Part shown: in pieces, positions 1 to 64,000 of the stretch | Position numbering within the stretch: position 1 is the stretch's first letter | Layout: each line of letters begins with the position of its first letter | Origin: Spirochaetales bacterium Spiro_05 | GTDB lineage: Bacteria; Spirochaetota; Spirochaetia; Sphaerochaetales; Sphaerochaetaceae | Length of the DNA stretch: 64,000 nt | NCBI GenBank assembly: GCA_001603115.1 | Contig: LVBG01000017.1 | Coordinates: 1-64,000 of the forward strand | Direction: 5' to 3' | Made by a program: the position numbers and the translations under genes | Notes under the pieces: generated by a model | Told to the model about the DNA's origin: nothing | The model's input: only the letters and a program-made list of their open reading frames with translations | The model's database searches: none

Positions 1-62
1 TACGGATTTAGTTGGTGAGAAATTTCCGGATTCCACTGGTGAAAATGGCCGGATTAACCATT
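1..62. mobile_element. Possible IS21-family terminal repeats (end of an insertion sequence)
   Basis: CGGATT occurs at 3-8, 27-32 and 50-55, and TGGTGA at 13-18 and 37-42, giving a direct repeat of 23-24 bp. Multiple GGATT/GGTG-type repeats of this length are typical of the ends of IS21-family elements. No istA or istB gene is visible, because the element would lie left of the window. The following gene has no ribosome binding site, which fits an insertion into its 5' end. Resemblance is from memory of the family, so confidence is moderate. Confidence 0.45.
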
Positions 63-69
63 ACACAGA

Positions 70-573
70 ATGGGAGATTTAAACTTGAAGAACAGAAAAG
101 CAATTTCTTTGGATATGGACGTACTTGATGCTTCTGATGGAATGCTGTTTGCAAGAGTGCCCCAAGGTGAAGCCGTGGAAGATTTATACATGATTGTCCA
201 CGAGGTCAGCGGTGCTCTTGTATTCCAGGATACCAACAAGCAGGTAGTCGAGAGCATTTGGAACCGAAAAACAGGCAGAGCTATCGATGATTTTGGGATG
301 GGACTACACCTCAAATACTGTCTGCGCCACAAGTTTTTCAAAGCCCTTACCTCTGAGTTTGGATTCTGCAAAGATGAGGATGAGCAGGTTGATTTGCTCA
401 TGTTGGTCGTGTCGGATCACATCAGGAAGAGCAGGAAAATGGTCACTTATCTGAGAGACGAGATGAGCAAGCTTGGAATCCGAAAACTGGAGAAGCTGAT
501 AGTGTACAGCAACCTGTTTCTGAAAGACGAAACGTTGCCGCCCGAGACTGATACAGTACCGAAGGTGGAATGA
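70..573 (+). CDS. Hypothetical phage protein, possibly 5' truncated
   Basis: This 167-residue protein is soluble and mixed alpha/beta, with an acidic middle and a Lys-rich helical C-terminal third. I do not recognise a family. The reading frame opens just after the IS-like repeats and the first ATG at 70 lacks a Shine-Dalgarno sequence, so the natural 5' end may have been lost; the next in-frame Met lies at about residue 16. It ends 2 bp before the next gene, so the two were probably co-transcribed. Function unknown. Confidence 0.6.
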   Translation: MGDLNLKNRKAISLDMDVLDASDGMLFARVPQGEAVEDLYMIVHEVSGALVFQDTNKQVVESIWNRKTGRAIDDFGMGLHLKYCLRHKFFKALTSEFGFCKDEDEQVDLLMLVVSDHIRKSRKMVTYLRDEMSKLGIRKLEKLIVYSNLFLKDETLPPETDTVPKVE

Positions 574-574
574 A

Positions 575-886
575 ATGACAGATTTCGAAGACATCAAGCA
601 TTACTCATTTCTTGCCAGTTATCTGGTCAACAACGACAAGTCGGGACTGTCTGAGAAAGAGTTGAGAACAGCCGACAGGTTTGTTGAGGACATCAAGGAA
701 TTGTATGGGGAGTCAGCCTCCATTGTCAGCGCTGATGATGACCATGAGTTTGCCTCTCCAGAGTGGGGAGGCCTCAAGGGTGATGTGATAACGTACCAAG
801 TCCAGTACAACACGAATGAATTGCCCGGAGAGCATTGGGTTTTGGACAAAGACAGACCTGAGCTTACTCAGAGTTACAGATGGTGA
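575..886 (+). CDS. Hypothetical phage protein (103 aa)
   Basis: The start at 575 follows the stop of the upstream gene by one base and has a purine-rich GGTGGAA upstream. The protein is acidic, begins with a helical stretch rich in Glu and Lys, and ends with a short beta-rich part around a WGGLKGD motif. It has no membrane segment, signal peptide or Cys. No family is recognised. It lies in a tight three-gene run with the YubB-like gene downstream, which suggests an accessory phage function rather than a structural one. Confidence 0.6.
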   Translation: MTDFEDIKHYSFLASYLVNNDKSGLSEKELRTADRFVEDIKELYGESASIVSADDDHEFASPEWGGLKGDVITYQVQYNTNELPGEHWVLDKDRPELTQSYRW

Positions 887-893
887 GGGAAAC

Positions 894-1571
894 ATGCCGA
901 ACAATGTGAAACATATCGTGAAATTCAAAGGTCCGAAGGATGATTTGGACAAGCTGCAATCGATGATGGTCTACACGTATGCCGGGGAAAACGAAGCTAC
1001 TCCCCAAGAGTTCTTCAGCAGGCTTGTGCCGATGCCACAGGTGGTCCAGGAGACGCTTGGGATCAAGTCATACTCATTCACCCCCATCGACCAGCAAGCA
1101 ATCGCCAGGAAGACCGCTGACAAGCAGATTGAGGCAATCCGTGAGGCTTTCGAAGCGGCCCGAATCAATGATGCAACAGTGGAGGAGTTTGCAAAGTCCA
1201 TAAGCTGCTATATCCAGACAGGGCACTCAAACTGGTATCACTGGAGAAACGAGCATTGGGGTGTAAGCCACGAGCCGGAAGAGTTCTTCATTGACAGGAC
1301 TTCCAACACGCTTCTTGAGGTCATGTTCGAAACACTCTGGGCAACGCCGATTCCAATCTTCGAGGCTATCGCAAGGCAGTTCCCGAAGGTCGATATCGGT
1401 GGCTTCTACGCTGATGAAGATTATGGCTACAACTGCGGTCTGATTGTCGGAAAGAGCGGCAATGTCGTGCAAATGAGAAGAGAGGAGGGAACGGATGGTG
1501 CAATTGACTTCTCCAACAAGATTTGGAACATGGAAGATGAGTTATCCACAAGTTATCCACAAGCTGAGTAA
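894..1571 (+). CDS. YubB/Api92-like protein (DUF1281 ferredoxin-like fold)
   Basis: The start at 894 is preferred over an upstream ATG at 816 because GAGGGA precedes it and it clears the previous stop at 886. The 225-residue protein opens with a beta strand (MPNNVKHIVKF) followed by a helix. Later it has the family-like stretch WYHWRNEHWGV near residue 115 and TLWATPIPIFEAIA near residue 150, then a GYNCG strand. These match the Api92/YubB group found on phages and plasmids, whose role is unknown. The last codons contain two perfect DnaA boxes, so the 3' end of the gene doubles as a possible replication signal. Confidence 0.72.
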   Translation: MPNNVKHIVKFKGPKDDLDKLQSMMVYTYAGENEATPQEFFSRLVPMPQVVQETLGIKSYSFTPIDQQAIARKTADKQIEAIREAFEAARINDATVEEFAKSISCYIQTGHSNWYHWRNEHWGVSHEPEEFFIDRTSNTLLEVMFETLWATPIPIFEAIARQFPKVDIGGFYADEDYGYNCGLIVGKSGNVVQMRREEGTDGAIDFSNKIWNMEDELSTSYPQAE

Positions 1572-1740
1572 CAAGTTATCTTATTTTTAGTTCTATAGGA
1601 TGCTTATATTATATATTAAGCTTAATTATATATAATAAAGCTATTGGCTAATAAGCTTATTGGTCAATAATCTAAATTAAGCTTAACTAGCCCAAATGCC
1701 AATTAAGCATTTTGGGCTAATTAAGCGCTAATAAGGCTAT
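1542..1740. other. Candidate replication origin: DnaA boxes plus AT-rich tract
   Basis: TTATCCACA, the perfect DnaA box, occurs twice in direct repeat at 1542-1550 and 1553-1561, 11 bp apart (one helical turn). A strongly AT-rich stretch follows (about 1575-1690) with repeated AAGCTTA and TTAAGC motifs that could serve as an unwinding element. The tract lies between the end of the YubB-like gene and the repressor gene. Origin function is an inference; no initiator gene of a known plasmid type is adjacent. Confidence 0.45.
1689..1718. terminator. Hairpin between convergent genes
   Basis: AGCCCAAATGC at 1689-1699 pairs with GCATTTTGGGCT at 1707-1718 with one bulged base and a short AATTAA loop. 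It lies between the convergent YubB-like gene and the repressor gene, so it could terminate either transcript. There is no long T tract on either side, so it may be a weak bidirectional terminator. Confidence 0.45.
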
Positions 1741-2091
1741 TTACCAAATAGTCTTTTGATGGGAAATTTCATGTTCGACAAACTCACCAATCATTTCAAC
1801 GTAGTCAGTATCGCACAAGGTGAGCAGATAACCGATTTCCATGATTTTCTTGTTATTGATGACAACAGAGTATTTGACATCAAACCCTCTTTCCTCCTCC
1901 CCTGTCATGAGCCATCGAGGAGAAACCTTGAAGTAGTCAGCAACCTTCATGAGAAGATCTGCCCTTGGTATGGTGTTTCTCTTCATGGACATCGAAATGA
2001 AGGACTGTGACAAATCCAGACGCTTTTGTAGTTCTGTCTGATTCATCTTGTGGACACTTAGCAATTCTTGGAGCCTATCCCAAAATGTCAT
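1741..2091 (-). CDS. Phage repressor, XRE/CI-type helix-turn-helix protein
   Basis: This 116-residue protein has an N-terminal HTH of the XRE (lambda Cro/CI) class. Residues 5-60 hold the scan NQTELQKRLDLSQSFISMS followed by a second helix pair ending in YFKVSPRWLMTGEE, which is the usual end of this fold. The C-terminal half has no peptidase Ser/Lys motif, so it resembles small repressors rather than cleavable CI. It is transcribed leftward and is divergent from the early operon, and an inverted repeat lies over the early promoter. It most likely maintains lysogeny by repressing the rightward operon. Confidence 0.8.
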   Translation of the reverse strand: MTFWDRLQELLSVHKMNQTELQKRLDLSQSFISMSMKRNTIPRADLLMKVADYFKVSPRWLMTGEEERGFDVKYSVVINNKKIMEIGYLLTLCDTDYVEMIGEFVEHEISHQKTIW

Positions 2092-2142
2092 ATAGCTTTA
2101 CCTCTTTATATGTAAGTATACAACCATTTCGCTTATCAGTGG

Positions 2143-2212
2143 TTGACAATAGTTACATAATTCACTAATGTCAAACACATCAGTGATATTATGCTTTACA
2201 TGCGTTAAGGAG
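2143..2212 (+). promoter_or_regulatory. Early rightward promoter with repressor operator
   Basis: A perfect -35 TTGACA lies at 2143-2148, and 17 bp later is TAATGT at 2166-2171 as a fair -10. An inverted repeat, CACTAATGT-CAAAC-ACATCAGTG, at 2163-2185 pairs 8 of 9 bases and covers the -10. A ribosome binding site, AAGGAG, lies at 2207-2212 before the ATG at 2223. The site is where the divergent XRE repressor would be expected to bind. Confidence 0.6.
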
Positions 2213-2222
2213 TTTTCCCCAT

Positions 2223-2546
2223 ATGAGCACCATTCTCAGTTACACAATCGATGCAAAGGAATTTGACAGGCTTCGTGAGGTTGACCGCAAATTCTCTGAC
2301 CTCACCAAACTCATTTATGCAAACGACCCCAAGTTCGTCACGGTTGCCATGATTGCCAATGCAAACGAAATCAGCAGACAAGACGCATTGAATCGTCCTT
2401 GGCTTCTGCCCAACTTCGGGAAGGTTGACGAGACGTCGGATGTGAAGCGAAGAAAAAGGTTTTGGAGATTCGACGAATATCTGGATTGGGTTGGAATCCC
2501 GGAAATGGAAAGGATCAGAGAGTACAAGCAATCGGATGATTTTTAG
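2223..2546 (+). CDS. Hypothetical protein, first gene of the early operon
   Basis: This 107-residue protein starts at 2223 with AAGGAG 10 bp upstream. It is charged, with no membrane segment. The middle (VAMIANANEISRQDALNRPWLLPNF) could form a helix-turn-helix-like pair, followed by a basic KRRKRFWRF patch. As the first gene to the right of the repressor it occupies the usual position of a cro or cII-type regulator, so a DNA-binding role is plausible but not shown. The stop codon overlaps the first base of a tRNA-like hairpin. Confidence 0.55.
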   Translation: MSTILSYTIDAKEFDRLREVDRKFSDLTKLIYANDPKFVTVAMIANANEISRQDALNRPWLLPNFGKVDETSDVKRRKRFWRFDEYLDWVGIPEMERIREYKQSDDF

Positions 2547-2603
2547 CGGTGATGGTGCATTCGGGTTCGACTCCCGGACACCGCATCCCTCCCATTCGGG
2601 AGG
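2546..2603 (+). other. tRNA-like minihelix followed by a second hairpin
   Basis: GCGGTG at 2546-2551 pairs with CACCGC at 2579-2584 like an acceptor stem. Between them sits a canonical T-arm: TCGGG, loop TTCGACT, CCCGG at 2561-2577, followed directly by the 3' acceptor strand and an A at 2585 in the discriminator position. The D and anticodon arms are replaced by only 8 nt and there is no CCA. A second hairpin, CCTCCC-ATTC-GGGAGG, follows at 2588-2603. The element lies in the untranslated gap before the next gene. It may be a processing signal, a tRNA mimic or a relic. Confidence 0.5.
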
Positions 2604-2646
2604 TTATCACTAGAAGCTACAAGGTTAATGTGGCGAGGAGAATTTC

Positions 2647-2901
2647 ATGGAGCGTGAATACATCACTCACTTGGAGAAGACACTGGAAGAAACTCAAAAG
2701 ATTTTGAAAGAAGCGGTTGAGAGGGTTGAGAGCATGAAATGGTCAAGAGACCACGCTCAAGAGGAGTTGGAAAAATACAAGCGCTATTGGCGTGAGGAAA
2801 TGGCCGAGACCAAAAAGGTCAGAGAAGAGCTTGAAGCACAAAAAAAGGAGCAGGAAGCTGTAACTTCCAACTCCTCCGATAACCTCAAGGAGGCAATCTG
2901 A
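2647..2901 (+). CDS. Small coiled-coil phage protein
   Basis: This 84-residue protein is almost entirely one predicted coiled coil (residues 3-70, rich in Glu, Lys and Arg with Leu, Val and Met at heptad positions). It starts at 2647 with GGCGAGGAG upstream, and its stop overlaps the start of the nuclease gene by one base, so translation is likely coupled. Such small coiled coils are common next to phage recombination genes, but no specific function can be assigned. Confidence 0.6.
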   Translation: MEREYITHLEKTLEETQKILKEAVERVESMKWSRDHAQEELEKYKRYWREEMAETKKVREELEAQKKEQEAVTSNSSDNLKEAI

Positions 2902-3851
2902 TGTTGATAACCAATAAATTTGGATTACCCGAACCTTACTACAAAAGCTGTCTGAAAGACAATCATCCGAGATTTGGCTGGGACACCTTTTCGGTCACTG
3001 AGCTGATGAAGGGCACCAAAGACATCATTCTCACCAGACGGCATTGGGAAGAGCTGGAGCAAGATTGTGTGGATATGATCTGGACAGTCTTCGGGACAGC
3101 CGTCCACAGCGTCATGGAGGGCCATGAGAGCGAGAACGAGCTGGCTGAGGAACGTATCTCAATGAAGGTCCCTTGCGGCGAGTATGGCGACATTAGGGTG
3201 TCTGGTGGCTTCGACCTGTACAACGGCGACACCAAGATTATCACCGACTACAAGACCACTGGAGTCTTCAGTTACCAGATGAAACTCCAGGAAGGAACCG
3301 AGAGCCATTGGGCCAAGCAGCTTCGCATTTACTGGCTGATTCTTGCAAAGGCTGGCTTCCCGGTCAAGGGAGTTAGGAACACCGTCTTCCTCAAGGACTG
3401 GAGCAAGACCAATGCAAAGCGGGACCGCTCCTATCCTCAGAAGCCGATTCTGAACATCGACTACGATTTCAGCGAGGTTTTCAGAAGTGATGTTGCCGCT
3501 GACATGATGGCAGACCTCTCTGCAAAAATCCAAGAGATTCTCTACTACAAGGACAAGCCGGAGGAAGAAATCCCCGATTGTACTGCTGAGGAGCGCTGGG
3601 AGCGTGGTGAATGCTGGGCGGTGATGAAGAAAGGCCGCAAGACAGCAATCAAGCGCCACGATTCGCAGTTCAATGCAGAACAGCACGCTGAGAACCTTGG
3701 AGCAGGTCACTATGTCGAGCATCGGCAGGGCGTACCAGTGAAGTGTGTCGATTACTGCACCTGTGCCGAAAAGTGTTCGTTCTACAAAAACTACATGGCT
3801 TCGCTTGAGGAAGGCAAGGTCAAGAATGAGGAGGAGACAATCAATGAGTAG
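2901..3851 (+). CDS. RecB-like PD-(D/E)XK exonuclease of the phage recombination module
   Basis: The 316-residue protein carries the signatures of the RecB/Cas4-type PD-(D/E)XK nuclease fold: GTAVHSVMEG near residue 56 (His), GGFDLYNGD near residue 93 (Asp), ITDYKTTG near residue 105 (Asp-x-Lys), and QLRIYWLIL near residue 130 (Q-x3-Y). A Cys-rich tail, CVDYCTCAEKC, near residue 290 could hold an Fe-S cluster as in AddB/Cas4 relatives, though that is inferred. It probably resects double-strand ends to load the annealing protein encoded by the next gene, whose start overlaps its stop by 8 bp. Confidence 0.75.
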   Translation: MLITNKFGLPEPYYKSCLKDNHPRFGWDTFSVTELMKGTKDIILTRRHWEELEQDCVDMIWTVFGTAVHSVMEGHESENELAEERISMKVPCGEYGDIRVSGGFDLYNGDTKIITDYKTTGVFSYQMKLQEGTESHWAKQLRIYWLILAKAGFPVKGVRNTVFLKDWSKTNAKRDRSYPQKPILNIDYDFSEVFRSDVAADMMADLSAKIQEILYYKDKPEEEIPDCTAEERWERGECWAVMKKGRKTAIKRHDSQFNAEQHAENLGAGHYVEHRQGVPVKCVDYCTCAEKCSFYKNYMASLEEGKVKNEEETINE

Positions 3852-4653
3852 CAATATTTACCAAGCAATGGCTGAAGTCATGAAGGATGTTGAGGCAATC
3901 AGCAAGGATCAGCAGAACAAGCAACAGGGCTTCAAATTCAGAGGCATTGATGATGTCTACAATGCGGTCCATCCAATCTTTGCCAAGCATGGTGTGTTCA
4001 CCGTTCCTACCGTTCTCAGTGAGAGGACGGAGGAAAGGCAGACCAGAAGCGGCGGAAACCTCATCTACCGCATCCTTACCATGAAGTACACCTTCTTTGC
4101 CTCCGATGGGTCCAGCGTTGAAGCTGTGGTCATTGGTGAGGGAATGGACAGCGGTGACAAGGGAGCCAACAAGGGCATGGCAATCGCTCACAAGTATGCC
4201 CTCCTCCAGACTCTCTGCATTCCTACCGAGGATATGGTTGATCCCGATTCAGAGGTGCCGGAATCGAGTACCAGGAAGCCGGAAGGAAGACCTGTGCAGC
4301 AGAACAGACCAGAGCCTCCAAGGAAGCCGGAAGGCAAGCCTTATAACCCTGCAACGGCATCCATTGCTCAAGTGGCTAGCACGACCAAGGCAATCATGAC
4401 TGATGCGAACCCTATCGTGAAGGGAGTGTTCACAGTCAAGCGTGGCTGGAATCAGATTGTTGAGATTTGTTCCGGCGACAAGGAATTTGCTAAGGGATTG
4501 TTCGCTCAGTTCGGCGCTGATTCATCCGACAAGATAACCTACGAGATTTACCTTGATGTGCTCAACGCAATCAAATCTCCCGGTGGTGAGGCTGGCCCGG
4601 AGTCGTTCGAGGGAGACCCTCTGGATGATGTTCCGTTCGGGGCAATCGCATGA
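3844..4653 (+). CDS. ERF-family single-strand annealing protein
   Basis: The start at 3844 is used because GAGGAG lies upstream and translation couples with the nuclease gene; an earlier in-frame ATG at 3745 falls inside that gene. The 269-residue product has the ERF pattern: an N-terminal helix with KDQQNKQQGFKFRGIDDVYNAV, a GNLIYRILTMKYTF strand, and the conserved core GMDSGDKGANKGMAIAHKYALL followed by TED. The C-terminal third is Pro-rich and then acidic (ending DDVPFGAIA). ERF proteins anneal complementary strands during phage recombination. With the RecB-like nuclease it forms a two-component recombinase. Confidence 0.88.
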   Translation: MSSNIYQAMAEVMKDVEAISKDQQNKQQGFKFRGIDDVYNAVHPIFAKHGVFTVPTVLSERTEERQTRSGGNLIYRILTMKYTFFASDGSSVEAVVIGEGMDSGDKGANKGMAIAHKYALLQTLCIPTEDMVDPDSEVPESSTRKPEGRPVQQNRPEPPRKPEGKPYNPATASIAQVASTTKAIMTDANPIVKGVFTVKRGWNQIVEICSGDKEFAKGLFAQFGADSSDKITYEIYLDVLNAIKSPGGEAGPESFEGDPLDDVPFGAIA

Positions 4654-5060
4654 AGTTGACGTTCTTGGTCAACGGTGGGGACTTCCGGGTCCCTGCCGGA
4701 TTCGAGAAGGAGTTTGGGGCGATACTTGCCCAAGCTCTGAAAGGTGATGGGAATATCAAGGTCACAATCGAGCCGAATTACCAGCAGAGGACTCTGAAGG
4801 AAAATGCTTACCTTCATGTGCTTTGCAAGCGTTTGGCAGAGATGGCTGGGGGAACGGCTGAGGATATGAAAGAGATGGCGAAAGCTAAGGCTGTCTCACT
4901 TGGCTACCCGGTTGAGACCGATGAGGAGGGAAATCCTGTCATTGGGGAATACGGAATCAAGGGCATTCCATCCAGCCAAGCTAATGTTGGGGAATGCAAG
5001 CTACTGATCGAAGCCGTTCATATGCTGGCTTCGGAGAACGGTTACAGTCTGGAGGACTAA
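4650..5060 (+). CDS. NinB-like recombination protein
   Basis: This 136-residue protein overlaps the ERF gene by 4 bp (ATGA). It has an N-terminal beta region, then KVTIEPNYQQRTLKENAYLHVLCKRLAEM, which resembles the RSLDQN/RKLW helix of lambda NinB-type proteins, and a C-terminal helix (GECKLLIEAVHMLASENG) matching the NinB ending. NinB proteins bind single-stranded DNA in the Red/ERF pathway. Position between ERF and SSB supports this. The match is by pattern only, so an unrelated early protein remains possible. Confidence 0.55.
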   Translation: MKLTFLVNGGDFRVPAGFEKEFGAILAQALKGDGNIKVTIEPNYQQRTLKENAYLHVLCKRLAEMAGGTAEDMKEMAKAKAVSLGYPVETDEEGNPVIGEYGIKGIPSSQANVGECKLLIEAVHMLASENGYSLED

Positions 5061-5062
5061 CG

Positions 5063-5473
5063 ATGGCAGATATGTGTTCAATCATGATTACTGGAAGGCT
5101 GACTTCTGACAGCGAAATCAAATATGCAGGACAGACACCGATACTCAAGTTTTCGGTTGCGGTTGGCCGATACGACAAAGGCCAGACAACCTCATCCTTC
5201 TTCGATGTGGTGCAGTTCTCAAGGAACGCAGAGTCACTGGTCGGGAAGCTTACCAAGGGCAAGCCTGTTGTTGTCCGTGGCGAGATGAGGCAGGAATTCT
5301 GGAATGCCAACGATGGTTCCAAGAGAAGCCGTTGGGTGTTGATGGCAGACTCGTTTGGTGTCCAGCCTCTCTACATACAGCAAGATGAGCAACGCTACGG
5401 CGGAGCTACCACCCAAGACATGTATGGCGGCCCAATGGGTGAAGATGATGATTTGGATGATATTCCGTTCTAG
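5063..5473 (+). CDS. ssb: Phage single-stranded DNA-binding protein
   Basis: The start at 5063 has GGAGG 8 bp upstream. The 136-residue protein contains one OB fold (residues 5-105), with ITGRLTSDSEIKYAGQTPILKFSVAV and SSFFDVVQFSRNAESLVGKLTKGKPVVVRGEMR, typical of bacterial SSB. It ends in the acidic tip DDDLDDIPF that recruits replication and repair proteins. The linker is short, as in many phage SSBs. It would protect single strands during ERF-mediated recombination and phage replication. Confidence 0.92.
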   Translation: MADMCSIMITGRLTSDSEIKYAGQTPILKFSVAVGRYDKGQTTSSFFDVVQFSRNAESLVGKLTKGKPVVVRGEMRQEFWNANDGSKRSRWVLMADSFGVQPLYIQQDEQRYGGATTQDMYGGPMGEDDDLDDIPF

Positions 5474-5482
5474 GAGGATGTG

Positions 5483-5731
5483 ATGGAAGTATTGTGCAGA
5501 AAATGTCCGAACAAATGCAAACAAGAGGGTCGGAAAGGAAAGGTGATGCGGTATTGCTCCGAAGCACCTGAGAATCACAGGATTTTGGAAGATTTTAGGA
5601 GTACCAAGAATGTCAGCAGCAAGAAATCCAAGAAAGCCAAAGCAACCAAATCTGTCCCCACAGAGAGCACGGACGTTGTATGGAATGCTTCCGATTGGCT
5701 CCAGGAACGCAATCTCAAGGCAGGAGCTTAG
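5483..5731 (+). CDS. Small Cys-containing, Lys-rich phage protein
   Basis: The ATG at 5483 follows AGGAGG at 5472-5477 with 5 bp spacing; a GTG at 5480 is less likely. The 82-residue product has an N-terminal CRKCPNKCKQ cluster with a further Cys at about residue 24, possibly a zinc site, then a Lys/Ser-rich linker. The last 120 bp overlap the next gene in another frame, which is unusual but both have good ribosome binding sites. Function unknown. Confidence 0.5.
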   Translation: MEVLCRKCPNKCKQEGRKGKVMRYCSEAPENHRILEDFRSTKNVSSKKSKKAKATKSVPTESTDVVWNASDWLQERNLKAGA

Positions 5732-5978
5732 TAGGCTCTGGGACTTGGGCGACAGGGCGGTACGGCAGGTCATCGCTGAACTGAGGCAGATGGACTTTGG
5801 TGATGAATTCATCATCGTCTCCTACTCAGACGGCAAGGGATACTACCGTACCTCCGATATCGCTGAGATAGAGGCGTTCACCGCAGAGATGAGGTCAAGG
5901 GCATTGCAAATCTTTGCTCCCCTCAAGAAGGCGAACAGGATCATTCGAGAGAACGGGTCGCAGACCCTAGGCTTATAG
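5610..5978 (+). CDS. Winged-helix DNA-binding phage protein
   Basis: The start at 5610 is supported by AGGAG at 5597-5601; a second ATG at 5685 would give a shorter form. The 122-residue protein reads as a winged helix: SRQELSRLWDLGDRAVRQVIAELRQ as a helix-turn-helix near residues 36-60, then the beta wing FIIVSYSDGKGYYRTSD and a C-terminal helix. This pattern occurs in phage replication and regulatory proteins. It overlaps the upstream small Cys gene and ends 8 bp before the NinG gene. Confidence 0.6.
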   Translation: MSAARNPRKPKQPNLSPQRARTLYGMLPIGSRNAISRQELSRLWDLGDRAVRQVIAELRQMDFGDEFIIVSYSDGKGYYRTSDIAEIEAFTAEMRSRALQIFAPLKKANRIIRENGSQTLGL

Positions 5979-5986
5979 GAGTTTTC

Positions 5987-6445
5987 ATGCCGAGTGCGAG
6001 AGAGAAGGCGCTGACTGCATTCCAGAAATACCGAAGATACTTACTTGCTGATGGGAATGGTTACGCCACGTGCATATCGTGCGGCAAGGTTGGACATGTT
6101 TCCAAGATGGACGGAGGTCACTACGAAAGCCGGAAGAACAAGGCCACGGAGCTTGAGCCGGACAACGTATGGCCCCAATGCAAATATTGCAATGGTCCGC
6201 TGTCTGGGAACCACGTTGCGTATAGGAATCGTCTGATCTCTCGTATCGGCATGGAACGTTTACAGCGTTTGGAGAATATGGTCATGGCTTCCAAAGGCTC
6301 TGAGGAAGCGATGGAGAGCTTGTCTGAGGTGGATAGGAAAGCGATTACCACCAAGAAGAGGGACAAGGAATACCTGGAGATTGCAAAGCGATATGACAAG
6401 CTTGCAAAGGAACTGGAGAAGGAGAAGTTGATAAAAAATGCGTAA
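5987..6445 (+). CDS. ninG: NinG/Rap-like recombination nuclease
   Basis: The 152-residue protein has the NinG (Rap) pattern: a basic N-terminal helix, CISCGK near residue 26, GGHYESR near residue 43, NVWPQCKYCNGPLSGNH near residue 60, and YRNRLISRIG. The two CxxC pairs with the His form the zinc/HNH-like core of a structure-specific junction nuclease in the ERF/Red pathway. The C-terminal third is a Lys/Glu-rich coil. It overlaps the following gene by 8 bp. Location in the recombination module agrees. Confidence 0.8.
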   Translation: MPSAREKALTAFQKYRRYLLADGNGYATCISCGKVGHVSKMDGGHYESRKNKATELEPDNVWPQCKYCNGPLSGNHVAYRNRLISRIGMERLQRLENMVMASKGSEEAMESLSEVDRKAITTKKRDKEYLEIAKRYDKLAKELEKEKLIKNA

Positions 6446-6776
6446 GATGTTTTTCTTTCGGCACTACATGACAGAGCTTCAAAACCCGAACATCGCCGCA
6501 CTGTTCAAGCGGCATGGTGCAAGGGGGTACGGATTGTACTGGTACCTTCTGGAGCGCCTCTACTCAAAGGACACCAACACTCTGACCTACAACAAGGACC
6601 TTGAGAAAGAGCTTGCAAAGGCTCTGAGAATGCCTTGCTGGAGGGTGAGGACGATAGTCAAGGACTTGGAGGTGTTGAGGCTCGTGGAGATCACCTCAAG
6701 CGGTCTGCTCTCAAGCAGCAGGGTTGATTACGAGGTTAAGGAAGTGCGAGAGACAATGGCCAAGAAGCGGGGGTAG
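6438..6776 (+). CDS. Lin1244/Lin1753-type N-terminal domain protein (short)
   Basis: This 112-residue protein starts inside the NinG gene. RHYMTELQNPNIAALFKRHGARGYGLYWYLLERLY is the signature of the Lin1244/Lin1753 N-terminal domain (DUF4373), a winged-helix domain usually found at the front of longer phage replication proteins. Here only that domain is present; the stop comes after VRETMAKKRG and the downstream DNA is the repeat array, so the usual C-terminal part is absent or was lost. It may help replication initiation. Confidence 0.7.
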   Translation: MRKMFFFRHYMTELQNPNIAALFKRHGARGYGLYWYLLERLYSKDTNTLTYNKDLEKELAKALRMPCWRVRTIVKDLEVLRLVEITSSGLLSSSRVDYEVKEVRETMAKKRG

Positions 6777-6819
6777 GCCACCCCCACCTCACCAAGAACG
6801 CTGATGAGGCAAGTCAAAC

Positions 6820-7512
6820 GAGTGAACCGAAACAAAATAGCAAGCATGTTAGTTGAGTGAATCATACCTTAGAACCAAACATCTGAAGTGAGTGAACCAA
6901 AATTGGAAAAAGAAGCACCGTTTGGAAGTGAACCATTAGGTAGTAACAAGAGCAAAGGCAAGAGTGAATCAATATGCCGAGATACACAGAATAGAAAAGT
7001 GAACCAAAAGAAAGAACAAATACGAATTCGTAGAGTGAGCCAACCAGAAAACGAGAACAGGTAATGAGAGCGAACCGATAGCCCTAATTGAGGCAACCAA
7101 GTACGAGTGAACCAATCTCAGTGAAAAGACCATTTATTCATAAGTGAACCGAAAACGGATACAAAAGCAAAAACGCAGAGTGAACCGAAAACAGATAGAA
7201 AAAGCATAAATCCAAAGTGAACCAACACAATAAAAGAACCAAGTGCATGAAGTGAACCAACAGCGAATACAAGAACAAGTGCAGGGAGTGAGCCAACAGC
7301 GACTACAAAAGCAAGTGCGGGGAGCGGACCAACATTAAGAGATGAGCATATATATTGAGTGAGCCTACACTGTGGATAACAGCAAAATTTTTAAGCGAAC
7401 CATTTCTTGAGAATTCAAGCGTATATAACAAGTGAACCAATCGGAGACGAGTTTTCCAATACAAACGAGTGGACCGTAATGAACGAAGAAAATCGAATTA
7501 AAAAAGTGAACC
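6820..7512 (+). repeat. Array of 20 short repeats with 36-bp period; candidate TIGR guide-RNA array
   Basis: No gene fits 6777-7525. Instead the motif RA-GYGRRYC occurs 20 times, with the heptamer starting at 6822, 6857, 6892, 6928, 6964, 6999, 7035, 7070, 7107, 7144, 7180, 7217, 7252, 7288, 7324, 7359, 7395, 7432, 7469 and 7506. Spacing is always 35-37 bp. Eleven copies are exactly GTGAACC; the others are GTGAATC (2), GTGAGCC (3), GCGAACC (2), GCGGACC and GTGGACC. Every change is a transition, as expected if RNA base pairing is conserved. Between copies are 28-30 variable bases with a weaker central purine-purine-C-A motif, so each unit has two variable segments of about 9-12 nt. The period and two-spacer layout match the 36-nt guides of TIGR-Tas systems. 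An iteron-type origin is the main alternative. Confidence 0.82.
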
Positions 7513-7525
7513 AAGGAGAGTAAAA

Positions 7526-8323
7526 ATGTCTGAGTATGAAGTTAAGAGACAGAGAATCAAAGGAATCGTGAGAACCATCTATGACTACCAAGATATCAGG
7601 ATCAAGATGGGAAACCGCCTGAGATTCAAGGCTGATGGGTCTGACCAAAAGGACAACGGAACGGCGATGATAATCAACAATGAGGACATCCCTTCCCTTG
7701 TCGATGCCTTCCAGGATTCGAAAGATACCGAGGAAGCTCTGGTCAAGTCGTTGAAGAGAGAATTGAAGGGAATCAAGGTCTACGATGATTTCCTCAAGAA
7801 CGTAAAGGGTGTCGGCCCCATGATGGCAGCAGTCATCATTGCCGAGTATGACATTCACAAGGCCCATACCATTTCCGCAATGAACCAGTTCACTGGCCTC
7901 AATCCCGGAATGGTGTATGGAAGGAAGAAGTCTGGAGATAACATTGTTGTCACCGATACGTTAATCAAGGGCGACAAGCTCACCGCTGGCTTCCTCTCAC
8001 CGTACAATGTGAGGCTTCGGACAAAGATGATCGGCGTTCTTGCCCCATCTTTCATCAAGAGCAAGTCACCGTATTCCAAATTCTATTATGACTACAAGGA
8101 GAGGCTGAAGAACAAGGAGACCATGATTGAGGGTAGGGGCAAGGCTTGGAACGAGACAAGCGACCTGCACCGTCACAACGCAGCAATGAGGTACATGATT
8201 AAATGCTTCATCCGGGACCTGTATTACGTCTGGAGAGAGAGCGAAGGCCTTCCTACCAGATGCCCCTACGAAGAAGAGTACCTTGGACGCAAACACCATA
8301 TTTATGAAGGAGAAATTGCATGA
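7526..8323 (+). CDS. Tas-like protein: Nop/IS110 C-terminal-domain protein without nuclease (TasA type)
   Basis: The start at 7526 has GGAGAG upstream, 13 bp after the last array repeat. The 265-residue protein is helical. Residues 1-92 form a long helical pair with a polar insert. Residues 94-106 (KGVGPMMAAVIIA) are the helix-hairpin-helix of the IS110/IS116 C-terminal domain, followed by MNQFTGLNPGMVYGRKKSGD (119-138) and the terminal helical bundle (NVRLRTKMIG, SPYSKFYYDYKERL, HRHNAAMRYMIKCFIRDLY). The N-terminal DEDD/RuvC catalytic domain of IS110 transposases is absent, and no HNH is seen. This domain is related to the Nop fold that holds C/D-box RNAs. With the adjacent array I infer an RNA-guided DNA-binding protein. 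An annotation pipeline would call it a transposase, but no insertion-sequence ends are present. Confidence 0.78.
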   Translation: MSEYEVKRQRIKGIVRTIYDYQDIRIKMGNRLRFKADGSDQKDNGTAMIINNEDIPSLVDAFQDSKDTEEALVKSLKRELKGIKVYDDFLKNVKGVGPMMAAVIIAEYDIHKAHTISAMNQFTGLNPGMVYGRKKSGDNIVVTDTLIKGDKLTAGFLSPYNVRLRTKMIGVLAPSFIKSKSPYSKFYYDYKERLKNKETMIEGRGKAWNETSDLHRHNAAMRYMIKCFIRDLYYVWRESEGLPTRCPYEEEYLGRKHHIYEGEIA

Positions 8324-8511
8324 AAAAGCCATGTCAATATTGTGAGTTGGGAGATGATTCAAAGTCTCTCCATTGTGAGATTGGGAGCGGAGAAGCCTTC
8401 GTGGAAAGAGGATATATCTACGTGAATCTTGGTTCGGTTGATGCTCAGTTTAGTATTACGTATTGCCCGAATTGCGGAAGAGAGCTTGATATACCTGGAG
8501 ATAATTCATGA
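8320..8511 (+). CDS. Small zinc-ribbon protein
   Basis: The start overlaps the stop of the Tas-like gene by 4 bp (ATGA), so translation is coupled and the two may act together. The 63-residue protein has CQYC near residue 5, a lone Cys in LHCEIG, and CPNCGREL near the C-terminus, giving a likely CxxC/CxxC zinc site around a small beta sheet. Many phage early proteins have this design. No specific role is known, but its coupling to the Tas-like gene makes it worth testing as a partner. Confidence 0.6.
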   Translation: MKKPCQYCELGDDSKSLHCEIGSGEAFVERGYIYVNLGSVDAQFSITYCPNCGRELDIPGDNS

Positions 8512-8588
8512 AAAGCTTTGAATCAATGAGAGATTCGCTGAGTAAGAAGTCAGAAGAACCAAGTGGCAGGGAGGCCTCATGTCAATAA
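8508..8588 (+). CDS. Possible 26-residue peptide
   Basis: ATGA overlaps the stop of the zinc-ribbon gene, and GGAG lies 8 bp upstream at 8497-8500. The frame reads a short, polar, Ser/Glu-rich peptide ending at 8588 and overlapping the next gene start by 10 bp. It may simply be a translational bridge between its neighbours. Confidence 0.3.
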   Translation: MKSFESMRDSLSKKSEEPSGREASCQ

Positions 8589-8842
8589 AGTTGCCGATCA
8601 TCGCAGGGGTGCAAGACATGCCCGGCATTGAAGCTATGATTTTTGCAATCGATGTTAGAAATGAAAGCCAGGTTGAGGTGTATTTCCATCCGAAGCGTGT
8701 GGGCAGGGTTCAATACTTCAACGACAAGAATCTTATCCTCAGCAAGCACAATTTCTGTGTCTGCATGAGTTTTGATGCTCTTCGTGACGTACTGAGCGGA
8801 ACGCAGATTACTGTAGATGGATATATAGATGAAATGGAGTAG
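8579..8842 (+). CDS. Hypothetical phage protein (87 aa)
   Basis: A start at 8579 has GGGAGG upstream. The protein is beta-rich (MIFAIDVRNESQVEVYFHPKRVGRVQYFND) with a helical C-terminus. It has no membrane segment and two nearby Cys (NFCVCM). No family is recognised. It lies in the string of small early genes to the right of the Tas-like protein, all on the plus strand with gaps of only a few bases. Confidence 0.5.
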   Translation: MSIKLPIIAGVQDMPGIEAMIFAIDVRNESQVEVYFHPKRVGRVQYFNDKNLILSKHNFCVCMSFDALRDVLSGTQITVDGYIDEME

Positions 8843-8845
8843 CAA

Positions 8846-9325
8846 ATGGGTGTAGATTACCTTGCAAAGATGCTCATGGGAGAAGTGGAAGCGTTGAAGC
8901 CAAAGGCTGAGGCTTATGACAAAATGATGGCAGAAGGCAAGCGGAAGGTCTTTGTAGTTACAAGCGGTAGCTATGAGGACTACTCAATAGAAGCTGTGTT
9001 CTCAAGCGAGGAGAAGGCGAAGGAGTATTGCGATATCAACAATGTCGGCCTTCCCTATCCCAACTATCACTACTCTGATTATCTCATTGATGATTATGTG
9101 GTGAAGTATCCAGTAATTTATGAGGTTGGGTACAGGCCGAAGTATGCTGAAGATGATCCAAGGAGAATGGAATTCTACCGGGTTGACGAATACTCAGACG
9201 AATACATTGATGAATTTGGTGTGTTTGGTTGCTGTGTCGAATACAACAAAAACTTCTCTGTCATGAAAGAGGAAGTGCTTAGAAAGTATTGGGCATTCAC
9301 CAAACAGCAGAAGGAAAATGAGTGA
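8846..9325 (+). CDS. Hypothetical phage protein with KVFVVTSGSYEDYS motif
   Basis: The 159-residue protein begins with a helix (residues 1-30), then a strand with KRKVFVVTSGSYEDYSIEAVFSSEEKAKEYC. That layout (strand, YEDYS, EKAxEY helix) recurs in small phage proteins of unknown function, where one end of the protein reads as a modified ferredoxin-like unit. The second half is Tyr- and Asp-rich. The start at 8846 follows GGAG and lies 3 bp after the previous stop. No function can be assigned. Confidence 0.55.
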   Translation: MGVDYLAKMLMGEVEALKPKAEAYDKMMAEGKRKVFVVTSGSYEDYSIEAVFSSEEKAKEYCDINNVGLPYPNYHYSDYLIDDYVVKYPVIYEVGYRPKYAEDDPRRMEFYRVDEYSDEYIDEFGVFGCCVEYNKNFSVMKEEVLRKYWAFTKQQKENE

Positions 9326-9576
9326 TGGGCTGGACACTTGTGTCTGAAGGGCTTCCTGTTGGGAGGAAGCCTACCTACCCACCTCCGTTCTGCAATAGGT
9401 ACTACGACAAGTATCTGGTGACGAATGGTTGTGGGGATGTGTTCTTCGCATTCTATGTGGAGAGGTATGGTGAATGGATGTTCGTGAATCCGTTCAATCA
9501 CAACGAGATCAAAGATGTTTATGCTTGGATTGACGGAAATCTAGCACCAACCAAATTGACCGAGGCAACAGAATGA
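9325..9576 (+). CDS. DUF551-like small protein
   Basis: The ATG at 9325 overlaps the upstream stop (TGATG). The 83-residue protein opens with GWTLVSEGLPVGRKP, has central strands (DKYLVTNGCGDVFFAFYVERYGEWMF) and ends with DVYAWIDGNLAP. This is the WxxVxExLP ... DVxxWxxLP pattern of DUF551 proteins, which are common on phages and have no known function. The reading overlaps the next gene by 4 bp. Confidence 0.55.
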   Translation: MGWTLVSEGLPVGRKPTYPPPFCNRYYDKYLVTNGCGDVFFAFYVERYGEWMFVNPFNHNEIKDVYAWIDGNLAPTKLTEATE

Positions 9577-9938
9577 CAATCAAGCAGCTACAGAACAAAT
9601 GCTTTGGACACGCACTCTCTCACGGCTTTCTCCACAAGAACATGAATATAGCGGAGATGCTGTGCGAAGTCCACGGAGAGGTAAGCGAGGCTCTCACTGC
9701 ATTGCAGAGCAAGAGGAGGGCTGATCTAAGGAGTTACGAGAAGACATTCTCCGATGAGCGTTTCGCATGTTATGTGAAAGATTCTCTGGAAGATGAGCTT
9801 GCTGACATTGTTATGAGGGTCGCTACACTCTGCGGTTATCTTGAGATAGACCTAGAGAAGCATATCTCCTACAAAATCGAATTCAACAAGAATCGTGGGT
9901 ATCTCCACGGAAAGTATCAAATGCCAAGCCTGTCGTAA
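9573..9938 (+). CDS. MazG-like nucleotide pyrophosphohydrolase
   Basis: The 121-residue all-alpha protein carries the MazG-type metal motif: EVHGEVSEAL near residue 32 and EDELADIVMRV near residue 74 (the ExxE...ExxD arrangement), then EKHISYKIEFNKNR, the usual C-terminal part. These enzymes hydrolyse nucleoside triphosphates to monophosphates and are frequent on phages, where they may alter nucleotide pools or reduce host (p)ppGpp-linked responses. The start overlaps the preceding gene by 4 bp. Confidence 0.75.
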   Translation: MTIKQLQNKCFGHALSHGFLHKNMNIAEMLCEVHGEVSEALTALQSKRRADLRSYEKTFSDERFACYVKDSLEDELADIVMRVATLCGYLEIDLEKHISYKIEFNKNRGYLHGKYQMPSLS

Positions 9939-9973
9939 GATGGGCTTAATCTACATCAGAGAGGTGCTATAGG

Positions 9974-10210
9974 TTGCATCATGCAATCCCCGTAGTCGCA
10001 TATGAGAAAAAGGAAACCTTTATCTTTGAGTCGATTGCGGATGCCGCCATTGCGTATGGCGTGAACAAGAAAATCATTGTTGACCGTATCAATGATGGGT
10101 GTACCCTGAAAGATGGATACACCACCCTGGATTGGTATTCCAGTGAATCTGAGACGGTGGAAGAGCTGAAGGAGATGATGCAATACATACCTAAGGCTGA
10201 ACATCGTTAA
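9974..10210 (+). CDS. NUMOD1-like DNA-binding protein (TTG start)
   Basis: The frame has a TTG at 9974 as the best start, with a GAGAGG-like sequence upstream. The 78-residue product reads VVAYEKKETFIFESIADAAIAYGV followed by KKIIVDRINDG and DGYTTLDW. This is the layout of NUMOD1-type helical modules (strand, S-x-x-D/E-A-A helix, second helix, G-Y-x-W strand) that recognise DNA, usually attached to homing endonucleases. Here it stands alone. Start and family are both tentative. Confidence 0.45.
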   Translation: MHHAIPVVAYEKKETFIFESIADAAIAYGVNKKIIVDRINDGCTLKDGYTTLDWYSSESETVEELKEMMQYIPKAEHR

Positions 10211-10246
10211 GAAGAATAGTACCGAGCCAAACCATTCGCAAAGCGG

Positions 10247-10288
10247 TCAAGGATTGTCCTTGACAGACATTTTGCACCCATTTATAAC
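10247..10288 (+). promoter_or_regulatory. Strong sigma-70 promoter overlapped by a perfect palindrome
   Basis: TTGACA at 10260-10265 and TATAAC at 10283-10288 are separated by exactly 17 bp. A perfect inverted repeat, TCAAGGA-TTG-TCCTTGA at 10247-10263, overlaps the -35, so a repressor probably controls it. The expected transcription start near 10295 lies almost on the AGGAG of the next gene, giving a leader of about 8 nt. Confidence 0.65.
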
Positions 10289-10302
10289 AAACACAGGAGA
10301 AA

Positions 10303-10503
10303 ATGATGGAAAACAAGAGCGCTTATGAAGAAGAGGCCCGTAAAATTATTGAGATTTCAATGGAAGCTGCTGTGAATCTTATGGATGATGAGATTCGTGA
10401 ACAGCTACATCAAAAAATGGCTCCATGTTCTGATTTGGAATTTCTAACTGCCTATTTGGAGGAGCATTTCAAGAAATATGGGCAGAAGTTTGTAATAGGC
10501 TAG
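10303..10503 (+). CDS. Small hypothetical protein, paralogous to the C-terminus of its neighbour
   Basis: The start at 10303 follows AGGAG. The 66-residue protein has a helical N-terminus and a tail, LHQKMAPCSDLEFLTAYLEEH, that closely matches the C-terminus of the gene at 10711 (RQKLPPCSDLLYLTHYLKEH). The shared PCSDL motif suggests a conserved small domain, either DNA-binding or protein-binding. It is driven by its own strong promoter, so it is likely expressed independently of the early operon, perhaps in the lysogen. Confidence 0.55.
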   Translation: MMENKSAYEEEARKIIEISMEAAVNLMDDEIREQLHQKMAPCSDLEFLTAYLEEHFKKYGQKFVIG

Positions 10504-10535
10504 ATAATACTACTGCTTTGAGTCACTATCCCTCG

Positions 10536-10605
10536 GAGCTGTTTTTGGGCTACGCTTACCATAAAGGTGGTCATCATCCCAGTATTTTGCATAGCCCATC
10601 AGCTC
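10536..10605 (+). other. Large imperfect inverted repeat in the intergenic gap
   Basis: GAGCTG (10536-10541) and GGGCTACGC (10547-10555) pair with GCATAGCCC (10589-10597) and CAGCTC (10600-10605), followed by TTTTA. The paired arms enclose a 33-nt loop. It may be a terminator for the small gene upstream or a structured RNA. The rest of 10504-10710 shows only a TATAAT at 10678-10683 that could serve the next gene. Confidence 0.4.
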
Positions 10606-10710
10606 TTTTACTCATATCCATTTTTACTTATGGCTATATTCATAACATTTACTTAACTCAAATTTTGGTTCCTATATTATAATAACTGCAATCAAAATTG
10701 GGAGAATGAC

Positions 10711-11205
10711 TTGGATAAGCACAATACTTGTAATCATCAATTATTCAATACCCGCATTTCACGCAAGTGGATGGAAGCAGATGAACAGGCAAGAGAGCTT
10801 GAAAGCAAGGACGGCCAGGATCGGATTATCCTGCTGGCTGATGATGGTGATTATTCCATTTTTACTTTGGACGAATGCTACAAAGCCTTTTCACATTACG
10901 AAGATGAAGCAGCTAAGGAAATCCACATCGAGGAAGCATTCTACAATGCACAGGATGGGATGCCAATGTATGCCTTCTTCGATCTGATTCTATCCGTGAG
11001 AGATGGTAGTTCAGATTATTTCAACAGGGCATACACCATGATGAAGGCCAAGTATTTTGACATGTATGATGCCGAAAAGGACATGAATATCGAAATTCGT
11101 ACAATGCTTCGTCAGAAACTTCCCCCATGCTCCGACCTGTTGTACCTGACGCACTACCTGAAGGAGCATTGGGAGAAATTTGGAAGACCATTCATTTGGG
11201 ACTAG
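10711..11205 (+). CDS. Hypothetical protein with PCSDL C-terminal domain (TTG start)
   Basis: TTG at 10711 has GGAG at 10701-10704. The 164-residue protein is acidic and helical; residues 120-164 duplicate the domain seen in the gene at 10303 (shared IE/DEIR-x2-L-x-QK, PCSDL and YLxEHxxKxG). The N-terminal 110 residues are unrelated to any family I recognise. It converges with the integrase gene and overlaps it by 4 bp. A TATAAT at 10678-10683 could be its -10, with only a weak -35. Confidence 0.5.
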   Translation: MDKHNTCNHQLFNTRISRKWMEADEQARELESKDGQDRIILLADDGDYSIFTLDECYKAFSHYEDEAAKEIHIEEAFYNAQDGMPMYAFFDLILSVRDGSSDYFNRAYTMMKAKYFDMYDAEKDMNIEIRTMLRQKLPPCSDLLYLTHYLKEHWEKFGRPFIWD

Positions 11206-12500
11206 ATGATGTTGCTTAGGCGATCACGAAGACCTTGAAGTTGTTCGAGTCTTCGTTTCCCGTCTCTGTGGTCATAACCTTGTCGATATTTTGTGTGACC
11301 CATAAGTTCTTCAATCTGGCTTTTCTCAACTTCGCCCGCAATCATTGTTTGGAAAGTATGGCGTAGACAGTATTGGGTTCGTCCCTTGAGGTCTATGCCT
11401 GCTTTCGTAGCAAAAGAATTGAAGTGTTTATTTGAAGTAAAAACTGATAAATAGCCACCATCAATCATAAACAAATATTCTTGATCTTTTGGCATTCTTG
11501 CTATGTGTTTGTCTAAAATCCTGCAACACTGGTCAGAAAGCAGACCGATTTTTGATTTCATGCCTTTGTCAGTCGTTTTGATTCGCTTGACTACTTCTTT
11601 TGTGAAACTATTTACAGATTGGGAAGTATAGATTCCCTTGAGTTCAGGGTAGTAGTTTGATCTTGTCAACCCAGCAATTTCCCCTGGCCTAAAACCTGTA
11701 CATTTCATGATAAGGAAATAACTAGCCCACATGAGGCCTCCCCAAACCCAAATAGCTGTGTTGTCAAATTCTGGAAACATTATTGCCATTTCTTCTTCTG
11801 TGAAAGGCTGTCTCGGATTCGACTCCTCCGAAATTTTGTCAACTTTCTCGCACGGATTTGATTCGATTAGGCCTAAGTTGACAGCTTCTTTCATGATGTA
11901 TGACATGCACATGAGGACTTTGTTTTTTGAGTTGGACGCCATCTGCTTTCCGCTTGCAGCTCTCCTCATAGAAATGAACCATTCATCAATCATGATATGG
12001 TCAATATTTCTCAAATAGACGTTGCTGAAAGTTGGCAAGATATAATTGCGGAGTCTTCCATCCATTGTGTAGTAATAATACTCGTTGTATCGACGGTTCT
12101 TTCTTTCGTTTTTTGCTCTGTATGACCTTTCGTCAGTTCTGGTGTAAAAACCTTCAGCGAATTCCCCAAAAGTAATATCCTTGCTCTTCCTCTCCCTAAG
12201 CTGGCATCGAGCCCAAAACGTCGCATTCAATTCATCGGAGTAGCCTGTTGATATCCAGGAATCTGATCCCTTGAATTGTACTTGAATGTTTCGTCCTTTC
12301 CTTCTGATTAATCTGAAGTCTTTGTGTTCTGCTTGTTGCAGATAGTCTCCAGTGTTTCTTAGCTGGGCTTCAGCCCATTTGATTGCATCTTCTTTGGTAT
12401 GGCAACCAGAAGAGACCCACTTTTCAGTCCCATCGAAAAAAACCTGAACACATCGCCCCTGTCTTTGGGTGATTCGATACTTTGCTTTTTTAGTTTCCAT
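11202..12500 (-). CDS. int: Tyrosine-type site-specific integrase with duplicated arm domain
   Basis: The 432-residue enzyme has two tandem N-terminal copies of a small strand-helix arm-binding unit (residues 6-48 and 61-103; compare GRCVQVFFDGTEKWVSSG and GRNIQVQFKGSDSWISTG). A SAM-like core-binding region follows (about 112-230), then the catalytic domain. Catalytic residues visible are Arg in TGFRPGEIAGL, the RHTF box (YCLRHTFQTM), GHT and a Tyr in GYDHRD near residue 415. The first His of the HxxR box is replaced by Tyr/Cys, which occurs in some members. The gene points away from the tRNA-Leu and its start lies about 120 bp from the tRNA 3' end, which is the usual arrangement at an integration site. 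It mediates integration and excision of the element. Confidence 0.9.
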   Translation of the reverse strand: METKKAKYRITQRQGRCVQVFFDGTEKWVSSGCHTKEDAIKWAEAQLRNTGDYLQQAEHKDFRLIRRKGRNIQVQFKGSDSWISTGYSDELNATFWARCQLRERKSKDITFGEFAEGFYTRTDERSYRAKNERKNRRYNEYYYYTMDGRLRNYILPTFSNVYLRNIDHIMIDEWFISMRRAASGKQMASNSKNKVLMCMSYIMKEAVNLGLIESNPCEKVDKISEESNPRQPFTEEEMAIMFPEFDNTAIWVWGGLMWASYFLIMKCTGFRPGEIAGLTRSNYYPELKGIYTSQSVNSFTKEVVKRIKTTDKGMKSKIGLLSDQCCRILDKHIARMPKDQEYLFMIDGGYLSVFTSNKHFNSFATKAGIDLKGRTQYCLRHTFQTMIAGEVEKSQIEELMGHTKYRQGYDHRDGKRRLEQLQGLRDRLSNII

Positions 12501-12620
12501 GCCCGAATTATGGGTAAAAACTTAACGTTTGTAAACCCAAAAAATGCACACTTACGTACACTTGTACGCAGGTGTACATTTTTAAATGCTTATGCTTTAA
12601 TACTATATGAAAAAATACTT
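12501..12620. promoter_or_regulatory. Integrase upstream region / putative attachment flank
   Basis: The 120 bp between the integrase start and the tRNA 3' end are AT-rich. GTACAC at 12556-12561 pairs with GTGTAC at 12572-12577, and further CTTACGTACA/CTTGTACGCA half-repeats overlap this. These are candidate integrase or excisionase binding sites. The crossover core is expected within the tRNA 3' part (12621 onward). The duplicate copy of that part is not found elsewhere in the window, so the other end of the element lies to the left. Confidence 0.4.
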
Positions 12621-12704
12621 TGCCGAAAGCGGGGCTTGAACCCGCACGCCCTTGCGAGCAAGGGATTTTAAGTCCCTTGTGTCTACCAATTCCACCATTT
12701 CGGC
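12621..12704 (-). tRNA. tRNA-Leu (anticodon TAA)
   Basis: Read on the minus strand, the 84-nt gene has a 7-bp acceptor stem (GCCGAAA with TTTCGGC), a discriminator A, a D-arm starting TGGTGGAATTGGTAGACAC, an anticodon stem AGGGA/TCCCT around CTTAAAA with anticodon TAA, a long variable arm (TGCTCGCAAGGGCG region), and a T-arm GCGGG-TTCAAGC-CCCGC. No CCA is encoded. Its 3' end faces the integrase and probably forms the attachment core. Confidence 0.95.
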
Positions 12705-12710
12705 TGATGT

Positions 12711-13181
12711 TTATCGTTCTTCTGTTTCCACCGTACGCGGCAGTACCGCTGCATCGGTCTTGATGGGAATGAGGCGCTTGATGAACGGTTGCACCCCTAC
12801 ATAGGTCTTCTGGAACTCGTCCTCGCTCTCTTTGAGTGCAGCCTGCCAGGCAGCACCGAAGCCGGGGCTGTTTATCGTCAGTCTGTCAACGGCAAGCTGG
12901 TACACGTGCAATCTGGCGACTTCCTTTCTTCCCGGTTTCTGGGAGTAGGTGCTGAGGCTGATCCTGAGATTCTCATTCTGCTTTTTCAGATCCTCATTCT
13001 GTTCCTTGAGCTTGGAGAGGCCTTCGCTTTCCAGGTCCATGCGATCGGTAAGCATCCGCTTCAGCCGTTCAGTCTCCTGCTTTACAGCAAGCATTTCCTT
13101 ATGGCGCTTGACGGACATGACCACCACGAGCACGATGGCCAGTACAACACCGACTCCAAGACCTATCAGAAAGTTTTGCAT
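12711..13181 (-). CDS. Membrane-anchored coiled-coil protein
   Basis: This 156-residue protein begins with one strong transmembrane segment (residues 3-22, FLIGLGVGVVLAIVLVVVMS) followed by a basic KRHKE patch, so the rest should be cytoplasmic. Residues 27-75 form a coiled coil rich in Glu, Lys, Leu. The C-terminal half is soluble and ends in a charged tail. It resembles small cell-envelope or RmuC-like spacer proteins but matches no named family I know. It ends 6 bp before the tRNA-Leu and could be co-transcribed with it. Confidence 0.6.
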   Translation of the reverse strand: MQNFLIGLGVGVVLAIVLVVVMSVKRHKEMLAVKQETERLKRMLTDRMDLESEGLSKLKEQNEDLKKQNENLRISLSTYSQKPGRKEVARLHVYQLAVDRLTINSPGFGAAWQAALKESEDEFQKTYVGVQPFIKRLIPIKTDAAVLPRTVETEER

Positions 13182-13308
13182 GCGAATCTCCTCATCACAG
13201 CCAAAAAATACTGTAAGCAGGTGCTTTTGTCAAAGGTTATCACCAAGTGTGCGTGGTTATTGGCATTTTTTGCAGGTTGGCACAGGAGGGAATCAACGCT
13301 GTTCCTTA

Positions 13309-13371
13309 ATCCCGTACGGGAAAAATCATATGTGCAGAGACTCCATTACAAGCAATATTTCCGAACGGGAT
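13309..13371. promoter_or_regulatory. Pair of inverted operator-like sites upstream of hipB
   Basis: Site 1 at 13309-13326 reads ATCCCGTACGGGAAAAAT and has a perfect CCCGTACGGG palindrome. Site 2 at 13355-13371, read on the minus strand, is ATCCCGTTCGGAAATAT. The two match at most positions and lie 29 bp apart in opposite orientation directly before the HTH gene, as expected for autoregulation of a hipBA operon. The remaining 13182-13300 shows nothing I can name. Confidence 0.5.
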
Positions 13372-13386
13372 ACATATGGTGTTGCT

Positions 13387-13602
13387 ATGAGTAGGATAGA
13401 AACAAGCAGTGATATCGGAAAGCTCGTGCACTCAAAAAGAAAGGAACTCGGACTCACCTATAAGGAAGCAGCTGGGCTTTGTGGGGTAGGTGTGCGTTTC
13501 TGGTCTGAATTGGAACGTGGGAAGAGCTCTCTTCATCTGGGAAAAGTCCTTTTTGTACTTATGCGTTTGGGCCTTGATCTACAGGTGGAGGGACGAGTAT
13601 GA
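13387..13602 (+). CDS. hipB: HipB-like antitoxin / HTH regulator
   Basis: The 71-residue protein is a complete XRE-type HTH (GKLVHSKRKELGLTYKEAAGLCGVGVRFWSELERGKSSLHLGKVLFVLMRLGLDLQVEG). This matches HipB from hipBA toxin-antitoxin loci, where it binds DNA and the HipA kinase. The start at 13387 is the only good ATG; its ribosome binding site is weak. It overlaps the hipA remnant by 4 bp. With hipA broken it may survive as a solitary regulator. Confidence 0.75.
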   Translation: MSRIETSSDIGKLVHSKRKELGLTYKEAAGLCGVGVRFWSELERGKSSLHLGKVLFVLMRLGLDLQVEGRV

Positions 13603-14800
13603 CACTGGTTGTGTCCCAGAACAATCGAAGGGTGGGCCTTCTGGACGGTACAGCCGATCGGGGCGTGGTCTTCTTGTATGATCCTCACTATCTTGCCGAT
13701 CCCAATGCTAGGGCAATCTCGCACTCACTCCCACTCCAAAAGCAGGAATTCTCCTCCAAGCAGTGTCTGCCTTTTTTCTCCGGTCTTCTTCCTGATGGGA
13801 AAATGAGACGCAGGATAGGTGAGTACCTTCAAGTAAGCGAATCAAGTACCTTGCGGTTGCTGGAAGCTTTGGGCAGGGAGTGCGCAGGCTCGGCTGTCTT
13901 GCGGGAATAGGTAAATCCAGAACTCAACTATTCCGTACAGGGAACGTACAGAAGAGTGGAGGAGGATGAGCTTGCAGCAAAGATTCGACATATGGATGTT
14001 CGGCCGTTGCTTCTTGGGTCTTCTGACCTTCGCCAATCACTTGCCGGGGCCCAACAAAAAATTTCGCTTGCCCGATTTTCCGGTGATTGGTATTTGCCCT
14101 TGGATGGGGCTGCCTCAAGTCATATTCTCAAGCCTTCAAAGGCTCCTTTCCATACTTTGGCTGTAAATGAATTCCTCTGCATGCAGTTGGCAAAGATGTG
14201 TGCACTCCCTGTTGCAGATACAGAGCTTGTGATGGTGGAGGATATCCCGGTCTTTGTCACCGAGCGGTATGACCGAAGGAGGGTGAGCGAACATCCCCCG
14301 GTGATCGAGCGCATCCCTCAGGAGGATGCTTGCCAAGCGCTTGGGATCATGCCTGACCGAAAGTATGAGGAAGACGGTGGCCCTGGTTTGGGGCAACTTG
14401 CAACCTTGGTGCAAAAGCTCTCCGCAACTCCCATCCTTGGGTTGCAGAAACTGTTGCCTCTGGGTTTGTATATGATGGGGAGAACCTCTTAGGAACACTT
14501 GCCCCTTTTTATGACCTTGTGAGTACCCGTTGCTATGCACAGTTGTCTCCAAAGCTTTCCATGGGAATTGGGGGCGAGTATCGCCTCGGTTCCATTCGAA
14601 AGGAACATTTCCTGAAGCTCGCCCAGGAGCTTGGGATAGGCAAGCGCTCTATGGTTTCCCGGTTGGAAGAGATGAGCGAGCATGTGAGGCAGGGATTTGA
14701 AGTGCTTTCTGTTTCTCCTGATGCTGGACGCTGGGAACCATTTGAGGCAACAGACCGAGGCTCGGATGCAGCAGATTCGGTCCTGAGCACAGACAAAACA
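13599..14800 (+). pseudogene. hipA: hipA kinase remnant with nonsense codon and internal deletion
   Basis: Three blocks of HipA homology are visible. Block 1 (13599-13907) holds the N-terminal domain (VVSQNNRRVGLLDG ... PFFSGLLPDG) and stops at a TAG at 13908. The same frame then continues with block 2 (13911-14490), including SLAGAQQKISLARF, the ATP-binding lobe and PVFVTERYDRR. Block 3 (from about 14478, in a different frame) holds LAPFYDLVST and the C-terminal helices. The HipA catalytic segment, normally an NxDxHxKN motif between blocks 2 and 3, is missing, so the frame change comes with a deletion of roughly 20 codons. The kinase cannot be active. The end is approximate; the frame reads on past the thrC terminator. 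Confidence 0.85.
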
Positions 14801-14822
14801 GGCTGGCGAATTTGCCAGCCTG
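14795..14822 (-). terminator. Rho-independent terminator of the threonine-synthase-like gene
   Basis: CAGGCTGGC (14799-14807) pairs perfectly with GCCAGCCTG (14814-14822) around a 6-nt loop. On the minus strand the stem is followed by TTTTGT. It lies 20 bp after the stop of the minus-strand gene. Confidence 0.85.
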
Positions 14823-14841
14823 CCCTATCGAGTGAGTTCTG

Positions 14842-16068
14842 TCAGTTCTCGAACCGTTTGATCACCGCTTCCTTGCTGTTCTCGATCGCCTCGGGGATTG
14901 AGACTTTCCCGGTGAATACCGCCATATCCTTGAAACCGCTGCCGGTAAGCAGGACGCAGACATCGACATCGGATCCGAAGCGCTCGGCAAGCATCGTATG
15001 GTCTGCTTTCAGGGCGGCCCAAGCGCAGGCTGCTGCAGGCTCTACGAAGATGCCGGCTTCCTTTGCCAATTCAAGCTGAGCCTCAAGGATCTCGCTGTCA
15101 TCAACCTCGGTAGCCCAGCCATCGCTCTCCTGGATATAGCGGACAGCCATTCTTCCGTTGGCAGGACTTTCGACGCTGATCGAGTCGGCACGGGTCGTGG
15201 CCTTTTCCAGGTTGGAGAAATTCCCGGTCTTCCATGCGCGGCTGATCGCATTGCTCTGCTTGCTCTGTGCGCACACAATATGAGGAATCTTGTCGATGAG
15301 TCCGGCTTGTTTCAGGTCATAGAAGCCCTTGTAGACTCCGGCGTAGATGCATCCATCACCCACCGAGACATAGACCACATCGGGAACCTTGCGGCCCAAC
15401 TGCTCGAACAATTCGATGGAGACGCTCTTCTTTCCCTCGATGGTCATCGGATTGTACGCAGTATTGCGGTTGATGCCGCCAAACTGCTTGGTATAGGCGA
15501 TGGAAAGAGCAAAGGCGTCATCATAGCTCCCCTTTACCGGAACTACCGTTGCCCCATAGAGGACGCTCTGCATCAGCTTGTTCACCGGAGCGGTGGCCGG
15601 CACGAAGAGAATGATCTCAAGGCCATAGGCGGCACCCGCACAGCTCATGGCAGCTCCCGCATTGCCCGTGGATGCAAGTGCAATGCGATGCTGCTTGTGC
15701 GCAATCGCCTGGGCAGCGATCAGCTGGCTCGCCCGGTCCTTGAACGAACCGGAGGGCAGGGCGCTGTCCAGTTTGCAGAAGAGATTCTTCAGGCCGTACT
15801 TCGCAGCAAGCCGCTTGGGTCTGGCGATCGGGGTTCCTCCCACCGGATACACGTCCTTGTCAGGAACCGGGTAGGGGAAGAAGTCGTACATGCTCACATG
15901 TTCCTGCTCTTTCAGCTTGGCAAGATCTTCCTCGTTGAGTTTGACGATGACATTACCCAGTGGGAAAGCTGTCCCGTCATTTTTCTGTGCGCAACTGGGG
16001 CACTGGTAAAACACCTCATCGGTCTCAAAGACCTCGTGACAATCGCAACACTCATAGATAAACCGCAT
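14842..16068 (-). CDS. thrC: Threonine synthase-like PLP enzyme with N-terminal zinc ribbon
   Basis: The 408-residue protein belongs to fold-type II PLP enzymes. It starts with a Cys4 zinc ribbon (CCDC ... CPSC, residues 7-27). The PLP lysine lies in LPSGSFKDRAS near residue 108, the phosphate-binding loop in STGNAGAAMS near residue 133, and the closing motif LLTGSGFKD near residue 372. Threonine synthase converts O-phosphohomoserine to threonine. Its place next to a second PLP lyase and divergent from ygfK suggests it could instead work on an amino acid formed during purine breakdown, but sequence alone does not separate these. It follows the PLP gene after a hairpin. Confidence 0.72.
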   Translation of the reverse strand: MRFIYECCDCHEVFETDEVFYQCPSCAQKNDGTAFPLGNVIVKLNEEDLAKLKEQEHVSMYDFFPYPVPDKDVYPVGGTPIARPKRLAAKYGLKNLFCKLDSALPSGSFKDRASQLIAAQAIAHKQHRIALASTGNAGAAMSCAGAAYGLEIILFVPATAPVNKLMQSVLYGATVVPVKGSYDDAFALSIAYTKQFGGINRNTAYNPMTIEGKKSVSIELFEQLGRKVPDVVYVSVGDGCIYAGVYKGFYDLKQAGLIDKIPHIVCAQSKQSNAISRAWKTGNFSNLEKATTRADSISVESPANGRMAVRYIQESDGWATEVDDSEILEAQLELAKEAGIFVEPAAACAWAALKADHTMLAERFGSDVDVCVLLTGSGFKDMAVFTGKVSIPEAIENSKEAVIKRFEN

Positions 16069-16080
16069 ACTTCCTCCGAT

Positions 16081-16113
16081 TCAAAGAAAATGCCGGACAC
16101 AAGGCCCGGCATT
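16081..16113 (-). terminator. Hairpin between the two PLP-enzyme genes
   Basis: On the minus strand AATGCCGG and CCGGCATT (16106-16113 and 16089-16096 on the plus strand) form a stem with a 9-nt loop, followed by TTCTTTGA. It lies between the upstream PLP lyase gene and the threonine-synthase-like gene and may reduce read-through. Confidence 0.65.
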
Positions 16114-16129
16114 TGCATTCTCAATTGGC

Positions 16130-17596
16130 TTATTTTGCCAGAACTTCCTTGTTGAACGCTTCAATCATAGCATCGATTTGTTCAGCATAGGCAGGAATCT
16201 GCTTCCAATAGTTCTTGTCGTACCACTGGGCATTGATCTCCTCATAGGTCTTGCCCTGCTGCTCAACCCAAGTATAGTACTTGAGGTTGTGCACTCTGAG
16301 CCGTTCGTAGTAGGTGAGCTCGAGAGCTCCATCAATGGTCTGGTGGTGGAAGCAACCAGCGAGGGCGCGCACTGCTGCATACTCGTCGAAGGCTCCCTGG
16401 ATCTCATTCTGTTCCTTCAGGCGGGAGGTGTACATCTCCGAACTGTCGGTCAGGACCGTGAGCACCACATCATCTTCACCAAGCTCATAGTACTTGGCCA
16501 GCTTGATGGCGGCCAGCACGTTGCCGACCCCGCTGATGCCATACATCGGAAGGGTTGCAATGTCTTCATCGCTGACACCCATCTTCTTCAGGTACTCAAT
16601 GCCGGCGGGCTCGTTGAAGAGGCGGTAGATATCCATGCAATCCTGGTCGTCAACAGCAATGACCATATCGGTATTTCTGACGTTGTGTACCCAGGGCACA
16701 TGCTTGTCGCCGATACCTTCAATGCGGTGACCGCCGAAACCGTTGCGCAGCAAGGTGGGGCATTGCACCGCTTCGGATGCAGCGATCTTCATCTGGGGGA
16801 AGTGTGTTTTCAGCAAGTCACCAGCAGCAAGGGTTCCGCCTGAGCCGGTTGCAGAGACAAAGCCGCAGACGTTCTCAGCTGCAACTTCCTCATCCTTGAG
16901 GATCTCAAGCAGAGCCGCACCGGTTACGGTGTAGTGCCACAGGTAGTTGCCGAACTCTTCGAACTGGTTGAAGATGACGATGTGCTGTCCGCGCTCTGCA
17001 TCGAGCTCGTGGCACTTGTCGAAGATTTCCTTGACGTTTGATTCACAACCGGGGGTGGCGATGACTTCGCCGGCAACGGTCTTCAGCCAGTTGAAGCGCT
17101 CCTGGCTCATCTCTTCGGGAAGAATGGCGATGGACTGGCAGCCGAGCAGCGAGGAGTTGTATGCACCACCGCGGCAGTAGTTGCCGGTTGAGGGCCACAC
17201 AGCCTGCTGGTCAACAGAGTCGAAGTTTCCGGATACCAGAGCCGGAGCAAGACAACCATAGGTTGCACCTACCTTATGGGCACCGGTGGGGAACCACTTG
17301 CCGACCAGACACAGGATCCTTGCCTTGATGCCGGTGAGCTCACGGGGCACTTCGACATAGTTGACACCGCCGAAGGTTCCACCCTGCTTGGTGGGTTCGT
17401 TCTTCCAGGTAATCCTGAACAAGTTGACGGGATCGACGTCCCAAAGCCCAACGTGACTGAGTTTTGCCTTGATATCTTCAGGTACGGTAGAAGGATCCAC
17501 CATCTGCTTGAAGGTAGGAAGCAGGACGCCCTTTTCCCTACAGCGTTGGATGTTCTTTGCGCGTACTTTCTCATTGACATTCAGATTGATCAACAT
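16130..17596 (-). CDS. PLP-dependent lyase of the purine-degradation cluster
   Basis: ATG at 17596 is chosen because GGAGG lies 8 bp upstream; the open frame runs further but without a binding site. The 488-residue protein is fold-type II, with the PLP lysine probably in WFPTGAHKVGATYG near residue 105 and a glycine loop in VSATGSGGTLAAGDLL near residue 250. The N-terminal part (FKQMVDPSTVPEDIKAKL) and the Trp/Tyr-rich C-terminus are unlike cysteine synthase. Relatives are found near ygfK/ssnA genes in anaerobes. In E. coli the equivalent place is held by YgeX (diaminopropionate ammonia-lyase), so a lyase for a purine-derived amino acid is my inference. Confidence 0.7.
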   Translation of the reverse strand: MLINLNVNEKVRAKNIQRCREKGVLLPTFKQMVDPSTVPEDIKAKLSHVGLWDVDPVNLFRITWKNEPTKQGGTFGGVNYVEVPRELTGIKARILCLVGKWFPTGAHKVGATYGCLAPALVSGNFDSVDQQAVWPSTGNYCRGGAYNSSLLGCQSIAILPEEMSQERFNWLKTVAGEVIATPGCESNVKEIFDKCHELDAERGQHIVIFNQFEEFGNYLWHYTVTGAALLEILKDEEVAAENVCGFVSATGSGGTLAAGDLLKTHFPQMKIAASEAVQCPTLLRNGFGGHRIEGIGDKHVPWVHNVRNTDMVIAVDDQDCMDIYRLFNEPAGIEYLKKMGVSDEDIATLPMYGISGVGNVLAAIKLAKYYELGEDDVVLTVLTDSSEMYTSRLKEQNEIQGAFDEYAAVRALAGCFHHQTIDGALELTYYERLRVHNLKYYTWVEQQGKTYEEINAQWYDKNYWKQIPAYAEQIDAMIEAFNKEVLAK

Positions 17597-17643
17597 GCGT
17601 ATTTCCTCCGTGGTGATGCTGTGTTGCTTTTTCAGATTAGTCA

Positions 17644-17671
17644 AGTATACCGTAAAGAAGTAAAATGTAAA
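17644..17671 (-). promoter_or_regulatory. Promoter of the PLP lyase gene
   Basis: On the minus strand TTTACA (17666-17671) and TATACT (17644-17649) are 16 bp apart. The start codon lies about 50 bp downstream with GGAGG in between. Confidence 0.55.
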
Positions 17672-17731
17672 GTCACAATTCGTGAAAGTTGAATTTTTGG
17701 AAATTATTTTGCGTTAAGTCGTAGTATGATA

Positions 17732-17745
17732 CGATAAATTTATCG
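17732..17745. promoter_or_regulatory. Perfect 14-bp palindrome in the divergent control region
   Basis: CGATAAATTTATCG is a perfect palindrome midway in the 329-bp gap between the divergent PLP gene and ygfK. It is a likely operator for either side. The rest of the gap holds the two promoters listed separately and an AT-rich stretch. Confidence 0.45.
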
Positions 17746-17828
17746 AAAAGTACGTTTTGCAAAGGAACGAATTCTGCAAATACCACTTCTTGACGGCGAA
17801 AAGATAAGGGAAAATCTCTGTGGATTTG

Positions 17829-17878
17829 TTGCGAAATGTTGCAATTTTTATTGACTTCTCTTCATTCTGCATTAGAAT
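17829..17878 (+). promoter_or_regulatory. ygfK promoter with TTGCAA-type regulator site
   Basis: TTGACT at 17851-17856 and TAGAAT at 17873-17878 are 16 bp apart. Directly upstream, at 17829-17844, is TTGCGAAATGTTGCAA, which matches sites before ygeW (29180) and adenine deaminase (35467). The position just above the -35 suggests binding of an activator. Confidence 0.6.
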
Positions 17879-17925
17879 GAATATGGTCGGGCTTCGGCTC
17901 GGCGACACCTTTTGAAGGAGTGAGT

Positions 17926-20900
17926 ATGGGAGACATCATGCGCCCAGTTCCCTTCTCGGAACTTATCAGTCGTATTGTCGGTGAATACCGTAATCATCAT
18001 GCAATGTTCGGCATTGCCGAAGAACAGTTCTACCAGGACGCAGGCAAGCACAGCCTCAGCGTTTTCAACCAAAGTTGCTCAACACCTGTCGGCCCTGCAG
18101 CCGGACCTCATACCCAGTTGGCACAAAACATCATTGCCAGCTATCTCGTCGGTGGTAGGTTCATTGAGCTGAAGACCGTCCAGGTCATGGATACGCTGGA
18201 GATTGACAAACCCTGCATCGATGCCCGTGACGAGGCGTACAACGTTGAGTGGTCAACCGAGTTCACCCTTCCCAAGGCTTGGGATGAGTATGCCAAGGCT
18301 TGGATCATCCTGCATCTGCTCGAAGCTGCGATGCACAAAGGAAAGTTTGAGAAACCTTCCTTCATCTTCAATATGTCCGTAGGGTACAACCTCGAAGGCA
18401 TCAAGACGGAGAAAATGCAGCAGTACATCGACTCCATGATCGATGCACGCAAGGATGCACGGTTCAACGAATATCTCAGCCAGCTGGAAGCCATGCTCGA
18501 CGAAGGCCTCTTCGAAGGCACCCCTTGGGAAGGTCTTGAGAAGAAGCTGAAGGGAATCAGCACCAAGATCAGTGCCAACATCAGTCCTTCAACCACCTTG
18601 AGCACCATGCACGGCTGTCCTCCGAAAGAGATCGAGGCCATCTGCACCTACATGCTTACCGAGAAGAAGGTAGACACATTCGTCAAGCTCAATCCCACCC
18701 TGCTCGGCTACGACGCGGTGCGCAAGATTCTTGATGACCTCGGCTTCAGCTACATCACTTTGACTCGCGAGAACTTTGAGCATGATCTGCAGTATACGGA
18801 TGCCATCGCCATGCTTCACCGCCTGGTGGACCTTGCCAAGAAAGAGGGCAGGGGTTTTGGCGTCAAGCTCACCAACACCTTGGGTTCGGTCAACGACCAG
18901 GGCGTACTTCCCGGTAGCGAGATGTACATGTCCGGGCGTTCCCTGCTTCCCATCTCCACCAAGGTTGCCACACTGCTGAGCAAAGAGTTTGCCGGCAAGC
19001 TTCCCATCTCCTACAGCGGAGGGGCTACAGCGTTCACGGTCAAGGAGCTGTTCGAAAGCGGTATCCGCCCGATTACCCTTGCCACTGACATGCTCAAGCC
19101 TGGTGGGTACACCCGCCTCAAGCAGATGGTGGAAATCCTGAACACCAGCAAGGCTTGGTCGATGGAAGGCATCGATGTGAAAAAGGTTGAGAAACTCTCC
19201 GAGACTGCTCGCTCCACCGACTTTGAGGTGACCGGCAAGGAGTTCCGCGGTGATGATACGATCAAGATCGGGGAAAAGCTTCCTCTCTTTGATTGTTACG
19301 TTGCGCCTTGCCAGGTTGCTTGCCCAATCCACCAGGATGTTCCTGAGTATGTGCAATTGGTCGGCCAGGGTCGCTACGGCGAAGCTCTTGCCCTCATTTA
19401 CGACAAGAACGCCCTTCCTGCCATTACCGGTCATATCTGTGATCACCAGTGCCAGCTCCATTGCACACGCATGGACTATGAGGGTGCGGTACGTATCCGT
19501 GATATGAAGCGCATTGCCGTGGAGAACGGGTTTGAAGAGTTCAAGAGCCTGTGGGAAGGGGCCACCGACAAGACGGACGTGAAAGCAGCGGTCATCGGGG
19601 CCGGTCCTGCCGGACTCAGTGCCGCCTACTTCCTCGCTCGTGCCGGTTTTGACACCGCTGTTTTCGAGCGGGAGGAGAGTGCTGGAGGTGTGGTTCGCCA
19701 TGTCATCCCAGGCTTCCGCCTCCCTGTTGAAGCAATTGAAAGCGATGTCGAGTTCATCAAGGCCCATGGTGTGCAGTTCAACTTTGGTGTTGAGACTGAG
19801 AAGATGACTGTTGAAGCACTGCGTAACGCAGGGTATTCCTATATATTCTACGCCATCGGCAGTGAAGTGGACAATGACATCCCGTTGGTTGGGGACCGAA
19901 GCCGCGTACGGCCTTCTCTCTCCTTCCTCGCCTCCTTCCGCAAGGATCCCTCGACCCTTTCGTTGGGCAAGCATGTGGTGGTTGTCGGCGGTGGAAACAC
20001 TGCAATGGACAGTGCCCGCGCAGCACTGCGCATCCCTGGTGTCGAGAAAGTCTCGGTCATCTATCGCAGGACCGAGAACGAGATGCCTGCCGACCATGAG
20101 GAGTACGGACTTGCCAAGAAGGAAAACATCGACTTCCTCTTCCTGGCAAATCCTGAACGCTTCGACGGCAATGTGCTGACCGTTCGCAAAATGGCTCTTG
20201 GGGAAAAGGATGCCAGTGGAAGAAGACGACCTGTTGCAACCGACGAAACCTTCACCATTGAGGCAGACACCATGATCACCGCCATAGGCGAGCATGCTGA
20301 TACCGAGAAGCTCACCTGGTATGGCGTACCGGTGAATGAGAAGGGCTGGCCCATCTCCGACGAAGAGACCAAGGAATCGAAGATGGAGAATGTGTATGTC
20401 ATCGGTGATGTCCAGAGCGGACCCTCCACCGTCGTACGCTGTATTGCCAGTGCCCGAAGTGCAGTGGAAGCTGCCATTGACAAGATTCTCGGCCCTGAAG
20501 AGGACGAGGAGGAAGGTTGCGGCTGTGGCCATGACCATGACGAGGAGCACGAGTGCACCTGTGAAGATGGTTGCGACTGCGATGAGGATGATGATGAGGA
20601 GATGACCGACGAAGAGCGGGTGGAACTGGAAGCGGATGAGAACGAGTTCTTCGCTGAGGTTGCCGAAAAGAAGCGTATGATTCTCTCCCCCAAGAATTTT
20701 GGGGACAAGGAGTTTGCCGCAACCGAAGCTGCTCGTTGTCTTGAATGCTCCTACCTGTGCAACAAGTGTGTCGATGTATGCCCGAACCGGGCCAACGTCG
20801 CCATTGATGTGCGCAATACCGGCATCTTTGCCGATCCGTTCCAGATCCTGCACCTCGATGCTTACTGCAACGAATGCGGCAACTGTGAGACCTTCTGCCC

Positions 20901-21156
20901 CTATGACGGTGGTCCGTACCGCAAGAAGTTCACCCTGTTCAGCCTCAAGGAGGACTTTGAGAACTCCGAGAACAGCGGCTTCTTTGCAGAGGGTGAGGAT
21001 ATCCTGATTCGTCTTGACGGCAAGATCTACACCTGCTCAATGGATGCTGATGGAATTCTTACCGGCGATGAGGAAGGTATCACCGATGAGGTGGCTGCCC
21101 TGATTGAAGAGGTGTACACCTCGTACAGCTACCTGCTCGGGTACGTTGAAGCGTAA
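17926..21156 (+). CDS. ygfK: YgfK, iron-sulfur/flavin oxidoreductase of purine catabolism
   Basis: The ATG at 17926 is 6 bp from AAGGAG; a GTG at 17920 is too close. The 1076-residue protein has an N-terminal DHOD/TIM-barrel-like domain (about 1-450; SPSTTLSTMHGCPP, KLNPTLLGYD). A GltD-like Fe-S segment follows (CYVAPCQVACPIHQDVPEYV near 462), then FAD and NAD(P) domains (GAGPAGLSAAYFLARAGF near 555; GGGNTAMDSARAAL near 688). After an acidic Cys/His-rich linker (856-905) come two 4Fe-4S motifs (CSYLCNKCVDVCP and CNECGNCETFCP). YgfK is required for anaerobic urate use in known clusters and probably moves electrons to or from XdhD/YgfM. It leads the plus-strand operon. Confidence 0.9.
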   Translation: MGDIMRPVPFSELISRIVGEYRNHHAMFGIAEEQFYQDAGKHSLSVFNQSCSTPVGPAAGPHTQLAQNIIASYLVGGRFIELKTVQVMDTLEIDKPCIDARDEAYNVEWSTEFTLPKAWDEYAKAWIILHLLEAAMHKGKFEKPSFIFNMSVGYNLEGIKTEKMQQYIDSMIDARKDARFNEYLSQLEAMLDEGLFEGTPWEGLEKKLKGISTKISANISPSTTLSTMHGCPPKEIEAICTYMLTEKKVDTFVKLNPTLLGYDAVRKILDDLGFSYITLTRENFEHDLQYTDAIAMLHRLVDLAKKEGRGFGVKLTNTLGSVNDQGVLPGSEMYMSGRSLLPISTKVATLLSKEFAGKLPISYSGGATAFTVKELFESGIRPITLATDMLKPGGYTRLKQMVEILNTSKAWSMEGIDVKKVEKLSETARSTDFEVTGKEFRGDDTIKIGEKLPLFDCYVAPCQVACPIHQDVPEYVQLVGQGRYGEALALIYDKNALPAITGHICDHQCQLHCTRMDYEGAVRIRDMKRIAVENGFEEFKSLWEGATDKTDVKAAVIGAGPAGLSAAYFLARAGFDTAVFEREESAGGVVRHVIPGFRLPVEAIESDVEFIKAHGVQFNFGVETEKMTVEALRNAGYSYIFYAIGSEVDNDIPLVGDRSRVRPSLSFLASFRKDPSTLSLGKHVVVVGGGNTAMDSARAALRIPGVEKVSVIYRRTENEMPADHEEYGLAKKENIDFLFLANPERFDGNVLTVRKMALGEKDASGRRRPVATDETFTIEADTMITAIGEHADTEKLTWYGVPVNEKGWPISDEETKESKMENVYVIGDVQSGPSTVVRCIASARSAVEAAIDKILGPEEDEEEGCGCGHDHDEEHECTCEDGCDCDEDDDEEMTDEERVELEADENEFFAEVAEKKRMILSPKNFGDKEFAATEAARCLECSYLCNKCVDVCPNRANVAIDVRNTGIFADPFQILHLDAYCNECGNCETFCPYDGGPYRKKFTLFSLKEDFENSENSGFFAEGEDILIRLDGKIYTCSMDADGILTGDEEGITDEVAALIEEVYTSYSYLLGYVEA

Positions 21157-21167
21157 AGGAGGAAACG

Positions 21168-22490
21168 TTGGCTACTACTGTTATCAGGAACGTACGGGTA
21201 ATGCAGACCCAGATGCCTTTTTCCGTACTGGAGGATGTTGATATTGTCATCACTGATGATGTGATCAAGGCGGTGGGCAAAGCAGCAGCACAAACCATCC
21301 AGGCTGACAAGGTGATAGACGGCAGGGGGAAGACCGTAATCCCCGGCAACGTCTGTGGTCATCACCACTACTACTCAGGGCTTTCCCGGGGCATGCTGAT
21401 TTCAGCCGGTCCCCAGAATGACTTCATCCAGGTTCTCAAGGAGTGGTGGTGGCGCCTGGATCGTGGTCTGGATGAGGAAGCTTGTTACTACAGCTCACTC
21501 ATCTGCTCGATCGATGCAATTGCCAGTGGTACCACCACCTGCATCGACCACCATGCCAGCCCTGCTTATATCGCAGGTTCTTTGGACACCATTGCCAAGG
21601 GCATGGAAGAGGTGGGCGTTCGTGGTTCCACCTGTTATGAGGTCACCGACCGCAATGGTGGGATGGGCGAGGTTGAGGCCGGAGTGGAGGAAAACCTCCG
21701 CTTTGCGATGGCCTCCAAGAGCCGGACGCTCGTCAAGGGAATGATCGGGGGGCATGCTCCCTTCACCATTCCCGATGAAGGGCTGCGCCTGATGGCTGAG
21801 GCAATGAGAGAGAGCGGTGCAGGCATGCACCTGCATGTGGCTGAGGATAAGTATGATGTGGTGCACAGCCATCACAAGTACCATCTTGACATCGTCGATC
21901 GGCTGGAGAAGTACGGCCTCTTGACCGACAACTCGCTGTTGGTGCACGGCCTCTGGCTGAACGAGGCAGAGATCGAGAAGATCAATGCCCATGATTGTTT
22001 CTTTGCCCACAATGGAAGAAGCAACATGAACAACAACGTCGGGTACTGTCAGAATATCCAGAAGGTGAAGAACCTCATCATCGGTACCGATGGATGCGGT
22101 GGCAACATGTTCGAGGAGCTCAAGCTCGCCTTCTTCAAGCACAAGGACCAAGGTGGTTCCTGGTGGCCGAGCGACTATGTCTCAGCCTTGAACCGGGGCA
22201 ACCAGCTGGTTGGGAAGTACTTCGACGGGAAGTTCGGAAAAGTGGAGGCAGGCTACAAGGCCGACCTCACCATTTGCGACTATCATGCGCCGACTCCGCT
22301 CGTATCGGACAATGCCGCCGGCCACTTTGTATGGGGCATGAGCAGCAACTGTGTGGAAAGTGTCATGGTCAACGGAAAACTGGTCATGGAAAACCACCAG
22401 TTCCCGGGCCTTGATGTTGAGCGTATCTACGCTGAGGCGGCGAAGGTTGCCAAGCGCGTATGGGAAAAAGTGGACAAAATCGCTCCGTAA
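21168..22490 (+). CDS. ssnA: SsnA, metal-dependent aminohydrolase (TTG start)
   Basis: TTG at 21168 follows GGAGG by 5 bp and gives a 440-residue protein. It is an amidohydrolase-superfamily enzyme: VIPGNVCGHHHYYSGLSRG near residue 60 (HxH replaced by HHH), GMHLHVAEDKYD near residue 222 (His), LLVHGLWLNEAE near residue 260 (His), and IGTDGCGGNMFEELKLA near residue 306 (Asp). These are the zinc ligands and catalytic Asp. SsnA is a fixed member of the ygfK cluster and is proposed to open or deaminate a purine-derived ring. It lies 11 bp after ygfK. Confidence 0.88.
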   Translation: MATTVIRNVRVMQTQMPFSVLEDVDIVITDDVIKAVGKAAAQTIQADKVIDGRGKTVIPGNVCGHHHYYSGLSRGMLISAGPQNDFIQVLKEWWWRLDRGLDEEACYYSSLICSIDAIASGTTTCIDHHASPAYIAGSLDTIAKGMEEVGVRGSTCYEVTDRNGGMGEVEAGVEENLRFAMASKSRTLVKGMIGGHAPFTIPDEGLRLMAEAMRESGAGMHLHVAEDKYDVVHSHHKYHLDIVDRLEKYGLLTDNSLLVHGLWLNEAEIEKINAHDCFFAHNGRSNMNNNVGYCQNIQKVKNLIIGTDGCGGNMFEELKLAFFKHKDQGGSWWPSDYVSALNRGNQLVGKYFDGKFGKVEAGYKADLTICDYHAPTPLVSDNAAGHFVWGMSSNCVESVMVNGKLVMENHQFPGLDVERIYAEAAKVAKRVWEKVDKIAP

Positions 22491-22541
22491 CTGCGGGCGA
22501 TGACGATGCATATGACCAGACGGTCAAAGGGGAATAGCAAG

Positions 22542-23756
22542 ATGACAATTCAGGAACAGATCAGGGCCAAGGCCGCTGAGTACCGTGATTACACGGCTCT
22601 CAATCTCTCGAAAATGGTGCAGACCAAGAGCTACAGCTCCCAGGAAGAAGATGTCTGTCGCCTCATCGTCACCCTCTGCGAAGAGGCCGGATTTGATGAA
22701 GTACGTATTGATGGACTTGGCTCGGTGATCGGCCGCGTGGGAAATGGGCCGAAGAAACTCGCATTCGACGCCCATATCGATACGGTAGAAGTCGGAAACC
22801 TCAAGAACTGGGATTTCGACCCATTCTCTGGAGAGATCAAGGACGGCAAGGTCTTTGGGCGCGGTACTTCCGATCAGAAGGGCGGTGCAGCTTCCATGAT
22901 CACCGCCGGCCGCATTCTCAAGGAACTCGGCTATGGTGGTGAGTACACCGTATACTTCACCTTCACTGTCATGGAAGAAGACTGCGACGGCATGTGCTGG
23001 AAGTACCTGATCGAAGAAGAGAACTTCCGCCCCGACTTGGTGGTCTCCACCGAACCGACCAGCTGCCGACTCTATCGTGGCCATCGCGGCCGCATGGAGA
23101 TCCGTGTCATCCTCAAGGGCATCTCCTGCCACGGCAGTGCTCCTGAGCGCGGTGTCAGTGCCGCCTACAAGGCAGCAAAGGCAGCTCTTGCCATTGAGCA
23201 GCTCAACAAGGACCTGCAGCCGGATGCTGAGAAGTTCCTCGGGAAGGGAACCATCACTGTCAGTCAGATGGACGTCAAGGGCCCCAGCCAATGTGCTGTT
23301 GCCGACTATGCCATGCTCTATTGTGACCGCCGCCTGACCTGGGGTGAGGATGCAGATCTGGCAATCAGCCAGGTTCGCGAATACATCTCCAAGGCAACCG
23401 GCGACGATCCCGATTCCATCGTGGTCGAGATGCCCAACTATGAGAAGATCGGCTGGACCAAGAAGGAGTACTCACAGGAACTCTACTTCCCTACCTGGAA
23501 GATCGATGCCGATCATCCGTTGGTAGAAGCAGGTGTTGCCGGTCATGAGGCTCTGTTTGGCAAGAAGCCGGTTGTTGACAAGTGGACCTTCTCCACCAAC
23601 CTGGTTGCCACCACTGGTCGGCACAAGATCCCCGCAATCGGGTTTGGCCCTGGCGATGAAGCCCAGGCTCATGCTCCGAACGAGATCAACCGCGTTGATG
23701 ACCTGGAGATCTGCGCTGCATTCTACGCCATGCTTCCGTACTCGTTGGAGAAGTAA
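22542..23756 (+). CDS. ygeY: YgeY, M20-family peptidase/deacylase
   Basis: The ATG at 22542 follows AGGGGAAT; upstream in-frame ATGs at 22500-22509 have no binding site. The 404-residue enzyme has M20 metal motifs: AFDAHIDTVEVG near residue 72 (His, Asp), RGTSDQKGGAASM near residue 105, MEEDCDG near residue 145 (catalytic Glu pair), and STEPTSC near residue 170, with a dimerisation domain in the middle and QAHAPNEINR at the C-terminus (His). YgeY is part of the urate cluster and probably hydrolyses an N-carbamoyl or peptide-like purine fragment. It follows ssnA by 51 bp. Confidence 0.87.
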   Translation: MTIQEQIRAKAAEYRDYTALNLSKMVQTKSYSSQEEDVCRLIVTLCEEAGFDEVRIDGLGSVIGRVGNGPKKLAFDAHIDTVEVGNLKNWDFDPFSGEIKDGKVFGRGTSDQKGGAASMITAGRILKELGYGGEYTVYFTFTVMEEDCDGMCWKYLIEEENFRPDLVVSTEPTSCRLYRGHRGRMEIRVILKGISCHGSAPERGVSAAYKAAKAALAIEQLNKDLQPDAEKFLGKGTITVSQMDVKGPSQCAVADYAMLYCDRRLTWGEDADLAISQVREYISKATGDDPDSIVVEMPNYEKIGWTKKEYSQELYFPTWKIDADHPLVEAGVAGHEALFGKKPVVDKWTFSTNLVATTGRHKIPAIGFGPGDEAQAHAPNEINRVDDLEICAAFYAMLPYSLEK

Positions 23757-23794
23757 GCCAACCGGTACAAGGGATTGCACGAATGTGCTACACT

Positions 23795-23824
23795 ACAGCC
23801 ACAGGGTGAATACCTTGTGGCTGT
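23795..23824 (+). terminator. Terminator after ygeY
   Basis: ACAGCCACA (23795-23803) pairs with TGTGGCTGT (23816-23824) around GGGTGAATACCT, followed by TTGAACC. It lies 38 bp after the ygeY stop. The T tract is short, so read-through into the next genes is possible. Confidence 0.6.
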
Positions 23825-23836
23825 TTGAACCTTCTT

Positions 23837-24078
23837 CCTTCCTTTATATTGATAAATATATAATGGAAGGAATGTGAGATCCATAGGACGGAAAAGGGGC
23901 TCTTCCCTGTAGATCCACACGAACGAATGATGACACCAAGGCAAGACGGCGACCCCCTTTCGCCTCAGCCTTCCTTGCGGAACAGCCCGCATGCCGTACC
24001 CATGTATTGTAGGACCGCTGCCGAGCAGCCTCTTTGGATAGACCTTTCGCGTCCTGCAGAATAAGGAGATAAGAAGGC
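23837..24078 (+). promoter_or_regulatory. Operator-like inverted repeat and about 200-nt structured leader
   Basis: CCTTCCTTTATA (23837-23848) pairs 11/12 with TATAATGGAAGG (23859-23870), which contains a TATAAT (23859-23864) as a possible -10. From there to the ATG at 24079 are about 208 nt without a gene. This leader holds nested helices: AAGGC/GCCTT (23938-23942 with 23968-23972) enclosing GGCGA/TCGCC (23948-23952 with 23960-23964); TGCGG/CCGCA (23976-23980 with 23987-23991); GCTGC/GCAGC (24017-24021 with 24025-24029); and a terminal AAGGAG. It does not match the purine, TPP, cobalamin or Moco motifs that I know. A riboswitch is possible. Confidence 0.45.
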
Positions 24079-25467
24079 ATGAGTTCCTCACTACTCTTAC
24101 AGAACATCTACTGCCTCCAACCAACGTTCGATGGGCCCCAGTACCATGGTGCCGACCTCTTGATCGTAGGAAACAAGGTTGAAGCCATAGCCCCGAACGG
24201 TGGCTTGCAAGCAACCGGCAAGGTCCGCACCATTGATTGCTCACGTCACGTGGTCATCCCCGGCTTGGTGAATACCCACCACCATTTCTATCAGACATTG
24301 ACACGCAACCATCCAGCTGTCCAGAATGCCAAGCTTTTTGATTGGCTGAAGTTCCTCTACGAGGTATGGAAGTATGTTGATGAGGATGCCGTGTATTACT
24401 CTTCCATGCTGGCCATGGGAGAACTCATGAAGACCGGCTGTACCCTAACCACCGACCACCACTACCTCTATCCACGCTCCTTCAAAGGGGACCTGATGGG
24501 TTTGCAATTTGAGGCTGCCGACACCTTGGGGATGCGTTTCAGCCCAACCCGTGGCTCGATGAGCCTGAGCAAGAAAGACGGAGGACTCCCTCCTGATAGC
24601 GTTGTCCAGACCGAAGATGAAATTTTGAGCGATAGTGAACGCTGCATCAAGACCTACCATGACAGCGCTCCCGACGCCATGCATAAGATAGCACTTGCGC
24701 CCTGTTCTCCCTTCAGTGTCACCAAGGAGCTGATGAGGGACACGGCAGCGCTTGCACGAAAGTACGGGGTGCGCCTGCACACCCACCTCTGCGAAACCTA
24801 TGATGAGGCTGATTTCTGCCAGTCCATGTACGGGATGCGCCCGGTGGATCTGATGCAGGAGTGCAATCTCATTGGTGAGGATGTGTGGTATGCACATGGC
24901 ATCCATTTCAATGATGAGGAACTGAAAGTGCTTAAGCAGACCGGTTCCCACATTGCCCATTGCCCCAGCTCGAACATGCGCCTCGGAAGTGGCATCTGCC
25001 GCGTCAAGGAGATGAAGGAGATGGGTATCAATGTTGCACTTGCCGTGGACGGAAGTGCCAGCAATGACAGTTCCGATATGCTTGCCGAAGTCCGTCAGGC
25101 CTTGCTCTTGCAGCGTGTCCGATATGGTTCTGATGCCCTGACTGCAAACGAGGCCTTCACCATCGCAACCGAGAACGGTGCAAAACTGCTCAACTTCTCC
25201 CAGGTCGGACGACTTGAGAAGGGCTGGGCTGCCGACCTTGCCATCTTTGATGTCTCGACGCTTCCGTATGCAGGAAGCCACAGCGATCCCGTGGCAAGTC
25301 TGCTCTTCTGTGGTACCAACCACAACACCGACTATACGATCATCAACGGAAAAGTCGTGGTCGACCACGGACAGTTGGTCGGCTTTGATGAACAGGAGCT
25401 TGCCGACAAGGCGAATGCCATCAGCAAGCGCATGCTTGAGAAAGCTGAAAGACAGGAGGGTGTATGA
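24079..25467 (+). CDS. 8-oxoguanine/guanine-type deaminase (amidohydrolase)
   Basis: The 462-residue enzyme is an amidohydrolase with VNTHHHFYQTLTRN near residue 67 (HxH metal site), TTDHHYLYP near residue 118, LHTHLCETYDE near residue 234 (His), HGIHFNDEEL near residue 275 and LAVDGSASNDSSDML near residue 320 (Asp). The FYQTLTRNHPAVQN and DHHYLYP stretches are typical of the 8-oxoguanine deaminase group, which makes urate from 8-oxoguanine. In this cluster it would feed urate or xanthine to the pathway. It has its own promoter and leader and overlaps ygfM by 4 bp. Confidence 0.8.
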   Translation: MSSSLLLQNIYCLQPTFDGPQYHGADLLIVGNKVEAIAPNGGLQATGKVRTIDCSRHVVIPGLVNTHHHFYQTLTRNHPAVQNAKLFDWLKFLYEVWKYVDEDAVYYSSMLAMGELMKTGCTLTTDHHYLYPRSFKGDLMGLQFEAADTLGMRFSPTRGSMSLSKKDGGLPPDSVVQTEDEILSDSERCIKTYHDSAPDAMHKIALAPCSPFSVTKELMRDTAALARKYGVRLHTHLCETYDEADFCQSMYGMRPVDLMQECNLIGEDVWYAHGIHFNDEELKVLKQTGSHIAHCPSSNMRLGSGICRVKEMKEMGINVALAVDGSASNDSSDMLAEVRQALLLQRVRYGSDALTANEAFTIATENGAKLLNFSQVGRLEKGWAADLAIFDVSTLPYAGSHSDPVASLLFCGTNHNTDYTIINGKVVVDHGQLVGFDEQELADKANAISKRMLEKAERQEGV

Positions 25468-26297
25468 TACAGGAATATCTCGTAGCAACCGATACCGAAG
25501 ATGCGCTGAAACTGAAGCGCAACAAGAATAAGAGTGTGTTCTACGCCGGTGGGACGGAGATCAACCGCCTCAATTCAAAAGTGGATGCAAAGGTGGCGAT
25601 CAGCCTTGCAAAGCTTGGTCTGGATACCATCACCGATGAGGGTTCCTACATCCGCATCGGCAGCATGGTGACACTGCAGAAGCTGGTGGAATCGGCTTTG
25701 GTTCCCCAGTGGCTCAAGGATGCTGCTCTCTTCTGCGGCAGTTTCACCCGCAGGAACATGGCAACGATTGGGGGGAACCTCGCCCTGATGAGTGACCAGT
25801 CCTATCTTGCCCCGGCTCTGCTTGCTTCACGCTGTCGCTTGCTTACCGCCAACCTTACCGAAGGTGGTGCATATAGCGAGGACAATATTCCCATCAGGGA
25901 GTACCATGCTTATCACCAGCAGTTCAGCGGTACCCTGATTCTTGCAATCAGCCTTTCCAAAGACAGCAGGTATGTCGGCACCAAGCGGTTTTCCAACAGT
26001 GCACAGAACAGCGCCGCAGTAACAGTTGGTTTTGGGGCAACCCAGGACAACGAGCAGGTCATCGATCATGTGCGTGTGTTTACCGCAGTGCACGGAAGTT
26101 CCGTGCAACGCCTCAATGCCATTGAGAACGCCATCGAGAACGGAGAGCTTACTACCCCTGCTGATGTTCAGCTTGCAGTGCACCAGGCTGTTGCCGCCCT
26201 GGATGACTTTGTGGGAAGCTCTGCCTACAAGCGCTACATCGCCAGCGAGGGTCTCGCCCAACTCTTCGCCGAATTTCTGAAAGGAGGCGCAAAATGA
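25464..26297 (+). CDS. ygfM: YgfM, FAD-binding subunit for XdhD
   Basis: The 277-residue protein matches the FAD-binding subunit of molybdenum hydroxylases: YAGGTEINRLN near residue 28, IRIGSMVTLQKLVES near residue 65, and RRNMATIGGNLALMSDQSY near residue 95 (the conserved N-x-A-T-x-GGN FAD loop), with a C-terminal CO-dehydrogenase flavoprotein-like domain. It is translationally coupled at both ends (ATGA overlaps). It should accept electrons from the xdhD product. Since that product has no Fe-S cysteines, an outside Fe-S carrier is needed, probably YgfK. Confidence 0.88.
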   Translation: MIQEYLVATDTEDALKLKRNKNKSVFYAGGTEINRLNSKVDAKVAISLAKLGLDTITDEGSYIRIGSMVTLQKLVESALVPQWLKDAALFCGSFTRRNMATIGGNLALMSDQSYLAPALLASRCRLLTANLTEGGAYSEDNIPIREYHAYHQQFSGTLILAISLSKDSRYVGTKRFSNSAQNSAAVTVGFGATQDNEQVIDHVRVFTAVHGSSVQRLNAIENAIENGELTTPADVQLAVHQAVAALDDFVGSSAYKRYIASEGLAQLFAEFLKGGAK

Positions 26298-29173
26298 ACA
26301 AGATTTCCTTTACCGTAAACGGAAAGAAACATAGCATCAGTTGCGATCAGGCAGAGTCCTTGCGCTCAGTCTTGGTACGTCTGGGATACCAGAGCGTTCG
26401 CGACAGTGATGACAAGGAAGGCTTTGCTGGAAGTGATACCATCATCTACAACGATGTTCCTGTCTATGCAAACCTGATGCTTGCCCAGCAGGCTGAAGGA
26501 GCAGAGATCAGGACTGCAGAATCATTGGGTACCAGCCGCAGCCTGCATGTGGTCCAGCAGGCCATGATCGATGCCGGTGTGGTGCAGAGTGCCTACAATG
26601 CTCCCGCCGCAGCACTGCTGCTGGCATGGTTGCTCGAACATGTCAGCAACCCCACGCGAGCGCAGATTGACGAGGTGCTCAGCGGCATCTTCATCCGTGA
26701 TACCGGCTATGAGCACTACTACCTTGCAGTGAAACTGGCAGTGGAGAAAATGCAGTCTGGTTCATACAAGAGCGAAATCTCTCCCACTTTCCGTGAAAAC
26801 CTTACGTATGTGGGTAAGCCCAAGGGGAAGGTGGATGGGCCTCAATTGGTTGCGGGCGAGAGTTCTTTCGTTGAGGACCGTGTGCTTCCCGGCTACCACA
26901 CCATGGTACTGCTCCGCAGCCCCTATGCCCATGCCTACATCACCAAAATCGACACCAGCGAAGCCTTGGCGATGGAAGGGGTGGTCAGCATCATCACCCA
27001 CGAGAACTGTCCCGATGTCTTCTACATGCAAGCAGGACAGGGCAATCCTGAGCCCAGTCCGCACGACCGCAGGCTCTTCAACCGCAAGGTACGTCATGTC
27101 GGCGATCGCGTTGCAGCCATCGTGGCTGAGACGGAAGAGCAGGCACTCGCAGCCCGTGCGGCGATCAAGGTTGAGTACGAAATCCTCAAACCGATCTTTA
27201 CCGTGGAAGAGGCTATGGCCGAGGGTGCTCCCTTGGTGCATAACGGGGTGGTTGAGTATCGTGCAGGAGCTCCTGCAGATCTTGATCAGTACAACAAGAG
27301 TGCTGACCCCAGGGACGGGAAGGTCATCTACCAGTTCCCGCTTCACGGCGATATCAGACACAACGTCGCTTCTGCAGCCCATGGCAAGATTGGGGATGTG
27401 GAGAAGGGGTTCAAGGAGGCTGATGCGGTGGTGGAACGCACCTACCAGACCAGCCAGATCCAGTGCACCCCGCTTGAACCACACATCTGTTATGCAAAGA
27501 TCGATGGTGGGCGCTTGGTGTTGCATGCATCGACGCAGGTTCCTTACCACGTACGGCGTATCGTCGCTTGGGTCTGCCAGATTCCCGAAAACAAGATCCG
27601 AGTCATCAAGGAACGGGTCGGTGGCGGCTACGGTTCGAAGCAGGATATCCTGGTTGAGGACCTGGTAGGCTACGCCACCTGGATCACCGGCAAGCCGATA
27701 CTCTATCGCAACACCCGTGAAGAGGAGTTCGTTGCCAACTCCACCCGCCACCCGATGCGTGTGACGGTGAAGATGGGAGCAAAGAAGGATGGTACGATCA
27801 CTGCCGTCTACATGGACGTCAGGGCCAATACCGGTCCCTATGGAAACCACTGCCTTACCGTTCCGATGAATGCATGCTCGAAGACCTTGCCGCTGCTCAA
27901 GTGCGACAACATGAAGTTTGATGTCATCACCTACTACACCAATATTCCGCCTACCGGCGCCTATCAGGGCTACGGTGCGCCGAAGGGTACCTACGGCCTG
28001 ATGACCTGTATGGCTGAACTTGCCGACGAACTGGGCATCGACTACTACGAGATGGCCATGAAGAACAAGGTTGAGCCCGGCTATATGCTTGAGATCCTCA
28101 AGGGTCTTGGAGAAGGGCGTGAAGGCAAGGTTGTTCCTGTCGGTTCCTGTGGTCTGGATGAAGCGCTCACCAAGGGTGCCAAGATGATCAGATGGGGCAA
28201 GAAGGAGATGTCGGATGATCCTGACTGGAAGATCGGCAAGGGCTTTGCCATGATCCAGCAGGGAAGTGGGCTTCCCGGCCTCGACCACTCCAATGCATGG
28301 GCCAAGTTGCTTACCGACGGAACCTTCCAGATCTTCAGTGGTGGCGCCGACTTGGGAACCGGGTTGGATACCATCAGTGCCAAGATGATCAGTGAGGCTT
28401 TCTGTGTTCCGATGGATTTGGTAACGGTCACCAGCGGCGATACCGACAGCTGTACGTTCGATACTGGTGCGTACGCCTCCAGCGGAACGTACTTCAGCGG
28501 TGGAGCATCTTTCCTGGCTGCTGAGGACTTGAAGAAGAACCTGCTTGACGAAGCCGCTTACCAGATGCAGGAGAAGGCGGAGGACCTCATACTGCGCGCC
28601 CCCGGCGAGGTGTACAGCACCAAGACGGGCAAGACGCTCAGCTATGCCAAGCTCAGCCACGATGCGCTGACAGGTACTGGACGCGGGCAGGTGATGGGAA
28701 GGGCTTCCTTCACGACGGGGCACAACTCCATACCGTATGGCGCCCACTTCGTGCAGGTTGCCGTGAATGTGCGTACCGGTCAAATCAAGGTGCAGAAGTA
28801 CTATGCCTTGCAGGATGCCGGCACTCCGATCAACCCCGAGCTTGCCTTGTGCCAGATGTACGGTGCTGCTCTCAAGTCCATTGGTCATACGCTCTATGAG
28901 GAGATGATCCTGGACGAGAACGGGGTGTGTTTGAATCCCACCCTCGGTGAGTATGGGGTTCCGATGATCAGCGAGAAGCCGGAGGATTTCCAGGCGGTTC
29001 TGATTGATATCAACGATGAGGTCGGCCCGTATGGAGCCAAATCCATCAGTGAGATCGCGACCAATGGTGCTGCTCCGGCGATAGCCATCGCAATCCATGA
29101 TGCCGTAGGTGTCTGGATGCGAAACTGGCCGTTCTCACCGGAGAAAATCCTGAAGGAGTTGGGCAAGATCTGA
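26294..29173 (+). CDS. xdhD: XdhD, molybdopterin purine dehydrogenase with vestigial Fe-S domain
   Basis: The 959-residue protein starts with a domain of the [2Fe-2S] fold (1-155), but all cluster cysteines are replaced: KEGFAGSDTII for CGxGxCGAC, QSAYNAPA for QCGYCTPG and GIFIRDTGY for LCRCTGY. The hammerhead domain follows (about 175-290), then the molybdopterin domain (about 300-950) with RVGGGYGSKQDI near residue 440, GAYQGYGAPKG near residue 556, QQGSGLPG near residue 656 and PYGAKSISEIATNGAAPAIAIAIHDA near the C-terminus (conserved Glu and Gly loop). E. coli XdhD shows the same loss. It hydroxylates purines, possibly in a reductive direction on urate. It overlaps ygfM by 4 bp. Confidence 0.88.
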   Translation: MNKISFTVNGKKHSISCDQAESLRSVLVRLGYQSVRDSDDKEGFAGSDTIIYNDVPVYANLMLAQQAEGAEIRTAESLGTSRSLHVVQQAMIDAGVVQSAYNAPAAALLLAWLLEHVSNPTRAQIDEVLSGIFIRDTGYEHYYLAVKLAVEKMQSGSYKSEISPTFRENLTYVGKPKGKVDGPQLVAGESSFVEDRVLPGYHTMVLLRSPYAHAYITKIDTSEALAMEGVVSIITHENCPDVFYMQAGQGNPEPSPHDRRLFNRKVRHVGDRVAAIVAETEEQALAARAAIKVEYEILKPIFTVEEAMAEGAPLVHNGVVEYRAGAPADLDQYNKSADPRDGKVIYQFPLHGDIRHNVASAAHGKIGDVEKGFKEADAVVERTYQTSQIQCTPLEPHICYAKIDGGRLVLHASTQVPYHVRRIVAWVCQIPENKIRVIKERVGGGYGSKQDILVEDLVGYATWITGKPILYRNTREEEFVANSTRHPMRVTVKMGAKKDGTITAVYMDVRANTGPYGNHCLTVPMNACSKTLPLLKCDNMKFDVITYYTNIPPTGAYQGYGAPKGTYGLMTCMAELADELGIDYYEMAMKNKVEPGYMLEILKGLGEGREGKVVPVGSCGLDEALTKGAKMIRWGKKEMSDDPDWKIGKGFAMIQQGSGLPGLDHSNAWAKLLTDGTFQIFSGGADLGTGLDTISAKMISEAFCVPMDLVTVTSGDTDSCTFDTGAYASSGTYFSGGASFLAAEDLKKNLLDEAAYQMQEKAEDLILRAPGEVYSTKTGKTLSYAKLSHDALTGTGRGQVMGRASFTTGHNSIPYGAHFVQVAVNVRTGQIKVQKYYALQDAGTPINPELALCQMYGAALKSIGHTLYEEMILDENGVCLNPTLGEYGVPMISEKPEDFQAVLIDINDEVGPYGAKSISEIATNGAAPAIAIAIHDAVGVWMRNWPFSPEKILKELGKI

Positions 29174-29179
29174 CGATAC

Positions 29180-29233
29180 TTGCAACAAACTGCAACAATA
29201 AATCTAGACAACGGCACGTCCTCATGGTATAGT
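29180..29233 (+). promoter_or_regulatory. ygeW promoter with TTGCAA-type regulator site
   Basis: TTGCAACAAACTGCAA at 29180-29195 (minus-strand reading TTGCAGTTTGTTGCAA) lies 9 bp above TAGACA (29205-29210) and TATAGT (29228-29233), spaced 17 bp. The start codon is 50 bp further. The site and position match the ygfK promoter. Confidence 0.6.
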
Positions 29234-29283
29234 GCAGTTGTCTGGATTTTCTTATGAACAATACCACTGGAGGTTTCCCCAAC

Positions 29284-30483
29284 ATGAAGGACAAAGCCAC
29301 TATTAAGCAGATGATCGAGGAGCTGAAGACCCTCAAGACTGACAACATGTATCTCAATGACTTCTTCCATACTTGGAAAGAGTCCGATGATGAGATCGCT
29401 GCCACTTTCCAGGTAGCAGAAGTTCTGCGTGCAATGCGCGAGAACAACATTTCCACCAAGGTGTTTGATAGTGGTCTCGGAATCTCTGTCTTCCGTGACA
29501 ACTCCACCCGCACCCGGTTCAGCTTCGCCAGCGCCTGCAATCTGCTCGGCCTGGAAGTGCAGGACCTCGATGAGAAGACCAGCCAGATCGCCCATGGTGA
29601 GACCGTTCGCGAGACTGCAAACATGGTCAGCTTCATGGCCGATGTCATTGGTATCCGCGATGATATGTACATCGGCAAGGGCCACACCTACATGAAGACG
29701 GTTGCCGAGGCTGTCCAGGATGGCTACGATGACGGCGTGCTTGAGCAGAGACCCACTCTGGTGAACCTCCAGTGCGATATCGACCACCCGACGCAGTCCA
29801 TGGCTGACATGCTGCACGTGATCAACCACTTTGGCGGTGTCGAGAACCTCAAGGGCAAGAAAGTTGCCATGACTTGGGCTTACAGCCCCTCCTACGGCAA
29901 GCCGCTTTCGGTACCCCAGGGCATCATCGGCCTGTTCACCCGCTTCGGCATGGATGTCGTTCTTGCGCACCCCGAAGGGTACAATGTAATGCCTGAGGTT
30001 GAGGAGGTTGCCAGGGAGAATGCAAAGAAGAGCGGTGGTTCCTACAAGCGTGTCGAATCCATGGAAGAGGCTTTCAAGGATGCAGACATCGTCTACCCGA
30101 AGAGTTGGGCTCCCTTTGCCGTCATGGAAGAGAGAACCAAGATTGTCGAGCAGGGAGATCAGGATGCACTGAAGGCTCTTGAGAAGACCTGTCTGGCCAA
30201 CAACGCAAAGTTCAAGGAATGGACCTGCACCGAGGACCTGATGAAGACCACCAAGGACGGAAAGGCTCTGTACATGCACTGCCTGCCTGCCGACATCACC
30301 GGTCTCTCCTGCAAGGAAGGCGAGGTTGAGGCTTCTGTGTTCGACCGCTACCTGGTACCCCTCTACAAGGAAGCCAGCTACAAGCCGTACATCATTGCAG
30401 CCATGATCTTCCTGGCCAAGTTCCAGAACCCCTCTGCAAAGCTCGAGGAGCTGTTGGAGAGTGCTGTGAAGAGGATCAAGTAA
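29284..30483 (+). CDS. ygeW: YgeW, knotted carbamoyltransferase
   Basis: ATG at 29284 is preferred since GGAGG lies 10 bp upstream; the ATG at 29254 has none. The 399-residue protein has the carbamoyl-phosphate loop FRDNSTRTRFSF near residue 77, the HPTQ motif (DHPTQSMADMLH) near residue 168, and the HCLPADITG loop near residue 328, with an extended GEVEASVFDRY. Knotted YgeW-type transcarbamoylases differ from ornithine and aspartate enzymes and belong to the purine clusters, where they transfer or phosphorolyse a carbamoyl group. It is the last gene of this block and has its own promoter. Confidence 0.88.
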   Translation: MKDKATIKQMIEELKTLKTDNMYLNDFFHTWKESDDEIAATFQVAEVLRAMRENNISTKVFDSGLGISVFRDNSTRTRFSFASACNLLGLEVQDLDEKTSQIAHGETVRETANMVSFMADVIGIRDDMYIGKGHTYMKTVAEAVQDGYDDGVLEQRPTLVNLQCDIDHPTQSMADMLHVINHFGGVENLKGKKVAMTWAYSPSYGKPLSVPQGIIGLFTRFGMDVVLAHPEGYNVMPEVEEVARENAKKSGGSYKRVESMEEAFKDADIVYPKSWAPFAVMEERTKIVEQGDQDALKALEKTCLANNAKFKEWTCTEDLMKTTKDGKALYMHCLPADITGLSCKEGEVEASVFDRYLVPLYKEASYKPYIIAAMIFLAKFQNPSAKLEELLESAVKRIK

Positions 30484-30511
30484 GCATTTCTGACACAGTG
30501 TGTATCAAGGT

Positions 30512-30539
30512 GAGCCGGAAGTAATTCCGGCTCTCTTTT
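30512..30539 (+). terminator. Rho-independent terminator after ygeW
   Basis: GAGCCGGAA (30512-30520) pairs perfectly with TTCCGGCTC (30525-30533) around GTAA, followed by TCTTTT. Confidence 0.9.
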
Positions 30540-30543
30540 CACA

Positions 30544-30909
30544 TCAGGCCTTCTGCTCCACAAATTGGATCTTCACGCCATTGGGATCGAGGATATAGAA
30601 GAATCGAACAACTGGGTTGGGTGAGAACGGCCCGGCATAGATGTCCAAGCCCTGTTCCTTGATGAAGGCCAGCTGGTCATCAAGACTTTTGACGGCAAAG
30701 CCGAGGCTGATGTTCTTGCTGCACGGCTCAACAGCTTCTCCATGGTGGTAGATTAATTCAACGGTGGTTCCATCGTTTCCCAAGAATGCAAGCTCAGTTT
30801 CCTCAGAGCTTTTCACTCGCCTGATGAGCGGCAGTTTGACAATATCCTGATAAAACGCAAGACTCTCTTCCATATTCCGAACCGAAATTGTTGTCCAAAG
30901 AAATTGCAT
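30544..30909 (-). CDS. Glyoxalase/VOC-family protein
   Basis: The start at 30909 is favoured by GGTGAGG upstream on the minus strand. The 121-residue protein has two beta-alpha-beta-beta-beta units of the vicinal-oxygen-chelate fold: TTISVRNMEESLAFYQDIVKLPLIRR, then FLGNDGTTVELIYH, then LGFAVKSLDDQLAFIKEQG and FYILDPNGVKIQFVE. His and Glu ligands are plausible in VELIYH and IQFVE. Substrate unknown; a lactoylglutathione-lyase-like role is possible. It lies 7 bp after the flavoprotein gene on the same strand. Confidence 0.82.
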   Translation of the reverse strand: MQFLWTTISVRNMEESLAFYQDIVKLPLIRRVKSSEETELAFLGNDGTTVELIYHHGEAVEPCSKNISLGFAVKSLDDQLAFIKEQGLDIYAGPFSPNPVVRFFYILDPNGVKIQFVEQKA

Positions 30910-30916
30910 AGGTACC

Positions 30917-32131
30917 TCACCTTGAAACATGTTGTACTGCCAGATAGGCAGTAGAAAAAGCTGCTTGGAGGTTGAAACCTCCACTCTCGCCATCATAATC
31001 AAGCACCTCACCACAGAAAAACAAGCCCTTCTGCAGCGTGGATTCCATACGCTTTCGGTCCACCTCGGAGAGGTTTACCCCACCGGCGGTGACCATCGCC
31101 GATTGGAAGCCCTTGACCGAAGAGACGGTGAACGGATGATCGGTGATCAGGCGAACCAGCTGAAGGCGGTTCTGTTTGCCGAGCTCCCCTGCTTTGGTCT
31201 CAGCCTTGAGGGAGAGAGAGGAGAGCAAGCTCTGTGCAAGCGCAGAGAAGAGGCCTGCTTCCTTGAGAAGGGAGGAGACTTGCTTCTTGGGCTGGGCAAG
31301 CAAGAGTGCATGCAGTTGCTTCTCAAGATCTGCTTTGGTTTTGCAGCTGAGCAAGGTGGCAACGATGCGATCTGCCTTGAGCACCGATCGCGAAGCGGTA
31401 AGGATGACGGGTCCGCTGAGCCCATCATGGGTGAAAAGCACATCCCCCACCGCGTGTGCATAGCGTTTTGCTTCTCCCTGATGATAGAACTCCACCTGGA
31501 CCGAACGCAGGGCGTTGCCTGCAAGATGTCGGTAGGGATAGGCTTCTATGGCTAGGGCGGCAAGACCGCTTCTAGGGGGAACGATGGTATGTCCCAATGC
31601 TTTGGCAAGCTGATACCCGCTGCCGTCACTGCCGGTACGAGGATAGCTCATGCCTCCGGTTGCCAGAAGGAGTTGCTTTGTCTCGTAAGCTTCGCGGTTT
31701 GTGGTGACCAGAAAGGTATTGGTTTCCGTCTTCTGTATGCTTTCCACCTTGGTCCCTGGCATGATGGTCGCCCTGCTTTCGCGGACCAGCAGGTCCCGGA
31801 TCTGGTGGGCATCGAGGCTTTTGGGGAAGACTTTCCCATCCTCTCGCACCACCAAGGCACACCCCCGCTGCTCAAACCAGGAAGAAAGGGCGGAGGGTGG
31901 AAGGTTCTGCAGGGCAGGAAGCAGGAAATTCCTCTGCTCCTTGCTCCCGAAGTGGGTGAGAAACGCCTCTACCGAAAGCGTGTTGGTGATGTTGCACATC
32001 CCCCCTCCGGTGATGAGCATCTTCTTTCCCACCTCCGGTGTGTGCTCGATCAGAAGAGCATTGCGGGTAGGAAGGTTTGCTGAGGCGAAGAGGCCTGCAG
32101 CCCCACCTCCAATGATGATGAGTTCATACAT
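30917..32131 (-). CDS. HI0933/BaiN-family flavoprotein
   Basis: The ATG at 32131 opens directly with the FAD-binding loop MYELIIIGGGAAGLFAS. The 404-residue protein contains EVGKKMLITGGGMCNITN (HI0933 signature) near residue 34, LLLATGGMSYPRTGSDGSGY near residue 155, and a C-terminal GVNLSEVDRKRMES ... GLFFCGEVLDYDGESGGFNLQAAFSTA. These enzymes bind FAD and include BaiN-type reductases; the substrate here is unknown. It is divergent from the small barrel-protein gene and precedes the VOC gene. Confidence 0.85.
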   Translation of the reverse strand: MYELIIIGGGAAGLFASANLPTRNALLIEHTPEVGKKMLITGGGMCNITNTLSVEAFLTHFGSKEQRNFLLPALQNLPPSALSSWFEQRGCALVVREDGKVFPKSLDAHQIRDLLVRESRATIMPGTKVESIQKTETNTFLVTTNREAYETKQLLLATGGMSYPRTGSDGSGYQLAKALGHTIVPPRSGLAALAIEAYPYRHLAGNALRSVQVEFYHQGEAKRYAHAVGDVLFTHDGLSGPVILTASRSVLKADRIVATLLSCKTKADLEKQLHALLLAQPKKQVSSLLKEAGLFSALAQSLLSSLSLKAETKAGELGKQNRLQLVRLITDHPFTVSSVKGFQSAMVTAGGVNLSEVDRKRMESTLQKGLFFCGEVLDYDGESGGFNLQAAFSTAYLAVQHVSR

Positions 32132-32206
32132 ATTTTGTATCCTAGCAGACTCGGCATCTTGTGTCTTGGCCTTGGCAGGAGTATATACAAACAAGAGGAT
32201 CTGCAT

Positions 32207-32809
32207 ATGAAGCGAACCTTTTTGCTCTTGCTCCTTATTCTGGTTTTTCTTTCCTCGGTGAGCGCTCTCCAAGGGCTTGGTGTGGAAACACTCTATCGGA
32301 AAAAGCACGGCTCTCTTCTGATGAATGGCAAACGGAGCGATTATGGAGGAACCGAGCTTGAGGTGCTGCTTTCCAGCAGGACTGTGGTATATGACAGCTA
32401 TGTTGTCTCCTTCTTCGGTGGGATCAACAAAGCACTTTCTCTTACTGATGACGGCACGTCAGTTGATGTCAGCTCCTATCCCAATGCATATTTCTACGGT
32501 GTGGGCAACAGCGTGATGTTGCCGATAGATTCTGGCCTTTTGCTGGAAATCGGCTGTTCGGTGACAGCTACCTACCTGCAGCACACCATAGGGTCGGCAC
32601 ACTACGACATGCGCACCACCCATCTGAGGATTGGGGGTAAGGTTGGAGTGGGAGAGCTTGAGGGAGGGCAGTTCACCGTAGGCCTTGAGTACGCTGTCCC
32701 CTTGGAGGGGAGAATCATCGAAGAGAATGGGGGCACAACCACGCTGTATAGGGTGCTGTATTCAGGTTCGGCGTTCGGCATCTCGGCAGGTTTTGCCTTC
32801 CACCTCTGA
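32207..32809 (+). CDS. Exported beta-barrel-like protein
   Basis: The start at 32207 has AGAGGA upstream. The 200-residue protein has a classic signal peptide (MKRTFLLLLLILVFLSSVSA), then alternating hydrophobic/polar strands, several of them ending in aromatic residues, and a C-terminal Phe-His-Leu (GISAGFAFHL), as in outer-membrane barrels. No family is recognised. Its end meets the convergent epimerase gene with a 2-bp gap. Confidence 0.6.
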   Translation: MKRTFLLLLLILVFLSSVSALQGLGVETLYRKKHGSLLMNGKRSDYGGTELEVLLSSRTVVYDSYVVSFFGGINKALSLTDDGTSVDVSSYPNAYFYGVGNSVMLPIDSGLLLEIGCSVTATYLQHTIGSAHYDMRTTHLRIGGKVGVGELEGGQFTVGLEYAVPLEGRIIEENGGTTTLYRVLYSGSAFGISAGFAFHL

Positions 32810-32811
32810 TG

Positions 32812-33816
32812 TCAGTAACCGTAGTAGGGTTTGAACCAGGAGACAAAGTTCTCCAAGCCCTGTTCCAAGGTGGTGTCTGGCTTGAAGTCAAAGTCGGCGA
32901 TGAGGTCGGTTACATCAGCGTACGTCTGATATACATCCCCATCCTGCATGGGAAGGTATTCCTTGGTAGCCTCCTTGCCCAAGCAGTGCTCAAGAATCTC
33001 CACAAAACGACTCAAGCGCACCGGCTTGTTATTTCCGATGTTGTACACCTTGTACTGGTCTCCGGATTCGTTTGCCTTGGGAGGGTTGGGGATGATGCGC
33101 TCAAGGGCTGCAATGATATCATCAATGTAGGTGAAGTCACGCCACATGTCACCCTTGTTGAACACCTTGATGCTCTTCTCCTCCATGATGCGCTTGCTGA
33201 AAGAGAAATAGGCCATGTCAGGTCTTCCATAGGGGCCGTAGACAGTGAAAAAGCGCAGCCCCGTCGACGGGATGTGGTAGAGGTGGGTATAGGCGTGTGC
33301 CATCAGCTCGTTCGATTTCTTGGTCGCTGCATAGAGGCTCACCGGGCTGTCAACCTTGTCGGATGTGGAGTAGGGTATCTTGCTGTTCAGCCCATACACA
33401 GACGAGGATGACGCATAGACAAGATGCTTCACCTCATGGTGCCGGCAGAGTTCAAGGATGTTGAGAAAACCAACCAGGTTCGATTGCAGGTAGGCATACG
33501 GGTTGTCGATGCTGTAGCGAACCCCTGCCTGGGCTGCGAGGTTGATCACATACTCGATGCCGTGACGTTTGAAGAGGGAATCGAGCTCCGAATAATTGGC
33601 AAGGTCGGTCCTGTAGAAGGTGAAGCGCTCACAGGCGAGAAGCCTCAGCCTCTCCTCTTTCAGACTTACCTCATAGTAGTCGTTGAGATTGTCCACTGCG
33701 ATGACGGTGCATCCCAACGCAAGCAATCTTCTTGCAAGATGAAAGCCGATGAAACCAGCTGCTCCTGTGACAAGATAGACCTTTGAGGCTTCCAACCGTA
33801 CCAAATCCTTTCGCAT
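32812..33816 (-). CDS. NAD-dependent nucleotide-sugar epimerase (UDP-glucuronate 4-epimerase type)
   Basis: The 334-residue protein is an extended SDR. TGAAGFIGFHLARRL near residue 18 binds NAD, VDNLNDYYEVSLKEERL near residue 41 is typical of UDP-glucuronate epimerases, SSSSVYG near residue 134 gives the Ser, YAATKKSNE near residue 160 gives the catalytic Tyr and Lys, and RFFTVYGPYGRPDMA and RDFTYIDDI complete the pattern. It would make UDP-galacturonate or a similar sugar for envelope polysaccharides. The neighbouring genes are unrelated. Confidence 0.85.
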   Translation of the reverse strand: MRKDLVRLEASKVYLVTGAAGFIGFHLARRLLALGCTVIAVDNLNDYYEVSLKEERLRLLACERFTFYRTDLANYSELDSLFKRHGIEYVINLAAQAGVRYSIDNPYAYLQSNLVGFLNILELCRHHEVKHLVYASSSSVYGLNSKIPYSTSDKVDSPVSLYAATKKSNELMAHAYTHLYHIPSTGLRFFTVYGPYGRPDMAYFSFSKRIMEEKSIKVFNKGDMWRDFTYIDDIIAALERIIPNPPKANESGDQYKVYNIGNNKPVRLSRFVEILEHCLGKEATKEYLPMQDGDVYQTYADVTDLIADFDFKPDTTLEQGLENFVSWFKPYYGY

Positions 33817-33876
33817 TTCCTGCTCCTCGTATGCACCCTATTGTACCCGAGAACCCGATGCATGGGTAGAGGGATG

Positions 33877-33904
33877 AAAAAACTGGACCCCTTGTGAGGT
33901 CCAG
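33877..33904 (-). terminator. Terminator of the purine permease gene
   Basis: CTGGACC (33883-33889) and GGTCCAG (33898-33904) form a 7-bp stem; on the minus strand it is followed by TTTTTT. It lies 24 bp after the permease stop. Confidence 0.88.
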
Positions 33905-33927
33905 CGGTGAGAACAGAGCAACTGCTC

Positions 33928-35214
33928 TTAGAGGGCGCCGAAGAGAATCTTCAGCACGAACAGACCAAATACAACCCAAGTCATCGGAGAGACTTCCTTG
34001 GTTTTCTTGGTGAACAGCTTGAGCAGGACGAAGGAGAGAATACCGAACATGATACCATCGGCGATACTGTAGGCCACGATCATGAAGATGATGGTCAGGA
34101 AGGCCGGGATGGCTTCGGTCATCTCGTTCCATTCGATGTCCTTTACCGGGCTCATCATCATGACGCCGACGATGATCAGGGCAGGAGCAGTGGCTGCGCT
34201 GGGAATCGAACCGAAAAGAGGTTCGAGGAACAGCGACAGGGCAAAGAGGATTGCAACAACGAGTGCGGTAAGTCCGGTGCGACCGCCCTCGACAACGCCG
34301 GAGGAAGACTCGACGAAGGTTGTGACAGTGGAAGTACCGAGCATAGCACCAGCGGTGGTACCGATTGCATCAGCGAAAAGAGCTTCCTTACAGTTGGGGA
34401 TCGAGCCATCGGACTGGATCATGTCTGCCTTGGTTGCGCAGCCAATGAGGGTTCCCACGGTGTCGAACATGTCAACAAAGAGGAAGGTAAACATGATGAC
34501 GACGAAGTCGATGCTCAGGATGTTGGCAAACTCAAAGGGGAAGAAGTACGGGGTCGGAGGAACAAACGAGCCGCCGGCATACTTGGTGATCCCGAAAGGA
34601 ATGCCAATGATGGTGGTGATGACGATACCAATCAGAAGGGCACCGTTCACCTTGTAGGCGAGCAGGATGCCGGTGATGACCAGACCGATCATGGCAAGGC
34701 CGGGAGCTCCCTTGAACCAATCAGCATTGAGGCTGACCAAGGTGGCGCCGTCTACGATGATACCAGCGTTCTGCATGCCGATGAAAGCAATGAAGAGTCC
34801 GATACCAACTCCGATTGCCCTCTTCAGGTTTGCAGGAATGCTGTTGACGATCGCTTCACGGATGTTTACTGCGGTAAGGATCAGGAAGATGATACCTTCT
34901 ACGAATACTGCGGTCAGTGCGAACTGCCAGCTGTATCCCATCCCCAGTACGACCGTATAGGCGAGGAAGGCGTTGAGCCCCATGCCCGGTGCGAGAGCGA
35001 ACGGCAGGTTGGCCAACAGGGCCATGACCAGTGTGGCAATTGCAGACGCTATTGCGGTTGCTGCAAATACCTTGGAGAAATCCATTCCGGCGTCGGAAAG
35101 GATACCAGGGTTGACGGCAAGAATGTAAGCCATGGTAAGAAAGGTAGTGATACCTGCCATAACTTCAGTCTTGACGGTCGTTTTTCGTTCCTTGAGCTTG
35201 AAAAACTTTTCCAT
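33928..35214 (-). CDS. NCS2-family guanine/hypoxanthine/adenine permease
   Basis: The 428-residue membrane protein has about 12-14 hydrophobic segments and the AzgA/PbuG-type motifs: GITTFLTMAYILAVNPGILSD near residue 22, APGMGLNAFLAY near residue 74, MFTFLFVDMFDTVGTLIG near residue 240 and TTFVESSSGVVEGGRTGLTA near residue 297. These mark the purine-base group rather than the uracil/xanthine group. It imports purine bases by proton symport. It is divergent from adenine deaminase and so probably supplies it. Confidence 0.9.
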   Translation of the reverse strand: MEKFFKLKERKTTVKTEVMAGITTFLTMAYILAVNPGILSDAGMDFSKVFAATAIASAIATLVMALLANLPFALAPGMGLNAFLAYTVVLGMGYSWQFALTAVFVEGIIFLILTAVNIREAIVNSIPANLKRAIGVGIGLFIAFIGMQNAGIIVDGATLVSLNADWFKGAPGLAMIGLVITGILLAYKVNGALLIGIVITTIIGIPFGITKYAGGSFVPPTPYFFPFEFANILSIDFVVIMFTFLFVDMFDTVGTLIGCATKADMIQSDGSIPNCKEALFADAIGTTAGAMLGTSTVTTFVESSSGVVEGGRTGLTALVVAILFALSLFLEPLFGSIPSAATAPALIIVGVMMMSPVKDIEWNEMTEAIPAFLTIIFMIVAYSIADGIMFGILSFVLLKLFTKKTKEVSPMTWVVFGLFVLKILFGAL

Positions 35215-35388
35215 CGATGCACTCCTTGCAGATGTTTTGAATACTGATATTCTAGCGCATCTCCTGTAAAACGTACAGAAAAATCGTGAGATTTGTTATA
35301 TAACCAAATTTTGGGGTACAAATTGACGAATCTGGATAAATTAATGGCAGAAAATTTACTATATAATGAAATTTATCAGAAAATATTA

Positions 35389-35482
35389 CTGTCCTATACA
35401 CTCGTATAGAGACAGCAAGATTTTTTTCTTGAAGTATTTGTGCGAAGTGTTACACTAAGAAAAACGTTGCAATATGTTGCAA
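35389..35482 (+). promoter_or_regulatory. Adenine deaminase control region: hairpin, promoter and TTGCAA site
   Basis: CTGTC-CTATAC (35389-35399) pairs with GTATAG-A-GACAG (35404-35415), a hairpin with a T-run following. TTGAAG (35429-35434) and TACACT (35451-35456) are spaced 16 bp. TTGCAATATGTTGCAA at 35467-35482 lies just after the expected start point, which would suit a repressor. The rest of the 280-bp divergent gap (35215-35494) is AT-rich with CCAAATTTTGG at 35313-35323. I saw no purine riboswitch on either strand. Confidence 0.5.
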
Positions 35483-35494
35483 GAAGGAGCTTCC

Positions 35495-37240
35495 ATGGTT
35501 ACCAAAGCTCGCTTGAGAGGCTTGATTGATGCTGCCTCAGGCAGGAAGAGGGCTGACCTTTGCATTACGAACGCCAAGGTGCTTGATGTATATAATAAGG
35601 AATGGTTTGAGTCAGATGTCCTAGTATCAGAAGGACTTATCTGTGGGTTTTCGCAAAAGGGGACTGGCAAGGCCTCATCTGTCGTTGATGGTGGGGGCCG
35701 CTATCTGGTTCCTGGCTTCATAGATGGACATGTCCATATTGAAAGCAGCCACGCTACGCCTGAGGAGTTTTCCAACCTTGTAGTCCCGTGTGGCACGACA
35801 ACCGTTGTTGCCGATCCGCATGAGATCTGCAATGTATGTGGTCTTGATGGCCTTTACTATATGCTGGATGCATCGGAAGATACGGCTTTGCAAGCCTTTT
35901 TTGTCGTACCCTCCTGTGTGCCGGCGACTACCTTCGAGCACAGTGGAGCGACCATACTTGCGGGTGATCTTTCAGATCCCCTGAAGCATGAGCGGGTGCT
36001 CGGCCTTGGGGAGATGATGGATTATCCGGGTGTCATTGCCGCAAGCGATCTGGTGATCGACAAGCTGCTGGAGGCAAAGCGCATTGGAAAGATCATTGAC
36101 GGGCACAGCCCGGCCGTCTCGGGTTCCGACCTTGACGCGTACAGTGCCAGTGGCATCCACACCGACCACGAGTGTGAAACTGCAGAGGAACTGCGCGAGC
36201 GGGTGAGGAGGGGCATGTACGTGATGCTTCGCGAAGGCTCGGCATGCAACAATGTGCTGGCCTTGCTGGGTGGGGTGAGTGAGCGCAACAGCCGCCGTTG
36301 CATCTTCTGCACCGATGATCGCCAACCCATCAGCATTCTCTCTGAGGGGCACATCAACAACAACGTACGTCTTGCAGTCCAAGCGGGCCTCGATCCCATT
36401 GAGGCGCTCTGTATGGCAACCATCAACAGCTGTGACTGTTACCGCCTCACCGACCGCGGTGCAATCGCACCGGGGCTGCGTGCTGATTTCTGTCTAGTCA
36501 ACGACTTGGATTCCTTCTCCATGCACCAGGTATATGTGGCTGGGACTCTGGTTGCCCAGGACGGGGCAATGCTCAAGCCAGCTGTCAGCCGTCCTGATGC
36601 GAGAGTGAGCGGAAAAATGGATGTGAAGCATTTCTCATCCGATCGCCTTGCCCTTCATCTGGAGAGTGGGCATGTCCGCGCCATCGACATCGTGCCTGGT
36701 GGGGTGGTCACTGAAGCCGGCGAGGCTGATGTAACCGTCAAGGATGGGCTGTGGATGCATGATAAGCGGATGGACATCATCAAGCTCGCCGTAGTTGAGC
36801 GGCACAAGGGAACGGGCAATGTGGCCCTTGCCCTGCTTCGGGGCTATGGCCTGCAAGGAGGGGCCATGGCAACCAGTGTTGCACATGATTCACACAACAT
36901 CATTGTTGCCGGCGACAATGACGAGGACATGGAGAGGGCTGTGAACCATCTGATCTCCACCGGAGGAGGGATGGTCATCGTGCAGAAGGGCGAGATTCTC
37001 GCATCCTTCGATCAGCCTGTTGCCGGCCTCATCAGCTACGAGCGTGGAGCGAGCATTGCTGAGCATCTCAAGACTCTGCATGCAATCGCGCAGGAGAAGC
37101 TGAAGGTCAGCAAAACCATCGATCCCTTCATGACGCTCTGCTTCATGTCGCTTCCGGTGATCCCCGCCTATAAGCTTACCGATATGGGACTCTTCGATGT
37201 ACGAACGTTCTCCTTCGTTCCGCTTGAGCTCAATAGATAA
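35495..37240 (+). CDS. ade: Adenine deaminase
   Basis: The ATG at 35495 has AAGGAG upstream; an in-frame ATG at 35474 lies inside the operator. The 581-residue enzyme has the Ade pattern: VPGFIDGHVHIESSHATP near residue 67 (HxH), VADPHEICNVCG near residue 103, GLGEMMDYPGVI near residue 164, DGHSPAVSG near residue 198, CIFCTDDRQP near residue 270 (metal Asp), then the C-terminal half with AHDSHNIIVAGDNDEDM. It makes hypoxanthine from adenine and ammonia. It pairs with the divergent permease and feeds hypoxanthine to the xdhD branch. It converges with the ABC ATPase gene with an 11-bp overlap. Confidence 0.93.
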   Translation: MVTKARLRGLIDAASGRKRADLCITNAKVLDVYNKEWFESDVLVSEGLICGFSQKGTGKASSVVDGGGRYLVPGFIDGHVHIESSHATPEEFSNLVVPCGTTTVVADPHEICNVCGLDGLYYMLDASEDTALQAFFVVPSCVPATTFEHSGATILAGDLSDPLKHERVLGLGEMMDYPGVIAASDLVIDKLLEAKRIGKIIDGHSPAVSGSDLDAYSASGIHTDHECETAEELRERVRRGMYVMLREGSACNNVLALLGGVSERNSRRCIFCTDDRQPISILSEGHINNNVRLAVQAGLDPIEALCMATINSCDCYRLTDRGAIAPGLRADFCLVNDLDSFSMHQVYVAGTLVAQDGAMLKPAVSRPDARVSGKMDVKHFSSDRLALHLESGHVRAIDIVPGGVVTEAGEADVTVKDGLWMHDKRMDIIKLAVVERHKGTGNVALALLRGYGLQGGAMATSVAHDSHNIIVAGDNDEDMERAVNHLISTGGGMVIVQKGEILASFDQPVAGLISYERGASIAEHLKTLHAIAQEKLKVSKTIDPFMTLCFMSLPVIPAYKLTDMGLFDVRTFSFVPLELNR

Positions 37241-37985
37241 GGGTCTCTGTACCCATCTGGCAGACTGTCAGGGGAGTTTCATAGAGGGTGGTCAGCATCT
37301 CGGTGTTGACCACCTGCTCTTTTTTTCCGAAACAGAGCAACGATCCTTGCTTGAGCATCGCAACATGGGATGCCAGTGCATAGGCCAGATTTGCGTCATG
37401 GGTGGTGAATACCAATGTTTTCCCCCGCTTGTGCAGTGAAGAGAGGATGGAAAGCACCTTTTTGCGGTTGGCCGGGTCGAGTGCACTGGTTGGTTCGTCC
37501 AAAAGCAGCATCCTGCTCTGCTGGGCGATGGCACGAGCAAGGAGAAGCAACTGGTGTTCCCCTCCGCTCAGATTGGTTACCGAACGATCGGCATAGGCTG
37601 CAAGCCCAACCTCCTCAAGTGCCTGGTAGGCAATGTCAGCATCATCGGATGTGGGGTTGCCCATCGCCTGCAGATAGGGAGAGCGGCCGAAGAGGGTGTA
37701 ATCGAGGAGCGTGAACGAGAAGTGATAGTGCTCGGTCTGGGGAACCAGAGCGAGCGTTCTTCCCAACTCCTTTCTGCCGTACGCTCCTATCTCTTTGCCA
37801 AAGAGCTGTATGCCCCCCTGCTGCTTGAAGCCCAGAATCAGGTCAAGAAGGGTGGATTTCCCAGCCCCATTCGAACCAAGGATGGCAAGCGAGGAGCCCT
37901 CCTCAAGCTCAAGGCTGATGTTTTCCAGGGCTTGTGTCCCGCTTGGGTAGGTGTAGCTGACATGCTTGATACCGAGGGCATTCAT
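37230..37985 (-). CDS. ABC transporter ATP-binding protein (FecE/BtuD type)
   Basis: The ATG at 37985 overlaps the permease stop by 4 bp, and the longer frame is not supported. The 251-residue ATPase has Walker A GSNGAGKST near residue 36, a Q-loop (LVPQTEHYHFSF) near residue 80, the signature LSGGEHQLL near residue 139, Walker B MLLLDEPTSALD near residue 160 and the switch His in TTHD near residue 194. It is the ATPase of the metal-complex uptake system with the two upstream genes. Confidence 0.9.
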   Translation of the reverse strand: MNALGIKHVSYTYPSGTQALENISLELEEGSSLAILGSNGAGKSTLLDLILGFKQQGGIQLFGKEIGAYGRKELGRTLALVPQTEHYHFSFTLLDYTLFGRSPYLQAMGNPTSDDADIAYQALEEVGLAAYADRSVTNLSGGEHQLLLLARAIAQQSRMLLLDEPTSALDPANRKKVLSILSSLHKRGKTLVFTTHDANLAYALASHVAMLKQGSLLCFGKKEQVVNTEMLTTLYETPLTVCQMGTETLIY

Positions 37986-39001
37986 GCTTTGCCCCCTTGG
38001 TGCTTGAGACTGAGGATGATGATGAATACGATGGCTCCGAACAAGCTGGTGAGCAGGCCGATGGGAATCTCGGTTGGCAGGAGTGTTCTCCCCAAGGTAT
38101 CGCATACAAGCAGGAAAAGAGAGCCAAGGGCCATCGAGCCGGGCAGGCTGAAAGAGCTGTCCGAACCGAAAAGCTTGCGTGCCAGATGCGGGGTTATCAG
38201 CCCCACCCAACCGATGAGGCCGGTGATGGAGATGGTCAGGGTCGTGCCTACGGTGGCTACAACCAGAAGAATCAGGCGGTCGCGCTTGGGATTGAGCCCC
38301 ACCGAGTGTGCGGTTTTCTCCTCAAGCGAAAGGAGGTTGAGTTTCCAGCGGAAACTGAACAAGAGAAGCATGCAGGCAAGTACGATCCACAGAATTGAGA
38401 ACAACTGCTTCCACGAGGCATTCCAAAGCCCTCCCATCATCCAGAAGGTGATGTCCTGCAAATCCTTGGTTGGCTCTGCAACCAACTTGATCACCCCGAG
38501 TGCGCTGGAAAAGATGGCCGAGACTGCAATGCCGCTGAGTACCAGGCGAAGCAGCGATCCACCAAAGCGGAACCGCTGGGCTAGCAGATAGCTGGCAAGC
38601 AGGGCCAAGAGGCCGAAAAAGGTGGCACTGAGTTGGACCATCACTGTGGTGGAGGTGCCGATCACAATCATCAGTGCAGCACCAAACGCTGATCCTTGGC
38701 TTACCCCGAGAAAGCCTGGTTCCACCAAGGGGTTGGAGAAGAGCATCTGAAAGGTGAATCCGCTTGCACTGAGCATGCTGCCGGCCACCAAGGCCAAGAG
38801 AATTCTTGGAAGTCTCACTTTCCAAAGGATGCTTTGGGCCATCCCCCCCTGGCTCCAGATTGAAGAGAAGGTGAACCCAGGCTTGGGATACCTTCCTGCA
38901 AAAAGAAACAGGAGGGAGAGCAGGAGGGTGAGCAAGACAAGAGAGAGAAGAATCAAGCGTCTTCTGCTCCGTTCCTGCACAAATGCTCTTGCTCTGCTCA
39001 T
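37982..39001 (-). CDS. ABC transporter permease, FecCD family
   Basis: The 339-residue permease has about ten transmembrane segments and the FecCD signatures: RLPRILLALVAGSMLSASGFTFQMLFSNPLVEPGFLGVSQGS near residues 48-90 and GLIGWVGLITPHLARKLFG near residue 250, with GTLLPTEIPIGLLTS near the C-terminus. This family carries iron-siderophores, haem, cobalamin and in some cases molybdate. It overlaps both neighbours by 4 bp, so the operon is tight. The substrate is not resolved by sequence. Confidence 0.9.
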   Translation of the reverse strand: MSRARAFVQERSRRRLILLSLVLLTLLLSLLFLFAGRYPKPGFTFSSIWSQGGMAQSILWKVRLPRILLALVAGSMLSASGFTFQMLFSNPLVEPGFLGVSQGSAFGAALMIVIGTSTTVMVQLSATFFGLLALLASYLLAQRFRFGGSLLRLVLSGIAVSAIFSSALGVIKLVAEPTKDLQDITFWMMGGLWNASWKQLFSILWIVLACMLLLFSFRWKLNLLSLEEKTAHSVGLNPKRDRLILLVVATVGTTLTISITGLIGWVGLITPHLARKLFGSDSSFSLPGSMALGSLFLLVCDTLGRTLLPTEIPIGLLTSLFGAIVFIIILSLKHQGGKA

Positions 39002-40101
39002 TTCGTATTGCCGGATACTGAAGCAGTATAGAGTGCGACCAGCTCTTCAAGCTTGTCGGCATCAGACAGCTGATAGAAATCCCGATAGAAGGAAGCCACC
39101 TCAGAGGGCATGTCCAGACTCTGGTACTGCTCTGGATAGATGGTCTTGCCAAGCCACTGGAGGCCCACTATCCAGGATGCCACCGGCTGAAGATAGCTCA
39201 TCATGTCGTGGGGGCCTGAAAGCACCTTCTGATTTCGTACCGCATCCAGCTGGGCCCAGATGGGGGAACTGTAGATTGCATCCACATATGCCTGTGCAGG
39301 GTCCTTGTAGCTGACCAGGATGATCAGATCAGGATTCCATGCTGCAATCTGTTCAAAACTGATGGTTGACCACCCGTTTGCAGCCTTGTTCGCCCCTTTC
39401 CAGACGGGTTGGGCTCCAACGGTTTCCACCATCCAGGTCTGCATCCAGTCATCCGGTGCAATCTTGTACGAGAAGGTGTTGTCCGTACGGTCGCCCTGCA
39501 GCAGCAGGACTTTCACCTGTTGTGCGGTGGGGATGGCCTTCGCGTTTTCTCGTATCGGTTGCATTCGCTTCTCATACAGGGAGATGATCTCGCCAGAACG
39601 TACCGTGTTTTGCAAGAGTTTTCCCAACTGTTCCAATTCGCCGATCCAATCTGCATAGGACTCCAGATTCATGGTGTAGTTGGGGATTCCCAGCACATCG
39701 AGCTTGCGTGCAATTGATTCAAAGTGGGTTGCTTTGGTAAGCACCAAATCCGCTTTCCTGCTTGCAATCTCCTCCACACTGGCTGTTTGGCTGAGACGGG
39801 GCTTCTGGTCAAGCTCGGGTCTGATGAACGAGAAGAAATCTCCCAGGCCCTGGTCTGTTTTCGGTAAGGTGAGATCCATGCCTGCCACCTCTGGAAAGAG
39901 GAAAAGGGCATTTGCCGGCATATTGCCTGCCTTGCCTGCAATCAAGACGGTAGTAGGCTTTTGGGCAAGCTTGAGGGTGCGGCTGTTTGCATCGGTAGCC
40001 TGATAGAAGGAACTCTCCTGCATCACTTGCTCGGCATTGCCGTGGGAGAAGAGGAGAGCGGGAGTGAGGACCAAAAGGAGAAGAAACAGGACTTTTTTCA
40101 T
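38998..40101 (-). CDS. ABC transporter substrate-binding protein
   Basis: The ATG at 40101 gives a 367-residue protein with a signal peptide (MKKVLFLLLLVLTPALLFSHGNA), and no lipobox Cys, so it is periplasmic rather than a lipoprotein. It has the class III (FhuD/BtuF-like) layout: two alpha/beta lobes joined by a long helix, KKADLVLTK-type strands, and Trp/Tyr-rich C-terminal lobe (WLGKTIYPEQY). It binds the ligand for the FecCD-type permease. Near a molybdoenzyme cluster, molybdate or a metal chelate are both open. Confidence 0.75.
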   Translation of the reverse strand: MKKVLFLLLLVLTPALLFSHGNAEQVMQESSFYQATDANSRTLKLAQKPTTVLIAGKAGNMPANALFLFPEVAGMDLTLPKTDQGLGDFFSFIRPELDQKPRLSQTASVEEIASRKADLVLTKATHFESIARKLDVLGIPNYTMNLESYADWIGELEQLGKLLQNTVRSGEIISLYEKRMQPIRENAKAIPTAQQVKVLLLQGDRTDNTFSYKIAPDDWMQTWMVETVGAQPVWKGANKAANGWSTISFEQIAAWNPDLIILVSYKDPAQAYVDAIYSSPIWAQLDAVRNQKVLSGPHDMMSYLQPVASWIVGLQWLGKTIYPEQYQSLDMPSEVASFYRDFYQLSDADKLEELVALYTASVSGNTK

Positions 40102-40253
40102 GGAAACGGCTCCTGGGTGTTGCGAATGGTTGCAGTTTACCATTATATTTTCGATAATGCAATCGGATTTCGACCTTTGCTCTCCCTCTTTTCACCTTGA
40201 TACCTTCTGCCATTCAGTTTACTGTATAGATACCATTCAGAAGGAATCGGAAC

Positions 40254-41582
40254 ATGGATACACACGCATTGCACCAGAGGATTCGCACCCTGCGCTCCCA
40301 AGCGAAAATCCTCTCCTCCAGCACGATAGAGCAGCGCAACCAACTCCTCTTGGCCATCGCCGATGGCCTTGTCAGGGATTATCCCTTGATACAAAAGGCG
40401 AATGAGACGGATGTTTCCCAAGCAGTGGAAAACGGACAAAAGGAATCTTTGGTCAAGCGCCTGATCTTCAGTGAGGAGAAGCTTGCTGCGGTCACCCTCG
40501 GCTTGCGCCAAGTCGCCGAGCTGGAAGACCCCATCGGCCGAGTGTTGCAGCGCAGGCTTCTCGATGACGGCTTGCTGCTCGAGAAGGTGAGCTTTCCCAT
40601 CGGTGTCATCGGCATGATCTTTGAGGCCAGGCCCGATGCGCTGGTGCAGATTGTCTCGCTCTGCCTCAAGAGCGGCAATGGCATTATCCTGAAGGGGGGA
40701 AGGGAGGCTCAGAGAACCAATGTGGAACTCGTAGAGTCCATCAAGCGAAGCTGCACAGGTTCTGCCTTGGGTGATTCCTGGCTCCTGCTTGTGGAAAGCC
40801 ATGCTGATGTTGAGTTGATGCTGGGAATGGAGAAGGAGATCGACCTGCTCATACCCCGCGGGACCAATCAGTTTGTCCGGTACGTCATGGAGCATACCTC
40901 AATTCCGGTCCTTGGTCATGCAGATGGCATTTGCCACCTGTACATCGATGAGAAAGCAGATTTGGATAAGGCTGTTGAGATCTCCTTCGATGCAAAAACC
41001 CAATATCCTGCAGCATGCAACGCAGTAGAGACAATTCTTGTCCACCAAGCGGTTGCAGGAGCCTTCCTTCCCAAGCTCGCCAAACGTCTCGCTCAGGGAA
41101 ATGTGGTGATGCACGGGGATGCCGCAGCCCAGGATCTGATCTCCTGCACTCCCTATCAAGAAGGTGATTGGGGTATGGAGTACCTGGCCTTGGAAGTGAA
41201 CATCCGCGTGGTGGAGAGCCTTGAGCAGGCCATCGACCATATTGAGACGTACGGTTCGCACCACACCGATGCCATCGTCAGCGAGGATGAGATGGCGATC
41301 AGGAAGTTCTTCCTGCAAGTCGATTCCGCCGATGTGTTCGCCAACTGTTCGACCCGCTTCTCCGATGGCTTCCGCTTCGGTCTCGGCGCCGAGGTCGGGA
41401 TCAGCACCGCAAAGATCCATGCACGCGGGCCGGTGGGCCTTGAAGGCCTGATGAGCAGCAAATACCTGCTTAAGGGAAGCGGGCAGGTGGCAAGCACCTA
41501 TAGCGGTCAGGCTCCCAAGGAGTTTCTCCACACCGAACTCACCAATGATGGTGCTTCCATGGCATTTGGGAGTGAGCAATGA
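40254..41582 (+). CDS. proA: Glutamate-5-semialdehyde dehydrogenase (ProA)
   Basis: The 442-residue enzyme shows the ProA pattern: FPIGVIGMIFEARPDA near residue 118, GNGIILKGGREAQRTN near residue 141, the catalytic Cys in YPAACNAVETILVH near residue 254, and SDGFRFGLGAEVGISTAKIHARGPVGLEGL near residue 365. It reduces glutamyl-5-phosphate to the semialdehyde with NADPH in proline synthesis. It is followed by proB with a 4-bp overlap, and proC is located further on. Confidence 0.95.
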   Translation: MDTHALHQRIRTLRSQAKILSSSTIEQRNQLLLAIADGLVRDYPLIQKANETDVSQAVENGQKESLVKRLIFSEEKLAAVTLGLRQVAELEDPIGRVLQRRLLDDGLLLEKVSFPIGVIGMIFEARPDALVQIVSLCLKSGNGIILKGGREAQRTNVELVESIKRSCTGSALGDSWLLLVESHADVELMLGMEKEIDLLIPRGTNQFVRYVMEHTSIPVLGHADGICHLYIDEKADLDKAVEISFDAKTQYPAACNAVETILVHQAVAGAFLPKLAKRLAQGNVVMHGDAAAQDLISCTPYQEGDWGMEYLALEVNIRVVESLEQAIDHIETYGSHHTDAIVSEDEMAIRKFFLQVDSADVFANCSTRFSDGFRFGLGAEVGISTAKIHARGPVGLEGLMSSKYLLKGSGQVASTYSGQAPKEFLHTELTNDGASMAFGSEQ

Positions 41583-42703
41583 AACGAGATCTTTCAGGCG
41601 TACACCGCTTGGTTGTGAAGGTGGGAACCAATTTGCTCTCTGCCCAAGAAGGAATCGACGAAATATGCATCGATTCAATCGTTGACCAGATAGCGCAGCT
41701 GTACAAGCAGGGCTATCAGGTGCTTCTTGTCAGTAGTGGTGCGGTAGGCATGGGAGCGAAGGAGCTGCATCTCAAGGGTCCGGTAAAGCAGGTTTCGATG
41801 CGCCAAGCGTGTGCATCCATCGGCCAACCCTTGCTCATGTCCAGTTATCGTCGCTCCTTCAAGCGTCATGATCTGGTCTGCTCCCAGATCTTGCTCACCA
41901 GGAAAGACCTCAACAACCGACTTACCTACGTGAATCTGCGCAACAGCATCTTCACCCTACTCGATCTTGGGGTGATTCCCGTTTTCAATGAGAATGACGT
42001 GGTCAGTACAGCGGAGATCGGTTCTGCCTTTGGCGACAATGACAGGATGAGTGCCATGGTGGCCAGCAAGATAGATGCCGACCTCTTGGTCATTCTGACC
42101 GATATCCCAGGACTCTATACGGCAGATCCCAAGAAGGATGAGTCGGCACAACTGCTCTGTGAGATTAAAAGCCTTGATGATACGGTGCTCTCCTATGCAG
42201 GAGGGGCTGGTTCCACCCACTCAACCGGTGGTATGAAGACCAAGCTGTTGGCGGCCAAGATAGCCTCGGTTGCAGGATGTGGTACCATCATTGCAAGCGG
42301 ATATGAAGAGAATTCTCTGATTCGTCTTCTTGCAGGAGAATCCTTGGGTACCTACATCCATCCCTCACAGCGACTGAGCCAGCGTGAGCGATGGATTCTG
42401 AACAACTCCCACCTTGGCTCGATCGAGGTGGATGAGGGAGCCAAGAAAGCCTTGCTCTCCAAGAAAAGCTTGCTTCCGAAGGGGGTCGTACGGGTGAACG
42501 GGGTCTTTGGCAGCGGGGATGTGATCCAGATCTGTACCACCGATGGCAAACCCTTTGCCAAGGCGGTGCCGTACTACGACAGCACAGATATCGCCAAGGT
42601 GGCCGGCCATAGCAGCAAGGACATCGAGGCTTTGCTGGGAAAGGGTGGGAAGGATGTACTCTTCCGACCGGAGGACTTGGTGTTGCTGGACGATGTTGAA
42701 TAA
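41579..42703 (+). CDS. proB: Glutamate 5-kinase (ProB) with C-terminal PUA domain
   Basis: The 374-residue enzyme starts with VVKVGTNLLSAQ near residue 13 (kinase motif), SSGAVGMGAKE near residue 51, NENDVVSTAEIGSAFGDNDRMSAMVAS near residue 137 and GGMKTKLLAAKIA near residue 217, which binds substrate. Residues 280-365 form a PUA domain (GSIEVDEGAKKALLSKKSLLPKGV). It phosphorylates glutamate at the 5 position. It overlaps the next gene by 11 bp. Confidence 0.95.
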   Translation: MKRDLSGVHRLVVKVGTNLLSAQEGIDEICIDSIVDQIAQLYKQGYQVLLVSSGAVGMGAKELHLKGPVKQVSMRQACASIGQPLLMSSYRRSFKRHDLVCSQILLTRKDLNNRLTYVNLRNSIFTLLDLGVIPVFNENDVVSTAEIGSAFGDNDRMSAMVASKIDADLLVILTDIPGLYTADPKKDESAQLLCEIKSLDDTVLSYAGGAGSTHSTGGMKTKLLAAKIASVAGCGTIIASGYEENSLIRLLAGESLGTYIHPSQRLSQRERWILNNSHLGSIEVDEGAKKALLSKKSLLPKGVVRVNGVFGSGDVIQICTTDGKPFAKAVPYYDSTDIAKVAGHSSKDIEALLGKGGKDVLFRPEDLVLLDDVE

Positions 42704-43613
42704 CTATCGTATCTACCGTAGGAAACAGGAAATGCTCTCACGCATCACGCATTTGCACAATACTGAGCAACTTGCTGTGGGCATCCTTGATACGGGTACG
42801 CTTGCACAACTCAATGAAAGTCTCGAGTGGTATCAGAGCCAGATGAACTTCAGCCTCCATGTGGTTACCCAGGAGGGGAGGCTCGATATCCCCAGTATGC
42901 AGGAGCAGTATAAGGATGTGACCTTCTTGGTCTTCACCACCCATACCTTCACAGGTGAAAAGATCAATGCGGTAGCCAATGAATGCAGGACCAACCTCTT
43001 TCTCATCGTCAGAAGCGACCTTCTGCTGGTGAAGTTCGACGGGCCTTTGCTCATGAGCCTGATGGCAGAGCCTGAGCATCCGGCCGCCTACTGTGCAGTA
43101 CTGGCAAATGCCTACAAGGAGATTGTCCCTTGCCGTCGTTCCCCGCGTCTGGTGGAACGTGAGTTGGATCCCGAATCGGATTTCCCTCGCCTTGGCGCAG
43201 TAACCCTGCAACAGACGCTCTATCCGGTGATGTGCCTTGCCCTCTACGACCGGGCGCTCTTTCAGCGGCTGCGTGGTTTCGATGAGCAGATCCACAGTGA
43301 ATACTACCAGGCATTGGACTGGGGGATCAGGACGCACCTTCTGGGCTATCACATTACCATCGGGGATGCTCTGTTGATGCAGTTCCCAGACCGCGAGAGT
43401 GTGATCGAAGACCGCAGCGATGCTGAAGGATTTGAACGTTGCTACACCAAAGCCTTGGGGGTGCAGAGCATCAATTCCAAGAATGTTGCCCGCAAATACA
43501 AGGGCTTCTTTGACAAGGAGGTCTATCAGGCTGAAGTCAAGAAGCGAATGCAGTGGCTGCAGAAGATGGATTTTTCAACCCTGTGCGACAGCTGGCCCAA
43601 GGAGGAGGCATGA
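42693..43613 (+). CDS. Glycosyltransferase-like protein
   Basis: The 306-residue protein begins in the last codons of proB. It reads like a GT-A fold: a strand (QLAVGILDTGTLAQLNESLEWYQS), FHVVTQEG, a LFLIVRSDLLLVKFDG stretch where a DxD would lie, and FDEQIHSEYYQALDWGIRTHLLGYHI, which resembles the GT2 C-terminal helix. No clear DxD pair is seen, so activity is uncertain. The operon placement with the amidase gene suggests a role in the envelope. Confidence 0.45.
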   Translation: MLNNYRIYRRKQEMLSRITHLHNTEQLAVGILDTGTLAQLNESLEWYQSQMNFSLHVVTQEGRLDIPSMQEQYKDVTFLVFTTHTFTGEKINAVANECRTNLFLIVRSDLLLVKFDGPLLMSLMAEPEHPAAYCAVLANAYKEIVPCRRSPRLVERELDPESDFPRLGAVTLQQTLYPVMCLALYDRALFQRLRGFDEQIHSEYYQALDWGIRTHLLGYHITIGDALLMQFPDRESVIEDRSDAEGFERCYTKALGVQSINSKNVARKYKGFFDKEVYQAEVKKRMQWLQKMDFSTLCDSWPKEEA

Positions 43614-44353
43614 GAAAGTTCCTTGCCCTTGCGCTTTTGCTGTTGCTTCCACTGATGCTCTTCGCCTCGGTTGACCCCTACAGCCTGGGTGTCGGGACGG
43701 TCATCCTTGATGCAGGACACGGTGGACATGATCCTGGAACCAGTTTTGCTTGGGCGTTTGCAGGAGGCACTGTCTACGAACGGGATCTGACGCTGGATAT
43801 CACCAAACGAGTGGGATCCTTGCTCGCCGTATCGCACCCCGACCTTGTGTTGGTCTACACAAGAAGTGATGATACCTACCTTACCCTTGCCCAGCGCAGT
43901 GAGATTGCCTATACGACTGAGTTGCGCAACCAAACCAGCGCCCTGTTTGTTTCGATTCATGTGAACAGCGCCCAATCGCGCGAAGCCTCAGGGTTTGAGA
44001 TTCTGACCAAATTGCAGAGCAAGCGTGTCAAACTCATGGATGAGTCAACCCCTTTGACCAACCTGGCAATGCTCTCCGGGTTTTCCCAGGTAACCCTCAA
44101 CCGGATGCTCAACCATCGCAATCTGGTAGTCGCCTCACTCTTTGAGGAAACGCTGTCGGAGACCCTGATCACCAGTCGGAACCGCGGGATCAAGGAGCGT
44201 GACATCTATGTGCTCAATGCCTCCAGGGTTCCCTCTGTATTGGTGGAGGTAGGCTTTCTTACCAACGAAGAGGATGCCAAAAACCTTGTTTCGCCTCAGT
44301 GGCGCCAACGAGTTGCCCAGGCGATTGCCATGGCAATCGAACGCTGTTTGTAG
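43610..44353 (+). CDS. N-acetylmuramoyl-L-alanine amidase (Amidase_3)
   Basis: ATG at 43610 has GGAGGA upstream and overlaps the previous stop. The 247-residue protein has a signal peptide (MRKFLALALLLLLPLMLFA), then the zinc amidase fold: VILDAGHGGHDPGT near residue 30 (His), ERDLTLDITKRV near residue 56 (Glu), FVSIHVNSAQSREASGFEI near residue 112 (His) and VPSVLVEVGFLTNEEDA near residue 213 (catalytic Glu). It cleaves the amide bond between MurNAc and peptide in the periplasm. Confidence 0.9.
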   Translation: MRKFLALALLLLLPLMLFASVDPYSLGVGTVILDAGHGGHDPGTSFAWAFAGGTVYERDLTLDITKRVGSLLAVSHPDLVLVYTRSDDTYLTLAQRSEIAYTTELRNQTSALFVSIHVNSAQSREASGFEILTKLQSKRVKLMDESTPLTNLAMLSGFSQVTLNRMLNHRNLVVASLFEETLSETLITSRNRGIKERDIYVLNASRVPSVLVEVGFLTNEEDAKNLVSPQWRQRVAQAIAMAIERCL

Positions 44354-44363
44354 GAGGATGCCG

Positions 44364-44963
44364 ATGGAAGTCTATGACGTGAAGAAGGAGCTGAAACAGC
44401 TCTACCACACTCCGAAAGAGCCCACGCTCGTCGATGTTCCTTCGCTTGCGTATCTCATCATCGATGGGGAAGGGGACCCTTCCGATCCGGCTTACACAGA
44501 GGCTGTGGAGCTCCTCTATTCCATGAGCTACACCCTGAAGATGGGATTCAGGAAGCACTCCTTGTACAAGCCTTTCACCGTCTCCCCGCTCGAATGTGTC
44601 TGGGATGCCGTTGAGGTGGAAAATCGGGATAGCTGGGTTTGGTCTGCCATGATCGCACAACCTTTTTGGGTTACCGAGGAGTTGGTCGAACAGATCCGCG
44701 AGCAGGTGGCTTTCAGGAAGGGTCTTTCGACTTTCCCTGTACGCTTCTGCCCGATTGAGGAAGGCTTGTGCGTAACCATGCTGCACATAGGCTCGTACCA
44801 GGATGAATACGCAAGCTTTGCACGGATGGAGAAATTTTGTGCAGGGCACCAGCTGAAACGAAGCAGCACTTCCCATAGGGAGATTTATCTGAGCAATCCG
44901 AAGAAGACCGAAGCCGACCAACTGAAAACTGTTCTCAGATATACGGTGCAACCGATCTCCTAA
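44364..44963 (+). CDS. GyrI-like small-molecule binding domain protein
   Basis: ATG at 44364 is 6 bp after AGGAGG; the ATG at 44358 is too close to it. The 199-residue protein has the GyrI/SHS2 pattern: VPSLAYLIIDGEGDPSD near residue 26 and AVELLYSMSYTLKMGFRK near residue 46, then LECVWD, EIREQVAFRKGL and LHIGSYQDEYASFARMEKF near residue 138. Such DUF/GyrI proteins bind toxins or drugs or act as hydrolases. It converges with pncB and overlaps it by 4 bp. Confidence 0.78.
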   Translation: MEVYDVKKELKQLYHTPKEPTLVDVPSLAYLIIDGEGDPSDPAYTEAVELLYSMSYTLKMGFRKHSLYKPFTVSPLECVWDAVEVENRDSWVWSAMIAQPFWVTEELVEQIREQVAFRKGLSTFPVRFCPIEEGLCVTMLHIGSYQDEYASFARMEKFCAGHQLKRSSTSHREIYLSNPKKTEADQLKTVLRYTVQPIS

Positions 44964-46411
44964 AGCTCTTCCTTGCTCTTTCTGCGCTGGGCAACCAGCA
45001 GATCCATTTTCAGTTTCTTCAGCTTTGCCGAGAGGCTTACTTTGTAGATGTGCGGGTTGATCTGTCTCAGATAACTCTTGTGGAAGGTTGCAAGGCTCTC
45101 TTGTGCATACGCTTGGATCTGCCTCAGCGTTGGCTTTTCTCCCACCCGCTTACCCTGGTGCATTCGTAGTGCGAGCAAGCTTTCAAAGCGAGCGTACTTG
45201 TCGCTCTGCATCTCGAAGAAATCTGCCTCAGCAAAGGGGTGGTAGAAGGTATACTTCTTCCCTTCGACGATTTTCTCCTGCTCGAGGGTGATCAGGTCAG
45301 CCAGTGCGCCCCCCTCAGCATCATAGAAGCGATAGACTTGCTTGATGCCAGGATTGGTGGTTTTCTCAAAGCTGTTGGAAATCTTCATCGTGGGAGTGAT
45401 GGTGCCATCCTTATGCTGCTTGGCCGCCAGCTTGTAGACTCCATTGAGAGAGGCCTGTACGCCTCCGGTCACCAAATGGGTGCCGATACCCCAACTGTCG
45501 ATGGGCACCTCATCATGGACCAGGGTCTGTACGATCTCCTCGGTCAGGTCGTTGGATACGACGATGGTCGCATCCTTGAGGCCTGCGTCATCGAGTCGCT
45601 TGCGGATGACCCTGGGAAGGTAGGAGAGGTCGCCGCTGTCGATACGAACCCCAATCTTCTTTCCCTTTCGCTGTTGTTCCAGGCCGACGATGATTGCGTT
45701 GTCTATTCCCGAACCGAGCGTGTCGTAGGTGTCTATCAACAGTACCGTATTGTCTGGATACAAATTGGCATAGGCACGGAAGGACTCCAATTCACTGTCA
45801 AAGCTCATGATCCAGGAGTGGGCCATGGTGCCTGCTACCGGAATGTCGAAGGTCTTGCCGGCTAGGGTGTTGCTGGTGACCTGACAGCCTCCGATGAAGG
45901 CGGCCCTGCTTGCAGAGAGGGCACCGTCACCACCTTGGGCTCTCCTGAGCCCGAACTCCATCAGCTGACCACGCTTGGAGGCGATGGACATGCGGCTTGC
46001 CTTGGTTGCGATAAGGCTCTGGAAGTTGAGGGTGTTCAGAAGCAGGCCTTCTATCAGCTGTGCTTCGATGAGATTGGTTTGGATGCGAAGCAAGGGTTCC
46101 CCAGGGAAGACAACCGTGCCTTCCTGCATCGCATACACATCACCGCCGAAGCGGTAGTGCTGCAAGTAGTCTAGGAAGGGTTCGGTAAACTTGTTGAGGC
46201 TCCGAAGATACGCAATATCCTCGTTGCTGAACGAGAAGTGCTCGAGCTTATCGATCAGGTCATTGAGACCTGCAAAGACCACATAGCCTCCTTCGAAGGG
46301 GTTCGTCCGATAGAACATATCGAAGACAACCTGCGGGTTCTGGGCATTTGAGAAATACCCCTGCATCATGGTCAGTTCATAGAAATCGGTAGTCAGGGCA
46401 CTTACGTTCAT
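44960..46411 (-). CDS. pncB: Nicotinate phosphoribosyltransferase
   Basis: The 483-residue enzyme starts at 46411 with AAGGAAG upstream. It has LTTDFYELTMMQGYF near residue 6, FGLRRAQGGDGALSASRAAFIGGC near residue 150 (PRPP loop region with the His-less Arg pair), DTYDTLGSGIDNAI near residue 220, RIDSGDLSYL near residue 256 and SWGIGTHLVTG near residue 306. It joins nicotinate to PRPP with ATP, giving nicotinate mononucleotide for NAD salvage. The gene is downstream of serS on the same strand, with a 10-bp gap. Confidence 0.93.
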   Translation of the reverse strand: MNVSALTTDFYELTMMQGYFSNAQNPQVVFDMFYRTNPFEGGYVVFAGLNDLIDKLEHFSFSNEDIAYLRSLNKFTEPFLDYLQHYRFGGDVYAMQEGTVVFPGEPLLRIQTNLIEAQLIEGLLLNTLNFQSLIATKASRMSIASKRGQLMEFGLRRAQGGDGALSASRAAFIGGCQVTSNTLAGKTFDIPVAGTMAHSWIMSFDSELESFRAYANLYPDNTVLLIDTYDTLGSGIDNAIIVGLEQQRKGKKIGVRIDSGDLSYLPRVIRKRLDDAGLKDATIVVSNDLTEEIVQTLVHDEVPIDSWGIGTHLVTGGVQASLNGVYKLAAKQHKDGTITPTMKISNSFEKTTNPGIKQVYRFYDAEGGALADLITLEQEKIVEGKKYTFYHPFAEADFFEMQSDKYARFESLLALRMHQGKRVGEKPTLRQIQAYAQESLATFHKSYLRQINPHIYKVSLSAKLKKLKMDLLVAQRRKSKEEL

Positions 46412-46421
46412 GCTTGCTTCC

Positions 46422-47702
46422 TTAGCCTCGGGCCTCGATCCTGGCAAAGCCGGTGTAGGGTACCAGGGCCGGGGGAATGGTCACTGAACCATCACTGTTC
46501 TGATAGTTCTCCAGTATGGCAACCAGGGCACGGCTGAGAGCGATGGCTGTTCCATTGAGCATATGGACGAATTGGGTCTTGCCCTCCTCATCCTTGTACC
46601 GGATGGAGAGCGAGCGAGCCTGATAATCTGTGCAGTTGCTGGTGGAGGTCACCTCTCCGTACTCGCCGTCATCCCCACGGCCGGGCATCCATGCTTCGAT
46701 ATCGAACTTGCGATAGGCGGGTGCCCCAAGGTCTCCCGTGCAGGTATCGACCACGCGGTAGGCGAGGCCGAGATTGCCGAAGATTTCCTCTTCGATGGCA
46801 AGCAGTGTCTGATGATACGCATCCGACTCCTCGGGAAGGCAGTAGATGAACATCTCCAGCTTGGAGAACTGATGGACCCGGTACAGACCCTTGGAGTACT
46901 GCCCCGCCCCTCCTGCCTCGCGGCGGAAACAGTGGGAGAGTCCTGCCATCTTGATCGGCAGTTCTTCCTTGTTGAGGATTTGCCCGGCGTAGTAACCGCC
47001 GAGGGTAATCTCCGCAGTACCGACGAGGCACGTTCCGGTCCCTTCGAGGGTATAGATGTTGCTCTCCTCCCCACGAGGATTGAACCCGATGCCTGAGAGG
47101 ATCTCCTCCTTGGCAATGTCGGGAGTGATGAAGGGGGTAAAGCCATGCTTCATGACAATGTCCATCGCATAGCGCTCCAAAGCCATCTGCAGGATGACCG
47201 CCTCACGCTTGAGATAGTAGAATTTGGCCCCGGAAACCCTGGTTGCAGTATCAAAATCCACCAGATCGAGCTTCTCGGCAAGTTGGACATGGTCCAACGG
47301 CTTGAAGGAGAAGGCAGGGACAGTGCCTGCAAACTTGATGGCAGTGTTGTCCTTGTCCTCCTTTCCCACAGGAGCTTGGGGATGGGCATAGTTGGGGATG
47401 GTGCGTGCAAGAAGCTGGTACTGCTGCTCAACTTCGGTGAGGGATGCCTCGCTGGCGGCGATGCTCTCCTTGAGAGCCTTGCCTTCGGCGATGAGGACGG
47501 CCCGGGTTTCGGCATCGAGCTTGCCTTTCATCTTCTGGGCGTTCTCGTTGCGTCTGGCCCGCAGGTTCTCAACCTCTTGCAGCAGGTTTGAACGCTTTTC
47601 CTGCAACTCGATGATCAGATCGATATCCACGCGCATGTTGCGCACTTCGATGTTTCTGGCAATTTCGTCCCGTCGTTCTTTCAGTTCTTTCAGGTCAATC
47701 AT
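46422..47702 (-). CDS. serS: Seryl-tRNA synthetase
   Basis: The 426-residue class II synthetase starts with the long antiparallel coiled coil that holds the tRNA long arm (residues 5-105). Motif 2 lies in LSHCFRREAGGAGQYSKGLYRVHQFSKLEMF near residues 253-285, with TAEITLGGYYAGQIL upstream, and motif 3 in LNGTAIALSRALVAILENYQ near residues 378-400. It charges tRNA-Ser. The length is typical. It is followed by pncB. Confidence 0.95.
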   Translation of the reverse strand: MIDLKELKERRDEIARNIEVRNMRVDIDLIIELQEKRSNLLQEVENLRARRNENAQKMKGKLDAETRAVLIAEGKALKESIAASEASLTEVEQQYQLLARTIPNYAHPQAPVGKEDKDNTAIKFAGTVPAFSFKPLDHVQLAEKLDLVDFDTATRVSGAKFYYLKREAVILQMALERYAMDIVMKHGFTPFITPDIAKEEILSGIGFNPRGEESNIYTLEGTGTCLVGTAEITLGGYYAGQILNKEELPIKMAGLSHCFRREAGGAGQYSKGLYRVHQFSKLEMFIYCLPEESDAYHQTLLAIEEEIFGNLGLAYRVVDTCTGDLGAPAYRKFDIEAWMPGRGDDGEYGEVTSTSNCTDYQARSLSIRYKDEEGKTQFVHMLNGTAIALSRALVAILENYQNSDGSVTIPPALVPYTGFARIEARG

Positions 47703-47711
47703 TCTGGTTTC

Positions 47712-48512
47712 TCACCTCTTTGCATCTTTGGCAAGCGCTTCCAACTTGCTCGATTTTTCACTAGCTTTTCGCACTGCCTGCATTACGGTGGCATCGAAGC
47801 CGCCTTCTGCCAATGCAAGCATCCCCTCGATGGTTGTCCCTCCGGCAGAGCAGACGGTGGTGGCAAGCTCCACTGGGTTTTTTCCGGTACCGAGAGCCAG
47901 GTATGCGGCACTCTTCGCTGTCTCAAGGGCAATGTTCAAGGCTGTCGGATACGCTATGCCCTGCGCAACCCCACCCATGGCAAGGGCGTGGTAGAACTGC
48001 AGGATGTAGGCAATGGCCGAACCGCTGATACCTATGAAGGCCCCGAACTGGGATTCAGGAAGAATGAAGGCAGACCCAAAGCTCTGGGCAACCTGCTGGG
48101 CGTAGGAGAGATGTTCCTTTGAGGTGCGGGCCGAAGCTGCAATGGCAGTGACCGAGGCTTGCATCTGTGCTGCAATATTGGGCATGAAGCGAACCACCTC
48201 ATCGGTGCCGAGTTTCTCAGAGAGTGTCTCCAGCGACACGCCGGCAGCAATGCTGATCCAGGCCTTTGCTGCACTTCCATGCTCCCTGAGCTGGTCGTAC
48301 AGCGTTGCCAGAATCTGGGGTTTGACGGCAATGAGCAGGCAATCGGACCTCTTCATCAGCTCTTGCAGGCTTGCAACAGCTGTCCTCTTGCCTTGTACCT
48401 CAAGGCTGCGTGCCTTCTCCCCATCGCTGTCATAGAGCAGGACCGAATCTTGCAGGCTTTGTGCGATGGCACTTCCCATAGCTCCACATCCGATGATTCC
48501 CAGTGTTTTCAC
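47712..48512 (-). CDS. proC: Pyrroline-5-carboxylate reductase (ProC), GTG start
   Basis: GTG at 48512 follows GGAGG and overlaps the trmL stop by 4 bp; there is no good ATG. The 266-residue enzyme has the Rossmann loop LGIIGCGAMGSAIAQSL, the AVKPQ motif near residue 62, MPNIAAQ near residue 110 and GISGSAIAYILQF with ATTVCSAGGTTIEGMLALAEGGF near the C-terminus, the ProC signature. It makes proline from pyrroline-5-carboxylate. The enzyme completes the pathway with proA-proB. Confidence 0.93.
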   Translation of the reverse strand: MKTLGIIGCGAMGSAIAQSLQDSVLLYDSDGEKARSLEVQGKRTAVASLQELMKRSDCLLIAVKPQILATLYDQLREHGSAAKAWISIAAGVSLETLSEKLGTDEVVRFMPNIAAQMQASVTAIAASARTSKEHLSYAQQVAQSFGSAFILPESQFGAFIGISGSAIAYILQFYHALAMGGVAQGIAYPTALNIALETAKSAAYLALGTGKNPVELATTVCSAGGTTIEGMLALAEGGFDATVMQAVRKASEKSSKLEALAKDAKR

Positions 48513-49015
48513 CTTTGCTCCTCCCAATTCAGATGGTGCAACGCTCCCTGTCCTTGCAGACCGGGAAAGTCGGTTTGCCTGAGGTATTCGTAGGCGGCTA
48601 TCGCCACACTGTTGGAAAGGTTCAGGCTCCTGGCTTGCCCTCGCATGGGTATGCGTACGCATCTCTGTCTCTGTTGTACCAGAATATGCTCGTCTATCCC
48701 AGCACTCTCCCTGCCAAATATGAGAAAGGTCTCAGTCGGATAGCTCACCTCGGCATACGTTCGTTCAGCCTTGGTGGTGAAAAAGAAGAGGTTTTTGTCT
48801 GAATGACTTGCAAGAAATTCGTCGATGCTGGCATGCTCGACAATGGTGAGCAGGTGCCAGTAATCAAGCCCTGCGCGTTTCAGCTGTTTCTCCCCAAGGC
48901 TGAAGCCCAAAGGATGCACCAGATGCAAGGTGGCCCCGATGGCGGCACAAGTCCGGGCAATATTGCCCGTATTCTGGGGTATTTCCGGCTCAAAGAGCAC
49001 AATGTGCAGATCCAT
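48509..49015 (-). CDS. trmL: tRNA (cytidine/uridine-34-2'-O)-methyltransferase TrmL
   Basis: The 168-residue SPOUT protein has motif 1 (LFEPEIPQNTGNIARTCAA), motif 2 (FLIFGRESAGI) and motif 3 (IPMRGQARSLNLSNSVAIAAYEYLRQ), forming the trefoil knot that binds SAM. It methylates the wobble base of tRNA-Leu isoacceptors, so it may act on the TAA tRNA found in this window. It is first in the trmL-proC-serS-pncB run on the minus strand. Confidence 0.92.
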   Translation of the reverse strand: MDLHIVLFEPEIPQNTGNIARTCAAIGATLHLVHPLGFSLGEKQLKRAGLDYWHLLTIVEHASIDEFLASHSDKNLFFFTTKAERTYAEVSYPTETFLIFGRESAGIDEHILVQQRQRCVRIPMRGQARSLNLSNSVAIAAYEYLRQTDFPGLQGQGALHHLNWEEQR

Positions 49016-49134
49016 GACCCAAATCTACCATTTGGAAGAAATCAGCACAAGGGACCCCACTTGTGCAAGGATGGTGAACCAACCTTGTAAAGGAGGGCAT
49101 GTTGCTTTAGACTTGCTTCAGTTTGGAGGTGGGT

Positions 49135-49962
49135 ATGGTTGCAGAAAGCATCAAAGCATTGGTCCTCGGTATCGTTCAGGGTATTACGGAGTGGCTTCCC
49201 ATCAGCTCGACAGGACATTTGCTGCTGCTTGATTCTCTGCTCAAGCTCTCTCTCAGTGCAGAGGCGAAGGAGCTCTTTCTGGTCATCATCCAGCTTGCTT
49301 CCATTCTGGCGGTGGTGATCCTTTACTTTTCCACCCTCAACCCCTTCTCTCCCTCAAAAGACAAGGCAGAAAAGAAGTCCACGTACATCCTCTGGGCGAA
49401 GGTCCTGGTGGCAACGCTTCCTGCAGGCGTGGTGGGGGTGCTCGTCGATGATTTCATGGACAGCCATCTCTATCGTTGGGAAGTGGTGGCCGCCGCCCTG
49501 TTCGGCTATGGGGTGCTCTACATCTTTCTTGAGAAGGGAAAGTGGGGAACACGGGAGAAGCAGGTGAAACAGCTTGGGGATATCTCGTTTCGTGATGCCT
49601 TGAAGCTTGGACTGTTCCAGATGCTGGCCTTGGTTCCAGGAACCAGCAGGAGCGGCTCGACCATTTTGGGGGGCATCATCATCGGCATCGAGCGGGCGGT
49701 GGTTGCTCAGTTCTCCTTCTTCATGGCCATACCTGTAATGGCAGGAGCCTCACTGCTCAAGCTCATCAAGCTGGGTTTTTCCTACACCAAAGATGAGTAC
49801 GTGCTCATCGCGGTGGGCTTTGTCAGCAGTTTCATCGTCTCCTTCTTCTGCATCAAGGCCCTCATCGCCTATGTGCGCAACCATGATTTCTCGGTTTTCG
49901 GGTTCTACCGCGTGGCTCTGTCGGTTGTCGTTGTCATCTACTTTTTGGGTGTAGGTATCTGA
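49135..49962 (+). CDS. uppP: Undecaprenyl-diphosphatase UppP
   Basis: ATG at 49135 with GGAGGT just upstream is used; TTG at 49123 is an alternative. The 275-residue membrane protein has QGITEWLPISSTGHLLLLD near residue 15 (the E-x3-E-like conserved region), PGTSRSGSTILGG near residue 174 (second active site loop) and seven to eight hydrophobic segments. It recycles the lipid carrier of cell wall synthesis. It lies 120 bp from the divergent trmL. Confidence 0.93.
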   Translation: MVAESIKALVLGIVQGITEWLPISSTGHLLLLDSLLKLSLSAEAKELFLVIIQLASILAVVILYFSTLNPFSPSKDKAEKKSTYILWAKVLVATLPAGVVGVLVDDFMDSHLYRWEVVAAALFGYGVLYIFLEKGKWGTREKQVKQLGDISFRDALKLGLFQMLALVPGTSRSGSTILGGIIIGIERAVVAQFSFFMAIPVMAGASLLKLIKLGFSYTKDEYVLIAVGFVSSFIVSFFCIKALIAYVRNHDFSVFGFYRVALSVVVVIYFLGVGI

Positions 49963-49963
49963 T

Positions 49964-51118
49964 ATGGCTCTTTTATTGATCATCTATCTGGCTTTCATCA
50001 GCCTCGGATTGCCTGATGGGGTGCTGGGAAGCATCTGGCCGGTCATGCGTTCTTCGTTGGATCTTCCTTTGTACGCTGCAGGTCTCGTGGGGGCCATTGG
50101 TTCGATGGGGACGGTTATCTCAGCATTGTCCAGTTACCGTCTGATCCGCCGCTTTGGAACGGGTAAGGTGACGCTTGTCAGCGTTCTTTTGACGGCTTTG
50201 GCGTTGTGGGGGTTCTCCGTTTCCACCTCACTTCTTGAGCTGATGCTCTGCTCCATCCCCCTTGGACTGGGTGCAGGATCGGTCGACTCAGCGCTGAACA
50301 ACTATGTTGCCTTGCACTACAAAGCCCGGCATATGAACTGGCTTCACTCCTTCTGGGGCTTGGGTGCCAGCAGCGGGCCTGCAGTCATGGGCCTGGTGCT
50401 CTCACTGGATCTCAGCTACCGGATGGGGTACAGGATTCTGGGCGGCATGCAGATGGTGCTGGTCCTCGCCCTCTTTCTCAGTCTCTCCCTGTGGCAGGAC
50501 GGAAAACCTCGCACGGAAGGGGAGAGGGAGGTGAAGCCGGTTCCCACCGTGCATCCGAGAAAGGGTGCGCTGCCCTTTGCCTTGCTCGGATTCTTCCTCT
50601 ATTGTGCTTTGGAAATATCAACAGGCATGTGGGCTGTCAGTTACCTTGTTGAGGTGAAGGGTCTTGAGCCAGCCCAAGCAGCGTTCTACGGTTCGCTCTT
50701 CTTTTTGGGCATTACTTCAGGGAGGATGGCAAGTGGTTTTTTCTCCTACCGCCTGTCCAACAGCACCCTCATTTTCAGTGGGTTTGCCTTGATCTTGGCC
50801 AGCATTGGGCTTCTCCACTACTCAAGCCTGTCTGTCTCAGGGTTCTCCTTGCTTCTGATGGGAATCGGGTGTGCACCCATCTTCCCAGGGATGATTCATG
50901 AAACCCCGAACCACTTTGGGCGGGAAAATAGCCAGAAAATCATCGGGCTCCAGATGGCTTCAGCCTACACAGGCAGCACCTTCTCACCCCCTTTGTTCGG
51001 TTTTCTGGGAAACTGGATTGGTTTGGCTTGGATGCCCCTGATGCAGCTTGTGCTCCTCATCTTGCTGGCAAGCTGTGAGGCTCTGCTCTTCGGTTTGGGG
51101 AGAAAGAGAAGCTGCTGA
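49964..51118 (+). CDS. MFS transporter
   Basis: The start is 1 bp after the uppP stop. The 384-residue protein has about 12 transmembrane segments in two six-helix halves with a central polar loop (about 177-195, WQDGKPRTEGEREVKP). GLPDGVLGSIWP near residue 15, GAGSVDSALNNYVALHY near residue 99 and HSFWGLGASSGP near residue 126 resemble the FucP/fucose-like MFS group. The substrate is unknown. Its last 135 bp overlap the convergent DUF454 gene. Confidence 0.8.
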   Translation: MALLLIIYLAFISLGLPDGVLGSIWPVMRSSLDLPLYAAGLVGAIGSMGTVISALSSYRLIRRFGTGKVTLVSVLLTALALWGFSVSTSLLELMLCSIPLGLGAGSVDSALNNYVALHYKARHMNWLHSFWGLGASSGPAVMGLVLSLDLSYRMGYRILGGMQMVLVLALFLSLSLWQDGKPRTEGEREVKPVPTVHPRKGALPFALLGFFLYCALEISTGMWAVSYLVEVKGLEPAQAAFYGSLFFLGITSGRMASGFFSYRLSNSTLIFSGFALILASIGLLHYSSLSVSGFSLLLMGIGCAPIFPGMIHETPNHFGRENSQKIIGLQMASAYTGSTFSPPLFGFLGNWIGLAWMPLMQLVLLILLASCEALLFGLGRKRSC

Positions 51119-51487
51119 GGCTGTCTTGAGCAGCAGGATGTGTGTGCTGACACAGACGCCGACCACTGCAAGAATGCCGATGACCAAGGATGTACGCACT
51201 ATCATCGCCGAGATGATCAGGCTCGCCCAGAGCCATGCAAGCCCTCGTTTCTTGGTTGCAAGCGGAACACCGGTTTTCATTCGATAGTGACGGATGTACG
51301 GTCCGAATGTGCTGTTGCGTTCCAAAGCTTTTGCCAAGGCAGGATTTGATGCCGAAAAGAGGATTGCAGCGAGCAGGACAAACGGGGTGGTAGGCAAAAT
51401 CGGCAGGAGAATGCCGATGAAACCCAATGCAAGGCAGAGGAATCCCAAGCCGATGTACACCGATCGCTTAATTTTGCCTTGTGCCAT
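50984..51487 (-). CDS. DUF454/YbaN-family inner membrane protein
   Basis: The Met at 51487 starts MAQGKIKRSVYIGLGFLCLALGFIGILLPILPTTPFVLLAA, the YbaN signature; LERNSTFGPYIRHYRMKTGVPLATKKRGL follows. The 167-residue form has an extra polar Gln/His-rich tail of about 45 residues beyond the usual family length, and that tail is the part overlapping the MFS gene. Two to three membrane segments. Function of the family is unknown. It is followed by a paralogue upstream on the same strand. Confidence 0.72.
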   Translation of the reverse strand: MAQGKIKRSVYIGLGFLCLALGFIGILLPILPTTPFVLLAAILFSASNPALAKALERNSTFGPYIRHYRMKTGVPLATKKRGLAWLWASLIISAMIVRTSLVIGILAVVGVCVSTHILLLKTASAASLSPQTEEQSLTACQQDEEHKLHQGHPSQTNPVSQKTEQRG

Positions 51488-51529
51488 GCATGTGCTCCCT
51501 TTCACCCAGTAGAGCATGTCCTTATCGCT

Positions 51530-51928
51530 CTAGCAAGCGTTTTTGGTCTGTTCCAGCTGCTTGGGCTTGATGGTGACGATGTGAAGGGTGACCAGGCTTC
51601 CGATAACGCAGAGCATGAGGATAAGCTTCACCTCAGCGACCAGGAAGAAGGTGATCCCCAGGCCTATCCACAGCATGACCAAGACCCTGATCTTCACTGC
51701 CTTGGGTATGCCGGACCCATCCTTCCAGTGGCGCAAGTAGGGCCCGAAGGTCTTGTTCCTCTCCAGCCATGTCCCCAGCCGTTTGCTGGAGAAGGAGAAG
51801 AGAAAGCCTGCAAGCAGGACAAACGGGGTGGTGGGAAGTACGGGAAGCACGATGCCGATGGCTCCTATTGCCGTGAAGAGTAGGCCGAAAATCATCAAGA
51901 GGATGCGTAGTGGTTTGTTCTTGACCAA
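51530..51928 (-). CDS. DUF454/YbaN-family protein, paralogue (TTG start)
   Basis: A TTG at 51928 with AAGGGAG 8 bp upstream is the best start; the open frame extends to 51982. The 132-residue protein repeats the family pattern (AIGIVLPVLPTTPFVLLAGFLFS ... LERNKTFGPYLRHWKDGSGIPKAVK), closely like the next gene, so the pair arose by duplication. It lacks the long polar tail of the neighbour. Three membrane segments are likely. Confidence 0.68.
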   Translation of the reverse strand: MVKNKPLRILLMIFGLLFTAIGAIGIVLPVLPTTPFVLLAGFLFSFSSKRLGTWLERNKTFGPYLRHWKDGSGIPKAVKIRVLVMLWIGLGITFFLVAEVKLILMLCVIGSLVTLHIVTIKPKQLEQTKNAC

Positions 51929-52083
51929 GTGAGATACTCCCTTATGGAATTTTGGAATGATTACCGCTCCCATAGTAAGCAAACTTCAAAAGATAGTAAA
52001 GTACTAGGAGATTCTGTATGTGAGAACACTATCCCCCTGCATTGGAATTGTCGTGCAGAGGATATGGGTCTCTTGGGGGCGCA

Positions 52084-53256
52084 TCACTCCTCCTTGGAAG
52101 GAAGATTGGCTGCCTTGATTACTTGTTTTCCCTGTTTATGCAGGGAGAGCACCACTGCTTCAAGCTTGCGTTTTTTCTGGTAGGGGTCCTCAAAGAGCTC
52201 TTCCTGCAGCGGGCGTGTTCCGCTGTACAGCCCAAGGAGTGCGAGGCCGATGAGCCGTACCGGCTTGCCTTCGCTCCACTTCTGGGCCAGCAGGTGTTTG
52301 GCTATCTGATAGATTTGCTCAGCGCTGTAGAGCGTGGCTTGGGGGGTTGTCTGGACTGTGAACGTGGTGAAGTCAGGCAATCGTAGCTTCAGGGAGACGG
52401 TTCTGGCTATTTGCTGTTCATCAAGGGATCGGAACATCACCTCATGGCTCATGGAGAGCAAGACTTCAAGCAGTGTCTCCTCATCGCGGATATCGTCGGC
52501 AAAGGTTGTCTCGGTCGAGATGGAGTGGCTCTTCGCTTCGCTTGAGAAGATCCCTGGATCAATACCCCTGCATGCTTGGTACAGATAGTGGCCCATGCTC
52601 GATCCGAAAAGGGTTTGCAGGGTGGATTCCTGATAGCTGCGCAGTTCGGCAGTGGTGGTGATGTGATGTCTGGCAAGCAGCTGCTGGGTGACCTTTCCCA
52701 CCCCCCAAAGCTTCTTCAGTCCGATCGCATCGATGAATGCGATCTCCTTTCCCACCGAAACCCTGCAAAGCCCATCCGGCTTGTCGTAGTCACTGGCCAT
52801 CTTTGCGATGAACCTGCTGGGCCCGATGCCCACCGAGATGGTGAGCCCTGTCTCATCGTGGACTGCTTTCTTGAGCAGCTTGGCAGCCTCGCGGGGAATA
52901 CCGAACAGGCGTTGGGTTCCCGTCATGTCCAGAAACGCCTCATCGATGGATATCTGCTGGACAGAGCTGCTGAAGCGCTTGAGGATTTCCATGACCATGC
53001 AGCTCATCTGGTGATAGCGCTCCATGCGGGGTCTTACCACAAGAGCATGGGGGCAGAGACGGATGGCTTGGGCCATGGGCATGGCGGAATGGATGCCGAA
53101 CTTGCGGGCTTCATAACTTGCGGTCGCTACCACCGAACGTTTTCCCAATCCTCCTATCAAGAGGCACTTGTCACGATATTCAGGATGGTCCAAAACCTCA
53201 ATTGCAGCATAGAACGCATCCATATCCACATGAAAGAAGACCTGTTCCATACGCAC
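52084..53256 (-). CDS. dinB: DNA polymerase IV (DinB)
   Basis: GTG at 53256 or ATG at 53250 are both possible starts; the difference is two residues. The 390-residue Y-family polymerase has the metal motif FFHVDMDAFYAAIE near residue 8, VVATASYEARKFGIHSAMP near residue 42, the SIDEAFLDMTGT motif near residue 103 and SVGIGPSRFIAKMASDYDKPDG near residue 142, then the thumb, HhH and little-finger domains. It copies damaged DNA. It lies 3 bp from the ddl stop, in the same operon as ddl and murE. Confidence 0.93.
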   Translation of the reverse strand: MRMEQVFFHVDMDAFYAAIEVLDHPEYRDKCLLIGGLGKRSVVATASYEARKFGIHSAMPMAQAIRLCPHALVVRPRMERYHQMSCMVMEILKRFSSSVQQISIDEAFLDMTGTQRLFGIPREAAKLLKKAVHDETGLTISVGIGPSRFIAKMASDYDKPDGLCRVSVGKEIAFIDAIGLKKLWGVGKVTQQLLARHHITTTAELRSYQESTLQTLFGSSMGHYLYQACRGIDPGIFSSEAKSHSISTETTFADDIRDEETLLEVLLSMSHEVMFRSLDEQQIARTVSLKLRLPDFTTFTVQTTPQATLYSAEQIYQIAKHLLAQKWSEGKPVRLIGLALLGLYSGTRPLQEELFEDPYQKKRKLEAVVLSLHKQGKQVIKAANLPSKEE

Positions 53257-54345
53257 TTAACCTGTGGGAGGGCGATAGATGCGCCCTCGCTCCTGTCCTG
53301 CCCGGTTGAGGGCATCGAAGAGCAGGTGGTCGAGCACTTCAGGGAGGCTGTAGCCGATGCTTGCCATCAGTTTGGGATAGTGGCTGGTCTGCGTCATGCC
53401 CGGGCTGGTGTTGATCTCATTGAGAAAGATTCCTCCTTTTGCAAGGAAGAAATCGATGCGGGCGTATCCGTCCGCCTTGATCGCTGTAAAAGCCTGTCTG
53501 GCATAGCGTCTGATTGCTTTTGCAGTTTCTTCCTCCACCGTCGATGGCAACTGGAGGTATGCAGTGTTGCTGGTCCCATACTTATGCTCGTAACTCAAGA
53601 ACCCTTGTTCCTGCCTGGCGGGGTCTATCACTGCGGCAGGTCCCGCGATGACCAGCTTCCCGTCCTTGGTGCGAAGGGCTGCACACTCAACCTCCTGCAC
53701 CTCCTCCATCAGGGTCTGGATCAGTACACGCTCACTGAATAGGGCTGCGTACCGAAGTGCTTCCACCAAGGTTTCCTGCTGGGCATGCTTGAGAACCCTC
53801 ACCCCCACTGAAGAGCCCGCATTTTCAGGCTTCACGAACAGATGGGGACCCAGCTGTCTTGTTATGCAGGCAAATTGGTCCATGACGAAGGCTTGCAGGT
53901 CAAGCAAGTGGAATCGGTCAAGCACCACCGTAGCAACGGTGGGGATGTCATGGCTGTTGAAAAGGCGGGCGGCAAGGTCCTTGTGCATCCCGATGGCACT
54001 GGAGACGGTGTCACAACCGGCGAGCGGAATACCTGCCAGCATGCAAAGTCCCTGCAGGTTCCCATCTTCGCCACCATAGCCGTGTGTGGTGGCAAAAGCA
54101 ACATCCACTGCAAGGTTCGACTCACCAAGAAAGATGCCCTCACCGGGTTTGATTGAGAGGGGAGCGTCTCTCTCCATCTCCTTTGCCGGGCTCTTTGTCT
54201 GCTTAAACCATTTCCCTTCCAAGGTGATGGCGATGGGAATCACCTCATGGTTGGCTTCCAGCAGGGCCTGATGGACGGAGATGGCACTGGAAACGGAGAC
54301 ATCATGCTCAGCCGAACGCCCACCATACAACAGTGCTACTCGCAT
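53257..54345 (-). CDS. ddl: D-alanine--D-alanine ligase
   Basis: The ATG at 54345 overlaps the murE stop by 10 bp. The 362-residue ATP-grasp enzyme has LYGGRSAEHDVSVSSA near residue 5, HGYGGEDGNLQGLCMLAGIPLAGCD near residue 88, LFVKPENAGSSVGVRVL near residue 168 and DFFLAKGGIFLNEINTSPGMTQTSHYP near residue 297 (metal sites). It makes the D-Ala-D-Ala dipeptide for peptidoglycan. Co-location with murE and uppP fits a cell-wall role. Confidence 0.94.
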   Translation of the reverse strand: MRVALLYGGRSAEHDVSVSSAISVHQALLEANHEVIPIAITLEGKWFKQTKSPAKEMERDAPLSIKPGEGIFLGESNLAVDVAFATTHGYGGEDGNLQGLCMLAGIPLAGCDTVSSAIGMHKDLAARLFNSHDIPTVATVVLDRFHLLDLQAFVMDQFACITRQLGPHLFVKPENAGSSVGVRVLKHAQQETLVEALRYAALFSERVLIQTLMEEVQEVECAALRTKDGKLVIAGPAAVIDPARQEQGFLSYEHKYGTSNTAYLQLPSTVEEETAKAIRRYARQAFTAIKADGYARIDFFLAKGGIFLNEINTSPGMTQTSHYPKLMASIGYSLPEVLDHLLFDALNRAGQERGRIYRPPTG

Positions 54346-55823
54346 CCTCTTCTCTGCTCCTCTTCCCACAACACCGTCTGCACTTCTGTGATTTCATCCC
54401 AGGCAATCTTTCCGTCAGCACGCTCGATGCTCTTCTCATGGCCTTTTCCAAGAAAGAGCAGGGTATCGCCATTTTGGGCGATGGAAACAGCTTTTTGAAT
54501 GGCCATACGTCTGTCTTCAATCTCCCAGATGGTGCACAAGGGATTGTGCATCAGGTACCTCAGGTCGGAGAAAATGGCTTGATTGCCCTCCTTGCGGGGA
54601 TCTTCCTCGGTGAGGATGATCACCGAACTGTACTTGTTGGCGATCTTTCCCATAGCCGGACGCTTGGTGCTGTCGCGTTCTCCAGCACAACCGAAGACCG
54701 CAATGATATCGCCACCCTCGCAGGTTCGCTTGGCAAAAGAGAAGACTCCCTCATAGGCATCGGCTGTATGGGCAAAGTCAATGACCACCCTGATTCCAAG
54801 CTTGTTCTCGATGAGGTGCATTCTTCCTTTCACCGGTTGGAGGTGCGCTATCAGATGCAAGAGGCTCTTCGGTTCCTTGTTGAGCAGGTGGCTGGCGGTG
54901 AAAGCAGCGAGCAGGGCATTGGTGGCAAGACTGGGCAAGAGCAGTGGAGTAAGCAGATGCTGGCCGTAGATTTCTACGACTACCCCCTGGTATCCCATGA
55001 ACTCGATGCGCATCGGAATGTCCTTTCCCAAAACCATGGCCGAACATGAGTCGCTCAGTGCGTCGATGAACATCTGATACCGGTTGTTGTCGGTACTGGT
55101 CACCAAGAGCCCTCCTTCCTTGAGGGCTTTGACCAGATTGACCTTTGCGTGGGCGTACTCCTCGAGGCTGTGGTGGAACTCAAGATGCTCACTGGTGACC
55201 TTGGTGATGATGGCCGCAGCAAAGGTGATTCCCGCAAGCCGGTCATACTGTTTGCTCAGAGCATGGCTGGTGCACTCAAGCACGACGTGGGAGACCTTGT
55301 TTTCAACACAGCGTGCCAGAAAGGCCTGCAACTGGTCGGGTTCAGGGGTGCTTTGGCGGTACGGAGAGTCGATTTTGCCTGAGCCGTCATCCATGCTGAC
55401 GGTGGTCAGCACCCCCGCTTTGACATCATTGGCCTTGAGCATCTGATACAGGTAGTCACAGGTAGTGCTCTTCCCGTCGGTTCCACTCACCCCGATGACC
55501 GAAAGCTTGTCCTGTGGATTGCCATTCAGCTCGGCGCACATGAGGGCGAAGGACCTATGACCTTGAGACACTGTGTAACAGTTCAAACCCCTGTTCTCAA
55601 GATCACGCGGGATGCGCTGTTCGCTGATGATGCACACCGCCCCTCGTTCCACCGCTTCTTTTGCGTAAAGCAACCCATCGGTATGGAGACCACTGAAGGC
55701 GAAGAAGACTGAATTGGGTGTACAATCTCTGGAGTGCTGGCAGATGGACTGGATCATGAGGTCTTGGGGAACATGCGTGTCGGTGATGCCCACAGCCTCC
55801 AATAAGGAGCGTAACGTTTTCAT
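54336..55823 (-). CDS. murE: UDP-MurNAc-tripeptide synthetase (MurE)
   Basis: The start at 55823 is chosen over the longer frame. The 495-residue ligase has the ATP loop GVSGTDGKSTT near residue 110, TPEPDQLQAFL near residue 152 and LECTSHAL near residue 175, and the C-terminal domain with EEDPRKEG near residue 420. Where meso-DAP-adding enzymes have DNPR, this one has EDPR, so the third residue is likely not meso-DAP (ornithine is common in spirochaetes; inference). It heads the murE-ddl-dinB operon. Confidence 0.9.
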   Translation of the reverse strand: MKTLRSLLEAVGITDTHVPQDLMIQSICQHSRDCTPNSVFFAFSGLHTDGLLYAKEAVERGAVCIISEQRIPRDLENRGLNCYTVSQGHRSFALMCAELNGNPQDKLSVIGVSGTDGKSTTCDYLYQMLKANDVKAGVLTTVSMDDGSGKIDSPYRQSTPEPDQLQAFLARCVENKVSHVVLECTSHALSKQYDRLAGITFAAAIITKVTSEHLEFHHSLEEYAHAKVNLVKALKEGGLLVTSTDNNRYQMFIDALSDSCSAMVLGKDIPMRIEFMGYQGVVVEIYGQHLLTPLLLPSLATNALLAAFTASHLLNKEPKSLLHLIAHLQPVKGRMHLIENKLGIRVVIDFAHTADAYEGVFSFAKRTCEGGDIIAVFGCAGERDSTKRPAMGKIANKYSSVIILTEEDPRKEGNQAIFSDLRYLMHNPLCTIWEIEDRRMAIQKAVSIAQNGDTLLFLGKGHEKSIERADGKIAWDEITEVQTVLWEEEQRRGCE

Positions 55824-55942
55824 GACCCTATGGTACCAGCACAAGTGGTGTGAGAACAATAGGAAGGTTTGCCCAGTTGCATCAAGTACTGGTATCTTCA
55901 ACTGCAATTATTTGCTATGCTGGATAGGAGGGAGAAGCGCGG

Positions 55943-57016
55943 ATGAAACGATGGATGGGAATACTTGCTGTTGCTCTGATCGGTGCGGCATCACTGTGCG
56001 CGCTCCCGCTGGACGACTCCTCAAGTTCCTCCTGGGCCATGGCTGATGCAGGCCTTGCCTTGGACTATTTTCCTGATTCCTTTGCTGCCAACCCAGCACT
56101 TCTTGCCTTGGAAGGGCGCAGTGAGACCTCCTTTTTGGCCACCGTGCGGTATCTGGATGAGATTTCAACGACCAGCTATCGGCAAAACGAGGTGAATCCC
56201 TTCTTGCAGCGCCCTGTGGCGGATTGGTCGCTCAGCTTTGCGGCCGGCAGGCTTGCTTTCTCAATCCAGAACAGAAACACCCTGGCCGAGCGTACGACTT
56301 GGGCTTCTTACAGTGAGTATCGCGGGTTGATGACCACGCTGTTCCAGTTTGACTGGGCGATGGGAAAGAAGCCGCTCTCTTTCGGGTTCACCGCCCGGGC
56401 ACTTGCGGGCAGCGAACGCACCTCTATCCGTTTGCGTGAGGGGCACTCCATACTTGACTATGCGGTTGAGACCGTGGTGGGCAGGTATGAACAGGTTGAG
56501 GAGCAGTCAAGCGTAGCCTTTGGCATGGGCTTGCTGCTTGATTATGATTGGTTCAAGCTGGCGGTGGTCAGCAACAGTTTTGCGTACTCCTCTCTGGAGG
56601 CTCCGCTGGTCATCAGTGCAGACTCCTTGCTCAAGACGCTCGACTGGGGGTTCTCCTTCAGCAGTCCCACCTATGATGAGAATAATCAGCTGCACCTTCT
56701 CAAAGCCGAGGGAGCCTTGGATTTTCTGAACATCGGCTCGGATGAGGAGCGGGAGGTGCGTCTCGGTCTATCTCTGAAGCTGCAACTGCTTCCCACCTGG
56801 TCTGTCAGCCTGCTTACCGGCTATCGGGAACAGAAACCCTTGCCGACCGACCTGCTGCAGACCTCCTTCGAACGGGGGTTGCAGACACTCGGGATATCTG
56901 CAAGGTTTGAGACCATACATGTGCAGTTTGCCTATGGTTGGCCGACCTCCTGGTATGTGCAAAAGAGCGGTACACAGCGGTCGAAATTTCTCTTGGGAGC
57001 CAGCATAACGCTCTGA
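55943..57016 (+). CDS. Exported beta-barrel-like protein (357 aa)
   Basis: The start at 55943 has GGAGGGAG upstream. The 357-residue protein has a signal peptide (MKRWMGILAVALIGAASLCA) and then many amphipathic strands, with the pattern NPALLALEGRSETSFLATVRYLD near residue 50 and a C-terminal TL after FLLGASI, as in UPF0164/TP0548-like outer-membrane barrels of spirochaetes. The pattern match to that group is tentative. It is divergent from murE and precedes the small Cys4 gene. Confidence 0.6.
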   Translation: MKRWMGILAVALIGAASLCALPLDDSSSSSWAMADAGLALDYFPDSFAANPALLALEGRSETSFLATVRYLDEISTTSYRQNEVNPFLQRPVADWSLSFAAGRLAFSIQNRNTLAERTTWASYSEYRGLMTTLFQFDWAMGKKPLSFGFTARALAGSERTSIRLREGHSILDYAVETVVGRYEQVEEQSSVAFGMGLLLDYDWFKLAVVSNSFAYSSLEAPLVISADSLLKTLDWGFSFSSPTYDENNQLHLLKAEGALDFLNIGSDEEREVRLGLSLKLQLLPTWSVSLLTGYREQKPLPTDLLQTSFERGLQTLGISARFETIHVQFAYGWPTSWYVQKSGTQRSKFLLGASITL

Positions 57017-57027
57017 TGAAACGCTAC

Positions 57028-57074
57028 TTGACACACCTAGACGACCACTATATAGTCAAACGGTAGAACGTTTG
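57028..57074 (+). promoter_or_regulatory. Strong promoter with operator at the start point
   Basis: TTGACA at 57028-57033 and TATAGT at 57051-57056 are spaced 17 bp. CAAACG (57057-57062) and CGTTTG (57069-57074) form a perfect inverted repeat over the start point. AAGGAG at 57082-57087 serves the small gene. One of the best consensus promoters in the window. Confidence 0.75.
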
Positions 57075-57095
57075 AACCTGTAAGGAGTAGAGTAT

Positions 57096-57272
57096 ATGTC
57101 CAAAGCACATAGAGGCAGTGGGATCAGGAGCGAGGTAAACCATGGACGTGGTCAGTGCCCCGTTTGCAAGAGAACCGAGGTCAAGGTAATGTACGAAGTA
57201 ACGATCGAAGGCCAGAAGGCCAAGGTCTGCAAGCCTTGCAATGCACACCTCAAGGCTGTAGCAGCCAACTAA
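57096..57272 (+). CDS. Small Cys4 zinc-binding protein (58 aa)
   Basis: This gene is too short for most gene callers. ATG at 57096 with AAGGAG 9 bp upstream reads 58 residues: a basic N-terminus (MSKAHRGSGIRSEVNHGRGQ), then CPVC, a beta strand, and CKPC with a helix ending AVAAN. The two CxxC pairs form a zinc ribbon. It has a perfect promoter and terminator of its own, so it must be strongly expressed; the basic N-terminus suggests RNA or ribosome binding. Small proteins like this occur in spirochaetes. Confidence 0.8.
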   Translation: MSKAHRGSGIRSEVNHGRGQCPVCKRTEVKVMYEVTIEGQKAKVCKPCNAHLKAVAAN

Positions 57273-57290
57273 GGGTTTTCCTTGGAAGAG

Positions 57291-57318
57291 AGACTGTCCT
57301 CGGTGACAGTCTTTTTTT
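57291..57318 (+). terminator. Terminator of the small Cys4 gene
   Basis: AGACTGTC (57291-57298) pairs perfectly with GACAGTCT (57305-57312) around CTCGGT, followed by seven T in total. Confidence 0.93.
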
Positions 57319-57342
57319 ATACCATCAGAGGGAGAACAGACT

Positions 57343-58812
57343 GTGAGATTGAGCGAAGAGCGCTGTTATCTGGTTGGAATCAAGGGGACCGGTATGGCCA
57401 ACTTGGCTCTTCTTCTTTTGCGTCTGGGAGCCTCTGTCCGAGGCTGTGACATACAAGAGACCTTCCTTACCGATCTCTCCTTGCAAAGAACGGACATCGG
57501 AATCGATGTAGGCTTCTCGGATTCCCTTCTGCCCAGCTCTACGACGTGTGTCATCCACAGCAGTGCCTATGCAAGAAGCATCCCCATCCTTCAGGCAGCC
57601 CAAGCCAAACAGATTCCCCTTTACTCATATCCTGAGTTTCTTGCTCTCCTGAGCTCGATGCAGGACAGCTATGCAGTGGCAGGCACCCATGGGAAGACCA
57701 CCACCTGCTCAGTTGCCAGCCATGTATTGGCCGGTGCAAGTGGACAAGAGTTTCCTTTCTATGCTCTGTACGGATCAAGTATGGTCAACCAGGAGATCTC
57801 TCTCTACCAAGGTGGGGAGTGTGCGCTCTTTGAAGCTTGCGAGTATCAGGATCACTTTCTCTCCTACCACCTCAGAGGGGTGTTGGTCACCTGCATTGAA
57901 TATGACCACCCCGACTATTTTCCCGATCTGGCTGCAGTCATGGCGAGTTTTCGCCGATTGGTGGACAAGCTTGGAAGGGGAGGCATCCTCATCGGGTGCT
58001 CAGACGATGCTGGTACGAGAGAACTGCTCTCCTATGCCCATCAGACGAGAAGCGATCTGACCATCATGGAGTATGGGTATACCGCTTCCGGACCCTTTCA
58101 GATCCTCGCGCGTCCAGAGGGCAAGATCTCCCTCTCACTTCTTCCCGACTCTTCGTTTTCCCTTACCGTCGGGGCACGTGCACTCATTTTGGATCATGTC
58201 GGTGCAGTGGTGCTTGCTATGGCCATGCTGCTGGACCGTCCCAAGCCCAAGCTCTATCTGCAGGACAAGGGTCTGCTGACCGACGAGGTGCTTCCTTCCT
58301 TGGCGAGCCTGCTGATGATGCAGCTGCCTTCCTATCCCGGATGCAGGGCAAGGACTGAAGTGTTGGCTGATGAGAAGGGCGTTGTCTATGTGGATGATTA
58401 TGCTCATCACCCAAGTGAGATCCTCACGTCCCTTGAAGAGCTCAGGCTTGCATACCCTGGAAGGAAACTGTTGGTGATTTTTTGCCCGCACACAGCAAGT
58501 CGCACAAAAGCTTTGCTTTCTTCCTTTGCTCAAGCCTTGGTCCAAAGTGATGCCCTGATCATCCAGAGCACCTACGCTTCTGCAAGAAATGATGGGTCCG
58601 TTCTGGAAGATCCGAGCACGCTCTTGCTCGAGGCGGTGCACGCACAGCCCCAAGCAAAAGAAAGGTTGGTTGCGTACGCCAAAGATGACCAAGCTTGTGT
58701 AGAGCTCGCTTGCCTGTGGTTGCAAGAGAGGTGGTTGTGTATTACCATGGGTGCGGGCAATAACCGCCCGATCGGGCCTCGTATTGCTGCGTTTCGAAGG
58801 AGTCTTTCATGA
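57343..58812 (+). CDS. murC: UDP-N-acetylmuramate--L-alanine ligase (MurC), GTG start
   Basis: GTG at 57343 has GGGAGA upstream. The 489-residue ligase has the Rossmann-like start YLVGIKGTGMANLALLL, the ATP loop VAGTHGKTTTCSVASHV near residue 112, FEACEYQDHFLSY near residue 165 and IEYDHPDYF near residue 186, and a C-terminal domain with DDYAHHPSEI near residue 351. The N-terminal GIKGTGMANL replaces the usual GIGGxGMSGL. Its start lies 25 bp after the upstream terminator. It overlaps yicC by 4 bp. Confidence 0.88.
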   Translation: MRLSEERCYLVGIKGTGMANLALLLLRLGASVRGCDIQETFLTDLSLQRTDIGIDVGFSDSLLPSSTTCVIHSSAYARSIPILQAAQAKQIPLYSYPEFLALLSSMQDSYAVAGTHGKTTTCSVASHVLAGASGQEFPFYALYGSSMVNQEISLYQGGECALFEACEYQDHFLSYHLRGVLVTCIEYDHPDYFPDLAAVMASFRRLVDKLGRGGILIGCSDDAGTRELLSYAHQTRSDLTIMEYGYTASGPFQILARPEGKISLSLLPDSSFSLTVGARALILDHVGAVVLAMAMLLDRPKPKLYLQDKGLLTDEVLPSLASLLMMQLPSYPGCRARTEVLADEKGVVYVDDYAHHPSEILTSLEELRLAYPGRKLLVIFCPHTASRTKALLSSFAQALVQSDALIIQSTYASARNDGSVLEDPSTLLLEAVHAQPQAKERLVAYAKDDQACVELACLWLQERWLCITMGAGNNRPIGPRIAAFRRSLS

Positions 58813-59678
58813 AAAGCATGACCGGATATGGCTTCAGTGAGTCAGTTGGTGAGCAGTTCCAGCTTGCCGTCGAACTGAAGTCTTACAACAACCGCTATCT
58901 CGATATCAATCACAACATTCCTTACATCCTCTCTCCCTTTGAGATTGAGATAGACAAACGCCTGGGCGAGAAAGCAAGCCGAGGCCATATTGAAGTGAAC
59001 ATCCGGGTGAAGAACCTGGTCAGTGACATCGAGTTATACATCGACCCGGTGGCAGTACAGAAGTACAGCGAGGCCTTCAGCTCCATTGGAGCGCTCTCCG
59101 GCAAGGCTCTCAAACCCCAGCTCTCTGACTTTTTGGGAAGCGAAGGAGTGCTTACCAGCCTGAAAGGCAATGACAGCGAGCGATATCGGCAGGTGCTCTT
59201 CGCTACCCTTGGGGAAGCATTGGCCCAATTCTCGGCAAGCAAAGAGCGGGAAGGGGCTTCCACCAAGGCTGATCTGTTCAGTCTGGGAAAGCGGCTTGAG
59301 GCGGGCTTTTTGGTCATACAGAGCCATGCAGATGAGCTTGAGGCCTTGCTCAAGCAAAATCTGCGCTCTCGTTTTGACGAGATGCTTGGTGATCAGCACT
59401 ATGATGAGAACCGCATACTCTCTGAGGTTGCGGTGATGTTGGTGAAATATTCGGTGAACGAGGAGATCAAGCGTCTGGCAGTGCATCTGAAAGAGTACTT
59501 TGCCTTGCTGGAGCTGGATGAGCCGGTTGGCAAGCGCCTGGACTTTCTCTGCCAGGAGATGAACCGGGAGATCAACACCATCGGCAGCAAGAGCCAGATG
59601 GTGGAGCTCAACATCCAAGTGGTGGCCATGAAGGACAGCTTGGAGAATATTCGTGAACAGATCCGAAATATCGAGTGA
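58809..59678 (+). CDS. yicC: YicC-family endoribonuclease-like protein
   Basis: The 289-residue protein opens with the family hallmark MKSMTGYGFSE and has KSYNNRYLDINHNIPY near residue 27, RGHIEVNIRVKN near residue 58 and the long C-terminal helices ending in DFLCQEMNREINTIGSKSQMVELN, all conserved in YicC (YloC). Members have RNase activity in bacteria. It lies between murC and cmk and is co-transcribed. Confidence 0.92.
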   Translation: MKSMTGYGFSESVGEQFQLAVELKSYNNRYLDINHNIPYILSPFEIEIDKRLGEKASRGHIEVNIRVKNLVSDIELYIDPVAVQKYSEAFSSIGALSGKALKPQLSDFLGSEGVLTSLKGNDSERYRQVLFATLGEALAQFSASKEREGASTKADLFSLGKRLEAGFLVIQSHADELEALLKQNLRSRFDEMLGDQHYDENRILSEVAVMLVKYSVNEEIKRLAVHLKEYFALLELDEPVGKRLDFLCQEMNREINTIGSKSQMVELNIQVVAMKDSLENIREQIRNIE

Positions 59679-59689
59679 CGGGGGCAAGG

Positions 59690-60214
59690 GTGCGCATCGC
59701 AATTAGTGGGAAAAGTGGCTGCGGCAATACGACGGTCAGCAAGCTGGTGGCCGACCGATTGGGCTACCCAATGATCAACTTCACCTTCCGAACGCTCAGC
59801 GATGAGAAGGGCATTGAGTTCTGGACATTCTGCAAGTTGGCTGAACAGACCGATGAGTATGATCTTGAGGTAGACCGCCGCCAGGTGGAGATGGCCTTAT
59901 CCGAAGAGAACTGTGTTCTGGGCAGTCGTTTGGCAATCTGGATGCTCAAGGAAGCTGACCTCAAGGTATATCTTACGGCAAGCAGCGAGGAGCGCGCCAG
60001 AAGGATTACCGAACGCGAGGGGGGGAGTCTGGCTGAGCGGATGGAACAGACCCAGCGTCGTGATGCAAATGACAGCAAGCGCTATCTGCGCCTCTATGCT
60101 ATCGACAACAGTGACACGAGCATCGCCGACTTGGTGATCGATACCTCGGATCTTGGTCCACAGCAGGTTGCAGATATCATCATTGCGGAGGTGCAGAAGC
60201 GTGAAGTACACTAG
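59690..60214 (+). CDS. cmk: Cytidylate kinase, archaeal-type (CmkB-like)
   Basis: GTG at 59690 is chosen; a GTG at 59675 adds five residues. The 174-residue protein has IAISGKSGCGNTTVSKLVADRLGY (P-loop GxxGxGxT with N in place of K), INFTFRTLSDEKG and VDRRQVEMALSEENCVLGSRLAIWML near residue 68, and RARRITEREGGSL, as in archaeal-type cytidylate kinases. The Asn in place of the P-loop Lys is unusual and could impair catalysis. It phosphorylates CMP/dCMP. It overlaps the next gene by 14 bp. Confidence 0.8.
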   Translation: MRIAISGKSGCGNTTVSKLVADRLGYPMINFTFRTLSDEKGIEFWTFCKLAEQTDEYDLEVDRRQVEMALSEENCVLGSRLAIWMLKEADLKVYLTASSEERARRITEREGGSLAERMEQTQRRDANDSKRYLRLYAIDNSDTSIADLVIDTSDLGPQQVADIIIAEVQKREVH

Positions 60215-60686
60215 GCGATGTGCTCTCTTGCTTATTATCTTGCCGCTCATTCTCGCTTCATTGGGAGCCAAGCCTTACCTTGGGGTCTCACAGAACCTGG
60301 CGGCGAGCTCGGTGGAGGTGGGGTTTCTGACCAAGGGGTTTGAGCAGAACCTGGTGCTCTCCCTTCCCACCGTGCAGACAGCGGCCCCCTCATGGTTGCA
60401 AAACAGCGCACTTTCCGCTCATCTTCTCTATCGGTTCCACCAGCTCAACCCGGTGGTGGTGGGCGTGGGGGTCAAGGCGCAAGGCGGCTGGCAGGAGGAT
60501 GGGTATCGAGCCTTGGGTCTGGGCGGCGTGCTCTCACTCACCTACGAGTTTGTTGGCCGTCATGGCATTCTGTTTGCCGAGGCCTCCTCTCTGCCCTGGA
60601 TCTACTCTGACGGCAATGCCTCTGATCCCTATGTGGACAAGATGCTCGCCCAGTACGTGCGTCTTGGCTATCGGTATGTGTTGTAA
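60201..60686 (+). CDS. Exported hypothetical protein (GTG start)
   Basis: GTG at 60201 with GGAGG upstream overlaps the cmk end. The 161-residue protein has a signal peptide (KYTRRCALLLIILPLILASLGA) and repeated short strands with aromatic ends (LLYRFHQLNPVVVGVGVKAQGGW, GGVLSLTYEFVGRHGILFAEA, YVRLGYRYVL), typical of a small outer-membrane barrel. No family is recognised. Confidence 0.6.
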   Translation: MKYTRRCALLLIILPLILASLGAKPYLGVSQNLAASSVEVGFLTKGFEQNLVLSLPTVQTAAPSWLQNSALSAHLLYRFHQLNPVVVGVGVKAQGGWQEDGYRALGLGGVLSLTYEFVGRHGILFAEASSLPWIYSDGNASDPYVDKMLAQYVRLGYRYVL

Positions 60687-60766
60687 GGTCTGTACATTAA
60701 GCTGAAAAATCTTTATGATATGAAAGTTGCAGAGAGTTGTTCTGCAGATTGACAAGGAGTTGAACG

Positions 60767-60970
60767 GTGAGCATTCCATTGAATAGCCTTATTGATTATG
60801 AGGGCAATATCTACCAAATTACCTGCGTGGCAATCAAGGAAGCTAACATCCTGAGTAATCCTGGGTGTGGCGGAAAAGAGATTGAGGAGAACAATGGGAA
60901 AATCGTCAGTGAGGTTCTCACCAGAGCTCTCAAAGGTGAAATCCATTTCGAAGCCTCTGAAGAAGCCTGA
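60767..60970 (+). CDS. rpoZ: RNA polymerase omega-like subunit (RpoZ), GTG start
   Basis: GTG at 60767 follows AAGGAG. The 67-residue protein reads MSIPLNSLIDYEGNIYQITCVAIKEANIL, matching the RpoZ/Rpb6 N-terminal helix pattern (gN-x-YeiTxaAI), and ends in an acidic tail. The short length fits the small spirochaete omega subunits. It supports RNA polymerase assembly. It overlaps the miaA start by 77 bp in another frame. Confidence 0.72.
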   Translation: MSIPLNSLIDYEGNIYQITCVAIKEANILSNPGCGGKEIEENNGKIVSEVLTRALKGEIHFEASEEA

Positions 60971-61895
60971 TTTCACCAAACCTATTCTTTTCATCTTCGG
61001 CCCGACAGGGGTCGGGAAAACAGAACTTCTGCTGGATCTTGATCCGCAGAGGTTTTCTGTTATCAATGCAGACTCAATCCAAGTATATCGGTATCTGGAC
61101 ATCGGTTCTGCCAAGGCGGACCAGTCGGTACAGGCTGCGATACAGCACTATCTGATCGACATCCAAGACCCATGGCAGCAGTTCTCTGTAGGAGATTTCA
61201 TCGAACAGGCCGATCAGGCCTGCCAGGAAATCTGGAGTGCAGGGAAGGTGCCGGTGGTGTGCGGGGGGACCGCTTACTACTTCAAACACTTTCTCTTCGG
61301 ACTCAGTGAAGCTCCTCCCAGTGATGAGCTCATCCGCGATCACATCGCCAGCCAAATCGAGCAGAATGGAAGAGCTTGGGCCTATGAGTACCTCAAGCGG
61401 GTGGATCCTGTCTCCTTTGCCCGTATCCACAGCTCTGATATCTATCGGATATCCCGTGCTTTGGAAGTGTGGGAAACCTGTGGAAGACCCCTCTCCAGTT
61501 TCAGCATTCCCAGTGAGAAGCGCAACGGCATGCAACCTTTGATCATCGGGTTGCAACGAGAGGCAGAAGTGCTTCGGGAGCGTCTTGGTCTGCGCATCAA
61601 GACGATGTTTGACGAGGGCTTGGAAGAGGAAATCCGGTCACTCATCAGAATGGGAGCTCAGGCTTCTTGGCCTGGATTGCAGGGTATCGGATACCGGGAG
61701 TTTTTCCAGGCCCGTGAGCACGGGGAGTGGTCTCGCTCGCTCATCGCCGACCAGATAGAAAGAAACAGCCGCTTCTATGCGAAACGGCAGCTCACGTTCT
61801 TCCGTAGCTTTGCCGAAGCTGTCTGGAAGGACCCCTCCGACAAGGAAGATATCCACGCTCTCATCGAAGCGTATCTCAAAACCTTTTCTGGGTAG
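60894..61895 (+). CDS. miaA: tRNA dimethylallyltransferase (MiaA)
   Basis: The ATG at 60894 with GAGGAG upstream gives 333 residues; a longer frame from 60867 lacks a binding site. FIFGPTGVGKTELLLDL near residue 34 is the P-loop, INADSIQVYRYLDIGSAK near residue 56 is the DSxQVY motif, PVVCGGTAYYFKHFLFGL near residue 118 and GYREFFQAREHG near residue 266 complete it, with RRNSRFYAKRQLTFFR at the end. It adds isopentenyl to A37 of tRNAs. An N-terminal 30-residue basic extension is extra. Confidence 0.93.
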   Translation: MGKSSVRFSPELSKVKSISKPLKKPDFTKPILFIFGPTGVGKTELLLDLDPQRFSVINADSIQVYRYLDIGSAKADQSVQAAIQHYLIDIQDPWQQFSVGDFIEQADQACQEIWSAGKVPVVCGGTAYYFKHFLFGLSEAPPSDELIRDHIASQIEQNGRAWAYEYLKRVDPVSFARIHSSDIYRISRALEVWETCGRPLSSFSIPSEKRNGMQPLIIGLQREAEVLRERLGLRIKTMFDEGLEEEIRSLIRMGAQASWPGLQGIGYREFFQAREHGEWSRSLIADQIERNSRFYAKRQLTFFRSFAEAVWKDPSDKEDIHALIEAYLKTFSG

Positions 61896-63327
61896 GCACA
61901 ATCAGCTGCTGGAGAAATTCTACGTTCACCGCTTTGATGTTGGTTATCTCATACCACCCACGCTTGCCCATTTCCACGGTGAACTGCTGATGGATTTTGT
62001 AAAGAAAGATGGGAATTCCTTCAGAGCCTTGTTGTTGTACACCCTCATCGGTGTATGAGTAGGGGGTGAAGAGCGTTCCGGCGGCCATGAAAGTGGTTGC
62101 ATCCAACGGGACCACCTCAAGATCGGCGACGCCGTAGAGGAAGGTCCCTTCCGCCAAAGGCGGCTTGCCTTCAGAGATCCAACGGTTGGGGTCCACCTGG
62201 CTGTTTATCCCCTCATAGGCCTGGCGAGTCTGCCGGGTTACAAAGAGGTTGGTGACTTCCATCGAGACAGGATTCTTCGTTCCCTTTGCAAGCGATGCTT
62301 CCATCTTCTGCAAATCCAGAGCATTCTGCCCCGCATAGTACTCCTCGATCACCTGCACTTGTCCCATACCGGCCGTGTAGGGTGGGGTGAGAGCCAACTG
62401 TATGCGGCTGGTCGTGAACCAGGCGATTGCTCCGATGCTCAGGACAACAGTGATCACAATCCAACCTTTCTTTCTCCAGAAAATCTTGCGATTGGCACGT
62501 TTGGCCTGTCCATCCAAGAATTTTTCGCACGCTTCAATGGAAAGATATTTCTCACGCGTGGATGCTTGCTGCAGAGCAGGAAGATTCCATTGAAGCTCCT
62601 CAGTTTGGGCAAGGAAAGTGGAGAGTGCTTTTTGGCTCTCCCTGTTTCCTGCAGCATCCCGTTGGCGGGTAAGGCTCAGCGTAAGCGTTGCATGAATGAA
62701 ATGAGCGGTAGATGCGGGCAGCTGGGTTTGGGTACTGGTGATGGGCAGGGGTCTGAATGAGTCCTCGCGCGTCAAGCGGTCGGCGAAGGGAGCGAAGCCC
62801 AAGGCAGCGTAGTAGAGCAACTGCCCCATTTGGTCGCACAGGGTGAACGGGGTGTGGATGCCATGATGCACCCAAGCCGATATGTTCTGGTAGCGTTCCT
62901 CTTCCTCTGCAGTGGAAGAGAAGAGGTCTCCGAGGGTTTGGGGAAGGATGAGGAGTCTGCCATCCTCAACGCCCCACACTCTCCACAGCGGGAGAATGCC
63001 GCTGCTCAGGTCGAGAAAATCGGAACTGAGACGAGAAAGTGCATCTGCAAGTCGGCGTACCCAGATCAGGGCCTTGTCGCGCTTCTTGGTTGCAATCTCG
63101 GCGAAGGGGAAAAGATCGAGCTGGTCGAAATAGAGACAGCGTTCCCCGTCAACGATGGTGATGCCTTTCCAGTACCAACTCTGCAGATTCTCCCCATCAT
63201 AGAGGTACCCCTTCTCTTTCTCCCCTTGCAAGAGATAGGAGGGGAGCTCGACATTTTGGGGTGCGATGGTGATGCAGCGCATCATGGTTCCCTCGATCAT
63301 GTGGTCAAAGGTTCGTTTCACAGACAT
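61876..63327 (-). CDS. Unknown membrane protein with possible pseudokinase-like N-terminus
   Basis: The 483-residue protein has a soluble N-terminal part of about 280 residues, a single hydrophobic segment near residues 288-304 (WIVITVVLSIGAIAWFTTS), and a 175-residue C-terminal domain that should be outside the cytoplasm. The N-terminal part has strand-helix patterns and a serine/threonine-kinase-like order, but no HRD or DFG motif, so if it is a kinase it is dead. The start has GGAGAG upstream. It overlaps miaA at its 3' end by 20 bp and the MEMO-like gene at its start by 23 bp. Confidence 0.5.
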   Translation of the reverse strand: MSVKRTFDHMIEGTMMRCITIAPQNVELPSYLLQGEKEKGYLYDGENLQSWYWKGITIVDGERCLYFDQLDLFPFAEIATKKRDKALIWVRRLADALSRLSSDFLDLSSGILPLWRVWGVEDGRLLILPQTLGDLFSSTAEEEERYQNISAWVHHGIHTPFTLCDQMGQLLYYAALGFAPFADRLTREDSFRPLPITSTQTQLPASTAHFIHATLTLSLTRQRDAAGNRESQKALSTFLAQTEELQWNLPALQQASTREKYLSIEACEKFLDGQAKRANRKIFWRKKGWIVITVVLSIGAIAWFTTSRIQLALTPPYTAGMGQVQVIEEYYAGQNALDLQKMEASLAKGTKNPVSMEVTNLFVTRQTRQAYEGINSQVDPNRWISEGKPPLAEGTFLYGVADLEVVPLDATTFMAAGTLFTPYSYTDEGVQQQGSEGIPIFLYKIHQQFTVEMGKRGWYEITNIKAVNVEFLQQLIVPTQKRF

Positions 63328-64000
63328 GCATCTCTCCTAAGCTGGCACTGAGGTGCCATACGATTTTTTCTTTTCCTTCCCCAACCACCACGGGATGAGG
63401 ATACTCCTGGCCTTTGCAGAACCAGGAGTTTATGTCCCATCTCTGGGTGGCCCACTTCTGGCGCCTGATAGCCTCAAGGGATGGGAGATTGCAGCAGCTT
63501 AACAGGTGGTGCTGCTGTGCTTCCAACAGAGAGTCGCCACGACGCAAACATTCGCCAAGATGTTGTGCATGCTCGGCAGCTACATCATTGGGAAGCAGGG
63601 CGTTGGCATTGCTGCTGACGATGAACAACGTTTGCTCCTCATAGTCGGTGATTGAGGCAAGCAGGTGCTCCAATAGCTCCAGTTGAGGCTTGGCACAGGC
63701 CCCTACTGCAAGGCCAAGAACGGGTGTATCCGGCAAATACGAGTTGATGAAGGGAAGGGTGAGCTCAAAAGCGCTCTCTTCCTCGAAATAGCTCTCTTCC
63801 AGTGCCAAGTGCGGCGTATACCGCACCTGGAGTTGTGCAAGCAGGTCGGTGGCAAACCTGATGGTGTTTCCCCCTATGACCATGCCCTCTCCCTTCTGAC
63901 TGAAAAGAAAGGCAGGCTCGTCACACATCAGCACCTCCTGGTGCAGAGGAACGAGCACCACCACCAGGTTGGGATGCAAACCTGCGGCACGTGCGAAGCT
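63305..64000 (-). CDS. AmmeMemoRadiSam/MEMO1-family protein, 5' end cut by window
   Basis: The frame is open to the window edge, so the N-terminus is missing. 231 residues are visible. They match the MEMO family: LALEESYFEEESAFELTLPFINSYLPDTPVLGLAVGA (where the usual EHS/E-x-Q-LPFL motif sits) and LFIVSSNANALLP where the usual is VASSDLSHY. The last His of that motif is lost (N-A-N-A), so metal binding may be changed. Proteins of this family often pair with an AMMECR1 and a radical SAM protein; these would lie to the right. Confidence 0.65.
   Translation of the reverse strand, partial: SFARAAGLHPNLVVVLVPLHQEVLMCDEPAFLFSQKGEGMVIGGNTIRFATDLLAQLQVRYTPHLALEESYFEEESAFELTLPFINSYLPDTPVLGLAVGACAKPQLELLEHLLASITDYEEQTLFIVSSNANALLPNDVAAEHAQHLGECLRRGDSLLEAQQHHLLSCCNLPSLEAIRRQKWATQRWDINSWFCKGQEYPHPVVVGEGKEKIVWHLSASLGEMHVCETNL

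What the first reader, a model, noticed from the sequence alone, without database searches (positions are those of the whole stretch)
6820..8323. Candidate TIGR-Tas system (guide-RNA array plus nuclease-less Tas protein) in a spirochaete phage element
Twenty short repeats at 35-37 bp spacing with variable sequence between them lie directly before a 265-residue protein made only of a Nop/IS110 C-terminal-type domain. TIGR-Tas systems, reported in 2025 in phages and parasitic bacteria, have arrays processed to 36-nt guides and Tas proteins of this fold; some Tas proteins lack a nuclease. The seen facts are the repeat geometry and the domain. The functional claim is inference. An RNA-guided DNA-binding function carried by a temperate phage in a spirochaete could silence or mark competing DNA.
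Basis: partly seen in the sequence, partly recalled or inferred. Interest (0 to 1): 0.97.

Follow-up and report, generated by a model that had tools for sequence, protein, structure and literature searches.

The report
Spirochaete-phage RNA-guide array with TasA
A virus integrated in a Sphaerochaeta-type bacterium carries a row of short paired-guide units and the matching nuclease-free guide-binding protein of the recently described TIGR-Tas family, and close relatives show how such rows gain and lose units.

The parts
6820..7513 (+). TIGR array: 20 edge repeats (RAGYGRRYCN) bounding 19 complete units of 35-37 nt (edge 9, spacer A 9, loop 8-10, spacer B 9)
   Evidence: inter-edge pair covariation
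7504..7525 (+). Last edge repeat running straight into a ribosome-binding-site-like AGGAGAG before the ATG; no terminator found between array and gene, so the array is probably the leader of the tas mRNA (inferred)
   Evidence: sequence; scan
7526..8323 (+). tasA: 265-aa solo Nop-domain Tas protein
6438..6776 (+). Upstream phage gene, Lin1244_N / replication-initiator-like, in the same early-gene run
5987..6445 (+). NinG/Rap-like recombination endonuclease (phage nin-region gene, not a Tas part)
2901..5473 (+). Phage recombination genes: exonuclease, Erf-like annealing protein, NinB/Orf, SSB
1741..2091 (-). CI-like repressor, divergent from the early genes
11202..12500 (-). Tyrosine integrase of the prophage, next to tRNA-Leu 12621-12704

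Best explanation
This is a dual-repeat TIGR-TasA system carried by a temperate phage of a Sphaerochaeta-type spirochaete. The array is read on the + strand together with the phage's early recombination genes and the tasA gene that follows it (inferred from gene order and from finding no terminator). The transcript is cut in the middle of each edge repeat into guides of about 36 nt (inferred from family knowledge and from the pairing rule). Each guide's 5' half-edge and 3' half-edge are held together by base pairs, including the covarying R6-Y3 pair (shown as covariation). A TasA dimer binds the guide (inferred from fold). The two 9-nt spacers would then pair with opposite strands of one ~18-bp DNA site, opening and bending it without cutting, since no nuclease domain is present (absence shown by family and fold searches; action inferred). 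The most likely use is to block transcription or replication of competing mobile DNA during phage growth or lysogeny: no spacer pair is convincingly shared between prophages whose TasA is 75-79% identical to the window's, and none clearly matches the host genus (inference, perhaps 40%).
Against: No RNA or binding data. Loop repeats are degenerate: box C is clear but box D (expected AG, as in the edge) is not; A is the first base in 15 of 19 loops but AG in only 2 of 19. Three of 19 units (4, 8, 9) do not fit the 9/8-10/9 parse exactly. No terminator follows the array, which the paper calls typical. No target identified. The competition role is not shown.
Confidence: 0.88

Rival explanations
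1. Iteron-like DNA sites: the repeats bind a replication or partition protein as double-stranded DNA, and the neighbouring Lin1244-like gene is the initiator.
For: A Lin1244_N / replication-initiator-like gene ends 43 bp before the array; iterons are often direct repeats of similar kind (general knowledge, recalled).
Against: The bases that covary are R6 of one edge and Y3 of the next, some 30 bp apart across both spacers, as standard pairs in 59 of 59 cases, and not within one edge; protein-DNA sites have no evident reason to do this. Spacers share no convincing pair between prophages with the same neighbours. Edge-like chains lie by the tas gene in 11 of 12 loci, in several of them downstream of it; whether those loci have the initiator-like gene was not checked.
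Confidence: 0.03
2. TIGR-TasA acting as a regulator of the phage's own genes or of host genes (RNA-guided repressor) rather than against competitors.
For: Sits in the early operon and leads straight into tasA, so self-regulation by processing of the leader is conceivable; no nuclease domain.
Against: No 18-bp site (gap 0-2, both spacer orders) above the shuffled-pair null in the window and the stretches around related prophages; no unit-aligned exact 18-mer site (gap 0, by BLAST of concatenated targets) in the 26 genomes of the genus. Spacers are not kept between related prophages, as shared regulatory targets would require. Targets with several mismatches are not excluded.
Confidence: 0.2
3. 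RNA-guided architectural aid for integration or recombination: TasA bends att or phage DNA for the integrase (idea raised in PMC12045711, section 10).
For: Tyrosine integrase about 3 kb away and tRNA-Leu at the prophage end; recombination genes upstream.
Against: The window holds the integrase, the tRNA-Leu and host flank, and no target excess was seen in the set that includes it. Some 20 changing guides are not needed for one att site.
Confidence: 0.08

Closest known systems
TIGR-TasA dual-repeat systems (Faure et al. 2025, PMC12045711; e.g. Flavonifractor plautii FpTIGR)
   Same: Solo Nop protein; adjacent array of alternating edge and loop repeats with 9-nt spacers; unit 35-37 nt; edge half-to-half base pair; carried by a phage; no adaptation gene among the neighbours scanned.
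   Different: Array lies upstream and merges with the start of tasA with no terminator found; loop repeats are degenerate; edge motifs AG...YCR rather than the UG...CCA given for TasR; 20 edges, above the most common 5-15 units; spirochaete host, while spirochaet*, Treponema and Sphaerochaeta do not occur in that paper's main text (its supplement was not open to me).
TIGR-TasH of Salicola phage CGphi29
   Different: TasH has an N-terminal HNH nuclease; this protein begins where TasH residue 61 aligns and has none. That the solved TasH is the CGphi29 one is recalled, not checked.
IS110-family (IS621) RNA-guided recombinase
   Different: No DEDD catalytic domain found; far below the NCBIfam IS110 cut-off (16.9 vs 140 bits); no Rfam match around the gene.
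Archaeal Nop5 / box C/D snoRNP
   Different: Guides in a tight array; Z in the range that can be mere helical similarity. Partner proteins were not looked for.
CRISPR arrays
   Same: Regular repeats with variable spacers next to an effector gene.
   Different: Two short repeats of 8-10 nt, 9-nt spacers, unit differences at internal sites, no cas-like gene among the neighbours scanned.

Membership tests
TIGR-Tas (dual-repeat) | Tas-family Nop-domain protein | tested here: met
   NF052498 129.2 bits vs 100; TasH/TasR top structural matches
TIGR-Tas (dual-repeat) | Adjacent array of two alternating 8-12-nt repeats with ~9-nt spacers, unit about 36 nt | tested here: met
   20 edges; 16 of 19 units parse as spacer 9, loop 8-10 with C as its penultimate base, spacer 9; spacing 35-37
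TIGR-Tas (dual-repeat) | Box C and box D shared by edge and loop repeats | tested here: inconclusive
   Box C-like C shared (penultimate base of 16 of 19 loops); box D not clear in the loops of this array (AG in 2 of 19), though clear in the divergent Sphaerochaeta MAG locus G098/L015 (AGAAAACCA vs AGCGAGCCA)
TIGR-Tas (dual-repeat) | Covarying base pair between the edge halves of one tigRNA (stated for TasR arrays) | tested here: met
   59 of 59 standard pairs in three arrays, Fisher 8e-14; no link within an edge
TIGR-Tas (dual-repeat) | Array processed to 36-nt RNAs bound by Tas | not testable with these tools
   needs small-RNA sequencing and pull-down
TIGR-Tas (dual-repeat) | Tandem-spacer RNA-guided DNA binding | not testable with these tools
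   no natural target identified
TIGR-Tas (dual-repeat) | Terminator after the array (typical, not required) | tested here: not met
   0 terminator-like sites in 6400-8700 by a simple scan; array runs into tasA
TasA subclass | Solo Nop domain, no HNH or RuvC | tested here: met
   Only Transposase_20 in Pfam at E up to 0.1; model residues 1-265 align to TasH 61-306
TIGR stem-loop arrays | Palindromic hairpin in place of the edge repeat | tested here: not met
   Edges constant and not palindromic; array RNA folds no better than shuffles (z +1.5, 18 of 20 shuffles fold at least as well)
IS110 transposase | DEDD catalytic domain plus C-terminal domain | tested here: not met
   C-terminal type only; 16.9 bits vs cut-off 140
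CRISPR array | One repeat of 25-36 nt, spacers of like size | tested here: not met
   Repeats of about 10 nt, unit 35-37

The most novel reading that the evidence does not exclude
TIGR arrays grow and shrink by gain and loss of whole tigRNA cassettes (mid-edge to mid-edge) at any place in the array, with occasional reuse of one half of a neighbour, and without an acquisition machine; each cassette keeps its own A-U or G-C closing pair. In these phages the array doubles as the leader of tasA, so guide maturation and TasA expression would be coupled, giving an early-expressed, nuclease-free RNA-guided blocker of rival elements.
Probability: 0.3. Interest if true: 0.72.

Novelty: new member of a known kind. 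Interest (0 to 1): 0.55.

Why it matters
The 2025 paper leaves three questions open: natural targets, function of nuclease-less TasA, and how arrays expand (PMC12045711, section 10). Here three near-complete genomes of one genus (G092 and G100 in one contig, G114 in two) carry the system, one with a TasA differing at 1 of 265 residues from the window's and an array that is collinear but for four extra units. That makes array evolution measurable at known divergence. If cultured lysogens are available (Sphaerochaeta has cultured species, recalled; the genomes here are unnamed), native tigRNA sequencing and target mapping become possible. The inter-edge pairing rule also gives a sequence-only test that a repeat array is a TIGR array and of where its units begin and end, provided the array mixes pair types.

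Tried and rejected
Target search. Predicted target = spacer A followed by reverse-complement spacer B (order worked out by me from the 8-nt 3' overhangs and the cut rule in sections 7 and 8 of PMC12045711, which word the cut differently), gap 0-2; the opposite order was also tested. (1) 123 units of eight arrays against 19 sequences, 402 kb (window, 15 prophage stretches, 3 phage loci): 10 sites with 2 mismatches against 10.0 for shuffled pairs, none better; opposite order 2 with 1 mismatch and 5 with 2, against 1.4 and 8.8. (2) Six arrays against 108 sequences, 1.35 Mb: 9 sites with one mismatch against 3-4 for shuffled pairs, a result that leans towards targets; but they fall into four unit/place groups once near-identical units and apparently related contigs are merged, and all lie in distant phage contigs; opposite order 2 against 0-3. 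(3) BLAST of concatenated targets on 26 genomes of the genus: no unit-aligned exact 18-mer; near matches occur, e.g. unit 3 with one mismatch in G094 and G109. Those searches held gap-0 targets only. (4) Exact patterns, gap 0-2, for 4 of 19 window units in viral contigs: 0, 1, 0 and 8 contigs; the nine hit loci share no DNA with the prophages and no relative of seven prophage proteins was found in them, so I take them for chance; their chance rate was not computed.

Other: Rfam no match. PADLOC none for 4 proteins. No Tas relative in plasmids by tblastn. Near-duplicate units inside an array: suggestive in W and G100 (W units 13/14, 16 of 18 identical) but the overall count is within the shuffled range, so tandem duplication is not claimed as the rule. 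Hypervariable spacers by point mutation: not supported, since spacer divergence in shared units (W-G100 7.0% and 4.1%; G114-G107 3.3% and 0%) is near or below tas third-position divergence (4.9%, 6.8%), with W-G100 spacer A above it. A ParB-like gene beside the L008 array was suspected by eye; Pfam did not confirm it.

Full report
WHAT IS THERE. Window 6820-7513 holds 20 copies of a 10-nt repeat, RAGYGRRYCN, 35-37 bp apart. The pattern RAGYGRRYC occurs 35 times in the window, more than in any of 100 shuffles (mean 19.8), and 20 of these are the array. After 12 more bases starts a 265-aa ORF, 7526-8323. A general detector of chains at 32-40 bp finds nothing else in the window and nothing in 9 control stretches, of 15 fetched.

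THE UNIT. With the edge taken as 9 nt (AGYGRRYCN), 16 of 19 units split into spacer A of 9, a loop of 8-10 whose penultimate base is C, and spacer B of 9; units 4, 8 and 9 do not. The variation in unit length is thus placed in the loop. C at the loop's penultimate base: 16 of 19, p about 1e-11 against spacer composition, a position chosen after looking. Box D (AG) is not clear in the loops of this array (2 of 19). It is clear in a divergent Sphaerochaeta MAG (G098): edge AGCGAGCCA, loop AGAAAACCA, spacers 9.

THE KEY TEST. If units are cut in mid-edge, the 3' half of edge i and the 5' half of edge i+1 end up on the same RNA, and a base pair between them should covary across neighbours, not within an edge. 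I scored all 81 position pairs across neighbours and the 36 within an edge. R6 of edge i with Y3 of edge i+1 stands far above the rest (z 50.6, next 7.7) in the window, G092 and G114 arrays together: A-T 37, G-C 20, G-T 2, A-C 0 of 59. In the window alone it is 19 of 19 (16 A-T, 3 G-C; permutation p 0.0011). Inside one edge the same positions give A-T 14, G-T 3, A-C 3 in the window. Nine further arrays have nearly one pair type each and so add little: 97 of 100 neighbours are Watson-Crick. The paper describes such a pair for TasR (section 8; legend of Fig. 6G); here it is seen for TasA. It argues against DNA-binding sites and shows where the units begin and end.

THE ELEMENT. The genes before the array are a phage early block: exonuclease, Erf-like annealing protein, NinB/Orf, SSB, NinG, a Lin1244-like gene, behind a CI-like repressor; an integrase and tRNA-Leu follow at 11202-12704. 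The related prophage in G100 has a head-tail connector, a capsid protein and a terminase. A simple scan of 6400-8700 found no terminator and one promoter-like site, at 8613, beyond tasA; co-transcription of array and tasA is inferred.

RELATIVES. Tas relatives occur in 8 of 139 genomes of the family, own included, in 4 IMG/VR contigs, in 11 loci of the genome collection, some of them the same genomes, and in three phage records: Salicola phage CGphi29 twice and Microcystis phage Mvi-JY20. Of 12 such loci scanned, 11 have a chain of edge-like repeats near the gene, upstream or downstream. The weakest, L035, has four copies, a length another 8-mer also reached by itself in that locus. The exception, L039, has only 229 bases before the match.

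HOW ARRAYS CHANGE. Window and G100 (TasA differing at 1 of 265 residues) share 19 units in order; G100 has four more, at three sites: the 5' end, between window units 11 and 12 (two units), and between 17 and 18. G114 and G107 share 17; 9 are only in G114 and 2 only in G107, scattered along the array. L001 shares 16 with each. Units were matched if more than half of 18 spacer bases agreed, so a few 'shared' units differ by 4-5 bases. Shared spacers differ by 0-8%, against 4.9-11.7% at tas third positions; only W-G100 spacer A (7.0%) is above its baseline (4.9%). Between the three lineages (TasA 75-79% identical to the window's) no spacer pair is convincingly shared: matching gives 2-5 poor pairs. 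Some units share one spacer and differ in the other (e.g. G114 units 16 and 17, identical spacer B). So arrays differ by whole units, at internal sites as well as the 5' end, not by leader-end addition alone. Which side gained or lost is not known. The window genome is a MAG (68.6% complete), so its missing units rest on an assembly; G114 against the G107 draft does not depend on that MAG.

TARGETS. No search exceeded chance clearly; the one lean is 9 one-mismatch sites against 3-4 in distant phage contigs, four groups after merging. This argues against conserved host or self targets with near-perfect matches. It does not exclude mismatched targets, and the phage collection held almost nothing like this phage (one weak hit).

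PRINT. Full-text searches for TIGR-Tas, tigRNA, TIGR array with Nop domain and phage, and Sphaerochaeta with prophage listed no paper on a spirochaete TIGR system that I could see; only open-licence papers are held, and I opened two.

VERDICT. Its job is still open; blocking rival elements without cutting is my choice at about 40%.

Noticed in passing
window 12621-12704: tRNA-Leu(taa) next to the integrase: probable attachment site and right end of the prophage.
   Followed up: partly
window 13599-14492: HipA N- and C-terminal domains in separate ORFs beside the prophage end: a probably broken host toxin-antitoxin kinase gene.
   Followed up: no
L018:5206-6123: The related prophage in G100 carries an ArdC-type anti-restriction gene upstream of the early block.
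   Followed up: no
L033:7727-9026: A Tas with about 45% identity in a Spirochaetales MAG has the longest array chain parsed among the distant loci, 25 edges, about 1 kb downstream of the gene, with a further chain after it.
   Followed up: partly
L008:7118-8008: A metagenomic virus contig has a small array with a very regular loop (AGAAAACCA), then an unnamed gene, then tas; the gene looked ParB-like by eye but Pfam gave no ParB match.
   Followed up: partly
L042: A 32-kb viral contig with a head-tail connector 99% identical to G100's; it did not appear among Tas-bearing contigs, so it may lack the system or be cut short.
   Followed up: no
window 1540-1740: Tandem AGTTATCCACA and AT-rich short repeats between a phage gene and the repressor, possible origin or operator region.
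   Followed up: no
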